Source: Nocardioides xinjiangensis
GTDB lineage: Bacteria; Actinomycetota; Actinomycetes; Propionibacteriales; Nocardioidaceae
Direction: 5' to 3'
Assembly: GCF_017916455.1 (NCBI RefSeq)
Contig: NZ_JAFMSY010000002.1
Location: forward strand, 62,001-126,000
Length of the DNA stretch: 64,000 nucleotides
The notes beneath the pieces are model-generated. The model searched no databases and was not told where the DNA came from. It saw only the letters and a list, made by a program, of their open reading frames with translations. Below, piece after piece: positions 1 through 64,000 of the stretch. Both the position numbers and the translations under genes were made by a program. Position 1 is the first letter of the stretch. Every line of letters begins with the position of its first letter.

Positions 1-576
1 AAGTTCTCGGGCGAGGACGTCGCGCGGCTGCGCTACATCCTGCTGATGCAGCGCGACCACTACCTGCCGCTGAAGGTCATCGGCGACCACCTCGACGCCA
101 TCGACCGCGGCCTCGAGCCGCCGGCGATCGAGTCGGTCGTGCCGACGGTGCCCAAGGTGGCCCTCGCCTCCGACGGGCTGCCCAGCCCGGAGTCGTTCCG
201 CCGCACCAGCGACCTGCGTCTCTCGCGCCGGGAGCTGATCAAGGTCGCGGAGATCTCCGAGGAGCTGCTCGCGCAGCTCGAGCAGTACGGCCTGGTCAGC
301 GCGCGGACCGGCACGGGGCACTTCGACAGCGACGCCCTCGTCGTCGCCCAGACCGCGCGCGAGCTGGCCGACTTCGGCTTCGAGCCGCGCCACCTGCGGG
401 CCTTCAAGACGGCGGCCGACCGGGAGGTCGGGCTGGTGCAGCAGGTCGTGGCCCCGCTGGCCCGGGGCCGCGACGCGGCTGCTCGCGGACGCGCCGAGGA
501 CGCCACCTCGGAGATCGCGGCCCTGTCGGTGCGGCTGCACGCCACGCTGGTGAAGGTGGGCCTCGACCGGGGCTGA
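1..576 (+). CDS. MerR-family regulator, FtsR-like (5' end outside window)
   Basis: The frame is open from base 1, so the gene begins upstream of the window; 191 codons are visible before TGA at 574-576. The first residues (LRYILLMQRDHYLPLKVI) look like the end of a MerR winged helix. A second winged-helix-like segment follows at about visible residues 75-125 (SRRELIKVAEISEELLAQLE, then GLVSARTGTG). This two-part layout and the order MerR, DUF151, MerR, gcvP match the mycobacterial Rv1828-Rv1832 neighbourhood, where Rv1828 is FtsR-like. The role (transcription factor acting on cell-division or growth genes) rests on that family match; no target can be deduced here. The DNA-contacting N-terminus is missing from view. 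Confidence 0.85.
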   Translation, partial: KFSGEDVARLRYILLMQRDHYLPLKVIGDHLDAIDRGLEPPAIESVVPTVPKVALASDGLPSPESFRRTSDLRLSRRELIKVAEISEELLAQLEQYGLVSARTGTGHFDSDALVVAQTARELADFGFEPRHLRAFKTAADREVGLVQQVVAPLARGRDAAARGRAEDATSEIAALSVRLHATLVKVGLDRG

Positions 577-678
577 CCCCTGAGCGGTGCGTCCCGCGGG
601 TGCGTGGCCGGCCACCCGCCGGCGGGGACGCTCGGAGGGGCACCGCCGACAGGCACCTCCAACCTCACCAGCCGTGAG

Positions 679-684
679 TAGGGT
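679..684 (+). promoter_or_regulatory. Predicted -10 hexamer TAGGGT (leaderless start)
   Basis: TAGGGT fits the actinobacterial TANNNT pattern and lies 6 nt before the ATG at 691, which would put the transcription start at or next to the start codon. No convincing -35 is visible. Confidence 0.5.
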
Positions 685-690
685 GGAGCC

Positions 691-1158
691 ATGCGGGAAA
701 TGGACGTCATCGGGGTCCGTGTCGAGATGCCCTCCAACCAGCCCATCGTGCTGCTGCGCGAGGTCACGGGGGAGCGCTACCTGCCGATCTGGATCGGGGC
801 GGTCGAGGCCACGGCCATCGCGTTCGCCCAGCAGGGCGTCACGCCCCCGCGCCCCCTGACGCACGACCTCATGCGCGACGTGCTCGAGGCGACGGGCCAG
901 CGGCTCGACGAGGTGCGGATCATCGACATGCAGGACGGCGTCTTCTACGCCCAGCTGGTCTTCGAGGGCGGCGCCGAGGTCGGAGCGCGCCCCTCGGACT
1001 CCATCGCCCTGGCCCTGCGCACGGGCAGCCGCATCGTGTGCGCCGAGTCGGTGCTCGAGGAGGCCGGGCTCGCCGTGCCGGCCGAGCAGGAGGACGAGGT
1101 GGAGCGGTTCCGCGAGTTCCTCGACCACGTCTCGCCCGACGACTTCGAGTCGCCTTGA
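691..1158 (+). CDS. Bifunctional nuclease family protein (DUF151)
   Basis: The protein has 155 residues, the usual size for a DUF151 domain protein, and consists of that domain alone (MREMDVIGVRVEMPSNQPIV, then LPIWIGAVEATAIAFAQQG, and SDSIALALR near residue 105). Family members have been reported to have DNase/RNase activity, but the actinobacterial homologue (Rv1829-like) has no settled role. The ATG at 691 has no Shine-Dalgarno but has TAGGGT just upstream, suggesting a leaderless mRNA. It lies between two MerR genes in a conserved neighbourhood. The C-terminus is acidic. Confidence 0.9.
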   Translation: MREMDVIGVRVEMPSNQPIVLLREVTGERYLPIWIGAVEATAIAFAQQGVTPPRPLTHDLMRDVLEATGQRLDEVRIIDMQDGVFYAQLVFEGGAEVGARPSDSIALALRTGSRIVCAESVLEEAGLAVPAEQEDEVERFREFLDHVSPDDFESP

Positions 1159-1211
1159 GCGAACGGGCGGCCGGGGCGTCCCTCGCCCTCCTACGTCGTC
1201 CGGTAACCATC

Positions 1212-1234
1212 ACCCTCAACCTGAGGTTCAGGGT
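1212..1234 (+). promoter_or_regulatory. 23-bp near-perfect palindrome, candidate MerR operator
   Basis: Left arm ACCCTcAACCT, central G, right arm AGGTTcAGGGT: 10 of 11 positions pair. It lies about 160 bp before the MerR gene at 1397 and 54 bp after the DUF151 stop. MerR proteins bind such dyads as dimers, so autoregulation by one of the two flanking MerR proteins is plausible. Confidence 0.5.
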
Positions 1235-1263
1235 TTGCGACACGCCGGGTCGTGGATGGACAA

Positions 1264-1277
1264 CCCGCACGTGCGGG
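1264..1277 (+). promoter_or_regulatory. 14-bp perfect palindrome CCCGCACGTGCGGG
   Basis: A perfect 14-bp inverted repeat with a CACGTG centre lies 30 bp after the MerR-type palindrome and 120 bp before the GTG at 1397. It could be a regulator site or an RNA hairpin. The binder is unknown. Confidence 0.35.
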
Positions 1278-1396
1278 CTTACCTTGAACTGTCTCTGTTG
1301 TAACTCCACCGTTGTGGTTGCCGGTCCTCCGGCTGCCGGGCGGGCCCTTCCCCCAGGAGTTACCGCTCAGCGGAGGATCTGACCTGGAGGGTCACT

Positions 1397-2008
1397 GTGG
1401 GTAGCAACGAGAACGAGCAGGGCGCGGACGCCGCCGGGATGAAGGCTGCTGCCGAGGCGGCCGGCCTCGCCGAGGAGCAGGGTCTGCTCTTCGACGACGA
1501 CGTCTCGCCGCTGCCCAGCGACACCGGCTACCGCGGGCCGACCGCCTGCAACGCGGCCGGCATCACCTACCGGCAGCTCGACTACTGGGCCCGCACCGGG
1601 CTGGTCGAGCCGAGCGTGCGCGGCGCGGCCGGGTCCGGCTCGCAGCGGCTCTACTCCTTCCGCGACATCCTGATCCTCAAGGTCGTCAAGCGGCTGCTCG
1701 ACGCGGGCATCTCGCTGCAGCAGATCCGCACCGCGACCGCCCACCTCCGCGAGCGCGGCACCGACGACCTGACCCGGGTCACCCTGATGAGCGACGGGGC
1801 CTCGGTCTACGAGTGCACGAGCAACGACGAGGTCATCGACCTGCTGCAGGGCGGCCAGGGCGTCTTCGGCATCGCGATCGGCGGCGTCTGGCGCGAGATC
1901 GAGGGCACGCTCGCCGAGCTGCCGTCCGAGCGCACCGCCGAGGAGGCCGGCACGGCCGTCCCGGGCGACGAGCTCGCCGCGCGCCGCGCGGCTCGCAAGA
2001 CCGGCTGA
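1397..2008 (+). CDS. MerR-family transcriptional regulator (Rv1830-like)
   Basis: 203 residues starting at GTG 1397, supported by GGAGGG ending 7 nt upstream. Residues 1-45 are acidic and probably disordered. The MerR winged helix spans about 46-115 (NAAGITYRQLDYWARTGLVE, then SQRLYSFRDILILKVVKRLL). The C-terminal part (about 120-203) has no recognisable ligand cysteines, so it does not look like a metal or redox sensor. It lies directly upstream of the glycine riboswitch and gcvP, as Rv1830 precedes gcvB in mycobacteria. The 238-bp leader holds two palindromes, suggesting autoregulation (inference). Confidence 0.88.
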   Translation: MGSNENEQGADAAGMKAAAEAAGLAEEQGLLFDDDVSPLPSDTGYRGPTACNAAGITYRQLDYWARTGLVEPSVRGAAGSGSQRLYSFRDILILKVVKRLLDAGISLQQIRTATAHLRERGTDDLTRVTLMSDGASVYECTSNDEVIDLLQGGQGVFGIAIGGVWREIEGTLAELPSERTAEEAGTAVPGDELAARRAARKTG

Positions 2009-2105
2009 GCCCCGCCACTCCCCGCACCACGTCGAGGCCGTCCGGACACCGGGCGGCCTCGCCCAACTCCCGGGTGGGCCGCTAGACTCGTCGTGCTGAC
2101 ATCCC

Positions 2106-2215
2106 ATGCGGGAGAGTCACCGCGGCCGGCTCGCCGGCCTGCGGTGCGCCGAAGGGGCAATTCCTCCCCGGAACCTCTCAGGCACCCGGACCGCGCTGGG
2201 TTGGCACTCTGGAGG
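2106..2215 (+). ncRNA. Glycine riboswitch, single aptamer
   Basis: The leader of gcvP carries the hallmark glycine-aptamer segments in order: GCGGGAGAGTC, GCGCCGAAGGGGCAA, GGAACCTCTCAGGCA, GGACCGCGCTGGG and CACTCTGGAG. The first and last segments can pair as P1 (GAGAGT with ACTCT). Only one set of core motifs is present, so this is a singlet rather than the tandem two-aptamer form. Glycine binding would be expected to raise expression of the glycine cleavage P-protein downstream. Confidence 0.9.
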
Positions 2216-2235
2216 CCACCGGGCCGACAGAGGGG

Positions 2236-2251
2236 GAGGTCCAGTGACCTC
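2236..2251 (+). promoter_or_regulatory. Hairpin before the gcvP ribosome site
   Basis: GAGGTC, loop CAGT, GACCTC forms a perfect 6-bp stem between the aptamer and the AGGGAG at about 2252-2257. It is a candidate expression platform acting on translation start at GTG 2263. No U-tract follows, so transcription termination looks less likely. Confidence 0.4.
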
Positions 2252-2262
2252 AGGGAGCCCTC

Positions 2263-5145
2263 GTGCCGGACGCCACCCCGACCCCCGCCCCGACCCCCGC
2301 CCCGACCCCAGTCCCCGCCGACACGCTCGGGGAGTTCGTTCGCCGCCACATCGGCCCCGACGAGTCTTCCGTCGCACACATGCTGCGGGCGGTCGGTCAC
2401 GAGTCGCTCGAGTCGCTGATGGCGGCTGCGGTCCCGGGCGGCATCCGCACCGCCGCCGCGCTCGACCTGCCCGACCCGCTCGACGAGGAGGCCACGGCCC
2501 GCGCGCTGCGGACCCTCGCCTCGCAGAACCGTCCCGCCGAGGCGATGATCGGACTGGGCTACCACGCGACCATCACGCCGCCGGTCATCCGGCGCAACGT
2601 GCTGGAGGACCCCTCCTGGTACACGGCGTACACGCCCTACCAGCCCGAGATCTCCCAGGGCCGCCTCGAGGCGCTCCTGAACTTCCAGACCGTCGTCGCC
2701 GACCTCACGGGCCTGCCGACGGCCAACGCCTCGCTGCTCGACGAGGGCACCGCGGCCGCCGAGGCCATGACGCTCGTGCGTCGTGCGCAGCGCAACGCCA
2801 GCGGCCCGTTCGTCGTCGACGCCGACGCCCTGCCCCAGACGATCGACGTCGTGCGCACCCGCGCCGAGGGAATGGGCATCGAGGTGGTCGTGGCCGACCT
2901 CGACGAGGGGTTGCCCGAGGGCGACGTGTGCGGCGTGCTGGTCCAGTACCCCGGCGCCTCGGGGGAGGTGCGCGACCCCCGGCCGGTGATCGACGCCGTG
3001 CACGAGCGCGGCGGTCTCGCCGTCGTCGCCGCCGACATCCTCGGACTGGCCCTGCTGGAGGCGCCCGGGACCTTGGGCGCCGACGTCGTGGTGGGGTCGT
3101 CGCAGCGCTTCGGCGTGCCCCTGTTCTACGGCGGTCCGCACGCCGGCTTCATGGCGGTGTCCTCCGGCCTGGAGCGCCACCTGCCCGGCCGCCTGGTGGG
3201 CGTCTCGGTGGACGCCGAGGGCCGCCCGGCGTACCGCCTCGCCCTGCAGACGCGGGAGCAGCACATCCGTCGCGACAAGGCGACGTCCAACATCTGCACC
3301 GCCCAGGTGCTGCTCGCGGTCGTGGCCTCGATGTACGCCGTCTACCACGGGCCCGACGGGCTGCGGCGGATCGCGCGGCGCACGCACGAGCACGCCGGCC
3401 GGATCGTCGCGGCGCTGCGTGCCGGGGGAGTGACGGTCCTCAACGAGACCTGGTTCGACACCCTCACCGTCGCCGTGCCGGGTCGCGCCGGCGAGGTGGT
3501 CGCAGCCGCCCGCCAGGTGGGCCTGCACCTGCGGCTGGTCGACGAGGACCACGTCGGCCTCTCGACGTCCGAGCGCACCAGCCCCTCGACGGTGGCTGCT
3601 GTCCTGAGGGCCTTCGGCGTGGCTCCGGCGGCGGACGACGTGGAGCCGGGACTGCCCGATCAGCTCGTGCGCACGACGGACTTCCTGACCCACGAGGTGT
3701 TCAACTCCCACCACAGCGAGACGCAGATGCTGCGCTACCTGCACCGCCTGTCGTCGCGTGACTACGCCCTCGACCGGGGGATGATCCCGCTCGGGTCGTG
3801 CACGATGAAGCTGAACGCGACCACGGAGATGGAGCCGGTGAGCCTGCCCGGGTTCGCCGACCTGCACCCGTTCGCCCCGGCCCAGGACGCCACGGGCTAC
3901 CGCGAGCTCGTCGACGACGTCGAGCGGTGGCTGGCCGAGGTGACGGGCTACGACAAGGTCTCCGTGCAGCCCAACGCCGGCTCCCAGGGCGAGCTCGCCG
4001 GCCTGCTGGCGATCCGCGGCTACCACCTCGCCAACGGCGACGTGGGCCGCGACGTCTGCCTGATCCCGTCCTCGGCGCACGGCACGAACGCGGCCTCGGC
4101 GGTGATGGCGGGCATGAAGGTCGTGGTGGTCAAGGCCTCCGACGACGGCTCGGTGGACCTCGACGACCTGCTGGTCAAGTGCGAGCAGCACGCCGAGACG
4201 CTGGCCGCGATCATGGTGACGTACCCCTCGACGCACGGCGCCTACGAGGACACCATCACCGACCTGTGCAAGATCGTCCACGACCACGGCGGGCAGGTGT
4301 ACGTCGACGGCGCCAACCTCAACGCGCTGCTCGGCCACGCCCGGCCCGGCGAGTTCGGCGGCGACGTCTCGCACCTCAACCTGCACAAGACGTTCTGCAT
4401 CCCGCACGGTGGTGGTGGTCCCGGCGTCGGCCCCGTCGCCGTGCGCTCGCACCTCGCGCCGTACCTGCCCTCGCACGCGTCGCACCCCGAGGCCGGGAAG
4501 CGGCAGGGCATCGGTCCCATCAGCGCGGCGCCCTACGGCTCGGCCGGCATCCTGCCGATCACGTGGGCCTACATCCGCATGATGGGCGCCGAGGGGCTCA
4601 CGCGCGCCACGGCGGTCGCGGTGCTGTCGGCGAACTACATCGCCCACCGGCTCGGGGACCACTTCCCGGTGCTCTACCGCGGCCACGGCGACCTGGTGGC
4701 GCACGAGTGCATCCTCGACCTGCGCGGCATCACCAAGGCCAGCGGCGTCACGGTCGACGACGTCGCGAAGCGGCTCGTCGACTACGGCTTCCACGCCCCG
4801 ACGATGTCGTTCCCGGTGGCCGGGACGCTGATGGTCGAGCCCACGGAGTCCGAAGACCTCGGCGAGATCGACCGGTTCTGCGACGCGATGATCGCCATCC
4901 GTGCGGAGATCGCACGCGTCGAGGCGGGGGACTGGACGCCCGAGGACTCCCCGCTGCGGCACGCGCCGCACACCGCCCGCGCGCTGGTCGGCGAGTGGGA
5001 GCGTCCGTACACCCGCGAGCTCGGCGTCTTCCCGCGGGGCATCGACCCCGACAAGTACTGGCCGCCCGTGGCCCGGATCGACCAGGCCTACGGCGACCGC
5101 AACCTGGTCTGCTCGTGCCCGTCCCCGGAGGCGTTCGCCGAGTGA
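2263..5145 (+). CDS. gcvP: Glycine dehydrogenase (decarboxylating), P-protein
   Basis: PLP enzyme of the glycine cleavage system: it decarboxylates glycine and passes the aminomethyl group to lipoyl-GcvH. At 960 residues it is the full-length fused form. The PLP lysine is K709 in [18 protein letters not shown]. Other family segments are visible: [19 protein letters not shown] near residue 100, [20 protein letters not shown] near 125, and [11 protein letters not shown] near 508. The start is GTG 2263, preceded by AGGGAG. The N-terminus carries a short Thr/Ala-Pro run ([17 protein letters not shown]) encoded by a 12-bp tandem repeat rich in C, a likely slippage site outside the fold. It stands alone, without gcvT or gcvH, under its own glycine riboswitch. 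Confidence 0.97.
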
Positions 5146-5165
5146 CCGCCACGGCGCAACGCGCC

Positions 5166-5171
5166 TAGGGT
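5166..5171 (+). promoter_or_regulatory. Predicted -10 hexamer TAGGGT (leaderless start)
   Basis: TAGGGT lies 7 nt before the ATG at 5179, within the 33-bp gap after gcvP. A weak GTGACC lies about 18 nt further upstream. This suggests the serine hydrolase gene has its own promoter and a leaderless transcript. Confidence 0.45.
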
Positions 5172-5178
5172 CGGGTCC

Positions 5179-6465
5179 ATGGGCGACCAGCGACAGCGAC
5201 TGCTGGACCTCGCTCAGGCGGAGGGCCGGCTGACGTCGGTCGTCGGCGCGGTCCTCGACCGCTACGGCGCGGTGTGGGCCGGTGGTGCCGGCCAGGCGCC
5301 GGGCCTCGACGGGCAGTACCGCATCGGGTCGATCACCAAGACGATGACGGCCGTCCTCGTCCTGCAGGCGCGCGACGAGGGCCTGCTCGACCTCGACGAC
5401 CCGCTGTCCGCGCACCTCGGCGACGTCGGCTACGGCGAGGTCACCCTCCGCGAGGCGCTCGCCCACTCCTCGGGGATGCAGAGCGAGCCGCGCGGCCCCT
5501 GGTGGGAGCGCACGCGGGGCGGCGACTTCGCGGCGCTGGTCGCCGCCAACGACGGCAGCGGGCGGGTCGCGCGGGCGGGGGAGTGGTTCCACTACTCCAA
5601 CCTGGGCTACGGACTGCTCGGGGAGGTCGTCGCCCGTCGGTTCGGCGCGCCCTGGCGCGCGCTCGTGGCCGAGCGGCTGCTGCAGCCGCTCGGGATGCGC
5701 ACGACGTCGTACCTGCCGCGTCCCGGTGCCCAGGCGGGCTGGAGCGTCGACCACTTCACCGGCATCCGGGTGCACGAGCCGCTCGCCGACACCGGGGCGA
5801 TGGCGCCGGCGGGGCAGCTGTGGTCCACGCTCCCGGACCTCGTCACCTGGGGACAGGTGCTCGGGGGTGCCCGGCCCGACGTGCTGGCGGTGCCCTCGCT
5901 GGAGGAGATGCAGCGGCCGGTCACGGCCGGCTACGGGCTCGGGCTGATGCTCGACACGCACCCGGGCGGCCGTCTGGTGGGGCACACCGGGTCGGTGCCG
6001 GGCTTCCTCGCCGCGCTGCACGTCGACCCCGTGAGCGGGATCGGCGCGGTCGTGCTGGCCAACGCCACCACCGGCATCGACCCGCGAGAGCTCGCCGTCT
6101 CGCTCATCGACGGCGACCCGGACGCCGACGACGCCCGCCCGGTGCCCTGGCGGCCGACGGTGGCCCTGCCACCCGAGGTCCACGGCGTACCGGGGCTCTG
6201 GTTCTGGGGCAACACCGCCTACGACGTGCGCTGGCACAACGACGGGCTCGAGCTGCGGGCCATGGCCCGCGGCAACGTCGTCACCGACCGCTTCGAGGTC
6301 GTCGACGGGGTGCTCGTCGGGACGCTCGGCTACCACCGGGGCGAGCGGCTGGCGCTCGTGCGCCGCCCGGACGGCTCGATCCGCAACCTCGAGTGCGCGA
6401 CGTTCGTGTACACCCGCACGCCCTACGACCCCGAGGTCGACATCCCGGGCGGCCACCCGCGGTGA
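5179..6465 (+). CDS. Serine hydrolase, beta-lactamase class C / DD-peptidase fold
   Basis: 428 residues with the three class C motifs: S51-x-x-K54 (IGSITKTM), Y139-S140-N141 (FHYSNLGYG) and H270-T271-G272 (VGHTGSVPGF). No signal peptide is visible, so it is probably cytoplasmic or exported without a clear signal. The C-terminal 120 residues form an extra beta-rich domain (WFWGNTAYDVRWHNDGLELR), as in many esterase-like members (DUF3471-type). The substrate could be a D-amino acid peptide, an ester or a beta-lactam; the motifs do not decide. It converges on the tldE gene with an 18-bp gap. Confidence 0.9.
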   Translation: MGDQRQRLLDLAQAEGRLTSVVGAVLDRYGAVWAGGAGQAPGLDGQYRIGSITKTMTAVLVLQARDEGLLDLDDPLSAHLGDVGYGEVTLREALAHSSGMQSEPRGPWWERTRGGDFAALVAANDGSGRVARAGEWFHYSNLGYGLLGEVVARRFGAPWRALVAERLLQPLGMRTTSYLPRPGAQAGWSVDHFTGIRVHEPLADTGAMAPAGQLWSTLPDLVTWGQVLGGARPDVLAVPSLEEMQRPVTAGYGLGLMLDTHPGGRLVGHTGSVPGFLAALHVDPVSGIGAVVLANATTGIDPRELAVSLIDGDPDADDARPVPWRPTVALPPEVHGVPGLWFWGNTAYDVRWHNDGLELRAMARGNVVTDRFEVVDGVLVGTLGYHRGERLALVRRPDGSIRNLECATFVYTRTPYDPEVDIPGGHPR

Positions 6466-6483
6466 GCGGAGCAGGCGGGCGGG

Positions 6484-7881
6484 TCAGACTCCCTGCGACA
6501 CGCTCGACATGTTGAAGTCCGGGATGCGCAGCGCCGGGGTCGCGGTCCGTGAGAAGTAGTCGTCGCCCCACTCGCGGCTGAAGCTCGGCACGGACGCCGT
6601 GGCCGCGCTGAACCGGTTGAGCAGGTCGATGGGGCTCTCGTTCCAGCGGAAGTTGTTGGCCGCGCCGACGATCTCGCCGTCCTCGACCACGTAGACGCCG
6701 TCGCGGGTCAGCCCGGTCAGCAGCATGGTCTGCGGGTCGACCTCGCGGATGTACCACAGGCAGGTCAGGAGCAGACCGCGCTGCGTGCCGGCGACGAGGT
6801 CGTCGATCGTGCCGGCGCCGTCACCGACCTCGAGGACGAGGTTGTCGATCATCGGCGTCACCGGCTGCCCCGTCATCGCCGCGGAGTGGCGGGTCTGCAG
6901 CAGCCCGGTGAGGAGGCCGTCGCGGATCCAGTCGGTGCGCTCGAGGGCGAGCCCGTTGTCGAAGACGGAGTCGGTGTTGTCCGAGGACCCCGCGACGACG
7001 AACGGCGCGCACTCCAGGCCGGGATGGGCGGGGTCGGAGAACAGGTTGACCCCGGGAGCCGCCACCTTGTCGTGGATCCGCGTCCCGCCGCCTCGGCGGC
7101 TGTAGACCGACTCGCCCTCGTGTGCCACGCGGGCGCCGGCGCCCCAGTAGGCGTCGATCATCAGGTCGGCGACCGAGGACGGAGGGAGGATCGTGTCGTA
7201 GCGGCCGGCGGGCAGGTCGACCCGCCGCTCCGCCCACGCCAGCCGCTGGGCGACGGTGGCGGCCATCGCCGCGGCGTCGACGTCGCGGAAGTCGCGCGTG
7301 GCCCCACCGGTCCAGGCGCTGCGGGTCAGCGAGGCGTCCTTGCCGGTGCAGGCGTAGTGCCCGGTGGGCTGCACGTGACGCAGCCGCAGCCCGCGGGAGG
7401 AGCCGAGGTAGGTCGTCACGACCTCGTGGTTGACGAAGCCGTAGAGCAACCGGTCCTCCGCCGTCGCCTGGACGAACGCCTCGCCGAGCGCCGGGGCGAA
7501 GGCGTCGTAGACGCCGATGTCGGTGGTCACCGGCTGGTCGTCCCAGTCAGGGGACGTGAGGTCGGCGACCAGCTCGGCCTCGTCCTCGGCGGGGGTGCCG
7601 GCGCGAGCCGCGGCGTCGGCGGCCTCGACGAGCGCGCCGACCTGCGCGGTGGTGGCGGCGCTCCCGGACACCGATCCGGTGGCGATCCCGCCGTCGACCG
7701 AGGCGAAGCTGATGACGGTCACCGAGACCTCGGTCATCACCCCGTTGGTGGTCAGGGTGTTGTTGGCCCAGCGCAGGTTGGCGCTGGTGGCGTCGCGGAC
7801 GATGGCGATGCAGTCGTCCGCGGTCGACGTGGCGAGCGCGTGCTCGACGAGTTGCTGGGCGGTGCTGCGCATGGACGTCAT
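6484..7881 (-). CDS. TldE/PmbA-type metalloprotease partner
   Basis: 465 residues. The ATG at 7881 overlaps the tldD stop by one base (TGATG), indicating translational coupling. It lacks the HExxxH zinc motif of its neighbour, as expected for TldE/PmbA, the non-catalytic half of the TldD/TldE protease. Visible family segments include EMVEVRY-like absence but RYDTILPPSSVADLM near residue 225 and VVEDGEIVGAANNFRWNESP near 420. TldD/TldE degrade or process peptides, including CcdA and some RiPP precursors in other bacteria. No precursor peptide is seen nearby, so this is probably the housekeeping pair. Confidence 0.9.
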   Translation of the reverse strand: MTSMRSTAQQLVEHALATSTADDCIAIVRDATSANLRWANNTLTTNGVMTEVSVTVISFASVDGGIATGSVSGSAATTAQVGALVEAADAAARAGTPAEDEAELVADLTSPDWDDQPVTTDIGVYDAFAPALGEAFVQATAEDRLLYGFVNHEVVTTYLGSSRGLRLRHVQPTGHYACTGKDASLTRSAWTGGATRDFRDVDAAAMAATVAQRLAWAERRVDLPAGRYDTILPPSSVADLMIDAYWGAGARVAHEGESVYSRRGGGTRIHDKVAAPGVNLFSDPAHPGLECAPFVVAGSSDNTDSVFDNGLALERTDWIRDGLLTGLLQTRHSAAMTGQPVTPMIDNLVLEVGDGAGTIDDLVAGTQRGLLLTCLWYIREVDPQTMLLTGLTRDGVYVVEDGEIVGAANNFRWNESPIDLLNRFSAATASVPSFSREWGDDYFSRTATPALRIPDFNMSSVSQGV

Positions 7882-9401
7882 CAGTGGCCTGCCTCGTCGA
7901 GGGTGTTGAGGATGTTGACCCCGCGGAACAGCGCGGTCGGGCAGCCGTGGCTGACCGCGGCCACCTGGCCGGGCTGGGCCTTGCCGCAGTTGAACGCCCC
8001 GCCGAGCACCCAGGTGTCCGGGCCGCCGACCGCCTCCATGGAGCCCCAGAAGTCCGTGGTGGTGGCCTGGTAGGCGACGTCGCGCAGCATCCCGTCGAGA
8101 CGGCCGTCGGTGATCTTGTAGAACCGCTGGCCGGTGAACTGGAAGTTGAAGCGCTGCATGTCGATCGACCAGGACTTGTCGCCGACCACGTAGATGCCGC
8201 GCTCCACCCGGGCGATCAGGTCGTCGGTGCTCAGTCCGTCGGTGCCGGGCAGGAGCGAGACGTTGGCCATGCGCTGGATCGGGATGTGCCCCGGCGAGTC
8301 GGCGTACGCGCACCCGTTCGATCGCCCGCCGTTGAGCTCCGGCTTGAGGTGGCCCATCGAGCGGTCGAGCTGGTAGCCGACGAGCACGCCGTCGCGGACG
8401 ATGTCCCACGTCTGTGTCTGCACCCCCTCGTCGTCGTAGCCGACCGTCGCCAGGCCGTGCTCCTGGGTGCGGTCGCCGGTGACGTTCATGACCGGGGAGC
8501 CGTACTGCAGGGTGCCGAGCTTGTCGTAGGTGGCGAACGAGGTGCCGGCGTAGTTGGCCTCGTAGCCGAGTGCCCGGTCGAGCTCGGTGGCGTGGCCGAT
8601 CGACTCGTGGATGGTGAGCCAGAGGTTCGAGGGGTGCACGACGAGGTCGTACGCCCCGGCCTGCACGCTGGGCGCCTTCAGCTTCTCGGCGAGCAGCTCG
8701 GGCACCTCGGCGAGCTCGGCGTCCCAGTCCCAGTGGGACCCGGTGAGGTACTCCCACCCGCGTCCCACCGGCGGGGCGATCGAGGCCATCGAGTCGAAGA
8801 CGCCGGTCTCCGCGTCCTCGCCCGTGGCCTCGAACCCCGGCTGGAGGCGGACGCGCTGCTGGGTGGTGCGGGTGCCGGACAGGTCGGCGTAGTACTTGTT
8901 CTCCTGCACCTGCTGCAGGAACGCCGTGGCGTGGGCGACGGCGGCACCGGCGCGGAGCCGCTCGGTCCAGTCGACGAGCAGCGCGGCCTTGTCGCGGGTG
9001 GGCACCTCGAGCGGGTTGACCTCGTAGCCCGAGACCCAGGTGACGTCGCCGTGGACCGGCTCGGGCGCCAGCTCGACCGGGGTCGTGGTCATCGCCGCCG
9101 CGACCCGAGCGACCGAGACGGCCGTGTCCGCGACACGTCGGGCCTCGGCGTCGGTGAGCACCACCCCGGACGCGAAGCCCCACGCGCCGTCGTGGACGAC
9201 GCGGACCGCGAAGCCGAGGTCCTCGGCGTCGCTTGCGGTCTGGAGGACCCCGTCGCGCGCGCCGAGGTACTGGTAGCGGTTGCGCTCGAACCGGAAGTCC
9301 GCGTGGCTCGCGCCGAGCTCCGCGGCCCGGTCCAGGGCCACCTCGCCGAGCCGGCGGTGCGGCAGGTCGCTGAAGGTCGGGTCGAGCCCGGGCGCACTCA
9401 T
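7881..9401 (-). CDS. tldD: TldD-type zinc metalloprotease
   Basis: 506 residues. The zinc motif is IHESIGHATELDRALG near residue 270 (HExxxH followed by ExD), identifying TldD, the catalytic half of the TldD/TldE peptidase. The start is ATG 9401 (MSAPGLDPTFSDLP), preceded by TAGGTT 7 nt upstream, so the mRNA is probably leaderless. Earlier in-frame residues lack family resemblance and were excluded. It is co-transcribed with the partner gene through a one-base overlap. The likely role is cytoplasmic peptide degradation or maturation of a modified peptide; the substrate is unknown. Confidence 0.93.
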   Translation of the reverse strand: MSAPGLDPTFSDLPHRRLGEVALDRAAELGASHADFRFERNRYQYLGARDGVLQTASDAEDLGFAVRVVHDGAWGFASGVVLTDAEARRVADTAVSVARVAAAMTTTPVELAPEPVHGDVTWVSGYEVNPLEVPTRDKAALLVDWTERLRAGAAVAHATAFLQQVQENKYYADLSGTRTTQQRVRLQPGFEATGEDAETGVFDSMASIAPPVGRGWEYLTGSHWDWDAELAEVPELLAEKLKAPSVQAGAYDLVVHPSNLWLTIHESIGHATELDRALGYEANYAGTSFATYDKLGTLQYGSPVMNVTGDRTQEHGLATVGYDDEGVQTQTWDIVRDGVLVGYQLDRSMGHLKPELNGGRSNGCAYADSPGHIPIQRMANVSLLPGTDGLSTDDLIARVERGIYVVGDKSWSIDMQRFNFQFTGQRFYKITDGRLDGMLRDVAYQATTTDFWGSMEAVGGPDTWVLGGAFNCGKAQPGQVAAVSHGCPTALFRGVNILNTLDEAGH

Positions 9402-9408
9402 GCGCACG

Positions 9409-9414
9409 AACCTA
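9409..9414 (-). promoter_or_regulatory. Predicted -10 hexamer TAGGTT for tldD
   Basis: On the minus strand TAGGTT lies 7 nt before the ATG at 9401, a leaderless-type arrangement. The 61-bp gap to sbcC holds nothing else obvious. Confidence 0.45.
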
Positions 9415-9462
9415 GCCGAGCACCAGGGCGCGGCACGACCGACATCCTGGGCAGCAGCACGA

Positions 9463-12400
9463 TCAGGCGAGGGCGAGGGTGGTGCGGCTGCCGCTGCGGC
9501 CCCGGTGGACGCGCAGCTGGGTGGGGATGCGGGTCTGCAGCTCGGGGACGTGGCTGACCACGCCGACCACACGCCCGCCGTCGCGCAACGTGTCCAGGGT
9601 GTCCATCACGTCCTCCAACGTCTCGGAGTCGAGCGCGCCGAAGCCCTCGTCGACGAAGAGGGTGTCGAGGTCGGTGCCGCCGGCCTCGTCGGTGATCACG
9701 TCGGCGAGGCCGAGGGCCAGGGCGAGGGACACCACGAAGGTCTCGCCGCCGGACAGGGTGGCGGGGTCGCGGTCGTCGCCGGTCCAGTCGTCGCGGACCA
9801 GCAGGCTCAACCCGCCGCGTGTCTCACCGGCACCGCGTCGGCCCGTGTGGACGAGCGTGTAGCGCTGGTCGCTCATCGTCGTCAGTCGCAGGTTCGCCGC
9901 GTCGACGACCTGCCCCAGGCGGTGCGCGAGGACGTAGGCGGACAGCCGCATCTGGAGCCGGTTGTCGGGGTGCTTGCCCTCGACCAGCGCGGCGAGGTCG
10001 GTGACGAGGTCGAGGTCGTCGAGGACCGGCTGCCAGGCCGACAGCGCAGCCGTCACCTCCTCGGCGAGGCCGCCGAGCCGGCGGGCGCGGTCGCGCAGCG
10101 CCAGGTCGCGCTGGCGGGCGGCGACCGCCTCCTCCCTGGCGGTGCGGTGGGCCCGCGCCAGCGCCTCCAGGTCGGGCGGATCGGCCTCGGCGGACCGGGC
10201 CAGGGCCTCGTCGGCGAGGAGTGCGCCCACGCGGGCGACCTCGCGCTCGTGGCTCTCGATGGCGTCGAGCAGCGCGGCGAGGGTGTCGGGCGGCAGCCAG
10301 GCGGCGGCTGCTGCGGCGGACGACGCGAAGCCGGCAGCGGCAGCCACCTCGTCGGCGGCGGCCTGTGCGCTCGTCGCCGTGCCGCGGGACCGGGCGAGGT
10401 CGGACGTGATCTCGTGGTGCCGCCGCGCGAGTGACTCGACCCGCTGGTGGTGCGCGGCGAGGGCGTCGAGGTCGGAGCCCTCACCGAGCACCGCGCCGAT
10501 CTGCTCGTGCAGCGCCTCGATGCGGGACGTCAGGACCGCGGCCTCCGTCTCGTGTCGGGACACAGCAGCGACGAGCCGCTCGCGCTCACCGGTGAGGGAG
10601 GCCTGCTCCGTGCGGAGGTCGTCGACGCGCGTCGCCAGCGGTTCGGCGCGGGCCGCCGCGGCGCGTGCCCGGTCGCGCTGCGCGGTGACGCGCAGCTCCT
10701 CGGCGAGCAGGCGCTCGAGCGACTCGCCCGACTCGGTGCGGGCCACCGCGAGCTGCGCCTCGAGGCCGCGGACCTGCTGGGCGTGTGCCTCGACGACCAC
10801 CTCGAGGTCGTCGACCTCACGACGGGCGCGGCGCTCGGCGGCCTCGTCGGGCGCGCCGGGCGCCGGTGAGGCGGGGGAGGGGTGCTCGGCCGAGCCGCAC
10901 ACGGGGCAGCAGGCCCCGACGGCGAGCTTGCCGGCGATCTCGGCGGCCATCCCGTCCAGTCGCTGCTCTCGGATCTCGACCAGGGTCTCCCGGGCGAGCA
11001 GCCGCGCCTCCGTGGCCCCGCGCAGCTCGGCCTCGGCCGCCGCCAGCCTGGAGGTGAGCTCCTCGGCGGCGCGTGCCGCGCCCACCCGGGCGCCGAGCAC
11101 TCGCAGCTCGCGGTCGAGCGCCTCGGCGGTGGTGACCGCTTCGCGTGCCGCCGCGAGGTCCGGCTCGAGCCGCGCGAGCGCCAGGGGCACCTCCGCGAGG
11201 CGTTCGTCGACCTGCCGCAGCTGCGCCTCGAGCTGCTCCCGCGCCCGAGCGGCGGCGGTGACCTCGCGGTCGAGGTCGCGGGCCTGTCGCTGCAGGGGAC
11301 GCACGCGAGCGACGTCGGCCAGGGTGCTGGTCGCCGTGCGCAGGTGGTCGTCGACGTCCGTCGCCTCGAGGGACGGCGCGCCCAGGACGCCGGCGAGCGC
11401 GGCGAGGGCGTCAGCTGCTCGCCGCTCGAGGTCGGCGACCTCGGCGCGGGACTGGACCGCGAGGTCGTGCAGGGACCGCACCGCAGTGGCGCGCTGGGCT
11501 GCGGCGGCGCGGTGAATGCGGGAGGCGTGCTGGGCGGCCTCGGCCTCGAGCGCCGTCCACGAGCGGTGCGCGGCGGCGTGGGTGGCGCGCAGGCGGGCGA
11601 GCTCGACGCCTGCGGCGTCGGCCGCCGCGGCCGCTGCCTCGGCGCGGGTCGCCGCGTCGACGGCGATCGCCTGCTCCTCCGACGCGCGGACCGCTGACTC
11701 CAGCATCGCGCGCACCCAGGGTCCGAGCGACGTGGGGTCGGCCGTCCACTCCTCGGGCACACCCTCGCCGCCCACCTCGCTGACGCGGCTGACCAGGTCG
11801 GCGACCGCGGAGCGGTGTGCGTCGCAGGTGCGCCTCAGCTCGACGCGGCGGTCACGCAGCCAGCGCTCGGTGCGGTCGAAGCGTCCGGTCTGGAAGACCT
11901 GCTGCAGCAGGGCGTGCCGCTCCTCGGAGCGGGCCCGCAGGAACGCCTGGAACCTGCCCTGGGGCAGCAGCGCGACCTGGCAGAACTGGGGCAGCGTCAT
12001 CCCGACGAGCCGGGTCACGAGGTGCCCGGCCTCGTCCAACCGGGTGGTGAGCGGCTGCCACTGGTGACCCGCGCCGTCCGACCCGTCACCGGTGGTGTCG
12101 TCGGCGGGCGGACGACGCTCCGAGATCACCACCCGCGCCTGCTCGGTCGTCGTGCCGCTCCCGCGCTTCTTGGGGCGGGTCCAGGCCGGCGACCGGTCGA
12201 TGCGGAACCGCCGGCCCGAGAGAGTGGCCTCGAGCACGACCCGGGGAGCCACGCCGGGCGCGGCATGGTCGGAGCGCAGCCGCTTGGCGATCGCCCGGTC
12301 GCCGGGCACGTCGCCGTAGAGGGCGAAGCACACGGCGTCGAGGACGCTCGACTTGCCGGCTCCGGTCGGCCCGCTGAGCAGGAACAGCCCAGCCGCTGAT

Positions 12401-12474
12401 AGGGCGTCGAAGTCGACCGTCGTCGGGTCGGCGAACGGGCCGAAACCGACCACGTCGAGGCGGTGGAGCCTCAC
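9463..12474 (-). CDS. sbcC: Exonuclease SbcC, SMC-like ATPase subunit
   Basis: Large subunit of the SbcCD (Mre11-Rad50-like) nuclease that opens hairpins and processes double-strand break ends. 1003 residues from GTG 12474, which overlaps the sbcD stop (GTGA). Walker A is GPTGAGKSS with K41. Two long Ala/Arg/Glu-rich coiled-coil arms flank a zinc hook, CCPVCGSAEH, near residue 525. The ABC signature LSGGETFVVSLALALG lies near 906 and Walker B (LDTLFVDEGFGALD) near 938. The length is normal for the family. Long open frames further upstream on this strand belong to an overlapping reading frame of sbcD, not to this protein. Confidence 0.96.
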   Translation of the reverse strand: MRLHRLDVVGFGPFADPTTVDFDALSAAGLFLLSGPTGAGKSSVLDAVCFALYGDVPGDRAIAKRLRSDHAAPGVAPRVVLEATLSGRRFRIDRSPAWTRPKKRGSGTTTEQARVVISERRPPADDTTGDGSDGAGHQWQPLTTRLDEAGHLVTRLVGMTLPQFCQVALLPQGRFQAFLRARSEERHALLQQVFQTGRFDRTERWLRDRRVELRRTCDAHRSAVADLVSRVSEVGGEGVPEEWTADPTSLGPWVRAMLESAVRASEEQAIAVDAATRAEAAAAAADAAGVELARLRATHAAAHRSWTALEAEAAQHASRIHRAAAAQRATAVRSLHDLAVQSRAEVADLERRAADALAALAGVLGAPSLEATDVDDHLRTATSTLADVARVRPLQRQARDLDREVTAAARAREQLEAQLRQVDERLAEVPLALARLEPDLAAAREAVTTAEALDRELRVLGARVGAARAAEELTSRLAAAEAELRGATEARLLARETLVEIREQRLDGMAAEIAGKLAVGACCPVCGSAEHPSPASPAPGAPDEAAERRARREVDDLEVVVEAHAQQVRGLEAQLAVARTESGESLERLLAEELRVTAQRDRARAAAARAEPLATRVDDLRTEQASLTGERERLVAAVSRHETEAAVLTSRIEALHEQIGAVLGEGSDLDALAAHHQRVESLARRHHEITSDLARSRGTATSAQAAADEVAAAAGFASSAAAAAAWLPPDTLAALLDAIESHEREVARVGALLADEALARSAEADPPDLEALARAHRTAREEAVAARQRDLALRDRARRLGGLAEEVTAALSAWQPVLDDLDLVTDLAALVEGKHPDNRLQMRLSAYVLAHRLGQVVDAANLRLTTMSDQRYTLVHTGRRGAGETRGGLSLLVRDDWTGDDRDPATLSGGETFVVSLALALGLADVITDEAGGTDLDTLFVDEGFGALDSETLEDVMDTLDTLRDGGRVVGVVSHVPELQTRIPTQLRVHRGRSGSRTTLALA

Positions 12475-13658
12475 CCGGCACCACCGGGTGCGGGCGCTGC
12501 CGCCGCGGTGACGAGCACGTCCTGGTCGGGGTCGTGGCAGCAGGCGTCGACGGCCTCCTGGAGCAGGGCCGACTCGGCCGCGGTCGCCCCGGTGCCGCGC
12601 ACGTGGCGCACGAAGTCGAGCGCGATCGCGTGGTCGCCGGCCCCGGCGGCCGGTCGCGGCGGCGCCTGCGGGTCGGCGGCCGGGATGGGGAACTGCAGGA
12701 CCAGCGTGTGCGGGAAGCGTCGGCGCAGCTGCTCCATGGCGCGAGCCGGCCGACGCGGGTCGGTGAGGGTCACCTGGACCCAGTCGTGTTCGTGGTGGGT
12801 GAGCGAGGGGTCGGCGAGGAGGTCGTGCAGGGTGCCGGAGAGGCGTGCGAGCCGGCGCGGGACCGGCGCGTCGATCCACGTGGACGAGACCAGGCCGGTG
12901 GCCCCGAGCTCGACGAGCCAGGAGCCCTTGACCTGGTCGGCCTCGGAGAAGGAGTAGGCCAGGGGCGAGCCGGAGTAGCGCAGGCCCTCGGACAGGACGT
13001 GGCGGCCGTGCAGGTGGCCCAGGGCGGTGTAGTCGACGCCCTCGAAGACCGTGGTGGCGACGCGCGACACCCCGCCGACGCTGATGTCGCGCTCGGACTC
13101 CGACGGCGTGGCCCCGGCGACGAAGGCGTGGGCGAGGACGACCGACCGGGTCGTCGCCGGCCGGGCCGCGAGGTCGGCACGGACCCGGCGCATCGCCTCG
13201 CTGAGCGCCGCCTCGTGGCTGCGGTGACCGAGCGACCACGGCTCGAGGAGCGCGGAGGGGTCGAGGTAGGGGATGGCGTGGATCGCCACGTCGCCGTGGC
13301 GGTCGCCGAGCAGCACGGGGGTGCCGACCGAGGAGGCGTCGGTGCGGACGAAGACGCCGGCGGCGTCCATGAGCCTGGAGCCGAAGCCGAGCCGCCGGGC
13401 ACTGTCGTGGTTGCCGCTGCTCACCACGACGCGGGCTCGCGACGCGGCGAGCCGGGCGAACGCCTCGTCGGCGAGCGCGACCGCGTCGACGTGCGGCAGC
13501 GCCCGGTCGTAGACGTCGCCGGAGACCACGACGACGTCGACCGCCTCCTGCTCCACCACCTCCAGCAGGTGGTCGACGAACGCACCCTGGTGGCCCAGGA
13601 GGCCCTCGCGGTGGAAGGACCTCCCCAGGTGCCAGTCGGAGGTGTGGAGGATGCGCAC
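12471..13658 (-). CDS. sbcD: Exonuclease SbcD, nuclease subunit
   Basis: 395 residues. It has the Mre11-type calcineurin phosphoesterase motifs: D8-x-H10 (HTSDWHLGRSF), GD48 (VVVSGDVYDR) and N83-H84-D85 (SSGNHDSAR). The start is GTG 13658, giving MRILHTSDWH, with TACGGT 6 nt upstream. It is followed by sbcC with a 4-base overlap, so both subunits are made together. The last 60 residues are less conserved and end in an Ala/Pro/Gly-rich stretch. Confidence 0.96.
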   Translation of the reverse strand: MRILHTSDWHLGRSFHREGLLGHQGAFVDHLLEVVEQEAVDVVVVSGDVYDRALPHVDAVALADEAFARLAASRARVVVSSGNHDSARRLGFGSRLMDAAGVFVRTDASSVGTPVLLGDRHGDVAIHAIPYLDPSALLEPWSLGHRSHEAALSEAMRRVRADLAARPATTRSVVLAHAFVAGATPSESERDISVGGVSRVATTVFEGVDYTALGHLHGRHVLSEGLRYSGSPLAYSFSEADQVKGSWLVELGATGLVSSTWIDAPVPRRLARLSGTLHDLLADPSLTHHEHDWVQVTLTDPRRPARAMEQLRRRFPHTLVLQFPIPAADPQAPPRPAAGAGDHAIALDFVRHVRGTGATAAESALLQEAVDACCHDPDQDVLVTAAAAPAPGGAG

Positions 13659-13664
13659 GGGACG

Positions 13665-13670
13665 ACCGTA
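13665..13670 (-). promoter_or_regulatory. Predicted -10 hexamer TACGGT for sbcDC
   Basis: On the minus strand TACGGT lies 6 nt before the GTG at 13658, consistent with a leaderless sbcDC transcript. No SOS box was recognised nearby. Confidence 0.4.
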
Positions 13671-13731
13671 GAACGCACCACCGACAGCACCCGACCACCA
13701 CGCCGTGGGGGCCGGGATCGGTGCCCGGGGG

Positions 13732-14559
13732 TCAGGAGTAGCTGACCGTGCGACGTCCGGAGGTGAAGCCCCAGAGGTCGATGCCGGCCTCCCGGGCCAG
13801 GGCGGCGGCCAGGCTGGTCGGGGCGCCGACGGCGACGATCGACCCGATGCCGCTTGCGGCGGCCTTCTGCACCAGCTCGAACCCGACGCGTCCGCTCAGC
13901 ACGAGGCAGGCCGACGCCGGTGGCTCGCCGGCCAGCACCCGCGCACCGACGACCTTGTCGACGGCGTTGTGGCGGCCCACGTCCTCGCGCACCACGAGCA
14001 GCGTGCCGTCCGCGTCGGCCAGGCCCGCCGCGTGGACGCCGCCGGTCCGCGCGAACAGCTTCTGGCGCTCACGCAGCGCGTCGGGGAGGCGGCGTACGAC
14101 GTCCGCGGCAGGCCGGTCGCCCGACCATCGCGCCGCCGGCCGCGTGGCGAGCGCCTCGCTGACGCTGTCCTTCCCGCACACCCCGCAGGCGGAGGACCCG
14201 GCCGACGCGGCGACGTGGCGGTGGGGGAGCTCGGCGCCGCCGGCGAGGGTCACCGTCACGACGTTGAACTCCTGCTCGGGCGTCAGGTCCGCATCGGTGC
14301 AGTAGGCGACCTGGACCAGCCCGTCCTGCGTGGCGAGGCCCTCGTTGACCAGCCAGCCGGCGGCCAGCTCGAAGTCGTGGCCGGGGGTGCGCATGGTGAC
14401 CCACGCGCGGCGCGGCTCGACGCCGGCCGCGCGCACGCGGATCTCGAGCGGCTCCTCGGTGATCAGCCGGTCCTCGCGGGACACCGGGTCCGGCCCGGCG
14501 TGCTCGACGACACGTGTCCGGACCGAGGGGCCGGGCCGTCGTGCTCGATCGGTGGTCAC
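13732..14559 (-). CDS. fdhD: Formate dehydrogenase accessory sulfurtransferase FdhD
   Basis: 275 residues. FdhD carries sulfur from a cysteine desulfurase to the molybdenum cofactor of formate dehydrogenase. The catalytic CxxC pair is C125/C128 in SSACGVCGKDS, and the family segments ELAAGWLVNEG (residue 64 on) and FARTGGVHAAGLAD follow the usual order. The start is GTG 14559 with TAGGGT 6 nt upstream. No formate dehydrogenase gene lies in the window; in actinobacteria fdhD is often separate. It is divergent from the 47-residue gene at 14743. Confidence 0.95.
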   Translation of the reverse strand: MTTDRARRPGPSVRTRVVEHAGPDPVSREDRLITEEPLEIRVRAAGVEPRRAWVTMRTPGHDFELAAGWLVNEGLATQDGLVQVAYCTDADLTPEQEFNVVTVTLAGGAELPHRHVAASAGSSACGVCGKDSVSEALATRPAARWSGDRPAADVVRRLPDALRERQKLFARTGGVHAAGLADADGTLLVVREDVGRHNAVDKVVGARVLAGEPPASACLVLSGRVGFELVQKAAASGIGSIVAVGAPTSLAAALAREAGIDLWGFTSGRRTVSYS

Positions 14560-14565
14560 CCCTCG

Positions 14566-14571
14566 ACCCTA
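14566..14571 (-). promoter_or_regulatory. Predicted -10 hexamer TAGGGT for fdhD
   Basis: On the minus strand TAGGGT lies 6 nt before GTG 14559, a leaderless-type start. Confidence 0.45.
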
Positions 14572-14655
14572 GCCCGGGGGCGTTGCGGGCGCCGCCGGCC
14601 CGGTGGCGGAGATCACCCGCTCGTGGATACCGGGCGCCCCGCGGAGTGGTCGTAC

Positions 14656-14693
14656 GATGTAAGAGCCGCAACGACGCGGCTGCGTCTTACATC
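14656..14693 (+). promoter_or_regulatory. Long nested inverted repeat upstream of a 47-residue gene
   Basis: GATGTAAGA (14656-14664) pairs perfectly with TCTTACATC (14685-14693). Inside, GCCGC-aacgac-GCGGC forms a second stem, leaving TGCG unpaired on one side. The dyad overlaps a TANNNT hexamer (TACGAT, 14653-14658) and ends 49 nt before ATG 14743. It could be a repressor operator with two half-sites about three helical turns apart, or an RNA hairpin in the leader. Confidence 0.45.
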
Positions 14694-14742
14694 TTCTCTC
14701 GCTCAGGTGGGGGCCAGGACGCCCCCGGAAGGACAGATCCCC

Positions 14743-14886
14743 ATGAACCCGCAGCTGCACCTCGCCATCAGCCTCGTCGATGCACGAGCGCGATCGGCCG
14801 AGGACCGTGCCCTCCTGCGCAACGTGGAGATCGCCCGTCGCGAGGAGCGCCGCGCCCGACGCGCGGCCCGCCGCAGCACCCGCTGA
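14743..14886 (+). CDS. Small basic protein of 47 residues, unknown function
   Basis: ATG 14743 is preceded by GGAAGGACAG (about 6 nt spacing), a reasonable ribosome site. The product starts MNPQLHLAISLVDARARSAE and ends in an Arg-rich helix (RREERRARRAARRSTR). It is likely helical and nucleic-acid or membrane interacting by charge alone; no family was recognised. The 183-bp region before it carries the striking dyad at 14656-14693, suggesting regulated expression. The stop TGA (14884-14886) is followed by a 104-bp gap before the OsmC gene. Confidence 0.6.
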   Translation: MNPQLHLAISLVDARARSAEDRALLRNVEIARREERRARRAARRSTR

Positions 14887-14990
14887 CCCGCGGGGCCAGG
14901 GGCCAGGGGCCGCAGCGGGCCCGGCCGCTGGGCGGACCGGCGAGCTGGTCGCCGGTCGTGGCCCCTGCTCGCTCTGGCAGGGTGAGCGCC

Positions 14991-15434
14991 ATGAGCGACC
15001 AGACGGACCCGTCCCTCCGCAGCGTCGAGCTCACCCGGATCGGGCCGGCCCGCTTCAAGGCCACCAACGCCCGCGGTGGCGAGACGTTCTTCGGCACCGG
15101 GGGAGAGGACCCCGACTTCACCCCGGTCGAGCTGCTGCTGGCGGCGATCGCCGGGTGCAGCGCCCTCGACGTCGAGGCGATCACGCACAAGCGCACGTCC
15201 AGCACCAGGTTCGACGTGCGCGCCGAGGGTCGCAAGGTGCGCGACGAGCACGGCAACCACCTGACGGGCCTGCGGGTGTCGTTCGACGTGGCCTTCCCCG
15301 AGGGCCGCGAGGGCGACGTGGCCAGCGCCCGCCTCCAGGCCGCCATCGAGATGTCGCGCGACCGGCTGTGCACGGTCTCGCGCACGGTGCAGCTGGGTGC
15401 GGACGTGGCCTACGACCGGGTCAGCCGACCGTGA
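14991..15434 (+). CDS. OsmC-family peroxiredoxin-like protein
   Basis: 147 residues. The two conserved family cysteines are visible: C56 in LLAAIAGCSALDVEAI and C127 in SRDRLCTVSRTVQ. They reduce organic hydroperoxides in OsmC/Ohr proteins; this sequence resembles the general OsmC branch more than Ohr. The start is ATG 14991, with CAGGGT 7 nt upstream and no clear Shine-Dalgarno. Its 3' end overlaps the convergent cyclophilin gene by 14 bp. Confidence 0.88.
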   Translation: MSDQTDPSLRSVELTRIGPARFKATNARGGETFFGTGGEDPDFTPVELLLAAIAGCSALDVEAITHKRTSSTRFDVRAEGRKVRDEHGNHLTGLRVSFDVAFPEGREGDVASARLQAAIEMSRDRLCTVSRTVQLGADVAYDRVSRP

Positions 15435-16146
15435 CCTCCTCGATGGTGACCTCCTTGTTCGGGGTGCCACCACCGGCCGGGTGGGCGCCGTCGTTGCCCT
15501 CGGCGGCGATGGCGTCGATGACCTCGAGGCCGGCGTCGTCGATGGTGCCGAAGACGGTGTAGTCGGGCGGGAACTGCGAGTCGCGGAACACGAGGAAGAA
15601 CTGCGAGCCGTTGGTGTCGGGGCCCGCATTGGCCATGGCGAGCGTGCCGGCCGGGTAGGTCTCGTCGCCGCTCAGCTCGTCGGCGAAGGAGTAGCCGGCG
15701 CCGCCGGAGCCGGTGCCGGTCGGGTCGCCGCACTGGAGGATGCCGAAGCCCTCCTGGTCGCCGATGCGCGGGCACGGGGTGTCGTCGTAGAACCCCTGCT
15801 CGGCCAACGACACGAACGAGTTCACCGTGCACGGCGTGGTGGCTGCGTCGAGGGTGATGCCGATGTCGCCGAAGTTGGTCGTGATGGTCGCCGGGACGGT
15901 GCCCTCGGCCTGCGCCTCCGCGTCGGGCGCCTCGACGTCGCGGGCCGGCTCCTGCCCGTCGGTGGGGTACTCGCAGGTGGTCGTCTCGCCGGAGGCGGAG
16001 GGTGACCCGCTCGCGCTCGGGCTCTCGCTGGAGGTGTCCGTGGCGGCGTCCTGCCCGTCGGCCTCGTTGCCGCACGCGGCGAGGGAGAGGACGGACAGGC
16101 ACGCGGCCACGGAGGCGAGGCGCTTCAGGGGTGAGGGGGTCGACAT
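15421..16146 (-). CDS. Cyclophilin-type peptidyl-prolyl isomerase lipoprotein
   Basis: 241 residues. The N-terminus is a lipoprotein signal ending SLAAC with C25 as the lipidation site. A Ser/Glu/Asp-rich linker leads to a cyclophilin domain from about residue 80 (TITTNFGDIGITLDAATTPC, SFVSLAEQGFYDDTPCPRI, and GSQFFLVFRDSQFPPDYTVF). It is likely membrane-anchored and helps fold exported proteins. TACCAT lies 7 nt before ATG 16146. It converges on and overlaps the OsmC gene. Confidence 0.93.
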   Translation of the reverse strand: MSTPSPLKRLASVAACLSVLSLAACGNEADGQDAATDTSSESPSASGSPSASGETTTCEYPTDGQEPARDVEAPDAEAQAEGTVPATITTNFGDIGITLDAATTPCTVNSFVSLAEQGFYDDTPCPRIGDQEGFGILQCGDPTGTGSGGAGYSFADELSGDETYPAGTLAMANAGPDTNGSQFFLVFRDSQFPPDYTVFGTIDDAGLEVIDAIAAEGNDGAHPAGGGTPNKEVTIEEVTVG

Positions 16147-16153
16147 GGCGCCG

Positions 16154-16159
16154 ATGGTA
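16154..16159 (-). promoter_or_regulatory. Predicted -10 hexamer TACCAT for the cyclophilin gene
   Basis: On the minus strand TACCAT lies 7 nt before ATG 16146, inside the 25-bp gap after the aldo/keto reductase gene; the transcript would be leaderless. Confidence 0.4.
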
Positions 16160-16171
16160 GCCAGCGGCTGC

Positions 16172-17023
16172 TCACATCTCCTCGTGGGTGTCGGGGTCGC
16201 CGCCGAACAGCCGGCCGTCGGGCTCGGCCAGCCCCGAGATCGCCGCCACCTCGTCGTCGGTGAGCTCGAAGCCGAAGACGTCGAGGTTCTGCGCCTGGCG
16301 CGCGGGGTCCGCGGACTTGGGGATCGGCAGCGAGCCGAGCTGGACGTGCCAGCGCAGGATGACCTGGCCGGGGGAGACCCCGTGCGCCGCCGCGGCCGAG
16401 GTGACGACGTCCTCCTCGAGCGGCGCGCGCCGCTTGCCCATGGGGCTCCACGCCTCGGTGCGGATGCCGAGCCGCTCGTGCACCTCCCGCATCTCGGCCT
16501 GCGGGAACCGGGGGTGCAGCTCGACCTGGTTGACCGCCGGCGTGACGCCGGTGTCGTCGATGATCCGCTCGAGGTGCTCCGCGGTGAAGTTCGAGACGCC
16601 GATGGAGCGGACCAGGCCGTCCTTCTGCAGCTGGACGAGCGCGCGCCACGCCTCGACGTACCTGCCCTGGCCGGGGTTCGGCCAGTGGATGAGGTGGAGG
16701 TCGGTGCGCTCGACGCCGAGCCGCTCGAGGGAGCCGCGCACCGACGCGATGGCGTCGTCGTACGCGTGGTGGCGGCCGGGGATCTTGCTGGCGACCAGAA
16801 TCTCCTCGCGGGGGAGGCCCGAGCGTCGGACTGCCTCGCCGACCTCGACCTCGTTCTCGTAGTTGACCGCCGTGTCGAGCAGCCGGTAGCCGGCCTCGAT
16901 GGCGCTCAGGATCGCCGCGGTGCCGTCCTCGCCCTGGAGCGGGTAGGTCCCGAAGCCGATCGCCGGGATGGTGGTGCCGTCGTTGAGGTCGTACGCCGGG
17001 ATCGCGCTCGGGTCGTGGGCCAT
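16172..17023 (-). CDS. Aldo/keto reductase
   Basis: 283 residues, the size of the 2,5-diketo-gluconate reductase-like branch. The catalytic tetrad is visible as D50 and Y55 (LLDTAVNYENE), K80 (VASKIPGRH) and H113 (LHLIHWPNPGQG). It should reduce aldehydes or ketones with NADPH in the cytoplasm; the physiological substrate cannot be inferred. TACGGT lies 6 nt before ATG 17023. The next gene on this strand, the cyclophilin lipoprotein, starts 25 bp downstream. Confidence 0.93.
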   Translation of the reverse strand: MAHDPSAIPAYDLNDGTTIPAIGFGTYPLQGEDGTAAILSAIEAGYRLLDTAVNYENEVEVGEAVRRSGLPREEILVASKIPGRHHAYDDAIASVRGSLERLGVERTDLHLIHWPNPGQGRYVEAWRALVQLQKDGLVRSIGVSNFTAEHLERIIDDTGVTPAVNQVELHPRFPQAEMREVHERLGIRTEAWSPMGKRRAPLEEDVVTSAAAAHGVSPGQVILRWHVQLGSLPIPKSADPARQAQNLDVFGFELTDDEVAAISGLAEPDGRLFGGDPDTHEEM

Positions 17024-17029
17024 GGCCCC

Positions 17030-17035
17030 ACCGTA
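17030..17035 (-). promoter_or_regulatory. Predicted -10 hexamer TACGGT for the aldo/keto reductase
   Basis: On the minus strand TACGGT lies 6 nt before ATG 17023, a leaderless-type start. Confidence 0.4.
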
Positions 17036-17080
17036 GGGGGAGCGGCGGCAACCCGGTCAGGGGGCCGGGCGGCCGGGCCG

Positions 17081-17503
17081 TCAGGAAGTCAGGCCCACGA
17101 CCAGGACGAGGCCGACGAGCGCGGTGGCTCCGAGGCCGTGGCCGAGGAGCACCGACTTGGGGATCTGCTTCTCGACCACCCGCACGTCCGCCGGGTCGGC
17201 GGCCGGCTTGTGCAGCGTGTCGGAGTGCCCGAACGTCCGGGCCGCCATGACGAGCCCTCCGGCCACGCTCGCCAGCAGCGAGCCGAGCGTCACCCAGACC
17301 CACATCTTGTCGGCGGTGAGCAGCCACGCGACCCACCACACCGGGGCGATGATGCCGAGCAGCGAGTGCCCGAAGACGACGAGGGACGGCAGGCGGGTGG
17401 CGCGGGCCGTGCTCGACCGGGAGTTCGACGAGGCGACGGACATGAACAGGTAGGACCCGACGACCACCTGCACCACCAGCAACATCATCACGAGCTTCGA
17501 CAT
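17081..17503 (-). CDS. Four-helix membrane protein, unknown function
   Basis: 140 residues with four hydrophobic segments: about 4-22 (LVMMLLVVQVVVGSYLFM), 43-62 (VVFGHSLLGIIAPVWWVAWL), 68-88 (WVWVTLGSLLASVAGGLVMA) and 118-138 (LLGHGLGATALVGLVLVVGL). A short hydrophilic loop with FGHSDTLHKPAADP lies between segments 3 and 4. No family was recognised. The pattern, with histidines near helix ends (FGHS, FGHSD, LLGHG), could suit a small redox or transport membrane protein, but this is speculation. It is divergent from the SPL-type gene with a 90-bp gap. Confidence 0.75.
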   Translation of the reverse strand: MSKLVMMLLVVQVVVGSYLFMSVASSNSRSSTARATRLPSLVVFGHSLLGIIAPVWWVAWLLTADKMWVWVTLGSLLASVAGGLVMAARTFGHSDTLHKPAADPADVRVVEKQIPKSVLLGHGLGATALVGLVLVVGLTS

Positions 17504-17593
17504 GACGCCCGGTACCCCGTGCGGCGCCGATCACGCGGGCACCCGGCGGCGCGGACGGGGCATGACCGGGCCCGGGGGAGGGAACCTCGTGAG

Positions 17594-18793
17594 ATGCCCG
17601 ACGAATCCGCCGGCGCGCCCGACGTGGACCTCGGCGTGCCGCTCGCGCTGGACGTCCAGCCCCTGCCGCACAGCGCGAGCGGTGAGGCCACGACCGAGAC
17701 CGACCTGTCCCGGTTGGCGCCGCCCAGCCGCCCGGCGCGGCGATGGGTGCCCAAGCGCGTCGTGGTCACCCCCGCCGCGCTCGACGAGCCGCACGGCCAG
17801 CGCGTCGTGGCTCGGGTCGAGGCGCTCGGCATCGAGGTGGAGCGGCTGCGCGCGAACCGGCTGACCGGGGTGCGGGGGGAGTCGGACCGGGAGACCTACG
17901 CGCGGGCGAAGTCGACGATGGCGATCGTGGTCAGCCCACCCAGCCGGCGTCGGCTGCAGCCCATCGCGCCGAGCGCCGACTGGCGCGTCGACCTCGCCGA
18001 GGGCTGCCCGGCGCACTGCCAGTACTGCTACCTCGCGGGCTCGTTGTCCGGGCCGCCGGTCACCCGGGTCTACGCCGACCTCGACGGCATCCTCGACGGC
18101 CTCGCCGACTACGTCGGGACCGGCACCGTCACCAGCCGCTCGGCCGCCCGCAGCGAGGAGGGGACGACGTTCGAGGCCTCGTGCTACACCGACCCGCTCG
18201 CCCTCGACCACCTCACCGGCAGCTGGCAGCGGGCGATCGAGCACTTCGGCGCCTGGGACGCGCCGGTGCAGCTGCGGTGGACCACGAAGTACGGCGACGT
18301 CGACCGCTTCCTCGACCTGCCGCACGCGGGCCGGACGCGCGTGCGCTTCAGCGTCAACTGCCTGCCCGTGACCCGGCGCTGGGAGGGTGGCACCAGCACG
18401 CTCGAGCAGCGGCTCGACGCGCTCCGCCGGCTCGCCCTCGCGGGCTACCCGGTCGGGCTGACGATCGCGCCGATCATGCCGCTGGAGGGCTGGCGCGACC
18501 ACTACGGCCACCTCCTCGACCTCGTCGAGCAGGCCGTGGCCGACGTACCGGCGCTGGACCTGACCGCCGAGCTGATCACCCACCGCTTCACCGCGTCGAG
18601 CAAGGAGGTCCTGCTCGGGTGGTACCCACGCACCACGCTGGAGATGGACGAGGCGCGACGCTCGGTCAAGCGCGGCAAGTTCGGCACGAGCAAGCACGTC
18701 TACCCCCGCGAGGTGATGGCCGAGCTGCGAACGTGGTTCGACGACGAGCTCGGCCGGCGGCTGCCGCAGTGCCGGATGCTCTACTGGACGTGA
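17594..18793 (+). CDS. SPL-family radical SAM protein (spore photoproduct lyase-like)
   Basis: 399 residues from ATG 17594, with GGGAGGG about 12 nt upstream. The radical SAM iron-sulfur motif is C138-x3-C142-x2-C145 (CPAHCQYCYLAG). A further cysteine, C197, lies in EASCYTDPLALDHLTG, the position where spore photoproduct lyases carry the hydrogen-donor cysteine. The first 90 residues are an extra region (RRWVPKRVVVTPAALDEPHG). Classical SPL reverses the thymine dimer of UV-irradiated endospores; this actinobacterium is not expected to make such spores, so the substrate may be another DNA lesion. Confidence 0.82.
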   Translation: MPDESAGAPDVDLGVPLALDVQPLPHSASGEATTETDLSRLAPPSRPARRWVPKRVVVTPAALDEPHGQRVVARVEALGIEVERLRANRLTGVRGESDRETYARAKSTMAIVVSPPSRRRLQPIAPSADWRVDLAEGCPAHCQYCYLAGSLSGPPVTRVYADLDGILDGLADYVGTGTVTSRSAARSEEGTTFEASCYTDPLALDHLTGSWQRAIEHFGAWDAPVQLRWTTKYGDVDRFLDLPHAGRTRVRFSVNCLPVTRRWEGGTSTLEQRLDALRRLALAGYPVGLTIAPIMPLEGWRDHYGHLLDLVEQAVADVPALDLTAELITHRFTASSKEVLLGWYPRTTLEMDEARRSVKRGKFGTSKHVYPREVMAELRTWFDDELGRRLPQCRMLYWT

Positions 18794-18797
18794 GGGA

Positions 18798-19406
18798 TCA
18801 CCGGCGGCCGACGACGTCGCGGGCCGCCGCCTCGACGGCCGGCAGCATCGCGTCGGCGATGACGGCGTAGCCGGCGCTCGAGGGGTGGAACCGGTCGGTG
18901 GAGAACAGTGAGGGATCCGTGCCGAACGCCCGGGAGGCTCGCTGGTCGCCGTCGGCGACGCGGCCGCCCTCGGCCAGCACGGCCGCCGACTGCCGCTCGC
19001 GCAGCACGTCGCCGGCCGCGCGGACGACGTCGCGCAGGTACGGCGGCACGTGGGGGACCGCGCTGAGGTCGGGTGCGGGTGCCACCACGACCTCGCTGCC
19101 GGCGGCGCGGAGGCGGCGTACGGCGTCGGCCAGCGCGGCCACCGCCCGGTCGACCGGCTCGCGGTGGGTGAGGTCGTTGGCGCCGATGACGACCACGGCC
19201 AGCTGCGGGGACCACCGCAGGGCGGCGTCCACCTGGGCGGCGAGCCCGGCGCTGCGGGCGCCCGGCACGGCGTACGTCGCGAGCTCGACGTCGACGCCGC
19301 GCACCACCAGGCCGTCGACCAGACGCGGACCCAGCCGTTCCCGGTCCCGGCTCGCTCCCTGTCCCCACGCGATGGAGTCGCCGAGCAGCGCGAGTCGAAC
19401 GGTCAT
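18798..19406 (-). CDS. SGNH/GDSL-type hydrolase
   Basis: 202 residues from ATG 19406 (MTVRLALLGDSIAWGQG). The catalytic serine is S11 in the GDS motif, the oxyanion block is GAND (about residue 75-78), and D171/H174 lie in STDRFHPSSAGY. It is an esterase/lipase-like enzyme of the SGNH fold with no signal peptide, hence probably cytoplasmic. An in-frame upstream ATG (19481) would add 25 Pro-rich residues without family resemblance, so the shorter start was chosen. It converges on the SPL-type gene with a 4-bp gap. Confidence 0.9.
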   Translation of the reverse strand: MTVRLALLGDSIAWGQGASRDRERLGPRLVDGLVVRGVDVELATYAVPGARSAGLAAQVDAALRWSPQLAVVVIGANDLTHREPVDRAVAALADAVRRLRAAGSEVVVAPAPDLSAVPHVPPYLRDVVRAAGDVLRERQSAAVLAEGGRVADGDQRASRAFGTDPSLFSTDRFHPSSAGYAVIADAMLPAVEAAARDVVGRR

Positions 19407-19479
19407 GTCCTCAGCAGAGCAGACCGGACCAAGGAACGGGGGGCAGGGCAGGGAGAGGGGCGGGGCCCGACCGCCATGC

Positions 19480-19501
19480 ATAATGACATAATGTCAGTTA
19501 T
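19480..19501 (+). promoter_or_regulatory. AT-rich palindrome in a 219-bp gap
   Basis: TGACAT-A-ATGTCA (19484-19496) is a perfect 13-bp palindrome, extended outwards by ATAA and (G)TTAT. It is conspicuous in this GC-rich DNA. It lies 75 bp upstream of the SGNH hydrolase start and 125 bp beyond the mmuM stop, so it may be an operator for the SGNH gene. The rest of 19407-19625 holds no gene I can support. Confidence 0.4.
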
Positions 19502-19625
19502 CGGCGATATGGCCAGGCGTGGCGGCCGCGCCCATCGTCGGCCCGAGGTGCAGCCAGCCCTGACGGGACATCGTGGAACATCGGGGTCGTCCAGTGACCC
19601 CGAACCTCCACCATCTCGGACGTGC

Positions 19626-20540
19626 TCAGCTGCCGCTGACGCGGCCGAGCGCCCGGCGCAGGGACGAGACGTCCTCGGGCCCGACGCGGCAGCACCCGCC
19701 GACGAGCCGCGCGCCGCCGGCGACCCAGCCCGCCACGTCGTCGGCGTGGAAGGCCGAACGGCCCTCCCACATGCGAGTGGCGGCGTTCCACGACTGGCCG
19801 GAGTTCGGGTAGACCACGACCGGGCGTCGAGCACCGACGAGCGGGACCGCCGTCCCCGCGTCGGCCGGCGTCGTGCAGTTCACCCCCACCGCGATCACCT
19901 CCGCCACGTCGGCGGCCATGGCGAACGCCTCCGCCAGCGGCTCGCCCGCCCGGGTCCGGCCGCCGGCGGCCGACAGCGACAGCCACGCCGGGACGCCGGT
20001 GCCGTCGAGCTCCGCCAGCACGGCCTCCACCTCGGCCAGGCACGGCACGGTCTCGACGGCCAGGACGTCCGCACCCGAGCCGACGGTCGAGGCCAGGACC
20101 TCGAGCCTCGGGCGGTGGAAGGCCCGCAACCCGGCGACGTCGAGGTCGTAGTCGCCGCGGTACTCCGAGCCGTCGGCCAGCACCGCGCCGTACGGGCCCA
20201 CCGAGGCGGCGACCCAGCCGCCCGGCGCCACGGCGTCCCGTGCCGCCGCGGCCAGCTCGACGCTGCGCCGGAGCAGGGCGGCGACCTCCCCGCGGTCCGC
20301 GCCCTGCGCGCCGAAGCCCTCGAAGGAGACCTGGTACGACGCCGTCGTGGCGACCTCGGCGCCGGCGGCGAAGAACTCCCGGTGGGCGGCCTCGACGGCC
20401 GCGGGCTCGTCACGGAGCAGCCGGGCCGACCAGAGGTCGCTGGACAGGTCGTGGCCGTGCCGCTCGAGCAGCGTGGCGAGGCCGCCGTCGAGGACGACGG
20501 CGCGCGAGGCGACGGCGTCGCGGAGGCTCGTGCGGGTCAT
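19626..20540 (-). CDS. mmuM: Homocysteine S-methyltransferase
   Basis: 304 residues. It transfers a methyl group from S-methylmethionine or S-adenosylmethionine to homocysteine. The three zinc-binding cysteines are visible: C222 in GVNCTTP and C283/C284 in GGCCRVGP. The N-terminal barrel segment VVLDGGLATLLERHG is characteristic. The start is ATG 20540. It is divergent from the Nei gene with a 63-bp gap. No SMM permease lies nearby, so the methyl donor is uncertain. Confidence 0.93.
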   Translation of the reverse strand: MTRTSLRDAVASRAVVLDGGLATLLERHGHDLSSDLWSARLLRDEPAAVEAAHREFFAAGAEVATTASYQVSFEGFGAQGADRGEVAALLRRSVELAAAARDAVAPGGWVAASVGPYGAVLADGSEYRGDYDLDVAGLRAFHRPRLEVLASTVGSGADVLAVETVPCLAEVEAVLAELDGTGVPAWLSLSAAGGRTRAGEPLAEAFAMAADVAEVIAVGVNCTTPADAGTAVPLVGARRPVVVYPNSGQSWNAATRMWEGRSAFHADDVAGWVAGGARLVGGCCRVGPEDVSSLRRALGRVSGS

Positions 20541-20603
20541 GGCGGCGAGTCTGGCACCCGAGGGGTGTGCCCGGTCCCTTGCCCGGTGGGCGAGCATCGG
20601 TGC

Positions 20604-21395
20604 GTGCCAGAGGGACACACCATCCACCGCCTCGCCCGTCGCCATGCCCGGCTGCTCGTCGGCCACCCGGTGGCCGCCGACAGCCCCCAGGGCCGCTTCG
20701 AGGACGGCGCGCGCCTGCTCGACGGCCGCATCCTCGAGCGCACGGACGCGTGGGGCAAGCACCTGTTCCACCAGTACGGCGACCTGTGGCTGCACGTCCA
20801 CCTCGGCCTCTACGGCACGTTCGACGACGGCGTGCTCCCCGCTCCCCCGGCCCGCGGCGCCCTCCGGCTCCGCCTGGTCGGCGGCGGTCACTGGCTGGAG
20901 CTGCGCGGGCCGACGGCCTGCGAGGTCCTCACCGCTGCCGAGCGCAAGCGGATCCTCGCGCGCCTGGGGCCGGACCCGCTGCGTCGCCGCCCCGACGTGA
21001 CGGCGTTCGTCACCCGCGTGCTCACCAGCCGCACGCCGATCGCCACCTTGCTGATGGACCAGTCGGTCGTGGCCGGCATCGGCAACGTCTACCGCGCCGA
21101 GGTGCTCTACCGCCACCGGCTCGACCCGTTCCGCCCGGGCCGGGACCACGACGCGGCGGTGCTCCACGCCCTGTGGGACGACCTGGTCGTGCTGATGCGG
21201 GCTGGGGTGCGCGTCGGGCGCATCATCACCACCCGGCGCGAGGACCGCGAGCGCCGCACCGGCAGCCCCCGCCGGGAGGACGCGCACTACGTCTACCGCC
21301 GCACCGGCCTGCCGTGCCGCATCTGCGGCACGCCCGTGCAGGACGCCGAGATCGCCTCGCGGCGGCTCTACTGGTGCCCGGTCTGCCAGTCCTGA
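20604..21395 (+). CDS. Fpg/Nei-family DNA glycosylase (Nei1-like)
   Basis: 263 residues from GTG 20604, giving the mature N-terminus PEGHTIHRLARRH with catalytic Pro2 and Glu3. The helix-two-turn-helix segment follows (LLMDQSVVAGIGNVYRAEVL near residue 155), and a C-terminal zinc finger has four cysteines (CRICGTP ... WCPVCQ). It resembles mycobacterial Nei1, which excises oxidised pyrimidines and has AP-lyase activity. The protein is full length and the finger is intact. Confidence 0.94.
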   Translation: MPEGHTIHRLARRHARLLVGHPVAADSPQGRFEDGARLLDGRILERTDAWGKHLFHQYGDLWLHVHLGLYGTFDDGVLPAPPARGALRLRLVGGGHWLELRGPTACEVLTAAERKRILARLGPDPLRRRPDVTAFVTRVLTSRTPIATLLMDQSVVAGIGNVYRAEVLYRHRLDPFRPGRDHDAAVLHALWDDLVVLMRAGVRVGRIITTRREDRERRTGSPRREDAHYVYRRTGLPCRICGTPVQDAEIASRRLYWCPVCQS

Positions 21396-21416
21396 CCACC
21401 GCCGGCCGCGCGCCGG

Positions 21417-22081
21417 TCAGGGCAGCAGCGCCTGCACGGCCGCCGGGTCCTCGACGTGGGCGTTGTGACCCAGCCCGGGCAGCGTCACCGGGTCGGCGAC
21501 CAGCGCGGCGAGCTCCGCGTGGCTGACCATCGGGTCGTGCTCGCCGCGCGCCAGCACCACCGGGCAGTCGACGGCCGCCAGCAGGGCCGGCACGTCCGGC
21601 ACGCCGACGCCGAAGGTGCGCGGGTCCTGGGCGAGCCGCCAGCCGCTCCCCTCCCCCACCACCGCGGTGCCGACCGCGGGGTCGTCGGGAGCGACGAGGC
21701 CCGCGAGCCCGGAGACGCGGAGGAACCGCTCGGCGGCCTCCTCCCGGGTCGCGTACGTCGCCACCGGGCGCTGCGCCACCGCAGCCGCACGTGCCACGTC
21801 ATCGGGCGACCAGGCCACCTTGATCCCGAGGCCCACGACGCCCGCCACCCGCTCCGGGGCCATGGCGGCAAGCGCCAGGGCGACGACCCCGCCCATCGAG
21901 TGCCCGACCAGCGGCACCGGGCCGTCGAAGCGCTCGAGCAGCGGGCGCACCGCGTCGGCGCACCGCTCGAAGGAGTACGTCGGCTCCCAGGGCGCGGTCC
22001 CGTGACCGGGCAGGTCGGGCGCGACGCCGTCGTAGCCGCGCCACACCGCGCCCGTGGCGCCGAGGCCGTGCAGCAGCAGCA

Positions 22082-22082
<1 letters not shown>
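21417..22082 (-). CDS. Alpha/beta hydrolase
   Basis: 221 residues. It has the nucleophile elbow GHSMGG with S62, an N-terminal LLLHGLGATGAVW oxyanion segment, an acid in GEHDPM and the histidine in GLGHNAHVED. The ATG at 22082 overlaps the stop of the UvrA-like gene by one base (TGATG), so the two are co-translated. The N-terminus is unusually short for the fold (the HGxG motif begins at residue 5). The substrate is unknown; the tight coupling with a UvrA-like ATPase suggests a shared function. Confidence 0.88.
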
Positions 22083-24442
<2,360 letters not shown>

Positions 24443-24629
24443 GCTGCGCTCTCCCCGTCGTCCTTCGGCCCTCGAGCCGTCGAGCCCTCGAGCCGTCCGC
24501 CCGCCGGGTCGCTGCCCGCCCCGCGGCTGCGGGCCATCCTGCCAGTACGACGGCCGGGCGGGCAGGAGTGTGACCGCACCCGCCCGGCGGGATGAGGTGA
24601 GGGTTTGTCCACCGTGCGAGGGTCGAAGC

Positions 24630-25112
24630 ATGACGACACACGACGACCAGATCTCGACCGTTGCGGAGCTCATGCGGGCCACCGACATCGCCGTGCTGAC
24701 CTACGTGTCGCTCGACGGCGCCCTCGTCTCCACGCCCATGGCCACGCGTGACTTCACCGATCCCGGCACCATGTGGTTCCTCACCGAGCGCGACACCGAC
24801 AAGGTCCGTGCGATCCAGGCCGACCCGCGCGTCAACGTCACCTACCACGGCGACAACGGCTGGGTCTCCCTCAGCGGCACCGCGACGGTCAGCGACGACC
24901 GGGCGAAGGTCGCGGAGCTGTGGGACGCCTCCGCCGACACGTGGATGTCCGGTGGTCCCGAGGACGCCGCCAACGTGGCGCTGCGCGTCGAGGGCGCGAC
25001 CGCGGAGTACTGGGAGTCGCCCGGCAAGGCCACCGCTGCCGTGCAGCTGGTGAAGGGGCTGGTGAGCAACAGCCGCCCCGACATGGGCGACAACGACACC
25101 GTCGAGCTCTGA
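24630..25112 (+). CDS. Pyridoxamine 5'-phosphate oxidase-like (general stress 26) protein
   Basis: 160 residues from ATG 24630. The flavin-binding split-barrel fold is shown by DIAVLTYVSLDGALVSTPMA, then MWFLTERDTDKVRAIQADPR and VSLSGTATVSDDRAKVAELW. It resembles the general-stress-protein-26 branch rather than true PdxH, so it is probably an FMN- or F420-binding protein of unknown reaction. GAGGGT lies 6 nt upstream as a weak -10. It is followed after 19 bp by the SRPBCC gene on the same strand. Confidence 0.85.
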   Translation: MTTHDDQISTVAELMRATDIAVLTYVSLDGALVSTPMATRDFTDPGTMWFLTERDTDKVRAIQADPRVNVTYHGDNGWVSLSGTATVSDDRAKVAELWDASADTWMSGGPEDAANVALRVEGATAEYWESPGKATAAVQLVKGLVSNSRPDMGDNDTVEL

Positions 25113-25131
25113 CCAGAGCCCGGCTGCCGAC

Positions 25132-25926
25132 ATGCTCGTCGAGGCACACGGACCCGCACCCGCCAGCGACGTCTGGCGTCGGTTCACCGAGCCGGACGCC
25201 TGGCCCGGCTGGGCGCCGCAGATGAGGAGCGTGGAGGCCGACGACGCGGTGCTGGCCCCCGGCACGCGCGGCCGCGTCCACGGCCCGGCCGGCGTGGCGG
25301 TCGACTTCCGGATCCTCGACGTCGACCACGAGCTGCGGTCGTGGTCGTGGAGCGTGGGTCGCGGTCGGGCAGCCGTGCGGATGGATCACCACGTGCTGCC
25401 CGCCCCGGACGGCGGCAGCCGGGCCGTGCTCCGGGTGCCGGGGTCGGCGGCGACCGTGCTCCAGCCGTACCGCCTCCCGGCGGTCGCGGCGCTGCGGCGG
25501 CTGGTGCGGGCCACGACCGGCGGGGAGGCGCCCGCCGAGGCGGTCGCGTCGTTCGACTTCGCGTTCGCGCCGGCGTACGCCCTCGCCGGCCGCGCGTTCG
25601 GCGTGACGCCGAGCACCACGACCGTCGAGGTGGGCCCGCAGTGGCTCTACGTGCGCTACGGGCCCTGGCGGCTCGTCACCCCCCGCAGCAACGTGGCCTC
25701 CGCCGAGGTGACCGGCGACTTCCGGTGGATCCGCACGGCCGGCCCACCGCACCTGTCGCTGAGCGACCGCGGCGTCTCCTTGACCACCAACGGCGAGCGC
25801 GCCCTCTGCGTGACGTTCCACGAGCCGGTGCCCGCCATCGACCCCACGGCGACGATCACCCATCCCGGCGCGACGCTGGCGGTGGCCGAGCCCGAGCGGC
25901 TGGCAGCGGCGCTCGGTCTCGCGTGA
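25132..25926 (+). CDS. SRPBCC (START-like) domain protein
   Basis: 264 residues. Residues 1-105 form an SRPBCC-type domain (MLVEAHGPAPASDVWRRFTE, then WPGWAPQMRSVEADDAVLAP). Residues 160-264 form a separate beta-rich part (VEVGPQWLYVRYGPWRLVTP, then SVSLTTNGERALCVTF) that I do not recognise. Such proteins bind hydrophobic ligands; no catalytic residues are evident. It overlaps nothing and ends one base before the convergent YcaQ-like gene. Confidence 0.75.
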   Translation: MLVEAHGPAPASDVWRRFTEPDAWPGWAPQMRSVEADDAVLAPGTRGRVHGPAGVAVDFRILDVDHELRSWSWSVGRGRAAVRMDHHVLPAPDGGSRAVLRVPGSAATVLQPYRLPAVAALRRLVRATTGGEAPAEAVASFDFAFAPAYALAGRAFGVTPSTTTVEVGPQWLYVRYGPWRLVTPRSNVASAEVTGDFRWIRTAGPPHLSLSDRGVSLTTNGERALCVTFHEPVPAIDPTATITHPGATLAVAEPERLAAALGLA

Positions 25927-25927
25927 C

Positions 25928-27061
25928 TCAGGCGCGAACGGGCTCCAGGCCCAGCCACGCGGCGAGGGCGTCGACCTCGGCGTCGACCCGCCGTCGCCGG
26001 GCGGAGGACCAGTCGCCGTCCTCGTGCACGGCGTCCACGAGCAGCACGCCGCCCTCGCGGTCGGCCGTGGCGTCGACCTTGCCCACCAGCTCGTCGCCGT
26101 CGAGGACCGGCATGGCCCAGTAGCCCCACCGCCGCCTCGCTGCGGGCTTGTACATCTCCAGCTGGTAGTCGAAGCCGAACAGCTCCTCCATCCGCCTCCG
26201 GTCGAAGATGAGGCGGTCGAGCGGCGACAGGACCGCCGCTCGGCCCTCGAAGTCGTCGAGGTCCGCCAGGCGCTCCGGGTCGACCCGCCAGCGACCGCGT
26301 ACGCCCTCGACGCGCGCGCCGACGCCGGTGTTCCGCACGTCGAACGGCTCCTGCCAGGCCTCGATGGCGCGGGGACGGGCGATGCCGAAGGCGCGGAGCC
26401 GCCGCGCGGCCAGGATGCGGTGGGCCTCCTCGGCGGGCACGGCGGGGTCGCCGGGGTGCACCCTCGAGGCGAGGTCCCACCGCCGCTCGCGGCCCTCGCG
26501 GGAGGCGACGGCCACCTCACCACGTGCCTCCATGTACTCGAGGAGCTTCATCACGTTCTTGCTGTCGGTCCAGCCGGTCGACCGCCACGGCACCTCGCAG
26601 CTGTCCGGCAGGTCCCGGGCCGGGGTGGGGCCCTCGGCGCGCAGCACCGCCAGGATCTCCCGTCGGCACCCGTCGTTGGCGGCGACCCAGTCGCGGAGCT
26701 CCTCCTGCCACTCCCTCAGCGGGGGACGCCCGGGCCAGGACTCCATGTCGGCCCGGAACAGCGCGACGTCCTCGCTGGGGCGCAGCATCCCCGCAAGCTC
26801 GACGACCGCGCCGTCACCCACCAGCTCCTCGAGGTCCTCGGGCTCGTACCCCTCCCCCAGCCGCGTCCACAGGGCGAGGTCGGCGTGCCGGGCGACCACC
26901 TGGGTCAGGTCGACCTGCAGGAACCCGAGGTGGCGCACGGTGTCCAGCACGTCGGTCGGCCTGTCGGCCGCGAGCAGCTGCGCGCGTACGGCGATCCGCC
27001 GGGCCTGCCGCGGCGACAGCGTGACCTCGCCCCGCGCATCGGCTCCCCCGTCGGCTCCCAT
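25928..27061 (-). CDS. YcaQ/AlkX-type winged-helix DNA glycosylase
   Basis: 377 residues of the crosslink-repair DNA glycosylase family (AlkZ/AlkX). The N-terminal winged-helix array contains GFLQVDLTQVVARHADL with Q49-V-D51, the Q-phi-D signature of the YcaQ/AlkX branch, as opposed to the Q-phi-Q of AlkZ. These enzymes remove alkylated or crosslinked bases without base flipping. The C-terminal domain (GYWAMPVLDGDELVGKVDAT) is typical. TAGGAT lies 6 nt before ATG 27061, indicating a leaderless transcript. Confidence 0.88.
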   Translation of the reverse strand: MGADGGADARGEVTLSPRQARRIAVRAQLLAADRPTDVLDTVRHLGFLQVDLTQVVARHADLALWTRLGEGYEPEDLEELVGDGAVVELAGMLRPSEDVALFRADMESWPGRPPLREWQEELRDWVAANDGCRREILAVLRAEGPTPARDLPDSCEVPWRSTGWTDSKNVMKLLEYMEARGEVAVASREGRERRWDLASRVHPGDPAVPAEEAHRILAARRLRAFGIARPRAIEAWQEPFDVRNTGVGARVEGVRGRWRVDPERLADLDDFEGRAAVLSPLDRLIFDRRRMEELFGFDYQLEMYKPAARRRWGYWAMPVLDGDELVGKVDATADREGGVLLVDAVHEDGDWSSARRRRVDAEVDALAAWLGLEPVRA

Positions 27062-27067
27062 GGCGCG

Positions 27068-27073
27068 ATCCTA
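27068..27073 (-). promoter_or_regulatory. Predicted -10 hexamer TAGGAT for the YcaQ-like gene
   Basis: On the minus strand TAGGAT lies 6 nt before ATG 27061. Confidence 0.45.
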
Positions 27074-27251
27074 GGCGGCGAGGGACCGTGCGGAGGCACC
27101 GCGCGCACGGGCCAGCCGGCATGGCCCGAACGGGTCATTCCTGCCCCAGATCGGTCGATCGCGGCGGTGTTCGCGCCCTCGGGGCGTCATCGGGTGTCAC
27201 CGTGGACGTCACGTGGAGGACATCGCGAAGACACCGACCTGTGGGGGCCGC

Positions 27252-27398
27252 ATGTGGGACACCGTCGAGACCAGCACGGACCACCTCTCGCACGACCTGC
27301 CGTGCGCCGGGTGCGGACACGGGCGGCACACCTACCTGCCGTGCTCCGACACCTGCGACTGCGCGCACGGGCGCGACCGGGTGCTCACCACCACCTGA
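27252..27398 (+). CDS. Cys/His-rich micro-protein of 48 residues
   Basis: ATG 27252 to TGA 27396-27398. The product contains CAGCGHGRHTYLPCSDTCDC, with five cysteines and two histidines in 20 residues, suggesting a small zinc or metal site. A GTG at 27213 would add 13 residues; neither start has a strong ribosome site. It stands alone between a minus-strand glycosylase and a minus-strand phosphatase gene, and its stop lies in a 12-bp tandem repeat. No function is known to me. Confidence 0.55.
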   Translation: MWDTVETSTDHLSHDLPCAGCGHGRHTYLPCSDTCDCAHGRDRVLTTT

Positions 27399-27434
27399 CG
27401 CACCACCTGACGCACCACCTGACGCACCACGCGA
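27387..27434 (+). repeat. 12-bp tandem repeat, about four units
   Basis: Units ACCACCACCTGA, CGCACCACCTGA, CGCACCACCTGA and CGCACCACGCGA run head to tail. The first unit contains the micro-protein stop codon and each of the next two repeats an in-frame TGA. Slippage here would alter only the 3' untranslated region. It ends about 34 bp before the stop of the phosphatase gene on the other strand. Confidence 0.85.
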
Positions 27435-27467
27435 CCCACCACCGGGGACGTCCCGGCCGCGCGGTCC

Positions 27468-29264
27468 TCAGCGCTGACGCACCGAGCCGTCGGCGACCCG
27501 CCGCCCGACCCGCCGCTGGACCTTCGCGACGACGCCGCCGCGGGGCGGGGCGTTGCCGTCCTCGTCGAGCTCGTACGCCTCGACCTTGGCCAGCCGGGGC
27601 CGCGCGTGGTCGTCGACGACCTCCCCGGTCACCCACCACAGCCGCATGCCGCGCCCCGCGAGCCGGAGGAAGGCCAGGTTGTTGTCGAACCACGGTCCTT
27701 CGGCGTACGTCCACCGGAGCGGAGCGTCGGGCACGCGCGTCGAGCGGGAGGCGAGGCGCCCCACCGGGCCGGCGACGCCGTAGGACAGCACGGCCGTGGC
27801 GAAGCGCAGGTTCCTCGAGAGCGGGTTGCGGATCGGGGAGCACACCGCCTGGAGGATCGTCGAGCGCAGGGGCGGACCGCCCGCGGCGGCCCGCGCCTCG
27901 GTGACGTAGCTGTGGTGCACGTCCCCGGACAGGAACGTCACGGTGGCCGGCGCCTCGCCGCGCTGCCCCGCCGCGACCGCCAGGGCCTGGTGAGCCACCT
28001 CCTGGAAGCTCCTCTGGAACGCGCCCCAGTGCTCGAGGTCGACGAGCTGGCGCAGCTTCTCGCCGGTCCGGGCGCCGCGGTCGCCCCACGCTCCCGCGGC
28101 CAGCGCCTCGCTGAACGCCTCGAGGTGGTGCAGACCACGCGCGAGGAGGAACGGCAGCGACGTGGCGATGAACAGGTGGTCGACGTCGCCGCGCATCTGG
28201 TCGTCGAGCCACGCCGCCTCCTCGGGGTCGAGCATCGCCCGCGACTCGGGCTCGAGCCGCCGGGCGGCGCGGGAGTCGACGACGACGAGCCGCGCCTGCG
28301 TGTCGAACTCGCGGGTGTAGCTCCAGCGGTAGGTGTGCGGCTGCTGGTCGACCCGCTCGGCGAACGCGTCGAGCAGCGGTCCGAGGTCGCGCTCCTCGTC
28401 GCCGGCATGGGCCCGCACCTGCGCGTACACCTCGTCCTCCGCACGCTCGGTGGGCGACAGGTTCCCGAGGTGCTGGTAGACCCAGTAGGACGCGAGCCCG
28501 CCGACGATGCGCCCGTGCCACCACGACGTCGCCTCCATCTCGCGACGCCACTCCAGGGAGGTGTTCCAGTCGTCGCGGATGTCGTGGTCGTCGAAGATCA
28601 TCGCGCTCGGCACGGTCGACAGCAGCCAGCGGTTCGCCGGGTCCGACCACGCGAGCCGGTAGAGGTGTGCGTACTCCTCGTAGTCCTGCAGCTCGCTCCA
28701 CGGCGCCTGGTCGATGTCGCGGCGGGACTCGATGAAGTCGCGCATCTCGTCGGTCGTCTCGTCGGCGTAGACCTGGTCGCCGAGGAAGAGCAGCAGGTCG
28801 GGGAGCCGGTCCGCGGCGAGATCCGGGTCGTCGGGGTCGGCGGGGTCGACCTGCGCCGCGACGCGCAGCGCCCAGGCCCGCAGGGCGTCGACGCCGTGGC
28901 TGCGGTTGCCCTTCGCGTCGTGGGAGACCGAGGTCCGGCACGACCCGAAGGCGAGGTGGAGCGGCCGGCCCGGCTCGAGCGTCGCGATGACCGGCGCCGG
29001 GAAGGGCGAGGCGGGCTCCGGCCACACGGTGCGCCCGTCGACCGCGACGGTGTAGGCCTCGGTCGTGCCCGGCTCCAGCCCGTCGAGCTCGACGAGGGCG
29101 TAGTGGTGGCCGTGGACGCGGAACGTCCGGGCGTCGGCAGAGGTCTCGCCCCGGGTCACGGTCACCGTGGCGGGGCCCTCGGTCTCCACCCACACGGCTG
29201 CGGAGGTGTCGTCGACGTGGCGCAGCAGCGGCCCGAGCCGCAACGCCTCCGCGGACCCGTTCAC
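27468..29264 (-). CDS. PhoD-type alkaline phosphatase family protein
   Basis: 598 residues from GTG 29264, which overlaps the stop of the alcohol dehydrogenase gene (GTGA). PhoD-like metallophosphoesterase motifs: LAFGSCRTS near residue 100, FLGDQVYADETTDE near 165, MIFDDHDIRDDWN near 222 and LSGDVHHSYVTEA near 440. An N-terminal fibronectin-like domain (about 1-95) precedes the catalytic part. No Tat or Sec signal is visible, unlike secreted PhoD, so it may act in the cytoplasm on phospho-mono- or diesters. Confidence 0.88.
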   Translation of the reverse strand: MNGSAEALRLGPLLRHVDDTSAAVWVETEGPATVTVTRGETSADARTFRVHGHHYALVELDGLEPGTTEAYTVAVDGRTVWPEPASPFPAPVIATLEPGRPLHLAFGSCRTSVSHDAKGNRSHGVDALRAWALRVAAQVDPADPDDPDLAADRLPDLLLFLGDQVYADETTDEMRDFIESRRDIDQAPWSELQDYEEYAHLYRLAWSDPANRWLLSTVPSAMIFDDHDIRDDWNTSLEWRREMEATSWWHGRIVGGLASYWVYQHLGNLSPTERAEDEVYAQVRAHAGDEERDLGPLLDAFAERVDQQPHTYRWSYTREFDTQARLVVVDSRAARRLEPESRAMLDPEEAAWLDDQMRGDVDHLFIATSLPFLLARGLHHLEAFSEALAAGAWGDRGARTGEKLRQLVDLEHWGAFQRSFQEVAHQALAVAAGQRGEAPATVTFLSGDVHHSYVTEARAAAGGPPLRSTILQAVCSPIRNPLSRNLRFATAVLSYGVAGPVGRLASRSTRVPDAPLRWTYAEGPWFDNNLAFLRLAGRGMRLWWVTGEVVDDHARPRLAKVEAYELDEDGNAPPRGGVVAKVQRRVGRRVADGSVRQR

Positions 29265-30277
29265 GGCTGCAGCAGCACCTTGATCGCGCGCCGCTCGTCC
29301 ATCGCCCGGTAGCCCTCGGCGGACTCCGCCATCGGCAGCGTCAGGTCGAAGACCCTGCCCGGGTCGATCGCCCCGGACAGGACGCGCTCGAGCAGGTCGG
29401 GGAGGTAGCGGCGCACCGGTGCCATCCCGCCCGCGAGGCCGACGTTCTTCTGGAACATCCGGCGCACCGGTGGCTCGACCCCGTGCGGCACGCCCACGAA
29501 ACCGACGGTGGATCCCGGTCGCGCGACCGCGAAGGCGGTGCTCATCGCGGCGTCGGTGCCCACGCACTCGAGCACGGCGTCGGCGCCCACGCCGGCGGTC
29601 AGCTCGGCGATCCGCGCCTCCCCCTCCTCGCCGCGCTCGGCGACGACGTGGGTGGCGCCGAAGGCGCGGGCGATCTCCTGGCGCGGCTCGTGGCGCGACA
29701 TCGCCACCACCCGCTCGGCGCCGAGCTCCGCGGCGGCGAGCACGCCGCTGAGACCGACGGCGCCGTCCCCGACCACGACCACGGTGTGCCCGGGCTGCAC
29801 GCCGGCCGCCACCGCAGCGTGCCAGCCGGTGGCCATCACGTCGGTGAGCGCGAGCAGGGACGGGACGAGACGCTCGTCCGGCATCCCGTCGGTCGCCACC
29901 AGGCTCCCGTCGGCCTGCGCGACGCGGGCGTACTCCCCCTGCCCGCTCTGGGTGATCCCGAGGTTGACGCACGCGGACTGGACGCCGGCGCGACAGTGCG
30001 CGCAGGTGTTGTCGCAGTGGCAGAACGGGACGAGGACGAAGTCGCCCACCTTCGTCCTGGAGACGTCCGAGCCGACCTCCTCGACGACGCCGACGCACTC
30101 GTGGCCGATCGTGCTGCCGGCCCGGACGGGGTTCTCGCCGCGGTAGGGCCAGAGGTCCGAGCCGCAGATGCAGCCGGCGACGACCTTGACGATCGCGTCC
30201 GTCGGCTCCTGGATGACGGGGTCCGGGACCTCTTCGAAGCGGATGTCCCCGGGGGCGTGGATGGTGGTGGCGCGCAT
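29261..30277 (-). CDS. Zinc-dependent alcohol dehydrogenase family protein
   Basis: 338 residues of the medium-chain dehydrogenase family. Catalytic zinc ligands lie in GCICGSDLWPYRG and GHECVGVVEEVG. The structural zinc lobe is CHCDNTCAHCRAGVQSAC. The Rossmann motif is VVVGDGAVGLSGVLAAAELG. The start is ATG 30277 with CAGGAT 7 nt upstream. It is probably NAD(P)-dependent; the substrate is unknown. It is translationally coupled to the PhoD-like gene and divergent from the XRE-MurA gene with an 82-bp gap. Confidence 0.92.
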   Translation of the reverse strand: MRATTIHAPGDIRFEEVPDPVIQEPTDAIVKVVAGCICGSDLWPYRGENPVRAGSTIGHECVGVVEEVGSDVSRTKVGDFVLVPFCHCDNTCAHCRAGVQSACVNLGITQSGQGEYARVAQADGSLVATDGMPDERLVPSLLALTDVMATGWHAAVAAGVQPGHTVVVVGDGAVGLSGVLAAAELGAERVVAMSRHEPRQEIARAFGATHVVAERGEEGEARIAELTAGVGADAVLECVGTDAAMSTAFAVARPGSTVGFVGVPHGVEPPVRRMFQKNVGLAGGMAPVRRYLPDLLERVLSGAIDPGRVFDLTLPMAESAEGYRAMDERRAIKVLLQP

Positions 30278-30331
30278 GGTCGCGATCCTGCCACGCTCCC
30301 CCGAGCCACGCGCACGCGCGCCGAATGGCGC

Positions 30332-30353
30332 TATCTCATATCTGAGATATCGT
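30332..30353 (+). promoter_or_regulatory. Nested palindrome over a -10 element, candidate autoregulatory operator
   Basis: TATCTCA-TATC-TGAGATA (30332-30349) is a perfect inverted repeat and overlaps a second one, ATATCT-G-AGATAT (30338-30350). The hexamer TATCGT (30348-30353) lies 6 nt before ATG 30360, as in a leaderless promoter, and overlaps the dyad. The gene downstream encodes an XRE-type DNA-binding domain, so binding of the product here would block its own transcription (inference). Confidence 0.6.
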
Positions 30354-30359
30354 GGTGCC

Positions 30360-31883
30360 ATGGCTGACTACAAGGGTCGTATCGGCAACCTGATCCGCGA
30401 CGCTCGCAAGCACCGGGGACTCACCCAGCACCAGCTCGCCGAGCTCCTCGGCACGAGCCAGAGTGCCATCAACCGCATCGAGAAGGGCCACCAGAACCTC
30501 TCCCTCGAGATGCTCGCCCGCATCGGGGCGGCGCTCGACTCGGAGATCGTCGCCCTCGGCGCGGGCCCCACGCACCTGCGCGTCGACGGCCCGACGACGC
30601 TGTCGGGCTCGATCGACGTCAAGACCTCGAAGAACGCCGGCGTCGCGCTGCTGTGCGCGTCGCTGCTCAACAAGGGACGCACGACGCTGCGCAAGGTCGC
30701 GCGCATCGAGGAGGTCAACCGCCTCCTCGAGGTGCTCAACTCGCTCGGGGTGGCGACCCGCTGGCTCAACGACGACAACGACCTCGAGATCGTGCCCCCG
30801 GCCGACCTCGACCTCTCGCAGATCGACGAGGGTGCTGCGCGACGCACCCGCTCGGTGATCATGTTCCTCGGCCCGCTGCTGCACCGGGCGGAGGAGTTCG
30901 AGCTGCCCTACGCCGGCGGCTGCAACCTCGGCACCCGCACGGTCGAGCCGCACATGGCGGCGCTGCGCCCGTTCGGCCTCGAGGTCAAGGCCACCGACGG
31001 CGCCTACCACGCGAGCGTGAACCGCGCGCTGGAGCCGGAACGGCCGATCGTGCTCACCGAGCGCGGCGACACCGTCACGGAGAACGCGCTGATGGCCGCC
31101 GCGCTGCACCCGGGCACGACGGTGATCCGCAACGCCTCCTCCAACTACATGGTCCAGGACCTCTGCTTCTACCTGCAGAAGCTGGGCGTCGTCGTCGAGG
31201 GCATCGGCACCACCACGCTGAAGGTCACCGGTCGCTCGACGATCGACGTGGACGTCGACTACGCGCCCGCCGAGGATCCGATCGAGGCGATGTCGCTCCT
31301 GGCCGCGGCCATCGTCACCAAGTCGTCCATCACCATCCGCCGGGTGCCGATCGAGTTCCTCGAGATCGAGCTCGCCACGCTCGAGGAGATGGGTTTCCGC
31401 TACGACCGCTCGGCGGAGTACCCCGCCCTCAACGGCGAGACCCGGCTGGTCGACATCACCACCCATCCCTCCGAGCTGCGCGCGCCGCTCGACAAGATCC
31501 ACCCGATGCCCTTCCCCGGGCTCAACATCGACAACCTGCCGTTCTTCGCGGTCATCGCCGCGACCGCCGAGGGCCAGACCCTGCTGCACGACTGGGTCTA
31601 CGAGAACCGGGCGATCTACCTCACCGAGCTCAACAAGCTCGGCGCGCAGGTCAAGCTGCTCGACCCGCACCGGGTGCTCGTGGAGGGCCCCACGCACTTC
31701 TCCGGCGCCGAGATCGTGTGCCCGCCGGCGCTGCGCCCCGCGGTGGTGCTCCTCATCGCGATGCTCGCCTCGAAGGGCCGCAGCGTGCTGCGCTCGACGT
31801 ACGTCATCCACCGCGGCTACGAGGACCTCGCCGAGCGCCTGAACGAGCTCGGCGCGAACATCGAGACCTTCCGCGACATCTGA
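30360..31883 (+). CDS. XRE-type HTH domain fused to a MurA-like enolpyruvyl transferase
   Basis: 507 residues. Residues 4-65 are a Cro/C1-type helix-turn-helix (IRDARKHRGLTQHQLAELLG, TSQSAINRIEKGHQNLS). Residues about 73-500 are an EPSP-synthase-fold MurA domain with all key MurA residues kept: K91-N92 (SKNAG), catalytic C188 in AGGCNLGTRTVEP, D391 in PFPGLNIDNLPF and R417 in YENRAIYL. MurA transfers enolpyruvate to UDP-GlcNAc, the first committed step of peptidoglycan synthesis. The fusion could be a sensor of cell-wall precursors that regulates DNA, or a second active MurA. It probably has a leaderless mRNA. Confidence 0.9.
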   Translation: MADYKGRIGNLIRDARKHRGLTQHQLAELLGTSQSAINRIEKGHQNLSLEMLARIGAALDSEIVALGAGPTHLRVDGPTTLSGSIDVKTSKNAGVALLCASLLNKGRTTLRKVARIEEVNRLLEVLNSLGVATRWLNDDNDLEIVPPADLDLSQIDEGAARRTRSVIMFLGPLLHRAEEFELPYAGGCNLGTRTVEPHMAALRPFGLEVKATDGAYHASVNRALEPERPIVLTERGDTVTENALMAAALHPGTTVIRNASSNYMVQDLCFYLQKLGVVVEGIGTTTLKVTGRSTIDVDVDYAPAEDPIEAMSLLAAAIVTKSSITIRRVPIEFLEIELATLEEMGFRYDRSAEYPALNGETRLVDITTHPSELRAPLDKIHPMPFPGLNIDNLPFFAVIAATAEGQTLLHDWVYENRAIYLTELNKLGAQVKLLDPHRVLVEGPTHFSGAEIVCPPALRPAVVLLIAMLASKGRSVLRSTYVIHRGYEDLAERLNELGANIETFRDI

Positions 31884-31897
31884 GGGCTGGCCGGTTT

Positions 31898-31981
31898 GGA
31901 ATCCCCCGCCTAAGCGGGGGATTCCGAACTTCCGGGGGCCTGCACACCCCCAGAAGTTCACGACCCGCGAGCGAGGTCCGG
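31898..31981 (-). repeat. Double-hairpin repeat, copy R1
   Basis: Palindrome GGAATCCCCCGC-ctaa-GCGGGGGATTCC (31898-31925), then GAACTTCcGGGGG ... CCCCCaGAAGTTC (31926-31959), then a degenerate tail reading CGACCCGCGAGCGAGGTCC. On the minus strand it aligns with copies R3-R6. It lies just after the XRE-MurA stop and before the convergent zinc ribbon gene's 3' end, so it could serve as a bidirectional terminator. Confidence 0.9.
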
Positions 31982-32044
31982 GCCGCCCGGAGGTCCTCGA
32001 CCCCCGGCGCTGCTGCCGAGGCCCCCCGTGGCGCGCGCGAGAGC

Positions 32045-32296
32045 TCAGCCGAACAGCGTCTCCACCCAGGCGCGCGACTGCCGGCCCGTGACCGGCGGCG
32101 CGGTCATGTCGGCGGTGATGCGCGGCAGCGGGGCGGTGTGCTGGCCGGCCTGGGCGTGCCAGTCGTTCTCCGCCTCGATCAGCACGCCGAGATCGGCACG
32201 CGAGAGGAACACCCCGTGCCCCTCGGGGCACTGGCTGACCGTCGCCTCGCCGAGGGTCTTCTCGTCCATCTCGACACCGCACCGGGGACACGTCAT
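32045..32296 (-). CDS. Zinc ribbon protein (zf-TFIIB type)
   Basis: 83 residues from ATG 32296 (MTCPRCGVEMDEKTLGEATV), chosen because GGAGG lies 9 nt upstream; a nearer ATG at 32305 overlaps that site. The zinc ribbon has CPRC ... CPEGH (residues 3-30), followed by the FLSRADLGVLIEAEN signature of small TFIIB-type zinc proteins. The C-terminus is hydrophilic. Function unknown. It converges on the XRE-MurA gene across repeat R1. Confidence 0.85.
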   Translation of the reverse strand: MTCPRCGVEMDEKTLGEATVSQCPEGHGVFLSRADLGVLIEAENDWHAQAGQHTAPLPRITADMTAPPVTGRQSRAWVETLFG

Positions 32297-32413
32297 GCTC
32301 TCCATCCTCCGACGGTACCGCCGCCTCCATACTTCTCGCGTGAGCCCAGCCCGCGACGTCCTCACCCGCCCCCGCCCCGTTCCCCCGTACGACGACGCCG
32401 CGGGGGCCGCCCG

Positions 32414-33238
32414 GTGAGCGCGCCGCGCCCCCCTGCGAGCGGCTACCTGGACTCGCCCCGCCCGCTCGCGTTCGCGCACCGCGGCGGGGCCTACCACCCC
32501 GAGATCGAGGGCCTCGAGAACACGCTGGCCGCGTTCGCGCACGCGGTGCGGCTCGGCTACACGTACCTCGAGACCGACGTCCACGTGACGAGCGACGGCG
32601 TCCTGCTGGCCTTCCACGACACGGTCCTCGACCGCGTCACCGACCGCACCGGCAGCATCGCCGACTCGACGTACGCCGAGGTGCGGGAGGCCCTCATCGG
32701 GGGGAGCGAGCGCGTGCCGACGCTCGCCCAGCTCTTCGACGCCTTCGCCGCCGCCCGGTTCAACATCGACCTCAAGTCGGACGGCGCCGTCGAGGCGCTG
32801 GCCGCATTCGTCGAGGACCGCGAGGCCTGGGACCGCGTGCTGGTGGGGTCGTTCTCCGCCCGCCGGATGAACGCCTTCCGCAGGCGCACCCGCGGCCGCG
32901 TCGCGACCTCGGCACACCCGCTCGAGGTCGTCGCGTACGTCGTCTCCCCCAGCGCCCGCCTCGCGCGGCTCCTGACCCGCGGGCGGCCCGTGGCGCTGCA
33001 GGTCCCGCACCGCCGCGGCCCCCTCGTCGTGGCGTCGGCCGGCCTGGTGCGCCGGGCGCACGCGGCCGGCGTCCAGGTGCACGTGTGGACGATCGACGAC
33101 CCGGCCGAGATGAACATCCTCCTCGACCGTGGTGTCGACGGCGTCATGACCGATCGCACCGACATACTCAGGGACGTGCTCCGCGCCCGCGGACAGTGGC
33201 ACGGTCCCGCCGAGGGACGTACGGAGGGGGACGCATGA
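32414..33238 (+). CDS. Glycerophosphodiester phosphodiesterase
   Basis: 274 residues from GTG 32414. The GDPD signature is AFAHRGGAYHPEIEGLENTL with HR near residue 22, then YLETDVHVTSDGVLLAFHD and FNIDLKSDG. The C-terminal HVWTIDDPAEMNILLDRGVDG is typical. It should hydrolyse glycerophosphodiesters to glycerol 3-phosphate. No signal peptide is seen, so it is probably cytoplasmic. Its stop overlaps the ATG of the UMF1 transporter (ATGA), suggesting an operon of hydrolysis and transport. Confidence 0.93.
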   Translation: MSAPRPPASGYLDSPRPLAFAHRGGAYHPEIEGLENTLAAFAHAVRLGYTYLETDVHVTSDGVLLAFHDTVLDRVTDRTGSIADSTYAEVREALIGGSERVPTLAQLFDAFAAARFNIDLKSDGAVEALAAFVEDREAWDRVLVGSFSARRMNAFRRRTRGRVATSAHPLEVVAYVVSPSARLARLLTRGRPVALQVPHRRGPLVVASAGLVRRAHAAGVQVHVWTIDDPAEMNILLDRGVDGVMTDRTDILRDVLRARGQWHGPAEGRTEGDA

Positions 33239-34590
33239 CCGGGGTCGGGGGCGGGATCGCCAACCTGGAGCCGCTCGAGCAGGCACGCGAGCAGAAGGCC
33301 TGGTACTTCTACGACTGGGCCAACAGCGCCTTCGCCACCACGGTCTCCGGCGTGCTGTTCGGGCCGTACCTCATCGCCATCGCCGAGGAGGCCGCGGTCG
33401 ACGACCGCGTGTCGGTGCTCGGCCTCGACGTCGCCCCCGGGGCGCTGCCGGCGTACGTCGTGACGTTCTCCACGCTCGTCTCCGCGGTCCTGCTGCCGCT
33501 GCTGGGCGCCGTCGCCGACCGGACCTCGCGCAAGAAGGACATGCTGGCCGGCTTCGCCTGGGCCGGCGCCTTCTTCGCGGGACTGCTGTTCTTCATGTCC
33601 GGCGACAACTGGCAGCTGGGCGCGATCACGTTCGTGCTGGCGAACCTCTGCTTCGGCGCCTCGGCGGTGTTCAACGACGCGATCCTGCCCCTCATCTCGA
33701 GCGAGTCGGAGCGGGACCGGGTCTCCACGCGCGGCTGGGCGTACGGCTACGCGGGCGGCGGCCTGCTGCTCGCGCTGAACTTCGTGCTGGTGAGCCTCCA
33801 CGACACGTTCGGCCTCACCGAGGGGATGGCGGTGCGCATCTCCCTGCTGTCCGCGGCGGTGTGGTGGGCGGCGTTCACGCTCATCCCGTTCCGGGGCCTG
33901 CGCAACCACCCGCCCGCGCACGTCGAGCACGTCGAGGGCGGCGTCGTGCAGCGCAGCTTCGGACAGCTGTGGGCCACGCTCAAGGACATGCGCAACTACC
34001 CGGTCGCGCTGACGTTCCTGCTGGCCTACCTCTTCTTCAACGACGGCATCCAGACCGTCATCAGCCAGGCGTCGGTCTACGGCGTCGAGGAGCTCGGGTT
34101 CCCCCAGGGGACGATGCTGGGCGTCTACCTGCTGGTGCAGTTCGTCGCGGTCGGCGGGGCGCTGCTGTTCGGCCGGGTGGCGGCCCGCCGCGGCGCGAAG
34201 TCGACCATCCTGGGCGGCCTGGTGGTGTGGATGCTCATCGTGACCGCCGCCCTGTTCATCCCCGAGGAGTCCCTCCTGCCGCTCGTGGCCCTCGGCGTCG
34301 CCATCGGCGTCGTCCTCGGCGGCACCCAGGCGCTGGCCCGGTCGTACTTCTCGCTGCTCATCCCGCGGGGCAAGGAGGCCGAGTACTTCAGCTTCTACCA
34401 CGCGATGGAGCGCGGGACCTCGTGGTTCGGCACCCTGGTGTTCGGCCTGGTCTACACGTTCACCGGCTCCTACCGGCCGGCGATCTTCGCGCTCATCGTC
34501 TTCTTCGTGATCGGCGGCCTGCTGCTGCTGCGCGTGGACACCGCCCGCGGGATCCGCGAGGCGGGCAACGAGGTGCCCGCGGTCATCTGA
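33235..34590 (+). CDS. MFS transporter, UMF1 (Atg22-like) family
   Basis: 451 residues with about twelve hydrophobic segments. The N-terminal KAWYFYDWANSAFATTVSGV is the UMF1/Atg22-like signature, and GAVADRTSRKKDM is the MFS loop 2-3 motif. The substrate is unknown; Atg22 exports amino acids from vacuoles, while bacterial members are uncharacterised. The ATG overlaps the GDPD stop and is preceded by GGAGGGGG. A hairpin at 34671-34691 probably terminates the operon. Confidence 0.9.
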   Translation: MTGVGGGIANLEPLEQAREQKAWYFYDWANSAFATTVSGVLFGPYLIAIAEEAAVDDRVSVLGLDVAPGALPAYVVTFSTLVSAVLLPLLGAVADRTSRKKDMLAGFAWAGAFFAGLLFFMSGDNWQLGAITFVLANLCFGASAVFNDAILPLISSESERDRVSTRGWAYGYAGGGLLLALNFVLVSLHDTFGLTEGMAVRISLLSAAVWWAAFTLIPFRGLRNHPPAHVEHVEGGVVQRSFGQLWATLKDMRNYPVALTFLLAYLFFNDGIQTVISQASVYGVEELGFPQGTMLGVYLLVQFVAVGGALLFGRVAARRGAKSTILGGLVVWMLIVTAALFIPEESLLPLVALGVAIGVVLGGTQALARSYFSLLIPRGKEAEYFSFYHAMERGTSWFGTLVFGLVYTFTGSYRPAIFALIVFFVIGGLLLLRVDTARGIREAGNEVPAVI

Positions 34591-34670
34591 GCCCCCGGGC
34601 GCAGCCCGGACGGGCGGACACGCGCCGCTCGGAGCGCGCCGTACCCCTGCGGGTGAGGTTGGTCTCGCCT

Positions 34671-34691
34671 GAGCGTGCGAAGGGCACGCTC
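34671..34691 (+). terminator. Hairpin GAGCGTGC-gaagg-GCACGCTC
   Basis: A perfect 8-bp GC-rich stem with a 5-nt loop lies 80 bp after the UMF1 stop and just before the rbpA promoter. There is no U-tract, as is common in GC-rich actinobacteria. Transcription readthrough into rbpA would be reduced. Confidence 0.55.
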
Positions 34692-34699
34692 GAATCCGC

Positions 34700-34725
34700 G
34701 GAATTGTGACGCCCCCGCTACCGTT
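34700..34725 (+). promoter_or_regulatory. SigR-type promoter for rbpA: GGAAT-N18-GTT
   Basis: GGAAT (34700-34704), 18 nt, GTT (34723-34725) matches the consensus of the thiol-stress sigma factor SigR/SigH of actinobacteria. rbpA is an established SigR target in Streptomyces. The start of transcription would be near 34733, leaving a leader of about 115 nt. A second, housekeeping promoter may also be present. Confidence 0.65.
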
Positions 34726-34846
34726 GAAGATCGAAGGAGACGGGCCGCGTCGTCACGAGCGGCGTTCACGGACCCCGGTCCGGCTCGTCTCATCCTTGAC
34801 CCGGTACACAACAGCGGGTTTCAGCAACCCATTGGAGGTGGGCACG

Positions 34847-35227
34847 GTGGCGGAGCGCACACTACGTGGCGCAAGGCTTGGTGGTCAGAGCTTCGAGGAC
34901 GAGCGCGGGATCGAGTTCGCCGCTCGGCAGCAGGTCGGCTATCGCTGCAAGCAGGGACACGACTTCGAGGTCACGATGTCGGTCGAGGCCGACATCCCGG
35001 CCGTGTGGGAGTGCCCGCGCTGCGGCGCCGAGGCGCTGAGCACGGCAGGCATCATGCCGGAGGAGAAGGTCGAGAAGCCCGCGCGCACGCACTGGGACAT
35101 GCTCCTCGAGCGTCGCTCGGAGAAGGAGCTCGAGGACATCCTCAAGGAGCGTCTGGAGCTGCTGCGCGGCGGCGAGATCGGTCCCGCGCACCTGCACCGC
35201 GCGAACAAGAAGAAGCGCGTCGGCTGA
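34847..35227 (+). CDS. rbpA: RNA polymerase-binding protein RbpA
   Basis: 126 residues from GTG 34847, preceded by TTGGAGGTGGGCAC. RbpA binds the principal sigma factor and the RNA polymerase core and stabilises open complexes; it is specific to actinobacteria. Visible parts: the N-terminal tail (VAERTLRGARLGGQSFEDE), the core domain with a C...H / CPRC zinc-type cluster (YRCKQGHDFEV, WECPRCGAEA), and the sigma-interacting helix (HWDMLLERRSEKELEDILKE). The gene is convergent with fxsA, as in mycobacteria. Confidence 0.96.
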   Translation: MAERTLRGARLGGQSFEDERGIEFAARQQVGYRCKQGHDFEVTMSVEADIPAVWECPRCGAEALSTAGIMPEEKVEKPARTHWDMLLERRSEKELEDILKERLELLRGGEIGPAHLHRANKKKRVG

Positions 35228-35263
35228 GCCGGCCGCTCCCCTGACGCGTCACTCGACCACGTC

Positions 35264-35791
35264 TCACTCGACCACGTCGCCCCGGACCACCGGCCCCTCG
35301 CCGCCCGGTCCGGGGCGGCTGGCATTTCGCGGCCCGAACCCGGCGCCGAAGGCGCCGGCGGCGCCGAGGGGCGCCACCACGAGGCGTCGCTCCACCACCG
35401 TGGTGAGCAGTCGCCTGGCGACCGGCCGCGTGAACGGCAGGATCAACAGGATGCCGACGAGGTCGAGCACGAAGCCGGGGCTGAGCATCAGCGTGCCGCC
35501 GATGAGGACGAGCGCACCGTCGGCGATCTCGCGGGCCGGCATGCGCCCGTGCTGCAGCGCCTCACGCAGTGCCCGCCACGCGCGTCCGCCCTCGCGCTTG
35601 ACCAACCACGCGCCGAGCAGGCTGTCGAGGACCAGCAGCACGATGGTCCACCAGGGACCGACCAGCCGGCCGACCTGCAGGATCGCCCAGATCTCGACGA
35701 GCGGGACAACGACGAACGCCGCGGCCAGGGCCGGCCGCAGCCAGCGGCGGGAGCGGCGGGGACCCGTGCGGAGCGACGCCGATGCGCTCAT
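35264..35791 (-). CDS. fxsA: FxsA family membrane protein
   Basis: 175 residues. FxsA core: hydrophobic segments at about 20-50 ([20 protein letters not shown]), 55-75 and 105-130 ([20 protein letters not shown]), with the conserved [11 protein letters not shown] motif. The C-terminal 40 residues are Gly/Pro-rich. FxsA gives relief from F-exclusion of phage T7 when overproduced in E. coli; its normal function is unknown. The ATG at 35791 overlaps the mannosyltransferase stop by 4 bases. Confidence 0.92.
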
Positions 35792-36540
35792 GCCCGCTCC
35801 CTGCTCCTGCGCAGCTGCGCCCGACGCTCGGACAGCCCCCACCGGGTGATGAGCCGGAGCGACTCGCTGGCGACCTGGCCGCTCATCTTGGAGTCGCCGC
35901 GTTCGCGCTCGACGAACTCGATCGGCACCTCGGTGAGGCGCAGCCCGCGGCTCAGGGTGCGGTAGGCCAGGTCGGTCTGGAACACGTATCCAGTAGACCG
36001 CACCGAGCCAAGGTCGATCGCCTCCAGCGTGGCCCGCCGGAACAGGCGGAAGCCCGCCGTGGCGTCCTTGACCCGGATGCCCAGCAGCAGCCGGACGTAG
36101 AGGTTGCCGCCACGGGAGAGCAGCAGCCGCTGCGCCGGCCAGTTGACGACCGACCCGCCGGGAACGTAGCGGGAGCCGATCACCAGGTCGGCGGTGTGCA
36201 GCGCGTCGATCAGCCGCTGAAGCTGCTCGGGCTGGTGGGAGCCGTCGGCGTCCATCTCGCCGATGACGTCGTAGCCGGCCTCGAGCGCGACGGCGAAGCC
36301 GTTGAGGTACGCGGCGCCCAGGCCGGCCTTCTCGGTGCGGTGCACGACCCGGACGGCAGGGTCCGCGTCGGCGAGCTTGTCGGCCAGGACACCGGTGCCG
36401 TCGGGGCTGTTGTCGTCGACGACGAGCACGTCGACGCCGGGCTGGGCCGCCCGCAGCCGTTCGACGATCCACTCGAGGTTGTCCGCCTCGTTGTAGGTCG
36501 GGACGACCATCACGCAACGGCCGAGGCCTTCCACTGCCAC
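35788..36540 (-). CDS. Polyprenol-phosphate mannosyltransferase (Ppm synthase domain)
   Basis: 250 residues. A family-2 glycosyltransferase that makes polyprenyl-phosphate mannose from GDP-mannose, the lipid donor for protein and lipoglycan mannosylation. Motifs: [14 protein letters not shown] (residue 10 on), [24 protein letters not shown] (DxD) and the C-terminal [12 protein letters not shown]. In mycobacteria this domain is fused behind Lnt as Ppm1; here it is a separate gene six bases after lnt. Start ATG 36540. Confidence 0.93.
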
Positions 36541-36546
36541 GCCCTG

Positions 36547-38076
36547 CTACCTCGCTCCGTCGGCTGCCGTCGCGGCGCGGTCGCGCCGCCGGGTGCGACG
36601 ATAGGGCACCAGCACGAACAGCGTGTGACCTACGAGGAACACGAGGGTGAGCCGCGCCGGCCAGGTCCCGAGGCGCACGGCGGGCGTGGTGGTCGTGCTG
36701 AGCCCGACCGTCTCCACCAGCACCTCCTGGCCGCGGGCGGGCACCGAGGAGGCGATGGACCCGTCGGGCCGCACCACGCCGGAGATGCCGTTGATCGCGG
36801 CGACCACGACCCAGCGCCCCGTCTCGAGCGCGCGCAGCCGGCTGATCTCGAACTGCTGGGCCAGCTGCCCGGTGCGGCTGAACATCGCGTTGCTGGTCTG
36901 CACCGTCACCAGCTCGGCGCCGCGGCCCACCTGGCCGGCGATGCCGTCGTCGTAGGCGACGTCGAAGCAGATGGCGTCGGCCACCAGCAGGTCCCCCACG
37001 CGCAGCGGCTCCAGGCTGGTGCCCCGCACCATGTCGCGCGGCACCTCGGTGAGGCGGCCGTAGGTCGAGGGCATGAGGCTGCTGCCGCGGAACGGGATGT
37101 ACTCGCCGTAGGGGACGGGGTGCAGCTTCGTGTAGCGGTCGCCGCCGCCGAGGCCCGGCCGGAAGACGATCCCCTGGTTGAGCACCCGGGTCTCGTCGAC
37201 CGGGTCGCTGTTGGTCCCGCCGACGATGATCGGCACGTCGATGGCGTCGGAGGCCGCGACGATGCCGTCGTTGACCCCGGTGTCGAGGAACGGGTCGACG
37301 GCCGTCGAGTTCTCCGGCCAGACGACGAAGTCGGGCTCCGGCGCCTCGCCGGCCGCCACGGCGTCGGCGAGCTGCTGCGTCAGCCGGACGTGGTTGGCGG
37401 TGACCTCCCGGTGCACCGCCGGGACGTTGAGCCCGGTGCCCGGCACGTCGCCCTGCACGGCGGCCACGGTGGCCGTGCCGGACTGCTCGACGGGGAAGGG
37501 GAAGAGCGCCGGCGCGAGCGTCGCAGCGGCGAGCGCTGCCGCGACGGCGTACGTCCGCGGTGCGGGCGTGCGCACCCGGAGCAGCAGCCACGCGAGGGTG
37601 GTGCCCGTCAGGGCGACGAGGAAGCTGGTGCCGGTCATCCCGATCCACGGCACAGCGTCGGCCCACGGGGTGTCCGCGGTCGCGTAGACGAGGCGGCCGA
37701 ACGGCATGCCGCTGAACGGGAAGCCGCTGCGCCAGGTCTCGATGCCGACCCACCAGAGGGCGGCCAGGACGGGCCAGGCGCGCATCCGCAGGCTCCACGC
37801 CAGCCCGACGCCCAGGGGCACGAAGAACGCGGACTCCATCGCGCACATGGCGATCCACGCGTCCGTCCCGACCGAGCGCATCCACACCATGACCGAGAAG
37901 GTGAACGCGACGCCGAAGACCAGGCTCGGGACCCAGGCCCGGCCCGGTCGCAGGCCGCGCACGGAGAACACGAGCGCCGCGATCGCCGGGGGCATGAGCC
38001 AGGAGTGGCCCACCGGCTCGAAGGCGGCCGCCAGCACGAGCCCCGCGACCAGGGCGAGGAGGCAGCGCAGCGGCAC
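36547..38076 (-). CDS. lnt: Apolipoprotein N-acyltransferase
   Basis: 509 residues from GTG 38076 (MPLRCLLALVAGLVLAAAFE); a GTG at 38172 would add 32 residues without membrane character. The N-terminal half has about six membrane segments. The nitrilase domain carries the catalytic triad in VVWPENST (Glu), YTKLHPVPYGEYIPFR (Lys) and ADAICFDVAYDD (Cys). A last membrane segment lies near residue 480. Lnt adds the third acyl chain to lipoproteins; the window encodes several lipoprotein clients. Confidence 0.92.
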   Translation of the reverse strand: MPLRCLLALVAGLVLAAAFEPVGHSWLMPPAIAALVFSVRGLRPGRAWVPSLVFGVAFTFSVMVWMRSVGTDAWIAMCAMESAFFVPLGVGLAWSLRMRAWPVLAALWWVGIETWRSGFPFSGMPFGRLVYATADTPWADAVPWIGMTGTSFLVALTGTTLAWLLLRVRTPAPRTYAVAAALAAATLAPALFPFPVEQSGTATVAAVQGDVPGTGLNVPAVHREVTANHVRLTQQLADAVAAGEAPEPDFVVWPENSTAVDPFLDTGVNDGIVAASDAIDVPIIVGGTNSDPVDETRVLNQGIVFRPGLGGGDRYTKLHPVPYGEYIPFRGSSLMPSTYGRLTEVPRDMVRGTSLEPLRVGDLLVADAICFDVAYDDGIAGQVGRGAELVTVQTSNAMFSRTGQLAQQFEISRLRALETGRWVVVAAINGISGVVRPDGSIASSVPARGQEVLVETVGLSTTTTPAVRLGTWPARLTLVFLVGHTLFVLVPYRRTRRRDRAATAADGAR

Positions 38077-38541
38077 GCAGAGACCGTAGCCGACGGCTGC
38101 ACACGTGCAGCGGAGCGGGAGGGACGAGGGGGCTTCGGACCGACGCGCGAGCCGACTGGCTGCCGATCGCACGAAGTTGTCTACGGCCCCGAGGTCCCTC
38201 CCGCATCCAGCCCCCGCGGGGCGTCGTCGACGGGTCGGCGGACACGGGGCACCGCTGGCTCCACGTACCTCACGTCAGTCTCCCCACTGCCGATGACGCC
38301 ACCCGCGAGCTGCACAGGCGGACCCCGGAACCCTCCCTCCCCCAAGGGGTGATGTCAACCGGCTCCTGACCTGCGCGTTCGGGCGAAACCGCAGGTCAGC
38401 GCCGGGCAGGCGGTCGGGCAGTCGCTCGAGGAAATCTCGGCGGCGACGGCGTGTCGTGCTCGACACGCCGGTGTCGGTACTCCCGGACCAGGGATGCGGG
38501 TCGCCGGACCCGGGTCGGGGACGCGGGGCGAGGGACGGCGG
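38077..38541. other. 465-bp region without a supported gene
   Basis: It separates kal (3' end) from lnt (5' end) on the minus strand and should contain the promoter of lnt-ppm-fxsA. It holds a strong hairpin at 38367-38398: TGACCTGCG and CGCAGGTCA enclose GTTCG-gg-CGAAAC, which can extend the stem. Without a U-tract this could be a terminator of the kam operon or a structured element. No reading frame here has family resemblance. Confidence 0.6.
38367..38398 (-). terminator. Strong hairpin after the kam operon
   Basis: TGACCTGCG (38367-38375) pairs with CGCAGGTCA (38390-38398), and the inner GTTCG/CGAAAC can continue the helix. It lies 144 bp downstream of the kal stop. It has no U-tract. 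Confidence 0.4.
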
Positions 38542-38940
38542 TCAGGGGCGCGCGGGCACGACGACGGTGCCCGTGGCCGTCGTGGCCACGACCGGCGGGT
38601 CGAGGACCTCGGCCGCGCCGGGTGCCTCGGCGCTCGGCGTACCCCGTCCGACGACGTGGACGGCGAAGTCCATCACCCGGCTGCGGGTGCCCTCGCGCAC
38701 GAGCGTCGCGGTGATCTCCAGGACGTCGCCGGCGCGCACCGGTGCCCGGAACTGCACGTCGGAGTACGACGCGAACAGCCCCTCGTCGCCGTCGAGGACG
38801 ATGCACATCTCGGTCGCCACGTCGCCGAACAGGCCGAGGCTGTAGGCGCCGTCGACCAGGTTCCCGGCGTAGTGGGCGTGCGAGTAGGGGACGTAGCGGC
38901 GGTGCGTGACGACGGTGCCGACGCGGGACTCGGTGCTCAT
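38542..38940 (-). CDS. kal: Hot-dog fold protein, probable 3-aminobutyryl-CoA ammonia-lyase
   Basis: 132 residues. A single hot-dog domain (RRYVPYSHAHYAGNLVDGAY, then YSDVQFRAPVRAGDVLEITA). In lysine-fermenting bacteria a protein of this type, Kal, removes ammonia from 3-aminobutyryl-CoA to give crotonyl-CoA. The assignment rests on its place as last gene of the kdd-kamD-kamE operon, with ATG 38940 overlapping the kamE stop (ATGA). By sequence alone a MaoC-like hydratase or thioesterase would also fit. Confidence 0.75.
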   Translation of the reverse strand: MSTESRVGTVVTHRRYVPYSHAHYAGNLVDGAYSLGLFGDVATEMCIVLDGDEGLFASYSDVQFRAPVRAGDVLEITATLVREGTRSRVMDFAVHVVGRGTPSAEAPGAAEVLDPPVVATTATGTVVVPARP

Positions 38941-39707
38941 GAGGCCTTCTCCGTGCTGGTGCCGGCCGGCCCGCGAGGACCGGCAAGCCGGTGGACGATG
39001 AACGACGCGACCTCGCCGGGCGTCGTGCCCCTGCTGAAGACCCGGTCGACGCCGAGCTCGTCGGCCATCGTCTCGTCGAAGCGGGGCCCGCCCACGACGA
39101 GGAGCGGACGCCGCGCGGCGGGATAGGCCTCCCGGAAGGCCGCGGACATCTCGCGGGTGTTGAGCAGGTGGGCGTCGCGCTGGGTGACGACCTGGGAGAC
39201 CAGCACCGCGTCGGCCTTCTCCTCGCGGGCCGCCTCGACGAGCTGCGGGACCGACACCTGGGCGCCGAGGTTCACGACCTTGAGCTCGCGGTAGTACTCC
39301 AGGCCCTTCTCCCCCGCGAACCCCTTGATGTTGAGGATCGCGTCGATCCCGACGGTGTGCGCGTCGGTGCCGATGCAGCCGCCGACGACCACCAGGCGGC
39401 GCCGCAGTGACCGCTTGATGGCCGCGTTGGCCTCCTTGGGGGTCAGCAGCGGGTAGTCGCGCTCCACCACCTCGACGGTGCTGGGGTCGACGAGGTGGTT
39501 CACCCGCCCGTACACCACGAAGAACGTGAAGCCCTCCCCCATCGCCTTGGCGTGCACGACCAGCGCCGGGTCCATCCCCATCTTGTTGGCGAGCTGCACG
39601 GCGGCACCCTCGGCGACCTTGGAGTGCGGGATGGGCAGGGTGAAGGACAGCTGCACCATGCCGTCGCCGGTGGTGTCGCCGTAGGGACGGACGAGTCCGG
39701 TGCTCAT
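38937..39707 (-). CDS. kamE: Beta-lysine 5,6-aminomutase, beta subunit
   Basis: 256 residues. It binds adenosylcobalamin base-off through D115-A-H117-x-x-G120 (GTDAHTVGIDAIL) and the PLP aldimine through K128 (ILNIKGFAGEKGLE), equivalent to H133 and K144 of the clostridial subunit. The B12-binding Rossmann fold continues with VNLGAQVSVPQLVEAAREE and LVVGGPRFDETMADELGVD. With KamD it moves the 6-amino group of beta-lysine to C5. ATG 39707 overlaps the kamD stop, and its own stop overlaps kal. Confidence 0.94.
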   Translation of the reverse strand: MSTGLVRPYGDTTGDGMVQLSFTLPIPHSKVAEGAAVQLANKMGMDPALVVHAKAMGEGFTFFVVYGRVNHLVDPSTVEVVERDYPLLTPKEANAAIKRSLRRRLVVVGGCIGTDAHTVGIDAILNIKGFAGEKGLEYYRELKVVNLGAQVSVPQLVEAAREEKADAVLVSQVVTQRDAHLLNTREMSAAFREAYPAARRPLLVVGGPRFDETMADELGVDRVFSRGTTPGEVASFIVHRLAGPRGPAGTSTEKAS

Positions 39708-41290
39708 GCGCCCTCCAGGATCTCGGTCGCGGGGTTGTAGTAGTCGGCGGCCTTGGGCGCGACGCCGTCGAGCCCCTTGCCCTTGTCGGCCGGTCGCTTC
39801 ATCAGGCCGAACGTGCCGTCGGCGATCGCGGACAGCAGCGGCGGCTGCCCCGGCGCGCTGCGGTCGGCCTTGATCTCCTCGAGCAGCCCGACGGCCTCGC
39901 CGAGCACCTGGCGGGCCCGACCGGCGATGAAGCCGTCGGGTGCGGGCCGGAAGTCCTCGTGCAGGTTGCCGGCGGCGTTCATGACGTAGCGGACGTTCTG
40001 CAGGGCCAGGTCGCGGTCGGAGATCCAGGGCGTGACGACGGCTTCGGTCATCATGCCCACGAGCAGGATGCCCTGACCGGTGAGGGCGCCGACGAGGTTG
40101 AAGAAACCGTCGAGCAGGTAGCCCTTGAAGATGTCGCCGGTCATGTGCCGGGTGGGCGGCATCCACTTCAGCGGCGCGTCGGGGAACAGCTCGCGGGCCA
40201 GCATCGCGTGGGCCAGCTCGAGGCGGAACGAGTCGGGCACCTCGGGGTCGATCTCGAACGCGTGGCCGAGCCCGAGCTGCCAGTCCTCGAGGCCGGCCTC
40301 CTTGGCGAAGTACTCGTTGAGCAGCTGGCTGGTGGTGACCGTGTGCGCGGCCTCGACCGCGTCGGCGGTGGTGAGGTAGTTGTCCTCGCCGGTGTTGATG
40401 ATGATGCCGGCCCGGGCGTGCACCTGGCGGCTGAAGCGCTGGTCCACGAACGTCCGGATCGGGTTGATGTCGCGGAACAGGATCCCGTACATCGAGTCGT
40501 TGAGCATCATGTCGAGGCGCTCGAGGCCCGCCAGCGCGGCGATCTCCGGCATGCAGAGCCCCGAGGCGTAGTTGGTGAGCCGGACGTAGCGGCCGAGCTC
40601 CCTCGACGTCTCGTCCAGCGCCGCGCGCATGAGGCGGAAGTTCTCCTGCGTGGCGTACGTGCCGGCGAAGCCCTCGCGCGTCGCGCCCTCCGGCACGAAG
40701 TCGAGCAGCGACTGGCCGGTCGAGCGGATCACCGCGATGACGTCGGCGCCCTCGCGCGCGGCGGCCTGCGCCTGCGGGATGTCCTCGTGGATGTCGCCGG
40801 TGGCGACGATGAGGTAGATCCACGGCTTGCTCGGGGCGTCGCCGACCTTGGCGATCATCCTCTCGCGGGCCGCGCGCTGGCGGTCGATGGTCCTGATCCC
40901 GGCGCCGACGGCCTTGCGGGCGGCCGCCCTCGCGCGCGTCGCGTCCTTGCCCTCCGGCACGCGGAAGGTCACCGAGCCCGCCGCGGCCTTCTGGGCGAGC
41001 GTGAGCAGGTCGTCGCCCTCGCCCCGGAGGAGTGCGTCCCACACCGGCAGGCTGACGCCGTGCTCGAGGCCGACGTCGGCGCGGACGACGTCCGCCAGGC
41101 GGTTCACCCACGGCGTGCCGTCGGGGTCGGCGCCGGCGAGGCCGGCGAGGCGGAGCGTGGCGCGCTCGACGCTCACCGTGGTGTGCCGCTGGGCGAGGTC
41201 GACGATCGGTCGCCCGACCTGCCGGGCCAGCGTCCGCGCGCGGCGCACGTCGGCGCGGTCGATGCCCAGGGTGCTGGTCGTGCGGGCCAC
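39704..41290 (-). CDS. kamD: Beta-lysine 5,6-aminomutase, alpha subunit
   Basis: 528 residues from GTG 41290, one base after the kdd stop. This TIM-barrel subunit forms the active site that binds PLP and cobalamin with KamE. Recognisable segments: WIYLIVATGDIHEDIPQAQA near residue 160, TRLTN-like RLTNYASGLCMPEIAALAGL near 240, DMMLNDSMYGILFRDINPIR, and MPPTRHMTGDIFKGYLLDGF near 385. Length agrees with the clostridial subunit (about 516). It is part of the kdd-kamD-kamE-kal operon. Confidence 0.94.
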   Translation of the reverse strand: MARTTSTLGIDRADVRRARTLARQVGRPIVDLAQRHTTVSVERATLRLAGLAGADPDGTPWVNRLADVVRADVGLEHGVSLPVWDALLRGEGDDLLTLAQKAAAGSVTFRVPEGKDATRARAAARKAVGAGIRTIDRQRAARERMIAKVGDAPSKPWIYLIVATGDIHEDIPQAQAAAREGADVIAVIRSTGQSLLDFVPEGATREGFAGTYATQENFRLMRAALDETSRELGRYVRLTNYASGLCMPEIAALAGLERLDMMLNDSMYGILFRDINPIRTFVDQRFSRQVHARAGIIINTGEDNYLTTADAVEAAHTVTTSQLLNEYFAKEAGLEDWQLGLGHAFEIDPEVPDSFRLELAHAMLARELFPDAPLKWMPPTRHMTGDIFKGYLLDGFFNLVGALTGQGILLVGMMTEAVVTPWISDRDLALQNVRYVMNAAGNLHEDFRPAPDGFIAGRARQVLGEAVGLLEEIKADRSAPGQPPLLSAIADGTFGLMKRPADKGKGLDGVAPKAADYYNPATEILEGA

Positions 41291-41291
41291 C

Positions 41292-42359
41292 TCAGAGCCT
41301 CCGCTCGAACAGTGCCCGGACCCCGGCGTCCGAGCGCAGCAGCTCCATGGCGTACGCCGCGTGGCCGGGGACGTAGCCGTTGCCGACGAGCATCCGCACG
41401 TCGGCGGCCAGCCCTTCGGCACCGAGTGCCGCGGCGCTGAAGCTGGTGGCCATCGAGAAGAAGACGACCGTGCCGCCGTCGGCGGTCGCGAGGATCGCGC
41501 CGCCCTCGCAGCCGGGCACGTCGACGCAGACGACGGTGACGTCGGCGGGGCCACCCGCCGCGGTCACCGCGTCGCGGAGCGCGACGGGGTCACGGGCGTC
41601 CGCGACGGCGACCCTGTCGGCGAGACCGGCGGCGGTGAGCAGGTCGTGCTCGCCCTGGTGGGGCACCACCCCGATCGTGCGCTCCGCTCCGGCGGCCCGG
41701 GCGGCGGCCAGGCTGAGGGAGCCCGACTTGCCCGCGGCGCCGATCACCGCGACGGTGGGCCGCGCGCCGCGGGCGACGTGCTCCTCCACGACGCGGGCGG
41801 TCAGGGCGGGCGCGCCGCAGACGTCCATCACGCTGAGCGAGAGCGCGGGGTCGAGGTCGTCGGGGATGACGGCGGCGATCGAGCGACCGAAGAGCACGGC
41901 GTAGCCGTCGCAGGGCACCTGCTCGCTGCGGCCGTCCCAGCGGGCGAGCCCGTCCTCGATCACGAGCGGGGTCAGGGTGAGGCTGACGAGGGTCGCGACC
42001 CGATCGCCCACCGAGAGGCCGAGCGGCGACTCGGGGCCGACCTCCTCGACCGTGCCGACGAGCATGCCGCCCGAGCCGGTCTCGGGGTTCTGCATCTTGC
42101 CGCGCGTGGCGACGATGTCGAGGACCTCGGCACGCACGGCGTCGCCGTCGGTGACCCCGTCGTGGGTGTGCACCCGCTCCAGCTGGCGGAACGACGCCGC
42201 GTCGAGGTTCAGCCGCTCGACGCGGACACGGACCTCGTCGGACCAGAGCTCGCGCCGCGTGTCGAGGCGCTGCGCCGCCTGCGGGAGCACGGTGCGCTCG
42301 TCGAGCACCCGGTGCAGGCCCGTCGGGTCGCCCGTGCGGATGTCCGTGTCGGTCGTCAT
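41292..42359 (-). CDS. kdd: L-erythro-3,5-diaminohexanoate dehydrogenase
   Basis: 355 residues. Kdd oxidises 3,5-diaminohexanoate to 5-amino-3-oxohexanoate with NAD(P)+ and release of ammonia, the step after KamDE. The nucleotide-binding segment is VAVIGAAGKSGSLSLAAARA near residue 205 (GxxGxxG). The N-terminal part includes SGGMLVGTVEEVGPES. The start is ATG 42359 with AGAAGGA 8 nt upstream. It is first in its operon and divergent from kamA, sharing a 166-bp regulatory gap. Confidence 0.92.
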   Translation of the reverse strand: MTTDTDIRTGDPTGLHRVLDERTVLPQAAQRLDTRRELWSDEVRVRVERLNLDAASFRQLERVHTHDGVTDGDAVRAEVLDIVATRGKMQNPETGSGGMLVGTVEEVGPESPLGLSVGDRVATLVSLTLTPLVIEDGLARWDGRSEQVPCDGYAVLFGRSIAAVIPDDLDPALSLSVMDVCGAPALTARVVEEHVARGARPTVAVIGAAGKSGSLSLAAARAAGAERTIGVVPHQGEHDLLTAAGLADRVAVADARDPVALRDAVTAAGGPADVTVVCVDVPGCEGGAILATADGGTVVFFSMATSFSAAALGAEGLAADVRMLVGNGYVPGHAAYAMELLRSDAGVRALFERRL

Positions 42360-42424
42360 TCAGAGCATCCTTCTAGGTTCACGCGGTTCAGCGGGAAATC
42401 TTGCGGCGTGGCACTGGACGCGCC

Positions 42425-42466
42425 GTACGTTCTCCACGTACTCTCCCAGATGTGTCGCCGCACACA
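42425..42466. promoter_or_regulatory. Two dyads between kdd and kamA
   Basis: GTACGT-tctcc-ACGTAC (42425-42441) is a perfect 6-bp inverted repeat with a 5-nt spacer, and TGTGT-cgccgc-ACACA (42451-42466) follows 9 bp later. Both lie in the divergent promoter region of the lysine genes, where a single regulator could control both directions. The binder is not known; an Lrp-family gene lies 2 kb beyond kamA. Confidence 0.45.
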
Positions 42467-42525
42467 CAACCGGCGCGCCGCACGTCCCGACCCGGGCGCC
42501 TCCCAAGGCCCTGCAAGGAGATCGC

Positions 42526-43980
42526 ATGAGCATCGAGACCGCCGTCGGCCTCGCCACCGGACAGCCCTACCCCTACCAGCGGGTGGAGCTCGTCGAGCCG
42601 GACTGGACCCGCTTCCCGGGCTGGTCCGACGTCACGGCAGCGGACTGGGCGTCCGTGCAGTGGCAGCGCGCGCACTGCATCAAGAACGTGAAGCAGCTGC
42701 GCGAGCTTATGGGCGACCTGCTCGACGAGCGCTTCTACGCCGACCTCGAGCGCGACCAGGCCGAGCGCGCGACGATGTCGATGCTCGTGCCGCCGCAGAT
42801 GATGAACACGATGGCGCCGGCCTTCGAGCCCGCCGGCCCCGGCTCGCTGACCGAGGAGTTCTACGCCGACCCGGTCCGGCACTACATGATCCCGGTGTTC
42901 AGCGACCGGCGCACCGACTGGCCCTCGCACCCGCACGCGGCCCGCGACTCCCTCCACGAGCACGACATGTGGGCCACCGAGGGCCTCACCCACCGCTACC
43001 CCACCAAGGTCCTCGCCGAGCTGCTGCCCACCTGCCCGCAGTACTGCGGCCACTGCACGCGCATGGACCTCGTGGGCAACTCGACGCCGGTCATCGACAA
43101 GCTGAAGTTCGCCGCGAAGCCCAACGACCGGCTCGGCGACATGCTCGACTACCTCCGGCGCACGCCGTCGGTGCGCGACGTCGTGGTGTCCGGCGGCGAC
43201 GTGGCCAACATGCCCTGGCCCCGCCTCGAGGCGTTCCTCATGTCGGTGCTCGAGGTCGACAACATCCGTGACATCCGGCTGGCCACGAAGGCGCTCATCG
43301 GCCTGCCGCAGCACTGGCTGCAGCCCGACGTCGTCGAGGGCGTCGCCCGCGTCGCCGCGGTCGCCCGCTCGCGCGGGGTCTCCCTCGCGATGCACACCCA
43401 CGCCAACCACGCGAGCTCCGTGACGCCGATCGTCGCCGAGGCCTCGCGCGCGATGCTCGACGCCGGCCTGCGCGACGTACGCAACCAAGGCGTGCTGCTC
43501 AACGGCGTGAACGCCGACCCGCACGCGCTGCTCGACCTCTGCTTCCGGCTACTCGACGGGGCGCAGATCATGCCCTACTACTTCTACATGTGCGACATGA
43601 TCCCGTTCTCGGAGCACTGGCGGGTCTCGGTCGCCGACGCGCAGCGCCTCCAGCACCACATCATGGGCTACCTGCCCGGGTTCGCGACGCCGCGCATCGT
43701 GTGCGACGTGCCCTTCGTCGGCAAGCGGTGGGTGCACCAGCTCGCCGACTACGACACCGAGCACGGCATCTCGTACTGGACGAAGAACTACCGCACGTCC
43801 ATCGAGGCCGACGACGCCGAGGCCCTCTCGCGCCACTACGAGTACTACGACCCGATCCACACCCTGCCCGAGTCCGGCCAGCGGTGGTGGGAGGAGCACG
43901 GCCGCCTCGACGAGGCCTCCCTCAAAGCCGCCGAGATGGCCGAGGCGTCGCGGCGTACCGCCGCGCTGCAGGCCTGGTAG
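42526..43980 (+). CDS. kamA: Lysine 2,3-aminomutase
   Basis: 484 residues from ATG 42526, preceded by AAGGAG. It is a radical SAM/PLP enzyme that converts L-lysine to L-beta-lysine. The iron-sulfur motif is C170-x3-C174-x2-C177 (CPQYCGHCTRMD). It is longer than the clostridial enzyme (about 416) by an N-terminal region of about 60 residues, and it ends with a helical tail. It is divergent from kdd-kamDE-kal and forms the first step of the same pathway. Glutamate 2,3-aminomutase is a possible alternative, but the neighbours support lysine. Confidence 0.92.
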   Translation: MSIETAVGLATGQPYPYQRVELVEPDWTRFPGWSDVTAADWASVQWQRAHCIKNVKQLRELMGDLLDERFYADLERDQAERATMSMLVPPQMMNTMAPAFEPAGPGSLTEEFYADPVRHYMIPVFSDRRTDWPSHPHAARDSLHEHDMWATEGLTHRYPTKVLAELLPTCPQYCGHCTRMDLVGNSTPVIDKLKFAAKPNDRLGDMLDYLRRTPSVRDVVVSGGDVANMPWPRLEAFLMSVLEVDNIRDIRLATKALIGLPQHWLQPDVVEGVARVAAVARSRGVSLAMHTHANHASSVTPIVAEASRAMLDAGLRDVRNQGVLLNGVNADPHALLDLCFRLLDGAQIMPYYFYMCDMIPFSEHWRVSVADAQRLQHHIMGYLPGFATPRIVCDVPFVGKRWVHQLADYDTEHGISYWTKNYRTSIEADDAEALSRHYEYYDPIHTLPESGQRWWEEHGRLDEASLKAAEMAEASRRTAALQAW

Positions 43981-44031
43981 GCGCGCGGCCCCTCCGCCCC
44001 TGAGCGCCCCCTGAACGCCCCCTGAAGTCCG

Positions 44032-44115
44032 GCAATCCCCCGCTTAGGCGGGGGATTGCGAACATCAGGGGGCCTGCACGCCACCGGAACTTCGCACAAC
44101 CCTCGGCAAGTCCGG
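44032..44115 (-). repeat. Double-hairpin repeat, copy R2 (left bracket of the DUF559 gene)
   Basis: Palindrome GCAATCCCCCGC-ttag-GCGGGGGATTGC (44032-44059) at the outer end, then GAACATCAGGGGG ... CCACCGGAACTTCG, then CACAACCCTCGGCAAGTCCGG at the inner end. It is flanked by AAGTCCGG at 44025-44032 and 44108-44115. In orientation it mirrors R3. It lies between the kamA stop and the start of the wHTH/DUF559 gene. Confidence 0.92.
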
Positions 44116-44188
44116 TCCGCGGTCGGCGTCCTCCACAGCCGGCACCACCGGCGTTTCCGCCGCCCCGCTCACCGGGCATCACGGGTGC

Positions 44189-45145
44189 ATGCAGCGACCG
44201 CCCGCACCCGACCTCACGCACGTCGTCCGCCTCCGCAGCGAGCTGGTCGACGACGGCTACACCGACCACCAGCTCCGCGTGCTCGTACGCGCCGGTGTCC
44301 TGCACCGGGTCCGGCGCGGCGCGTACGTCGACCGCGCGCTGTGGGAGCGCTTGTCCCCCGTCGACCAGCACCGGGTCCTGTGCCGCGCCGTGCTCCGCGT
44401 CGCGCACCCGCTGACGGCGCTCACCCACGTGTCCGCGGCCGTCGAGCTCGGCGCACCGGTGTGGAACATCCCGCTCGACGAGGTCCACACGACGCGCACC
44501 GACGGCAAGGCGGCCCGCCGCGAGGCCGGGGTCGTGCACCATGCCGGCGCCCTGCCGGAGGAGGACGTGCGCGTCGTCAACGGCGTACGCGTGGGGCCGG
44601 CCGCCCGGGCCGCCGTCGAGGTGATGGCCAGCGTGCCTCCTGAACCGGCGCTGGTCGTCACCAACGGCCTGCTGCACGGACAGCACATGACGCGCGAGGA
44701 GCTGGTCGCGTCGGCGCGGGCGATGAAGCACTGGCCGCACACGCTGTCGGCGCACGTCGTCGTGGCGCTCGCCGACGAGCGGATGGAGTCCGTGGCGGAG
44801 ACGAGGACGTACTACCTCTGCAGGCAGCAGCACCTGCCGAGGCCCGAGCCGCAGTACCCGGTGGTCGACGAGCACGGCCAGGTCTTCGCGCGCGCCGACT
44901 TCGCGTGGCCGGAGCACGGTGTGTTCCTCGAGTTCGACGGGCGCGTGAAGTACGAGCAGCACCGGCGTCCCGGGGAGACGCTCGAGCAGTACCTCATGCG
45001 GGAGAAGCGCCGCGAGGAACGGATCTGCCAGCTCACCGGCTGGGTGTGCATCCGCATCGGCTGGACCGACCTGGCCGACCCGGTGACGACCGCCGCCCGG
45101 ATCCGCCGCCTGCTCGACAGCCGGCGCGGCCCGATCGGCGCCTGA
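44189..45145 (+). CDS. wHTH (AbiEi-like) protein with C-terminal DUF559/Vsr-like nuclease domain
   Basis: 318 residues. Residues about 10-60 resemble the winged helix of AbiEi-type antitoxins (LRSELVDDGYTDHQLRVLVR, AGVLHRVRRGAYVD). Residues about 200-310 form a DUF559 (Vsr/very-short-patch-like) domain: E204 (SVAETRTYYL), D237 (FARADFAWPE), E248-x-D250 and K254 (FLEFDGRVKYE), consistent with a PD-(D/E)xK nuclease active site. No AbiEii toxin is adjacent, so it is not a standard AbiE pair. The gene is bracketed by inverted copies of the double-hairpin repeat; the stop codon touches the right copy. Its function is unknown. Confidence 0.85.
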   Translation: MQRPPAPDLTHVVRLRSELVDDGYTDHQLRVLVRAGVLHRVRRGAYVDRALWERLSPVDQHRVLCRAVLRVAHPLTALTHVSAAVELGAPVWNIPLDEVHTTRTDGKAARREAGVVHHAGALPEEDVRVVNGVRVGPAARAAVEVMASVPPEPALVVTNGLLHGQHMTREELVASARAMKHWPHTLSAHVVVALADERMESVAETRTYYLCRQQHLPRPEPQYPVVDEHGQVFARADFAWPEHGVFLEFDGRVKYEQHRRPGETLEQYLMREKRREERICQLTGWVCIRIGWTDLADPVTTAARIRRLLDSRRGPIGA

Positions 45146-45224
45146 CCTGCCGAGGGTTGTGCGAACCTCCATGGGTATGCAGGCCCCCGGAAGTTCGCGA
45201 TCCCCCGCTTAAGCGGGGGATTGC
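45144..45224 (+). repeat. Double-hairpin repeat, copy R3 (right bracket of the DUF559 gene)
   Basis: It begins at the last bases of the DUF559 stop codon: CCTGCCGAGGGTTGTGCGAA, then CCTCCATGGGTATGCAGG, CCCCCGGAAGTTCG, and the palindrome ATCCCCCGCTTAAGCGGGGGAT (45200-45221). The inner end is nearly identical to the inner end of R2 (GCCGAGGGTTGTGCGAA), closer than to R4-R6 (CTCGAGGGTTGTGTGA). Confidence 0.93.
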
Positions 45225-45235
45225 AAGAAACGACC

Positions 45236-45877
45236 TCACAACCGCGGGAGCAGGACCGGTACGCCGGGGCCGTCGAGCTCCTCACCGGACACCGGGCGCC
45301 CGTACACCAGGCGCACGGCCGCGTTGGCCGACAGCGTGACCTCCGGCCCGTCGCCGTGGCTCCAGCCGGCCTCCGGCACGACGAGGCGGACCCCGGCGAC
45401 GCGACGGCGCGAGCTCCCGCCGATGACGGCTGTGAGCGGCCACGGCGTGGCGAGGGCGAAGTCCGCGATCCGGCCGACGGCCGGCGGCGGGAGGTCGTGC
45501 GGCAGGCCGAGCGGGCGGCGTACGTCGATGCCGTGCACGACGGCGTCCGCCAGCGCCGAGACCCTCGGCATCCCGATCGGCGTTTCGCCGGACCGGGCGT
45601 TGTCGGTGAGCTGCTCGAGGATCGCCTCGCGGCCCCGCGCCGACCACGCCACCGCGGTGCGCGCGATCATCCGGTTCACCGAGCGGTACCGCGCCAGCGC
45701 GACGGCGCCCTGCAGGGCGCCGAGCGTCGGCGTCCACGCCAGGTGCGCCGCGACGTCCACCACGCGCCAGCCGGCGCACAGCGAGGGCTCCTGCCACTGG
45801 GCGGTGGTCAGGGCGGACAGGTCGTCCACGAGCGCCAGGCGCTCGGCGGTCAGCAGGTCGTGCGTGGACGGTGCCAT
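45236..45877 (-). CDS. Maleylpyruvate isomerase family (DinB-like) protein
   Basis: 213 residues. The N-terminal four-helix DinB-like domain of mycothiol-dependent enzymes is visible (ERLALVDDLSALTTAQWQEP, then GWRVVDVAAHLAWTP with a candidate metal histidine near residue 46, and VVHGIDVRRPLGLP near 115). The C-terminal 60 residues form a small beta domain. Substrate unknown; it is a member of a large actinobacterial family. The ATG at 45877 has GGGAGCG upstream. It converges on the DUF559 gene across R3. Confidence 0.85.
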   Translation of the reverse strand: MAPSTHDLLTAERLALVDDLSALTTAQWQEPSLCAGWRVVDVAAHLAWTPTLGALQGAVALARYRSVNRMIARTAVAWSARGREAILEQLTDNARSGETPIGMPRVSALADAVVHGIDVRRPLGLPHDLPPPAVGRIADFALATPWPLTAVIGGSSRRRVAGVRLVVPEAGWSHGDGPEVTLSANAAVRLVYGRPVSGEELDGPGVPVLLPRL

Positions 45878-45911
45878 GGGCGCTCCCGGTGCGGCGGGCG
45901 GGACGGGACGG

Positions 45912-46364
45912 TCAGTCGATGGGTCGGTTCTCGTAGGGGGTCGAGAGCACGATCGTGGTGCGCGTCGAGACGCTGGCGGCGCCGCGGATCCGCGCGAGCA
46001 GCTCCTCGAGCGCCAGCGGCGTGGCGACGCGGATCTTGAGGATGTACGACTCCTCGCCGGCGACCGACCAGCACGACTCGATCTCTCTGATGCCGGCCAG
46101 TCGCTCGGGATAGTCGTCGGGCTGCGAGGGGTCGATCGGGGTGATCGAGATGAACGCCGTCAGCGGCCGGCCGAGCTGGTCGTGGTCGATCGTCGCGCCG
46201 TAGCCGGTGATGAGCCCGCGCTGCTCGAGCCGCTTGACGCGCTGGTGCACCGCCGAGGTGGACAGGTCGGTCGCCTTGCCGAGGTCGGTGAAGGACATCC
46301 GCCCGTCGGCGGCCAGCAGCGAGAGGATCTGCCGGTCCTTGGACTCGACCTCGGAGGAGCTCAC
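45912..46364 (-). CDS. Lrp/AsnC-family transcriptional regulator
   Basis: 150 residues. An N-terminal HTH (SKDRQILSLLAADGRMSFTD, LSTSAVHQRVKRLEQRGLI) is followed by a RAM ligand-binding domain (LTAFISITPIDP, CWSVAGEESYILKIRVATP). It is a full-length single-domain-pair Lrp protein that probably responds to an amino acid. GTG 46364 has TAGGGT 6 nt upstream, which overlaps the stop of the exonuclease gene. It is 2 kb from the lysine module and could regulate it, but this is inference. Confidence 0.93.
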   Translation of the reverse strand: MSSSEVESKDRQILSLLAADGRMSFTDLGKATDLSTSAVHQRVKRLEQRGLITGYGATIDHDQLGRPLTAFISITPIDPSQPDDYPERLAGIREIESCWSVAGEESYILKIRVATPLALEELLARIRGAASVSTRTTIVLSTPYENRPID

Positions 46365-46370
46365 GGCGTC

Positions 46371-46376
46371 ACCCTA
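46371..46376 (-). promoter_or_regulatory. Predicted -10 hexamer TAGGGT for the Lrp gene
   Basis: On the minus strand TAGGGT lies 6 nt before GTG 46364 and overlaps the TAG stop of the exonuclease gene at 46374-46376. Confidence 0.45.
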
Positions 46377-47315
46377 GTGCGCGCCGGACAGTGCCTGCAC
46401 CAGCCGCACGGCAGACGAACCGAGGCCCCACTTCTCGTCCAGGGCCACGAGTGCGTCGTGGTCGGCGGGGGTGCGGGGCCGGGCGAGGTCGGGCGTGCCG
46501 AGGTCGAGGTCACGGCGTACGGCGACCACGCGTGGCGCGACCGCGAGGTAGTCGGCAGCCGCCTTGATCTTGCCCCGCGGGCCGGGCCCCATGTCGGAGC
46601 CGGGGTCGGCGGCGGCCTCGATGATCGCCTCGACGGTGCCGAAGCGGTTGAGCAGCGTGGCGGCCGTCTTGTCCCCCACCCCGGCGACGCCCGGCAGCCC
46701 GTCGGAGGCGTCCCCGCGCAGGGTCGCGAGGCCGGCGTACTGGTGGGCGTCGACGCCGTACTTGGCGCGCACCCAGGCGTTGTCCACGCGCTCGTGGCGG
46801 CTGACGCCGCGCGCGACGTAGAGCACGCGCACCGCCGCGTCGTCGTCGACGAGCTGGAACAGGTCGCGGTCGCCGGTGACGATGTCGACCGGCATCCCGG
46901 CGCCGGTGGCGAGGGTGCCGATGACGTCGTCGGCCTCCATCTCGGGGTGGCCCACGACCGGGATGCCGTAGGCCTCGAGCACCGACAAGATGATGGGGAC
47001 CTGCGCCTCGAGCGGGTCGGGCACCTCCTCGACGTCGGGCCGGGGGCCCGGGACGGCGCGGACCACCCGGTGCGCCTTGTAGGAGGGGATCAGGTCGACG
47101 CGCCACTGCGGCCGCCAGTCGTCGTCCCAGCAGCAGGCCAGGTGCGTGGGGTCGTACTCCCCCACGAGCCGGCTGATGAAGTCCATCAGCCCGCGCACGG
47201 CGTTGACCGGTGTGCCGTCGGGTGCCTTCAGCGAGTCGGGCACCCCGAAGAACGCGCGGAAGTAGAGCGAGGCGGTGTCGAGCAGCATGAGACGGCTGCC
47301 GGCGGGGGCGGTCAT
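46374..47315 (-). CDS. 5'-3' exonuclease (flap endonuclease fold, ExoIX/YpcP-like)
   Basis: 313 residues, the stand-alone version of the 5' nuclease domain of DNA polymerase I. Motifs: LMLLDTASLYFRAFFG (first Asp), EMEADDVIGTLAT, IVTGDRDLFQLVDDDAAVRV and the helix-hairpin-helix GLPGVAGVGDKTAATLLNRFG. Metal-binding acidic residues are all present. It should remove RNA primers or flaps. The gene ends just upstream of the Lrp gene on the same strand. Confidence 0.93.
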   Translation of the reverse strand: MTAPAGSRLMLLDTASLYFRAFFGVPDSLKAPDGTPVNAVRGLMDFISRLVGEYDPTHLACCWDDDWRPQWRVDLIPSYKAHRVVRAVPGPRPDVEEVPDPLEAQVPIILSVLEAYGIPVVGHPEMEADDVIGTLATGAGMPVDIVTGDRDLFQLVDDDAAVRVLYVARGVSRHERVDNAWVRAKYGVDAHQYAGLATLRGDASDGLPGVAGVGDKTAATLLNRFGTVEAIIEAAADPGSDMGPGPRGKIKAAADYLAVAPRVVAVRRDLDLGTPDLARPRTPADHDALVALDEKWGLGSSAVRLVQALSGAH

Positions 47316-47327
47316 GTGCTCAGCCTG

Positions 47328-50132
47328 TCACTCCGCGAGCACGGAGTACGCGATCACGCCGCGCTTGAGCAGCTTCGCCGTCGCGCGGGCGGTGTCGCGC
47401 AGCTCGCGCTCGCCCGCGGCGTCGGCCACCTGGCCGCACAGGTCGAGCAGCTGCTTCATCCAGCGCACGAAGTCGCCCGCCGACAGGCCGGTCACCATCA
47501 GCACGTCGTCGAGGTCGTCGCCCTCGGCCCAGCGCCACGCCGCCCAGGCGAACCCGATGTCGGGCTCGCGCAGGAAGTCGAGCTTGTGGTCGCGCTCCAG
47601 CGCGTCGAGCTGCCCCCAGAGCCGCACCAGTTCGGCGAGCACCGGCCGCACGCGGCCGCCGGGCATCTTCGGCGACGACGCGTCGTCGGCGCGCCGGGCC
47701 TCGAAGACGAGGGCGGACAGCACGGCCGCGAGCTCGGACGGCGCGAGCTCGTCGAACAGGCCGGCCCGGATCGCCTCGGCCGCGACGAGGTCCATGTCGG
47801 TGTAGATGCGCCGCAGGTGGGCGCCCTTCTCGGTGACGGTGTCGCCCTCGAGGTAGCCGAGCGCGGCCAGCACGTCGCAGACGCGGTCGAAGGTCCGCGC
47901 GACCGTGTTGGTGCGGTTCTCCACCCGCCGCTTGAGCGTCTCGGTGTCGCGCTGCAGCTTGAACCAGCGCTCCGCCCACCGCGCGTGGTCCTCGCGGTCG
48001 GGGCACCGGTGGCACGGGTGGGCCTTCAGGTCCGCGCGCAGCCGTGCCACCTCGCGGTCGGTCGCGGTGTCGGCGCCGTCGCGCTGCTTCGACTGCCGCG
48101 GGGCCGGGCCCTCGAAGCTGTCGGCCCTGTCGCGCAGGGCGGTGGCGAGCTCGCGGCGCATGGCGGGGTTGCGGCCGTTGAACGACTTGGGCACCCGCAG
48201 CCGGCCGATCGCCTCGACGGGGACCGGGAAGTCCATCGGCGCCAGCCGGCGGGCCTGGCGGTCGGCGGTCACGACATAGGGCCTCGGCTCGTCGCCGGAG
48301 TGCCCCGGGTCGATGACCACCGCGAGCCCGCTGAACTTGCCGGCGGGCACGTGGATGACGTCGCCGGGGCGGAGCTTGCCGAGCGACCGTATGGCCTCCT
48401 CGCGGCGGTCCAGCCGCCGGTCGCGGGCCGCGCCCTTTTCGAGGTCGGAGATCCGCCGGCGCAGCCCGGCGTACTCCATGAAGTCGCCGAGGTGGCACGT
48501 GGCCGCCTCCCGGTAGCCGTCGAGCGCCTCCTCGGCCTTGTGCACCTGCCGAGCGAGGCCGACGACCGCCTTGTCGGCCTGGAACTGGGCGAACGACTGC
48601 TCGAGCAGCTCGCGGGAGCGGGCCCGGCCGAACTGGTGCACCAGGTTGACCGCCATGTTGTAGGACGGCCGGAAGGAGGAGCGCAGCGGGTACGTGCGCG
48701 TCGAGGCGAGGCCGGCGACCTCGCGCGGGTTCATGCCCGGCTGGTAGAGCACGACGCCGTGCCCCTCGATGTCGAGCCCGCGGCGACCGGCGCGACCCGT
48801 GAGCTGGGTGTACTCCCCCGGCGTCAGGTCGGCGTGCGACTCGCCGTTCCACTTCGAGAGCTTCTCGATCACCACGGTGCGCGCGGGCATGTTGATGCCC
48901 AGGGCGAGGGTCTCGGTGGCGAAGACGACCTTGACCAGCCCCTCCTGGAACAGCTCCTCCACCACCTGCTTGAACGCCGGGAGCAGGCCGGCGTGGTGGG
49001 CGGCGATGCCGCGGGTGAGGCCGTCGAGGAACTCGTGGTAGCCGAGGACGTGCAGGTCCTCCTCCGGCAGCGTGCGGGCCGCCTCCTCGACGCGCGCGAA
49101 GATCTCGTCGCGCTCCGCGGCCGTGGTCAGCCGGGTGTTGGCCTGCACGAGCTGGGTCACGGCGGCGTCGCAGCCGGCGCGGCTGAAGATGAACACGATC
49201 GCCGGCAGCAGGCCCTCGCGGTCGAGCCGCTCGACCACCTCGACCCGGCTGGGGATCCACACCCGGCGTCCGTTGCCGACGGCACGGGGGTTCTTCGAGG
49301 ACCCCGGCTTGCCCTTGCGGGGCGAGCGGCGGTCACGCATCAATCGCGAGCTCGCCCAGTCGTCGCGGGCGATGCGGGTGAGCTCGTCGTTGACCGGCGC
49401 GCCCTCCTTGACGAAGCCCGCGCTGGCGTCGACGTCGGAGGAGGCGAACAGGTCGAGCAGCCGGCGGCCCACCATGACGTGCTGGAACAGCGGCACCGGC
49501 CGCTTCTCCTCCACGATCGTGGTCGTCTCGCCGCGCACGGTGGCCAGCCACTCGCCGAACTCCTCGGCGTTGGACACCGTCGCCGACAGCGACACCAGCG
49601 TCACCGACTCCGGCAGGTGGATGATCACCTCCTCCCACACGGCGCCGCGCATGCGGTCGGCGAGGTAGTGCACCTCGTCCATGACGACGAACCCCAGGTT
49701 GAGCAGCGTGCGCGAGCCGGCGTAGAGCATGTTGCGCAGCACCTCGGTGGTCATCACCACCACGGGCGCCTCGCCGTTGACCACGTTGTCGCCGGTCAGC
49801 AGGCCGACGTTGTCGGCGCCGTAGCGCCTGACGAGGTCGTGGTACTTCTGGTTGGACAGCGCCTTGATCGGGGTCGTGTAGAACGCCTTGCGGCCGGTCT
49901 GCAGCGCGAGGTGGATCGCGAACTCACCGACGATCGTCTTGCCGGAGCCGGTCGGTGCGGCGACGAGCACGCCGCGGCCGCTCTCGATCTCCTGGCACGC
50001 GCGGACCTGGAAGTCGTCGAGCTCGAAGCCGTGCAGGCTGGAAAACTCCTTGAGCATCGGATAGGGCTTCTCCCGCCGGAACGCCGCGTAGCGCTCGGCA
50101 GGGGACAGCTGCTCGTCGGGACGGTCGCTCAT
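47328..50132 (-). CDS. helY: Ski2/Mtr4-like DEAD/DEAH helicase HelY
   Basis: 934 residues from ATG 50132. Motifs: Walker A VAAPTGSGKTIVGEFA near residue 52, DEVH (VVMDEVHYLADRM), SATVSNAEEFGEW, FIFSRAGCD, and motif VI QLTGRAGRRGLD near 445. The C-terminal DSHCT domain (LAALGYLEGDTVTEKGAHLR, then FDELAPSELAAVLSALVFEA) is present, and HPCHRCPDREDH is a Cys/His pair typical of actinobacterial HelY. It is related to RNA helicases; the role in actinobacteria is not settled. It lies beside tatC as in Mycobacterium. Confidence 0.94.
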   Translation of the reverse strand: MSDRPDEQLSPAERYAAFRREKPYPMLKEFSSLHGFELDDFQVRACQEIESGRGVLVAAPTGSGKTIVGEFAIHLALQTGRKAFYTTPIKALSNQKYHDLVRRYGADNVGLLTGDNVVNGEAPVVVMTTEVLRNMLYAGSRTLLNLGFVVMDEVHYLADRMRGAVWEEVIIHLPESVTLVSLSATVSNAEEFGEWLATVRGETTTIVEEKRPVPLFQHVMVGRRLLDLFASSDVDASAGFVKEGAPVNDELTRIARDDWASSRLMRDRRSPRKGKPGSSKNPRAVGNGRRVWIPSRVEVVERLDREGLLPAIVFIFSRAGCDAAVTQLVQANTRLTTAAERDEIFARVEEAARTLPEEDLHVLGYHEFLDGLTRGIAAHHAGLLPAFKQVVEELFQEGLVKVVFATETLALGINMPARTVVIEKLSKWNGESHADLTPGEYTQLTGRAGRRGLDIEGHGVVLYQPGMNPREVAGLASTRTYPLRSSFRPSYNMAVNLVHQFGRARSRELLEQSFAQFQADKAVVGLARQVHKAEEALDGYREAATCHLGDFMEYAGLRRRISDLEKGAARDRRLDRREEAIRSLGKLRPGDVIHVPAGKFSGLAVVIDPGHSGDEPRPYVVTADRQARRLAPMDFPVPVEAIGRLRVPKSFNGRNPAMRRELATALRDRADSFEGPAPRQSKQRDGADTATDREVARLRADLKAHPCHRCPDREDHARWAERWFKLQRDTETLKRRVENRTNTVARTFDRVCDVLAALGYLEGDTVTEKGAHLRRIYTDMDLVAAEAIRAGLFDELAPSELAAVLSALVFEARRADDASSPKMPGGRVRPVLAELVRLWGQLDALERDHKLDFLREPDIGFAWAAWRWAEGDDLDDVLMVTGLSAGDFVRWMKQLLDLCGQVADAAGERELRDTARATAKLLKRGVIAYSVLAE

Positions 50133-51034
50133 GCGAACACCTCCAGCGCGCCGGGCACGCACTCGATCGTGATGGGCAGCGGGCCGAAGCGCTCGCCGTC
50201 GGCGTACGACACGATGCCGGGCGCGGCCACCGTCACCGAGCGGACCCGGCGGTGGACGTACTCCTCCACGCCGTCGATCCTCCCGGTGAACAGGCGCGGG
50301 TAGGACCGCACCAGCTTGGGCTTGCTCATGCGCGTGATGACGACGACGTCGAGCAGCCCGTCGTCGAGCAGCGCCCCCTCGGTGATGCGCAGGCCACCGC
50401 CGAAGGACGGGCCGTTGCCGACGGCGACGAGCATCGCCTCGTGCTCGATCGTCTCGTCGTCGAGCCGGAGGACGTAGGGGATCGGCCGGAAGGTGCGCAG
50501 CTCGGCCAGCGTGGCGAGGTTGTAGCGCATCTGGCCGCGCGGCCACGTCATCGTGTTGGCCCGCTCGTTGACGATCGCGTCGAAGCCGGCGGCGAGCACG
50601 GTCACGAAGTAGCGGTCGCCGCTGCGCGCCAGGTCGATGGTGCGGCGGCGCGACGCCACGACGCGGTCCGCGGCCGCCGCCGGGTCGGTGCGCGGGAGCC
50701 CGAGGTAGCGGGCCGCGTCGTTGCCGGTGCCCGCCGGGATCACCCCGAGCGGGATGCCGGAGCCGGCCACCGCCTGGGCGCCGAGGTGCACGAGGCCGTC
50801 GCCGCCGCACACCACGAGCGCCTCGACCCCGTCGGCCACGCAGCCGCGTGCCAGGTCGGCCGCCTCGTCGGCGTCGCGGCCCTGCAGGTTGCGCACGACG
50901 AAGCCGCTCTCGCGCAGCCGCGCGAGCGCGACGTCGCGGTGACGGGCACCTCTGCCCCGACCCGCGGTGGGGTTGGTCAGCAGTGCGATCTCGCGCCCGG
51001 TCACCGGGTGGCCGGACGCACGGGCGTCGTGCAT
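50129..51034 (-). CDS. Diacylglycerol kinase / sphingosine kinase-family lipid kinase
   Basis: 301 residues. The DAGK catalytic core is shown by LLTNPTAGRGRG and VVCGGDGLVHLGAQAVAGSG (GGDGL replaces the usual GGDGT), then LGVIPAGTGNDAARYLGLP. The C-terminal domain contains VAVGNGPSFGGGLRITEGAL and SYADGERFGPLP. It probably phosphorylates diacylglycerol or a related lipid. TAGGGT lies 6 nt before ATG 51034. The stop overlaps the helY ATG by 4 bases, so the two are coupled. Confidence 0.92.
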   Translation of the reverse strand: MHDARASGHPVTGREIALLTNPTAGRGRGARHRDVALARLRESGFVVRNLQGRDADEAADLARGCVADGVEALVVCGGDGLVHLGAQAVAGSGIPLGVIPAGTGNDAARYLGLPRTDPAAAADRVVASRRRTIDLARSGDRYFVTVLAAGFDAIVNERANTMTWPRGQMRYNLATLAELRTFRPIPYVLRLDDETIEHEAMLVAVGNGPSFGGGLRITEGALLDDGLLDVVVITRMSKPKLVRSYPRLFTGRIDGVEEYVHRRVRSVTVAAPGIVSYADGERFGPLPITIECVPGALEVFA

Positions 51035-51040
51035 GGCGCG

Positions 51041-51046
51041 ACCCTA
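51041..51046 (-). promoter_or_regulatory. Predicted -10 hexamer TAGGGT for the dagK-helY operon
   Basis: On the minus strand TAGGGT lies 6 nt before ATG 51034. Confidence 0.45.
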
Positions 51047-51106
51047 TCCCCCGGCCCCGACAGGTCCGGGCCGGTGGCCCACCGCGGGCCGGTGCGGCGC
51101 CCGGGG

Positions 51107-51511
51107 CTAGCCGAGCCGCAGCAGCGCGGCGTAGCGCTCGGTCCGCGCGCCCACGGCGCGGGCGAGGCGGCTCAGGGCGTCGAGCACGAGCTCGGGGTCG
51201 AACCCGGTGCCCGGCACGGCGAGCACCAGGCGCGACTCGAGGCTGCCGACCACCACCTGCCCGTGCCGCCACGCCTGGTGGACGCGCAGCCGGCTCGCGT
51301 CGTCGACGACGGGCGCCGGGTACGCCTCGTCGACCGCGAGCAGGTCGCACGCGAGCTCCTGCGCGGCCTCGGGGGCCGAGCCGTCGGCGGTCAGGCGCCC
51401 ACGCACGAGGTGGCCGGTGCGCAACCCGGCGTCGGCGCGCCACACGACGTCCGCCGTGCCGAGCCACTCCGGCAGGTCGAACGGGTCGAGGTCGGTGATC
51501 GCGCCGGGCAT
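51107..51511 (-). CDS. Conserved hypothetical protein, 134 residues
   Basis: It lies between tatC and the lipid kinase. The sequence is mixed alpha/beta without membrane segments (DPFDLPEWLGTADVVWRADA at 9-28, LACDLLAVDEAYPAPVVDD near 55). No domain was recognised. CAGGGT is 6 nt before ATG 51511, a weaker leaderless-type signal. Its place in the conserved block suggests a housekeeping actinobacterial protein. It is cytoplasmic by appearance. Confidence 0.75.
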   Translation of the reverse strand: MPGAITDLDPFDLPEWLGTADVVWRADAGLRTGHLVRGRLTADGSAPEAAQELACDLLAVDEAYPAPVVDDASRLRVHQAWRHGQVVVGSLESRLVLAVPGTGFDPELVLDALSRLARAVGARTERYAALLRLG

Positions 51512-51543
51512 GCGTCCACCCTGTCAGACCGCGCCGCGGCCGG

Positions 51544-52380
51544 TCAGATCGGCGAGAGCTCGTCCGGGGACAGGCCGGAGTTCGGCCCCCGGCGGGCGCG
51601 GCGGCGGTCGTTGAGGCGGGCGATCGCCTCCGAGGCGAAGAACAGCAGCACCATCGGCCCGGCCATCAACGTCATCGAGAACGGGTCGGCCGACGGCGTC
51701 GCCACGGCGGCGAAGACGAACGTGCCGATGATGATCCACGGCCGGTACGCCTTGAGCGAGGCGCCCCTCACCACGCCGGCGAAGTTGAGGAGCACCACGA
51801 ACACCGGGATGTTGAAGGAGAGGCCGAACACGAACAGGGTGCGCGTGAAGAACTGGAGGTAGTCGTTGAAGTCGATGAGGTTGGTGACGCCCTCGGGGTT
51901 GAAGCCGATGAGCACCTGGAGGGCCAGCGGCAGGGTGACGTAGCCGAGCACCACGCCGGCGAGGAAGAGCGGGCCCGCGACGGCCACGAAGATGCGGCTC
52001 ATCTTCCGCTCCTGCGGGTAGAGCCCGGGCAGTACGAACGCCCAGATCTGGTAGAGCCAGTAGGGCGCGGTGACGATCGCCGAGGTGAAGCCGCACAGGG
52101 TCAGCCACAGCAGCAGGCCGGCGGCGGCGCCGCTGGTGGTGGCGTTCGTGGTGCCGGCGGGCAGCTTGTCGCGCGCCTGCTCGTAGGGGCCGTAGACGAG
52201 CTCCAGCAACCCGTGACGGAACACGAGCGCGACGCCCAGCGCGACCACGAAGACCAGCAGGCACCGCAGCAGGCGGGCGCGGAACTCCCGGAAGTGGTCC
52301 GAGAGCGCCATCCGGCCGTCAGGGCCGACAGGGTGGTGCGGCCGGGCGCTGAACAGCCCAGCGAGTCCCGCGATCCTCAC
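51544..52380 (-). CDS. tatC: Twin-arginine translocase subunit TatC
   Basis: 278 residues with six hydrophobic segments. TatC signatures are MALSDHFREFRARLLRCLLV, LYQIWAFVLPGLYPQERKMS and FNDYLQFFTRTLFVFGLSFN. It is the membrane receptor for folded proteins bearing RR signal peptides. The start was set at GTG 52380 because actinobacterial TatC often has a short hydrophilic extension (FSARPHHPVGPDGRM) before the conserved DH motif; ATG 52311 is the alternative. tatA ends 18 bp upstream, so the genes form an operon. Confidence 0.95.
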   Translation of the reverse strand: MRIAGLAGLFSARPHHPVGPDGRMALSDHFREFRARLLRCLLVFVVALGVALVFRHGLLELVYGPYEQARDKLPAGTTNATTSGAAAGLLLWLTLCGFTSAIVTAPYWLYQIWAFVLPGLYPQERKMSRIFVAVAGPLFLAGVVLGYVTLPLALQVLIGFNPEGVTNLIDFNDYLQFFTRTLFVFGLSFNIPVFVVLLNFAGVVRGASLKAYRPWIIIGTFVFAAVATPSADPFSMTLMAGPMVLLFFASEAIARLNDRRRARRGPNSGLSPDELSPI

Positions 52381-52398
52381 GCTTGTCGCGGCCCCGCG

Positions 52399-52728
52399 TC
52401 AGGCGGTGGTGTCGTCGCGGCGCTCGCGGAGCACCTCGCCCGGGGCGTCGGTGCGCGCCTCGTCCCGGCCGTGGTCCCCGCTGTGGTCCCGGCTGGAGTC
52501 GCCGGCCTGCTCGCGGGCGGCCCGGTCGCGGCTCTCGATCTCGCGCTGCTCGGGCGTCGTCTTGTCGTCGTCGCGCAGGCCCTTGGTCTCGGTCTTGAAG
52601 ATGCGCAGCGCCTGCCCCGAGCTGCGGGCGAGGTCGGGCAGCTTGGCGGCACCGAACACGAGCACGACGATCGCCAGGATCACCAGCCACTCCAGGCCCT
52701 GCGGCATGCCGATCATCGGATTCACCAT
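52399..52728 (-). CDS. tatA: Twin-arginine translocase subunit TatA
   Basis: 109 residues from ATG 52728. A single N-terminal membrane helix (EWLVILAIVVLVFGAAKLPD) is followed by the FGxxKLP hinge and an amphipathic helix (RSSGQALRIFKTETKGLRDD). The C-terminal 50 residues are charged and probably disordered. TatA forms the pore oligomer with TatC. It sits between pafC and tatC, as in mycobacteria. Confidence 0.94.
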   Translation of the reverse strand: MVNPMIGMPQGLEWLVILAIVVLVFGAAKLPDLARSSGQALRIFKTETKGLRDDDKTTPEQREIESRDRAAREQAGDSSRDHSGDHGRDEARTDAPGEVLRERRDDTTA

Positions 52729-52733
52729 GGAAG

Positions 52734-53771
52734 TCACTCCGTCGTCCCTGAGGTTGTGTGAGGTGCGTGCGTCAACACCGGCGAGTCTACGCCGTCGTCC
52801 TCGTAGAGGCTGAGCGCCGCCCGTGCGGACTCGGTGAACACCCGGGCGTACTCGGGTGGCGCGAGGACGACCGCGTGGGGTGCCAGCCGGAACAGCAGCG
52901 ACCGCACCCACTGCTCGCTGGCGACCTCGAGGTCGACGTCGACGGTGTCGTCGGGCCCGGGCCGCTGGTTCGTCACCTGGTAGTACTCCAGTGCCCAGCG
53001 CGCGGGCGGCGCCAGCCGCAGCGTGACCGTGGTCGTCTCGGCATCGGTGAACCAGCCGCCGGTGAGGTCACGGGCCCGCGCCGCCGGGTCCGCGACCGGG
53101 CTGTCGAGCTCGGTGGCCGCGAGGATGCGGTCGACCCGGAAGGCACGGTCGCCCTGGGCGGTGTGGCACCAGGCGTCGAGGTAGAGCAGGTCCTCGACCC
53201 GCGCCAGGCCGCGGGGGTCGACCACTCGCTGGGACTCCTGGTCGCGCGAGGGCACGTGGTAGGTGATCTCGACCTGGTGCCCGTGCGCGATCGCCGCCTC
53301 GAGGACCGGCACGACGGCGCTGGCCTCGAGAGGCGTGGGTGTGACGTGCAGCCGCAGCAGCCCCTCGTCGTCCTGACCGGCGGCCTCCTCGAGCTTGCGC
53401 AGGGTCCGCTCGATGACCTCCCGCGCCTCCGCGGGAGCCACCTCCAGCATGGTGCGGAGCGCGACCACCAGCGACGTGGCCTCGGCGGGCGAGAACCGCA
53501 CCGGCCGGGCGAGGTAGTCGGCATTGTCCACGCGGATGACCCGCTCGCCCTCCAGCGCCTCGAGGTCGACCTCGATGAGGTCGCCCGGCAGTCCCGGGGA
53601 GACGCCGGTCATGAACAGCAGGCGCAGGTCGCGCTCGATCTGGTCGGCGTCGGTGCCGAAGTGGGCGGCCGCGTCGTCGAGGCGCACCTCGCCGCGCGCG
53701 AGCAGGTAGGGCACGAGGGCCAGCAGCCGCGCCACCTGGTCCGGGGCGGTGTCCGCCCCCTGCGTGCTCAT
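52734..53771 (-). CDS. pafC: WYL-domain transcriptional regulator PafC
   Basis: 345 residues: an N-terminal HTH (LLALVPYLLARGEVRLDDAA, GTDADQIERDLRLLF), a WYL domain (ITYHVPSRDQESQRVVDPRG, LLYLDAWCHTAQGDRAFRVD) and a C-terminal WCX segment. With PafB it forms the PafBC activator of DNA-damage genes in mycobacteria (SOS-independent). The ATG at 53771 overlaps the pafB stop by 4 bases. The location beside pafA is conserved. Confidence 0.94.
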   Translation of the reverse strand: MSTQGADTAPDQVARLLALVPYLLARGEVRLDDAAAHFGTDADQIERDLRLLFMTGVSPGLPGDLIEVDLEALEGERVIRVDNADYLARPVRFSPAEATSLVVALRTMLEVAPAEAREVIERTLRKLEEAAGQDDEGLLRLHVTPTPLEASAVVPVLEAAIAHGHQVEITYHVPSRDQESQRVVDPRGLARVEDLLYLDAWCHTAQGDRAFRVDRILAATELDSPVADPAARARDLTGGWFTDAETTTVTLRLAPPARWALEYYQVTNQRPGPDDTVDVDLEVASEQWVRSLLFRLAPHAVVLAPPEYARVFTESARAALSLYEDDGVDSPVLTHAPHTTSGTTE

Positions 53772-54760
53772 CGCACCTCTCCCGTTCCCTCGACCGGGCC
53801 AGCGACGGCCCGGAGCCGGGTCACCACGTCCTCACGCAGCGACGCAGGCCCCTCCACCACGACGTCAGCGCCGTAGGTGAGCACCTCGTCGGAGAGCTCG
53901 TGGACGGGGCCCTCCACGACGACCGCGTCCCACCCCGGGCGCCCCGGGATCGGCGTGACGGACTCGGCACGCCGGCGCAGGCCGACGCCGGTGCCCTGGC
54001 GCACCCGCACCTCGGCTCGCACGGACGGGAACGACGGCGACAGCCGGCGGGCGACCTCGCGGACGTCGGTGCCCGGCGGGACGTCGTAGGCACCGGACTT
54101 GCCGCTCGCGCGGACCGGCCCGACGATGCGGGACAGGCGGAAGACGCGCTCGGCGCCGCGGTCGACGTCGAACCCGACGACGTACCAGCGTCCCGACGAG
54201 CGGGCGAGCCCCCACGGCTGGACCCGGCGGGTGGTCGGCTGGGCCTCGCTGGTGCGCTGGTAGGGGAAGCTGACCTGGCGGCGCTTGCCGACGGCGTCCC
54301 AGAGCGGCTCGAAGGCCGGCTCGTCGGCGGTGATGGCCGGGGCCACCACCTCCAGGCGGGACGGGTCGATCTCCACCCCTTGCCCCTTGAGCTTGGCCAG
54401 GGCGCGGCCGGTCGCCTTGGCGAGCGTCGCCTGCTGCCACACCTGCGCGGCGAGCCCGAGCACGGCGGCCTCGTCGGACTCGAAGCGGATCTCGGGCAGC
54501 GACGTCTGCTCGGTGGGGATGCGGTAGCCGATCTCGTCGTCGAAGAACGCGTCCGCGCTGCCGACCTCGATCACGGCGCCGATCTGGCGCAGGGCGTCCT
54601 TGTCGCGCTCGAAGGCGCGCTCGAACGCCTCGTCGCCCGCGGGACTGTGCGCGTGCTCGGGGTAGACGGCCTCGCGGATCGCGTCCTTGCCGATGAAGCG
54701 CTTGGCGCCGAGCAGCAGGATGTGCAGGTTCATCAGCCGCTCTGCACGTGGCGTCGCCAT
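53768..54760 (-). CDS. pafB: WYL-domain transcriptional regulator PafB
   Basis: 330 residues. The N-terminal winged helix is MNLHILLLGAKRFIGKDAIR ... RAFERDKDALRQIG. A WYL domain (PYQRTSEAQPTTRRVQPWGL, GRWYVVGFDVDRGAERVFRL) and a C-terminal WCX segment follow. It partners with PafC, encoded with a 4-base overlap. Its start is ATG 54760. The pair is likely co-transcribed with tatA/tatC further downstream. The activating ligand is not established. Confidence 0.94.
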   Translation of the reverse strand: MATPRAERLMNLHILLLGAKRFIGKDAIREAVYPEHAHSPAGDEAFERAFERDKDALRQIGAVIEVGSADAFFDDEIGYRIPTEQTSLPEIRFESDEAAVLGLAAQVWQQATLAKATGRALAKLKGQGVEIDPSRLEVVAPAITADEPAFEPLWDAVGKRRQVSFPYQRTSEAQPTTRRVQPWGLARSSGRWYVVGFDVDRGAERVFRLSRIVGPVRASGKSGAYDVPPGTDVREVARRLSPSFPSVRAEVRVRQGTGVGLRRRAESVTPIPGRPGWDAVVVEGPVHELSDEVLTYGADVVVEGPASLREDVVTRLRAVAGPVEGTGEVR

Positions 54761-54793
54761 GCCCCTGTCCTGCCTCGTCCAGCGCCGCTCGGA

Positions 54794-55747
54794 TCAGGAG
54801 GCGGCGAGGATGTCGACCACGAAGAACAACGTGTCGGTGCCCTTGATGCCGGCCTGCTCGTTGCCCTTCTTGCCGTAGCCGTCGGCCGGCGGGATCTCGA
54901 GGATCACCCGGGAGCCGACGGTCCGGCCCACGAGGCGCTCGTCCCAGCCCTTGATGACCTGGCCCACGCCGATGGGGAACTCGGCCGGCTCCTTGCTGTA
55001 GGACTCGTCGAAGGGCTTGTCGGCCCCGTAGACCTGGCCGAGGTAGTCGACGGTGAGGGTCTGGCCGGACTTCACCTTCGCCCCGTCGCCCTTCACCAGG
55101 GTGGTGGCGATGAGCTTGCCGCTCGGCTCGTGGGCGTCGGTGAAGTCGAAGCCGGTGATGACCCCGTCCTCCTCGATGAGCGTGGGCGCCCATCCGGCCG
55201 GCTTCTTCTTCTCGCCCTGCGGGCCGTCGAGCGGCGGCACGGTCTCGGACCGGTCGAGGATGTCGACGACCGCGAGGACGGCGTCCTTGTTGCCGATGCC
55301 GATGCTCGGGTTGCCGGCCTCCCCGTAGGCCTCCTCGGCCGAGGTGAGCAGGACGACCCGGTCGCCGACCTTGTTGCCGATCAGGGCCTCGCGCAGGAAC
55401 GGCAGGATGTCCTCGGCGACCTCGAGGGACTGGGGGCCCGACCCGTAGGTGCTCTGGGCCTCCTCCTCGGTGTAGCCGTTGCCGATCCACCAGTCGGCCT
55501 TGACCGTGTCGCCGTCGGCGACGGTCTCGCCGTCGCCCTCGATGAGGACCTCGGTCTCGGTCCTCGTGCCGTCGAGGCGGCCGTCGAAGGTGACCTTGGG
55601 CTCCTTGCCGTGCTTGCCCTCGATCGTGACCGAGCTCAGCGGCTGCCCGCCGGCCTCGTCGTCGCTGGACCCGGAGCCGCAGGCCGCGAGGGCGAGCATG
55701 CTGACGGCGAGGACACCGCTGACGGCAGCGGAACGTACACGAGACAC
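54794..55747 (-). CDS. FKBP-type peptidyl-prolyl isomerase lipoprotein
   Basis: 317 residues. It has a lipoprotein signal ending LALAAC with C23. A first, degenerate FKBP-like domain (about 75-170) precedes a canonical FKBP domain at about 215-315 (LTVDYLGQVYGADKPFDESY, GVGQVIKGWDERLVG, VILEIPPADGYGKKG). It is membrane-anchored and assists folding outside the cell. Two tandem FKBP domains in a lipoprotein are common in actinobacteria. It lies between pafA and pafB. Confidence 0.93.
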   Translation of the reverse strand: MSRVRSAAVSGVLAVSMLALAACGSGSSDDEAGGQPLSSVTIEGKHGKEPKVTFDGRLDGTRTETEVLIEGDGETVADGDTVKADWWIGNGYTEEEAQSTYGSGPQSLEVAEDILPFLREALIGNKVGDRVVLLTSAEEAYGEAGNPSIGIGNKDAVLAVVDILDRSETVPPLDGPQGEKKKPAGWAPTLIEEDGVITGFDFTDAHEPSGKLIATTLVKGDGAKVKSGQTLTVDYLGQVYGADKPFDESYSKEPAEFPIGVGQVIKGWDERLVGRTVGSRVILEIPPADGYGKKGNEQAGIKGTDTLFFVVDILAAS

Positions 55748-55881
55748 TGGTTCACCTGTTCGATCGGACGGCGTTGCGCGGTCACCCTACCCAGCGACCC
55801 CACCCCGGCGGTGACGACACCCACCCCCGGGACCTCCCGGTCGGGCGCGTCCGGGTCGGGCGGCAGGGGGCGCGGGCCGGC

Positions 55882-57243
55882 TCACATGCCGTCGATGAGC
55901 CGCTGCACGCGCTCGTCGTAGGCCTTGAACGGGTCCTTGCAGAGCACGGTGCGCTGCGCCTGGTCGTTGAGCTTGAGGTGCACCCAGTCGACCGTGAAGT
56001 CGCGGCGGCGCTCCTGCGCCCGGCGGATGAACTCGCCGCGCAGCCGCGCGCGGGTGTTCTGCGGCGGGACGCTCTTGGCCTCGAAGATCTTCAGGTCGCT
56101 GGCGACGCGGGCCACGGCACCGCGCTTCTCCAGGAGGTAGTAGAGCCCGCGGCCGCGGTGGATGTCGTGGTAGGCCAGGTCGAGCTGGGCGATGCGGGCA
56201 TCGCCGAGGGAGAGGCCGTGCTTGGCGCGGTAGCGCTCGATGAGCTTGAGCTTGATGACCCAGTCGATCTCCCGGTCCACGAGGCCGAGGTCGTCGGACT
56301 CGACGGCCTTGAGGGCCCGCTCCCAGAGGTCGAGCGCCCGCTCGATGGTCGGCGTGGAGATCTGGCGCCGGTCGACGAAGTCGCGCGCCTTGCCGAGGTA
56401 CTCCGCCTGGATCTCCAGCGCGCTCGCCTCACGGCCGTTGGCCAGGCGCACCTTGCGCCGGCCCGACGGGTCGTGGCTGATCTCGCGGATCGCCCGGATC
56501 GGGTTCTCCATCGTGAGGTCGCGCATCACCAGGCCCTCCTCGATCATCCGGAGCACGAGGTCGCACGACGCCACCTTGAGCAGCGTCGTGGTCTCGCTCA
56601 TGTTCGAGTCGCCGACGATGACGTGCAGCCGGCGGAACCGCTCGGCGTCCGCGTGGGGCTCGTCGCGGGTGTTGATGATCGGGCGGCTGCGCGTGGTGGC
56701 GCTGCTGACGCCCTCCCAGATGTGCTCGGCACGCTGGCTCACGCTGTACGACGCCCCGCGAGGGGTCATCACGACCTTGCCGGCGCCGACGACGATCTGC
56801 CGGGTCACCAGGAACGGGATCAGTATGTCGGCGAGGCGGCTGAACTCCCCGGCCCGGCCGACGAGGTAGTTCTCGTGGCAGCCGTAGGAGTTGCCGGCGG
56901 AGTCGGTGTTGTTCTTGAACAGGTAGATGTCGCCGGCGATGCCCTCCTCGTGGAGGCGGGCCTCGGCGTCGAGCAGGAGACCCTCGAGGATCCGCTCCCC
57001 CGCCTTGTCGTGCGTCACCAGGTCGACGATGTCGTCGCACTCGGGGGTGGCGTACTCGGGGTGGCTGCCGACGTCGAGGTAGAGCCGGGCGCCGTTGCGC
57101 AGGAACACGTTGGACGAGCGACCCCAGCTCACCACCTTGCGGAAGAGGTAGCGGGCCACCTCGTCGGGGCTCAGGCGGCGCTGGCCCCTGAACGTGCACG
57201 TGACGCCGTACTCGTTCTCGATGCCGAAGATCCGCCGGTCCAT
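55882..57243 (-). CDS. pafA: Pup-protein ligase PafA
   Basis: 453 residues. PafA activates the C-terminal Glu of Pup with ATP and joins it to substrate lysines. Glutamine-synthetase-like motifs: [18 protein letters not shown] at the N-terminus, [20 protein letters not shown] near residue 55, [12 protein letters not shown] near 125 and [20 protein letters not shown] near 185. It is full length. ATG 57243 has TAGTGT 6 nt upstream, so it may be leaderless. In this locus it is separated from prcA by a plus-strand gene. Confidence 0.96.
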
Positions 57244-57249
57244 GACCCC

Positions 57250-57255
57250 ACACTA
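57250..57255 (-). promoter_or_regulatory. Predicted -10 hexamer TAGTGT for pafA
   Basis: On the minus strand TAGTGT lies 6 nt before ATG 57243. The divergent gene at 57341 has its own matching element 74 bp away. Confidence 0.45.
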
Positions 57256-57328
57256 GGCCCGCGGTCCACGTCGCGCGGGCGTACGCAGCGGTGACACGCA
57301 GGCCGCCGCCCGCCTTGGGCCTCGCGCC

Positions 57329-57334
57329 TAGGTT
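57329..57334 (+). promoter_or_regulatory. Predicted -10 hexamer TAGGTT
   Basis: TAGGTT lies 6 nt before the ATG at 57341, another leaderless-type start in the 97-bp divergent gap with pafA. Confidence 0.45.
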
Positions 57335-57340
57335 GCGGGC

Positions 57341-57889
57341 ATGGACGACCCGACCGCCGCACCCGGGGCGCACCTCCGCCCGCAGCCTCGGGCTGACTCC
57401 CGCCTGAACTCCCTCCTGGACTCTCGCCTCGATTCCTGGCCCGCCCACCTCGCGACGGCCGCCGCCACCGGGCTCGTCACGACGCTCATGCCCGTCCAGC
57501 GCTGGTCGCGCGGCGCCCGGTGGACGATGCACGGCGGGACGGGGGTGCTCGCAGCGGCCGGGACGGCGCTGGTCGTGCGGCACCCCGAGAGGTTCGGCAT
57601 CACCGACAGGCCACGCACCTCGCACCCGCAGGCCCTCGCGGTCGCGGCCCCGGCCGTGGTCGTTGGCGTGGCCGTGGCCGGCGCGAGCCGCGGCGGCCAG
57701 GCGGTGGACGCCTGGGCCGAGCGGCGGCTGGTCGCCCGCGGCGTACGCCGCCCGCGGCTGTGGATGGGCCTCGGGGCGGCTGGGCTCTCGCTCGCGATGA
57801 GCGTCGGGGACCGGCGACGCGCGGCGCGGCAGGCTCAGGCCTCGCCGGGCTCCGACGGGGGCGACGGCAAGCCGGGTGCCGGCGGCTGA
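57341..57889 (+). CDS. Hypothetical membrane protein in the proteasome locus
   Basis: 182 residues. Two to four weak hydrophobic segments are visible: about 37-52 ([15 protein letters not shown]), 67-83 ([14 protein letters not shown]), 100-118 ([18 protein letters not shown]) and 142-155. The sequence is basic between them ([14 protein letters not shown]). No family was recognised. It is on the plus strand between pafA and prcA, both minus. Its last 55 bp overlap the 3' end of prcA, where its tail ([13 protein letters not shown]) is the antisense reading of the Pro-rich PrcA tail; the true end of one of the two genes may be earlier. Confidence 0.6.
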
Positions 57890-58869
57890 CCCGGCTGGGT
57901 CGGCGGCTGTGGCGCCGGAGGCCGCGGCTCGCCGGGCGCCGCCGGGTCGGTCGGTGTCCGCTCGCCCGGCTGCGACGGCGGAGCGACCGGGGGCACGACC
58001 GGCGGGGCCACCGGGGGTGCCACCGGCGGCTCGCCCGTGACGGGGTCCTCCAGCGGCGGCGTGCCGCCCGACACCTGGTCGGTCGGGTCGGCGGGGTCGT
58101 CGGTGGCCGACTGGCGGGGGCCGGCCCCGGCCAGGGCGTCCTCGGGTGCGGCGGCGTCGGCCTGCTCGGGGCCGCGGTCGGCCAGGATCTCGGCGAGGCG
58201 TGCCTCGCGCAGGCGCATGAACTTGCGCGGCTGCGTGCGGGTGCGGTCGAGCACCGCCACCTCAAGGTCGCGGGCCGGGATGACGCGGTCGTCGGTCTCG
58301 CTGTGACCGAGCGCGCGGACGGCGCACCGGACCGCGTCCTCGAGGGAGGCGCCCTCGACGTAGTGCTCGGTGAGGTGCGCGGCGACGACGTCGGCCGCCC
58401 CGCCCATCACCGCGAAGCCGTGCTCGTCGGCGACCTGGCCGTCGTAGGTGAGCCGGTAGAGCTGGTCGTCCGCGGGCGCGTCCCCGATCTCGGCGACGAA
58501 GATCTCCACCTCGTAGGGCTTCTCGCCGCCCGAGGAGAAGATCGTGCCCAGCGTCTGGGCGTAGGCGTTGGCCAGGCCGCGGCCCGTGACGTCGCGCCGG
58601 TCGTAGGCGTAGCCGCGCATGTCGGCGAGGCGCACGCCGGCGATGCGGAGGTTCTCGAACTCGTTGTAGCGACCGACCGCGGCGAAGGCGATCCGGTCGT
58701 AGATCTCGCTGACCTTGTGCAGCGCCTGCGACGGGTTCTCGGAGACGAACAGCACGCCGTCGGCGTACTGCAGCGCCACCACGGAGCGTCCGCGGGCGAT
58801 GCCCTTGCGTGCGAAGTCGGCCCGGTCCTTCATCAGCTGCTCGGGCGAGACGTAGAACGGCATGCTCAT
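57835..58869 (-). CDS. prcA: Proteasome subunit alpha PrcA with long Pro-rich tail
   Basis: 344 residues. The alpha-subunit fold spans about 1-235 ([20 protein letters not shown], then [20 protein letters not shown], and [20 protein letters not shown]). The alpha ring gates entry and binds the Mpa/ARC ATPase. Residues from about 240 to 344 form an extra tail with [18 protein letters not shown] and [11 protein letters not shown], absent from the roughly 250-residue mycobacterial protein. The start is ATG 58869, 10 bp after prcB. The tail overlaps the convergent hypothetical gene. Confidence 0.95.
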
Positions 58870-58879
58870 GCGGGGCCTC

Positions 58880-59710
58880 CTAGACCAGCTCGGCGGCAGG
58901 GCCGTCGGGCCGCCGCATGCGGGACGCGATCATCCGGTCCGCGATGGCGGAGACCTCGTCGTCGGGCATCCGGCGCCCGCCGTCGGCGGTGATGACGTGG
59001 ACGACCGGGAAGATGCGGCGGGTGAGGTCGGGGCCGCCGGTGGCGGAGTCGTCGTCGGCGGCGTCGTAGAGCGCCTGGATCACGGCCGTCACGGCGCCCT
59101 CGGCGTCGAGGTCCTCGCGGTAGAGCTTCTTCAGCGAGCCCCGCGCGAAGAGGGAGCCGGAGCCGACCGAGTGGAAGGCGGTCTCCTCGTAGCGGCCGCC
59201 GGTGACGTCGTAGCTGAAGATCCGGCCGCCGCCGGCGGCCAGGTCGTACCCGGCGAACAGCGGGACCACGGCGAGGCCCTGCATCGCGAGGCCCAGGTTG
59301 GCCCGGATGAGGGCGGCCAGGCGGTTGGCCTTGCCGTCCATGGACAGCGTGGTGCCCTCGATCTTCTCGTAGTGCTCGAGCTCGGTCTGGAACAGCCGCA
59401 CCATCTCGACCGCGAGCCCCGCCGTGCCGGCGATGCCCACGACCGAGTACTCGTCGGCGGGGAAGACCTTCTCGATGTCGCGCTGGGCGATGATGTTGCC
59501 CATCGTGGCCCGGCGGTCGCCCGCCATCACCACCCCGCCGTCGAAGGTGGCGGCGACGATCGTGGTGCCGTGCGGCGCCAGGTCGCCCGCGTCACCCGGG
59601 GGCACCGCCCGGCGCGACGGCAGCAGGTCGGGGGCCTGTGCACCCAGGAAGTCGGTGAAGCTCGACGTGCCGGGCGTCATGAACGAGGTGGGCAGCCGGG
59701 ACTCGCTCAC
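58880..59710 (-). CDS. prcB: Proteasome subunit beta PrcB
   Basis: 276 residues. This is the proteolytic subunit. The N-terminal propeptide (1-48) ends GDLAPHG, with cleavage exposing the catalytic T49 of [22 protein letters not shown] 59710 overlaps the pup stop (GTGA). The order pup-prcB-prcA with tight spacing is that of the classical operon. The protein is otherwise of normal length. Confidence 0.97.
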
Positions 59711-59904
59711 TGGCCGCCCTTCTGGATGAACGACTTCACGAAGTCCTCGGCGTTGGTCTCGAGGACCTCGTCGATCTCGTCGAGGATCGCGTCGACGTCC
59801 TCGTCGATCATCTCCTTGCGCTCGGCGACGTCGGTCTCCACGACCTCCTCGGTCGCCGTCTCCTCCTGCGAGGACTTGCGCGGCTGCTTCTGCTCCTGGG
59901 CCAT
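59707..59904 (-). CDS. pup: Prokaryotic ubiquitin-like protein Pup
   Basis: 65 residues. It is intrinsically disordered, acidic in the middle ([20 protein letters not shown]) and ends SFIQKGGQ. The final Gln must be deamidated by Dop before PafA can ligate it. ATG 59904 has TAGGGT 6 nt upstream, with TTGTGG 16 nt further, so pup-prcB-prcA probably starts as a leaderless mRNA. The stop overlaps the prcB start. Confidence 0.97.
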
Positions 59905-59910
59905 GACTCG

Positions 59911-59938
59911 ACCCTATCCACTCCCCCTGACGCCACAA
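59911..59938 (-). promoter_or_regulatory. Promoter of pup-prcBA: TTGTGG-N16-TAGGGT
   Basis: On the minus strand the -35 TTGTGG (59933-59938) and the -10 TAGGGT (59911-59916) are separated by 16 nt. The -10 ends 6 nt before ATG 59904, so transcription would begin about at the start codon. Confidence 0.6.
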
Positions 59939-60007
59939 GGCGTTCACCGCAGGGCGAACGGGTGTGTCGGTGCGGGCCGCGCGGTCGTCGTACGTCGCGC
60001 AGGGGCG

Positions 60008-60090
60008 GCACTTCTCGAGGGTTGTGTGAACCTCGGGGGGCGTGCAGGCCCCCGGAAGTTCGCAATCCCCCGCTTGAGCGGGGGATCCGC
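60008..60090 (+). repeat. Double-hairpin repeat, copy R4
   Basis: CACTTCTCGAGGGTTGTGTG, then AACCTCGGGGGGCGTGCAGG, CCCCCGGAAGTTCG and the palindrome ATCCCCCGCTTGAGCGGGGGAT. It is the first of three tandem copies. It is followed by CGCACCC, as are R5 and R6. Confidence 0.93.
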
Positions 60091-60140
60091 ACCCGGGCGC
60101 CGACGCGGCCGGCTACCCGCGCTGGCCCGTCGTCCGCGCC

Positions 60141-60223
60141 GGACTTCTCCAGGGTTGTGTGATCTCCGAGGGGCGTGCAGACCCCCGGAAGTTCGCAATC
60201 CCCCGCTTAAGCGGGGGATCCGC
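60141..60223 (+). repeat. Double-hairpin repeat, copy R5
   Basis: GGACTTCTCCAGGGTTGTGT, then GATCTCCGAGGGGCGTGCAG, ACCCCCGGAAGTTCG and ATCCCCCGCTTAAGCGGGGGAT. It starts 133 bp after R4. Confidence 0.93.
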
Positions 60224-60276
60224 ACCCGGCCGGCCGGCCCGGCCGGCTACCCGCGCTGGCCCCGTCGCTCGCGACC

Positions 60277-60359
60277 GGACTTCTCGAGGGTTGTGTGATC
60301 TTCGAGGGGCGTGCAGACCCCCGGAAGTTCGCAATCCCCCGCTTAAGCGGGGGATCCGC
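60277..60359 (+). repeat. Double-hairpin repeat, copy R6
   Basis: GGACTTCTCGAGGGTTGTGT, then GATCTTCGAGGGGCGTGCAG, ACCCCCGGAAGTTCG and ATCCCCCGCTTAAGCGGGGGAT. It starts 136 bp after R5 and differs from R5 at only a few positions, pointing to recent tandem duplication. It lies 45 bp before the dop stop. Confidence 0.93.
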
Positions 60360-60403
60360 ACCCGCGGCCGGCCGGCCAGCACCCCGACGACGCGCAAGCG
60401 CGG

Positions 60404-61924
60404 TCAGCGGGTGATCGCCGCGACGAGCGCCTGCGCGGTGTCGCTGCGGTCGATCAGCTCCCCCACGTGGGCGCGGGTGCCGCGGAGCGGGTCGATCGTC
60501 GGGACCCGCTGGAGCGATTCGCGTCCGGGGAGGTCGAAGATCACCGAGTCCCACGACGCGGCGGCGACCGCGTCGGCGTACTTGTCGAGGCACCGGCCGC
60601 GGAAGTAGGCCCGGGTGTCGGTCGGCGGCTCGTGCATGGCCGCCTCGATGCCGGCGTCGTCGAGCAGCCGCTCGATCCGCCCGGCAGCGGCCAGGCGGTG
60701 GTAGAGCCCCTTGTCGGGGCGCACGTCCGCGTACTGCAGGTCGATGAGGTGCAGCTTCGCGTCGTCCCAGTCGAGGTCGTCGCGGTCGCGGTACTGGTTC
60801 AGGAGCTTGAGCTTGGCGACCCAGTCGAGCTCGGTGGCGCACTCCATCGGGTCGCGCTCGAGCCGGGTGAGCACCGACTCCCAGCGGGCGAGCACGTCGA
60901 CGGTCTGCTCGTCGGCGTCGGCTCCGTAGCGGTCCTCGACGTACTTGCGCGCCAGCTCGAGGTACTCCAGCTGCAGCTGCACGGCGGTGAGCCGACGACC
61001 GTCGCGGAGGGTCAGCAGGTGCCGCAGCGTCGGGTCGTGGGAGACCTCGCGCAGCGACTTCACGGCCCCCTCGACGGCGAGGTCGCGGTCGATGAAGCCG
61101 TCCTCGATCATCGCCAGCACGAGCGAGGTGGTGCCGACCTTGAGGTAGATCGAGACCTCCGCGAGGTTCGCGTCGCCCAGGATCACGTGCAGGCGGCGGT
61201 AGACCGCGGGATCGGCGTGCGGCTCGTCGCGGGTGTTGATGATCGGGCGCTTGAGCGTCGTCTCGAGCCCGACCTCCACCTCGAAGTAGTCGGAGCGCTG
61301 GCTGATCTGGAACCCGCGCTCGGGCGTGGTGTCGCGGCCGTCCTGGCCGATGCCCACCCGCCCGGCACCGGTGACGACCTGGCGGGAGACGAAGAACGGC
61401 GTGAGGTGGCGCACGATCTCCGCGAACTGGGTGGAGCGGCGCATGAGGTAGTTCTCGTGCGCGCCGTAGGACGCACCCTTGTTGTCGGTGTTGTTCTTGT
61501 AGAGCAGGATCGGCGTGCTGCCCGGCACCTGCGCCGCCATCCGCGACGCGTCGAGCATGACCTGCTCCCCCGCCTTCTCCCAGCGCACCACGTCGAGCGG
61601 CGTGGTGACCTCGGGCGAGGAGTACTCCGGGTGCGCGTGGTCGACGTAGAGCCGTGCGCCGTTGGTGAGGATGACGTTGGCGAGGCCGAGGTCCTCGTCG
61701 GTCAGCTGGGTGGGGTCAGCGACCTGCCGCGCCATGTCGAAGCCGCGGGCGTCGCGCAGCGGCGACTCCTCCTCGAAGTCCCACCGCGCGCGACGCGCCC
61801 GTGCGGTCGAGCTGGCATAGGCGTTGACGACCTGCGACGACGCGACCATGGGGTTGGCCGAGGGCTGCCCCTGCACCGAGATCCCGTACTCGATCTCCGT
61901 GCCCATCACGCGGCGTACGCTCAT
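60404..61924 (-). CDS. dop: Pup deamidase/depupylase Dop
   Basis: 506 residues, a PafA paralogue. N-terminal [18 protein letters not shown] is the Dop signature. Further motifs: [19 protein letters not shown] near residue 87, [11 protein letters not shown] near 153, [20 protein letters not shown] near 223. The Dop-loop region (about 40-80, [16 protein letters not shown]) distinguishes it from PafA. ATG 61924 has TAGGCT 6 nt upstream on the minus strand. The start codon is 3 bp from that of a divergent methyltransferase gene. Confidence 0.96.
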
Positions 61925-61936
61925 GGGATGAGCCTA
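61916..61936. promoter_or_regulatory. Back-to-back leaderless promoters of dop and the methyltransferase gene
   Basis: On the plus strand TACGCT (61916-61921) lies 6 nt before ATG 61928. On the minus strand TAGGCT (61931-61936) lies 6 nt before ATG 61924. Each -10 lies inside the first codons of the opposite gene. Confidence 0.6.
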
Positions 61937-62551
61937 CGGGTGTGGGACGAGCGCGTCGTGCCGCGCCTCACGGAGCTCAGCCTGCGCGGACCCGAGCTCC
62001 ACGAGGTGCGCGCCGCCACCTGCGCCGGGCTCGCCGGACGGGTGCTGGAGATCGGCTTCGGCAGCGGGCTCAACGTGCCCTGGTACCCCGCGGAGGTCAC
62101 GTCGGTCACCGCCATCGAGCCCTCCGACCTCGGCTGGCGGCTCTCGGAGCCCCGCCGCAGGGGCGCTGCGCTCCCGGTCGTCCGCGCCGGGCTCGACGGC
62201 CAGCGCCTCGACCTGCCCGACGACTCCCACGACAGCGCGCTGGTCACGTTCAGCCTCTGCACGATCCCGGATCCGCTGGCCGCGCTGCGCGAGGCGAGGC
62301 GGGTCGTGCGCGACGGCGGTCGGCTGCACGTCCTCGAGCACGGCCTGGCCCCCGACGAGTCCGTACGCCGCTGGCAGCGGCGGCTCGAGCCGGTGCAGCG
62401 GGCCCTCGCCGGTGGTTGCCACCTCACCCGCGACGTCCCGGCGCTGGTGGGGCGGGCCGGATGGCACGTCGAGGACATCGAGCAGGCCTACCTGCCCGGG
62501 CCCGCCGTCGCCCGGCCCTGGGTGCACTGCACGCGCCTGCGCGCGTCGTGA
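61928..62551 (+). CDS. Class I SAM-dependent methyltransferase
   Basis: 207 residues. The SAM-binding motif I is [18 protein letters not shown] (residue 40 on), followed by [11 protein letters not shown] and [20 protein letters not shown]. It resembles the UbiE/Methyltransf_11 group; substrate unknown. ATG 61928 is preceded by TACGCT; GTG 61940 is an alternative. It is divergent from dop, 3 bp between start codons, in the middle of the proteasome locus. Confidence 0.87.
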
Positions 62552-62576
62552 ACCCCCGGCCGGGGACGGCCGAGGC

Positions 62577-62654
62577 TCAACGCCCGCGGCGCAGGAAGCC
62601 CAGCAGGAAGATGACGATGACGACGACGACGACGATGATCAGAATGGTTCGCAT
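62577..62654 (-). CDS. 25-residue single-helix membrane peptide
   Basis: ATG 62654 to TGA 62577-62579. The product runs MRTILIIVVVVV, then IVIFLLGFLRRGR: one continuous hydrophobic helix with an Arg-rich C-terminus (cytoplasmic by the positive-inside rule). Peptides with this pattern are common in actinobacteria but uncharacterised. The GTC/ATC repeat structure (GAC GAC on the other strand) could also arise by slippage, so coding status is not certain. It lies between the methyltransferase and the 2TM gene. Confidence 0.5.
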   Translation of the reverse strand: MRTILIIVVVVVIVIFLLGFLRRGR

Positions 62655-62709
62655 CTGCTCAACCTAGCGCTCCGGGCCCCCGCGGCAACCCTCCGGAGGG
62701 GTGTCGCGC

Positions 62710-63057
62710 TCAGGGCCGCCGCGACTGCCAGGCGTGCGCGAGGTTCACCCCGACGATGCCGGCCAGCGTCACCAGCAGGGCGAGGAACTCCCCGTTCACG
62801 CCGAGGGCGATGCTGATCGGGATGAAGGCGACGAGCGAGACGATGCCGAGCGCCAGCTGGCGACCACCGGCCCCCGCGACCGCGGACGTACGCCGCTGCT
62901 CCAGGGCGGCGCGCTCGGCGACCCGCCGCTCCACCGCGCGCTCGATGCGCTCGGCGAACCCGTCGACGAGCTCGGCGTCGTAGCGCGCACCGAGCTCGCG
63001 ACGGGCGGCGAGGGCGGCCTCGATGTCGCCGTGGCCGAGGTCGTCGTCGCGGGTCAC
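62710..63057 (-). CDS. Small protein with two membrane segments
   Basis: 115 residues from GTG 63057. Residues 1-65 are an acidic to basic helical region (ARRELGARYDAELVDGFAER, VERRVAERAALEQRR). Two hydrophobic segments follow at about 70-90 (LGIVSLVAFIPISIALGV) and 91-110 (FLALLVTLAGIVGVNLAHAW). No family was recognised with certainty. It is immediately downstream of the proteasome ATPase gene (21-bp gap), so the two are probably co-transcribed. Confidence 0.75.
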   Translation of the reverse strand: MTRDDDLGHGDIEAALAARRELGARYDAELVDGFAERIERAVERRVAERAALEQRRTSAVAGAGGRQLALGIVSLVAFIPISIALGVNGEFLALLVTLAGIVGVNLAHAWQSRRP

Positions 63058-63078
63058 CGGAGGCTCACCCCGGCCGGC

Positions 63079-64000
63079 TCACAGGTACTGGCCGGTGTTG
63101 GCGACGGTGTCGATGGACCGGCCCGGCTCGGTGCCCTGCTTGCCGGTGATGAGCGTGCGGATGAAGACGATCCGCTCACCCTTCTTGCCCGAGATCCGCG
63201 CCCAGTCGTCGGGGTTGGTCGTGTTGGGCAGGTCCTCGTTCTCCTTGAACTCGTCCACGCACGCCTGGAGCATGTGCTGGACGCGGAGACCGCGCTGGGC
63301 GGGATTGAGGTCGCTGTCGAGGAAGTCCTTGATCGCCATCTTCTTCGCCCGGTCGACGATGTTCTGGATCATCGCGCCGGAGTTGAAGTCCTTGAAGTAG
63401 AGGACCTCCTTGTCGCCGTTGGCGTAGGTGACCTCGAGGAAGCGGTTCTCCTCCGACTCGGTGTACATCCGCTCCACCGTGGCGCGGATCATCGCGTTGA
63501 CCGTGGCCTCGCGGTCGTTGCCGAACTCGGCGAGGTCGTCGGCGTGCAGCGGCAGCCGCGCCGTGAGGTACTTGGAGAAGATGTCGCGCGCCGACTCGGC
63601 GTCCGGCCGCTCGATCTTGATCTTCACGTCGAGCCGGCCCGGGCGCAGGATGGCCGGGTCGATCATGTCCTCGCGGTTGGACGCCCCGATCACCAGCACG
63701 TTCTCCAGCGCCTCGACGCCGTCGATCTCGCTCAGCAGCTGCGGGACGATGGTGTTCTCCACGTCGGAGGAGACGCCGGACCCGCGGGTGCGGAACAGCG
63801 AGTCCATCTCGTCGAAGAACACGATCACCGGGGTGCCGAGCGACGCCTTCTCGCGCGCCCGCTGGAAGACCAGCCGGATGTGGCGCTCGGTCTCGCCGAC
63901 GTACTTGTTGAGCAGCTCGGGTCCCTTGATGTTGAGGAAGTAGGACTTCCCCGACGCGCCGGTCTTCTCGGCGACCTTCTTCGCCAGCGAGTTGGCGACC
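63079..64000 (-). CDS. Proteasome-associated ATPase ARC/Mpa (N-terminal part outside window)
   Basis: The frame is open to the window edge; about 307 residues of the C-terminal half are visible. The AAA+ Walker B is [12 protein letters not shown], sensor and arginine-finger segments include [26 protein letters not shown], split here as [14 protein letters not shown] and [10 protein letters not shown]. The C-terminus is GQYL, the HbYX-like tail that opens the PrcA gate. ARC/Mpa unfolds pupylated proteins and feeds them to PrcAB. Walker A and the coiled-coil/OB domains lie beyond the window. Confidence 0.95.

Follow-up and report, generated by a model that had tools for sequence, protein, structure and literature searches.

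Matched inverted repeats around AbiEi–Vsr-type predicted nuclease genes of Actinomycetia and their dispersed copies

Gene and flanking repeats in Nocardioides xinjiangensis

The window, i.e. the whole 64,000-nt stretch of DNA analysed here, is part of the 3.7-Mb genome of Nocardioides xinjiangensis (G000). It contains a gene for an AbiEi–Vsr-type predicted nuclease that is enclosed by two repeats, R2 and R3, with the following features (positions in the window).

44032–44115, + strand: upstream repeat R2 (hairpin A, 44032–44059; region B, 44060–44095; tail, 44096–44115)
44189–45145, + strand: AbiEi–Vsr-type predicted nuclease gene (318 amino acids, stop codon included in the coordinates)
44216–44776, + strand: N-terminal AbiEi-antitoxin-like part with a winged helix (residues 10–196)
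44786–45130, + strand: C-terminal Vsr/I-Bth0305I-type nuclease domain (residues 200–314)
44798, 44897, 44930, 44936, and 44948, + strand: catalytic-type codons E204, D237, E248, D250, and K254, respectively
45141–45224, − strand: downstream repeat R3 (hairpin A, 45197–45224; hairpin B, 45161–45196; tail, 45141–45160)

R2 and the arm at 45141–45224 are inverted copies that share 85% identity over 84 nt, and both follow the same plan, namely hairpin A on the outside, then a second palindromic stretch, region B, and a tail on the inside. The layout proposed in the initial annotation, in which repeats of opposite orientation with hairpin A outermost surround a single gene, is therefore present at 44032–44115 and 45141–45224. 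The start of R3 had been placed at the stop codon; the R3 tail (45141–45160) does overlap that codon (45143–45145), but the arm begins at 45141 rather than at 45144. In the consensus of the copies from the same genome, region B is a near-perfect palindrome around CCTGCAC, and its pairing is weak in R2 and good in R3. The fold of R2 surpasses that of every one of 200 dinucleotide shuffles (z = −4.66).

R2 and R3 agree exactly in their 17-nt inner end, TTCGCACAACCCTCGGC, which carries at least one mismatch in the other copies that were compared (43 rows, some of which represent one place on both strands). Over the whole repeat, the best partner of R2 is a copy at G000:C1:697548 (93% identity over 81 nt), as against 85% for R3. 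Because the whole of R2 is nearer to a copy elsewhere, the suggestion that R2 and R3 are closest to each other applies only to the inner end.

Scans of positions 43900–45400 for run-of-T terminators and sigma-70 promoters returned no site. Four neighbouring genes were scanned at this locus and encode a KamA-family protein (an NCBIfam match under curated cut-offs), a mycothiol-dependent isomerase-like (MDMPI-like) protein, an Lrp/AsnC-type protein, and a 5′–3′ exonuclease-like protein. A glycine riboswitch aptamer (RF00504; 2099–2203, + strand; 58.1 bits) lies far from the repeat-flanked gene, and Rfam gave nothing else above the gathering score in the window.

The protein was modelled with AlphaFold2 from an alignment of 30 homologues (mean pLDDT, 92.3; pTM, 0.88). 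In fold comparisons, residues 10–196 resemble AbiEi of Streptococcus agalactiae (6y8q; Z 10.6, rmsd 6.5 over 172 residues) and Rv2827c (1zel; Z 8.3), and residues 200–314 resemble the catalytic domain of I-Bth0305I (3r3p; Z 12.1, rmsd 2.3 over 97 residues) and Vsr (1cw0; Z 10.2, rmsd 2.9 over 105 residues). These four matches agree with the earlier description of an AbiEi-like winged helix joined to a Vsr-type nuclease domain. Residues 59–196 (44363–44776) also resemble the Mycobacterium tuberculosis nucleotidyltransferase toxin MenT1 (Z 8.5–8.9), about level with Rv2827c. Pfam yielded AbiEi_4 alone for the window protein, under its cut-off; DUF559 exceeds its cut-off in the homologues L066 and L068, and weaker MTES_1575 matches occur in L063, L066, and L068. 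A sequence-profile search of solved structures with the window protein gave no match, so that fold comparison was needed, and PHROGs gave no match either.

E204, D237, E248, D250, and K254 stand at the positions originally given for them, and the site is kept across the family: E204, D237, and E248, together with R275, are invariant in all 101 distinct proteins compared, D250 is found in 100, and K254 in 99. The dN/dS ratio is 0.09–0.32 in eight gene pairs. Given the Vsr-type fold, the invariant catalytic residues, and these ratios, the family is predicted to be a conserved nuclease that is probably active. In the own-genome paralogue L063 (G000:C1:113667–114566), both D250 and K254 are replaced (by Q and W, respectively), and its repeat was found once among the matches listed, as if loss of the active site had accompanied loss of spread.

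One reading of such a protein is a defence or restriction-like nuclease, with the repeats marking self or serving as protected sites. PADLOC reports AbiEi similarity for the window protein (E 4.9e-9), and the restriction enzymes AbaSI and PvuRts1I are among the weaker fold matches. However, none of the four neighbours scanned at the window locus encodes an AbiEii-like toxin or a methylase, and the lineage-specific dispersed repeats described below would be left unexplained; we regard this reading as highly improbable.

Repeat pairs at homologous genes

The 400 bases upstream of each homologue were scored for inverted similarity against the 400 bases downstream, and equally long intervals, shifted along those loci, served as controls. 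All 35 homologues of a first set, which includes two ~30%-identical paralogues from the N. xinjiangensis genome and single members from Kocuria, Blastococcus, and an actinobacterial MAG, scored 21–69, whereas the maximum among 541 displaced intervals was 20; the association of repeats and gene is therefore not due to chance. In a second set, covering 21 family labels of the class, 44 of 48 units passed 20.5, the maximum of 698 displaced intervals (40 of 44 new units when four repeats of earlier units are removed), and a third set, based on the G071 unit and the KamA locus, added 21 of 23 new units. In total, a pair of matched inverted repeats encloses 96 of 102 distinct units, each of which scores higher than any of the 1,239 displaced intervals. 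The 102 units exclude nine that repeat earlier ones (L073, L133, L134, L135, L145, L188, L201, L202, and L205), one too near a contig end (L151), and one with a broken frame (L203). No repeat pair was detected at L138, L158, L172, L181, L204, and L210, all six of which retain the five catalytic residues.

As a gene-family control, genes of the DUF222 family from relatives were treated in the same way, and 1 of 26 had an inverted repeat between its flanks (L315, score 34.5; 4 of 30 loci were dropped for too little flank). The initial annotation had asked whether homologous genes elsewhere are flanked by the repeat, or whether the repeats are equally common beside unrelated genes. A pair is present at 96 of the 102 units, with repeat sequences that are lineage-specific; solitary copies do adjoin unrelated genes, but the matched pair does so in 1 of 26 DUF222 cases. 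No matched pair was noticed around another gene class, DUF222 being the one control family examined. The idea that hairpin-rich intergenic repeats flank the gene by coincidence, to which the copies beside unrelated genes in the N. xinjiangensis genome might lend some colour, is refuted by these counts, and its probability is negligible. A protein profile of the family at E 1e-20 matches 204 of 296 Actinomycetia genomes, in 92 of the 114 genera sampled. Repeat-flanked AbiEi–Vsr genes are a real and general feature and are widespread in the class Actinomycetia.

The repeats differ in sequence between lineages and share a common plan. In those of Nocardioides-type genomes, the usual order is hairpin A, which varies in sequence, and then a second palindromic region. 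TGCA is present in 52 of the 96 repeats, and GAYCACGT (by that pattern) in 10 of 96, from several other actinobacterial families; the latter motif lies near the outer end in L149, L152, L153, L157, L159, L166–L169, and L067. For 69 of the 96 upstream repeats, the fold surpasses that of each of 100 dinucleotide shuffles (median z, −4.7). When the window repeat was searched in 196 genomes of the genus, with at most four candidates scored per genome, one partial match each was found outside its own genome in G112 and G071, and that in G071 adjoins the latter's own copy of the gene.

Among the 30 best matches to the KamA-family gene in the genus (that of N. xinjiangensis included), 27 adjoin the unit comprising the nuclease gene and its two repeats, in the same orientation in all 27, which indicates that this unit has mostly been inherited in place. 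The nuclease gene is missing from the other three KamA loci (L189, L211, and L216); a lone hairpin-A-like sequence is present at L211 and L216, and other hairpins at L189. At one KamA locus, L203, the gene is split between frames.

The repeats of 31 units located beside KamA were compared, using the repeats alone of units with a detected pair (L204 and L210 were left out, as was L094, in which the downstream repeat is more distant). Within a unit, one end scored against the other gives a median of 42.5. Comparison of corresponding ends between units gives medians of 9.0–10.5 at 40–60% protein identity and 19–30 at 60–80%, and of 50 or more only above 80% (48 of the 465 unit pairs fall under 40% identity and were left unbinned); the shuffled background has a median of 7 and a maximum of 9.5. 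The repeat sequence thus turns over fully, with both ends changing together. Part of this turnover could stem from units having replaced one another at the KamA locus.

In the N. xinjiangensis genome, the unit is single-copy at close identity, other members being ~30% identical, and distinct paralogous units occupy other loci in many genomes. These features bear on a classical transposon, in which the 1.2-kb unit, with ~80-bp terminal inverted repeats and a PD-(D/E)XK transposase, would move as a whole and solitary repeats would be deletion remnants or MITE-like derivatives. The position of the gene between inverted repeats is as expected of such an element, as are the lone hairpin-A-like sequences at the gene-less loci L211 and L216, and TnsA is among the weaker fold matches of the nuclease domain (Z 6.3–6.4, a level that the tool warns may reflect a common arrangement). 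Against this stand the constant position and orientation beside KamA, the single copy at close identity, and the absence of any match to the unit in collections of 50,697 phage and 72,556 plasmid records; no target duplication was seen at the sites compared, where the flanks are strongly diverged. A transposon of this kind is distinctly unlikely, and the earlier proposal that the 1.2-kb unit is itself mobile is not supported. The whole unit looks stationary, and the repeats alone appear to spread.

Dispersed copies of the repeats

The N. xinjiangensis genome has 38 places with repeats of the R2/R3 family, i.e. the two that flank the gene and 36 elsewhere (overlapping rows merged and one 18-nt row left out). 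Four solitary copies lie in the window, three of them in a direct array.

31900–31981, + strand: solitary copy
60010–60086, − strand: solitary copy, first of the array of three
60139–60219, − strand: solitary copy, second of the array
60275–60355, − strand: solitary copy, third of the array

Sixteen genomes were searched with a joined query of 18 upstream repeats, with 23 candidates scored per genome, so that the counts are lower bounds. Ten of the 16 yielded three or more dispersed copies of the repeat that flanks their own gene: G000, G026 (at least 21), G116 (10), G140 and G142 (6 each), G100 (5), and G076, G092, G088, and G012 (3 each). Among the matches listed, G178 has one copy and G141 two, which match the related repeat of L084; in G074 and G021, the repeat of the queried unit is absent among the matches listed, and many copies of another family's repeat are present. 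The G071 counts are uninformative, since they used the repeat of L064, which comes from a different species. G112 gave no dispersed cognate copy among the matches listed for the joined query. A separate search of this genome with its own repeat gave a single clear match at a dispersed site (79%, E 5.9e-10) and a second, weak one, and missed the unit's own downstream copy too. A separate search of G026 found 22 dispersed copies in addition to the two flanks.

The N. xinjiangensis genome also has at least seven dispersed copies of a different repeat, which flanks the ~30%-identical paralogue L062. As the L062 repeat differs from the R2/R3 family and both are dispersed, this one genome harbours two dispersed repeat families, and dispersal follows the gene and not just the genome.

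Several variant forms were observed among the copies. Symmetric elements of the form hairpin A–hairpin B–hairpin A, without a tail, occur in the N. xinjiangensis genome (L019, L024, L034, L037, L046, L052, L056, and L060), as does an element that looks like two repeats with one common hairpin A (L053). Extra tandem partial copies of hairpin A lie beside a solitary copy at L253 and L244 (G007 and G121).

Fourteen sites were compared with relatives by BLAST, and six of them, in other genomes, were also aligned base by base; L230, one of the six, did not map to its counterparts. The copy at 31900–31981 is absent from the sister genome G112, where the flanks are continuous, and in G071 the interval is occupied by other sequence. 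The three-copy array at 60010–60355 is absent from both G112 and G071, and G046 lacks a copy that G088 and G030 share. The empty orthologous sites sought on the basis of the initial annotation therefore exist for solitary copies (two window sites in G112 and one in G046). Conversely, the copies at L218, L219, and L227 are common to different species with flanks that are 89–96% identical, which shows that some solitary copies are old and well kept. At the two window and six other sites, the intergenic flanks diverge too fast for a target-site duplication or an exact junction to be made out.

The dispersed copies sit close to gene ends, mostly between genes. After de-duplication by place and with simple ORF calls, 28 of the 36 places in N. 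xinjiangensis comprised 14 co-directional, 6 convergent, and 1 divergent setting, 1 inside an ORF call, and 6 unclear cases; 20 of the 22 in G026 comprised 6, 8, 1, 1, and 4, respectively. Divergent-gene gaps thus account for 1 of 21 classified places in N. xinjiangensis and 1 of 15 in G026, versus 7 of 43 gaps in a small background. Placement at gene ends would also suit a host role, e.g. in termination. L223 (G116) and L231 (G088) apparently represent one intergenic site with two different repeat families, hinting at preferred sites.

This distribution bears on an autoregulated nuclease: the AbiEi-like part would bind the repeats as operator and as transcription-end structure, and the dispersed copies would have been spread by other means or retained for a role as terminators or regulon sites. 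The N-terminal part has the fold of AbiEi antitoxins, which bind inverted repeats at their own promoters. R2 sits a short distance upstream of the gene, R3 overlaps the stop codon, and the rarity of dispersed copies between divergent genes is also in keeping with such a role. However, an operator would not call for an inverted second copy behind the stop codon, as seen in 96 of 102 units, or for the two copies to remain matched through full turnover. The scan of 43900–45400 revealed no run-of-T terminator, and the nuclease site conserved in 101 proteins would be left without explanation. We consider autoregulation unlikely. Reading the repeats purely as terminators was set lower, because of the two-ended architecture.

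A proposed nuclease–repeat system and its relation to known systems

We consider it fairly probable that the nuclease and its repeat work as a pair in the manner of REP/RAYT systems, with an unrelated enzyme. Most likely, the protein recognises and nicks its own repeat, thereby keeping the two ends alike and seeding copies elsewhere; binding, cutting, and copying are steps that we infer. The winged-helix part would recognise the repeat, either as duplex or as an extruded hairpin, and the Vsr-type domain would nick at this repeat or close to it. Repair or copying started by the nick would homogenise the repeats and would occasionally place a copy in another intergenic site. The gene-bearing unit may then be a resident source and the solitary repeats its non-autonomous copies, such that the repeats would spread and the gene-bearing unit would mostly stay put. 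In favour of this reading stand the association itself, its tie to the gene, the joint change of the two ends, the conserved nuclease site, and the empty sites. Against it stand the genomes with fewer than three dispersed cognate copies among the matches listed, the single listed copy of the L063 repeat, the six units at which no pair was detected, and the placement at gene ends.

The two systems have in common a gene located between two inverted palindromic repeats (96 of 102 AbiEi–Vsr units) and dispersal of the same repeats in the host, mostly between genes (36 places in N. xinjiangensis, 22 in G026, and a few in G112). To our knowledge, dispersed palindromes with a cognate enzyme are known only for HUH-type RAYTs. 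The Y1 (HUH) transposase domain PF01797 is absent here, its profile having 0 matches in the N. xinjiangensis genome while 5 of 14 control genomes were positive, and an AbiEi-like and Vsr-like protein is found instead. Since this domain is lacking and the protein is of another fold, the AbiEi–Vsr system is not a member of the RAYT/REP group. Its repeats are ~80 nt long with two hairpins, in contrast to the 20–40 bp given for REPs in the accessible part of one article (PMC3733652), which also describes a GTAG/CGTC head adjoining the palindrome. Co-evolution of repeat and protein is described for RAYT/REP in the accessible part of another (PMC8266576).

The nuclease domain resembles Vsr, I-Bth0305I, DUF559, and MTES_1575 proteins in the fold of residues 200–314 and in its conserved catalytic-type residues, but differs from them in that it is joined to an AbiEi-like part and goes together with flanking repeats. 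From Caulobacter, a Vsr-like protein containing a DUF559 domain has been described, in an article the accessible part of which does not contain the word stem 'palindrom' (PMC12907096). Similarly, residues 10–196 share the fold of AbiEi of the type IV AbiE toxin–antitoxin systems, but the window protein has a nuclease domain, and no gene for an AbiEii nucleotidyltransferase toxin is found among the four neighbours scanned at the window locus. The dispersed copies are also reminiscent of MITEs and insertion sequences in being short, intergenic inverted-repeat elements, some of which are absent in relatives; however, no multi-copy autonomous unit was found at close identity. In the accessible parts of the open-access literature (subscription papers and preprints lie outside this scope), DUF559, Vsr-like, or AbiEi-like genes flanked by dispersed repeats are undescribed.

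Extension of the proposed mechanism to the whole class is more tentative and, in our judgement, quite possible. A protein combining AbiEi with a homing-type (Vsr-like) nuclease would have become, by convergence, the counterpart of RAYT/REP in Actinomycetia, nicking its own repeat and thereby giving rise both to intergenic copies and to continual matching of the two ends, with fast turnover at a fixed locus.

These data suggest a previously unrecognised route by which short DNA elements spread, with a second, unrelated type of enzyme in the genomic layout of the HUH-type RAYTs. They make testable the question of whether a nicking enzyme can spread and homogenise short repeats without a classical transposase. 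If the proposal is true, it would assign a function to a large number of AbiEi-like and DUF559-like genes and account for the origin of many unexplained intergenic hairpins in actinobacteria.
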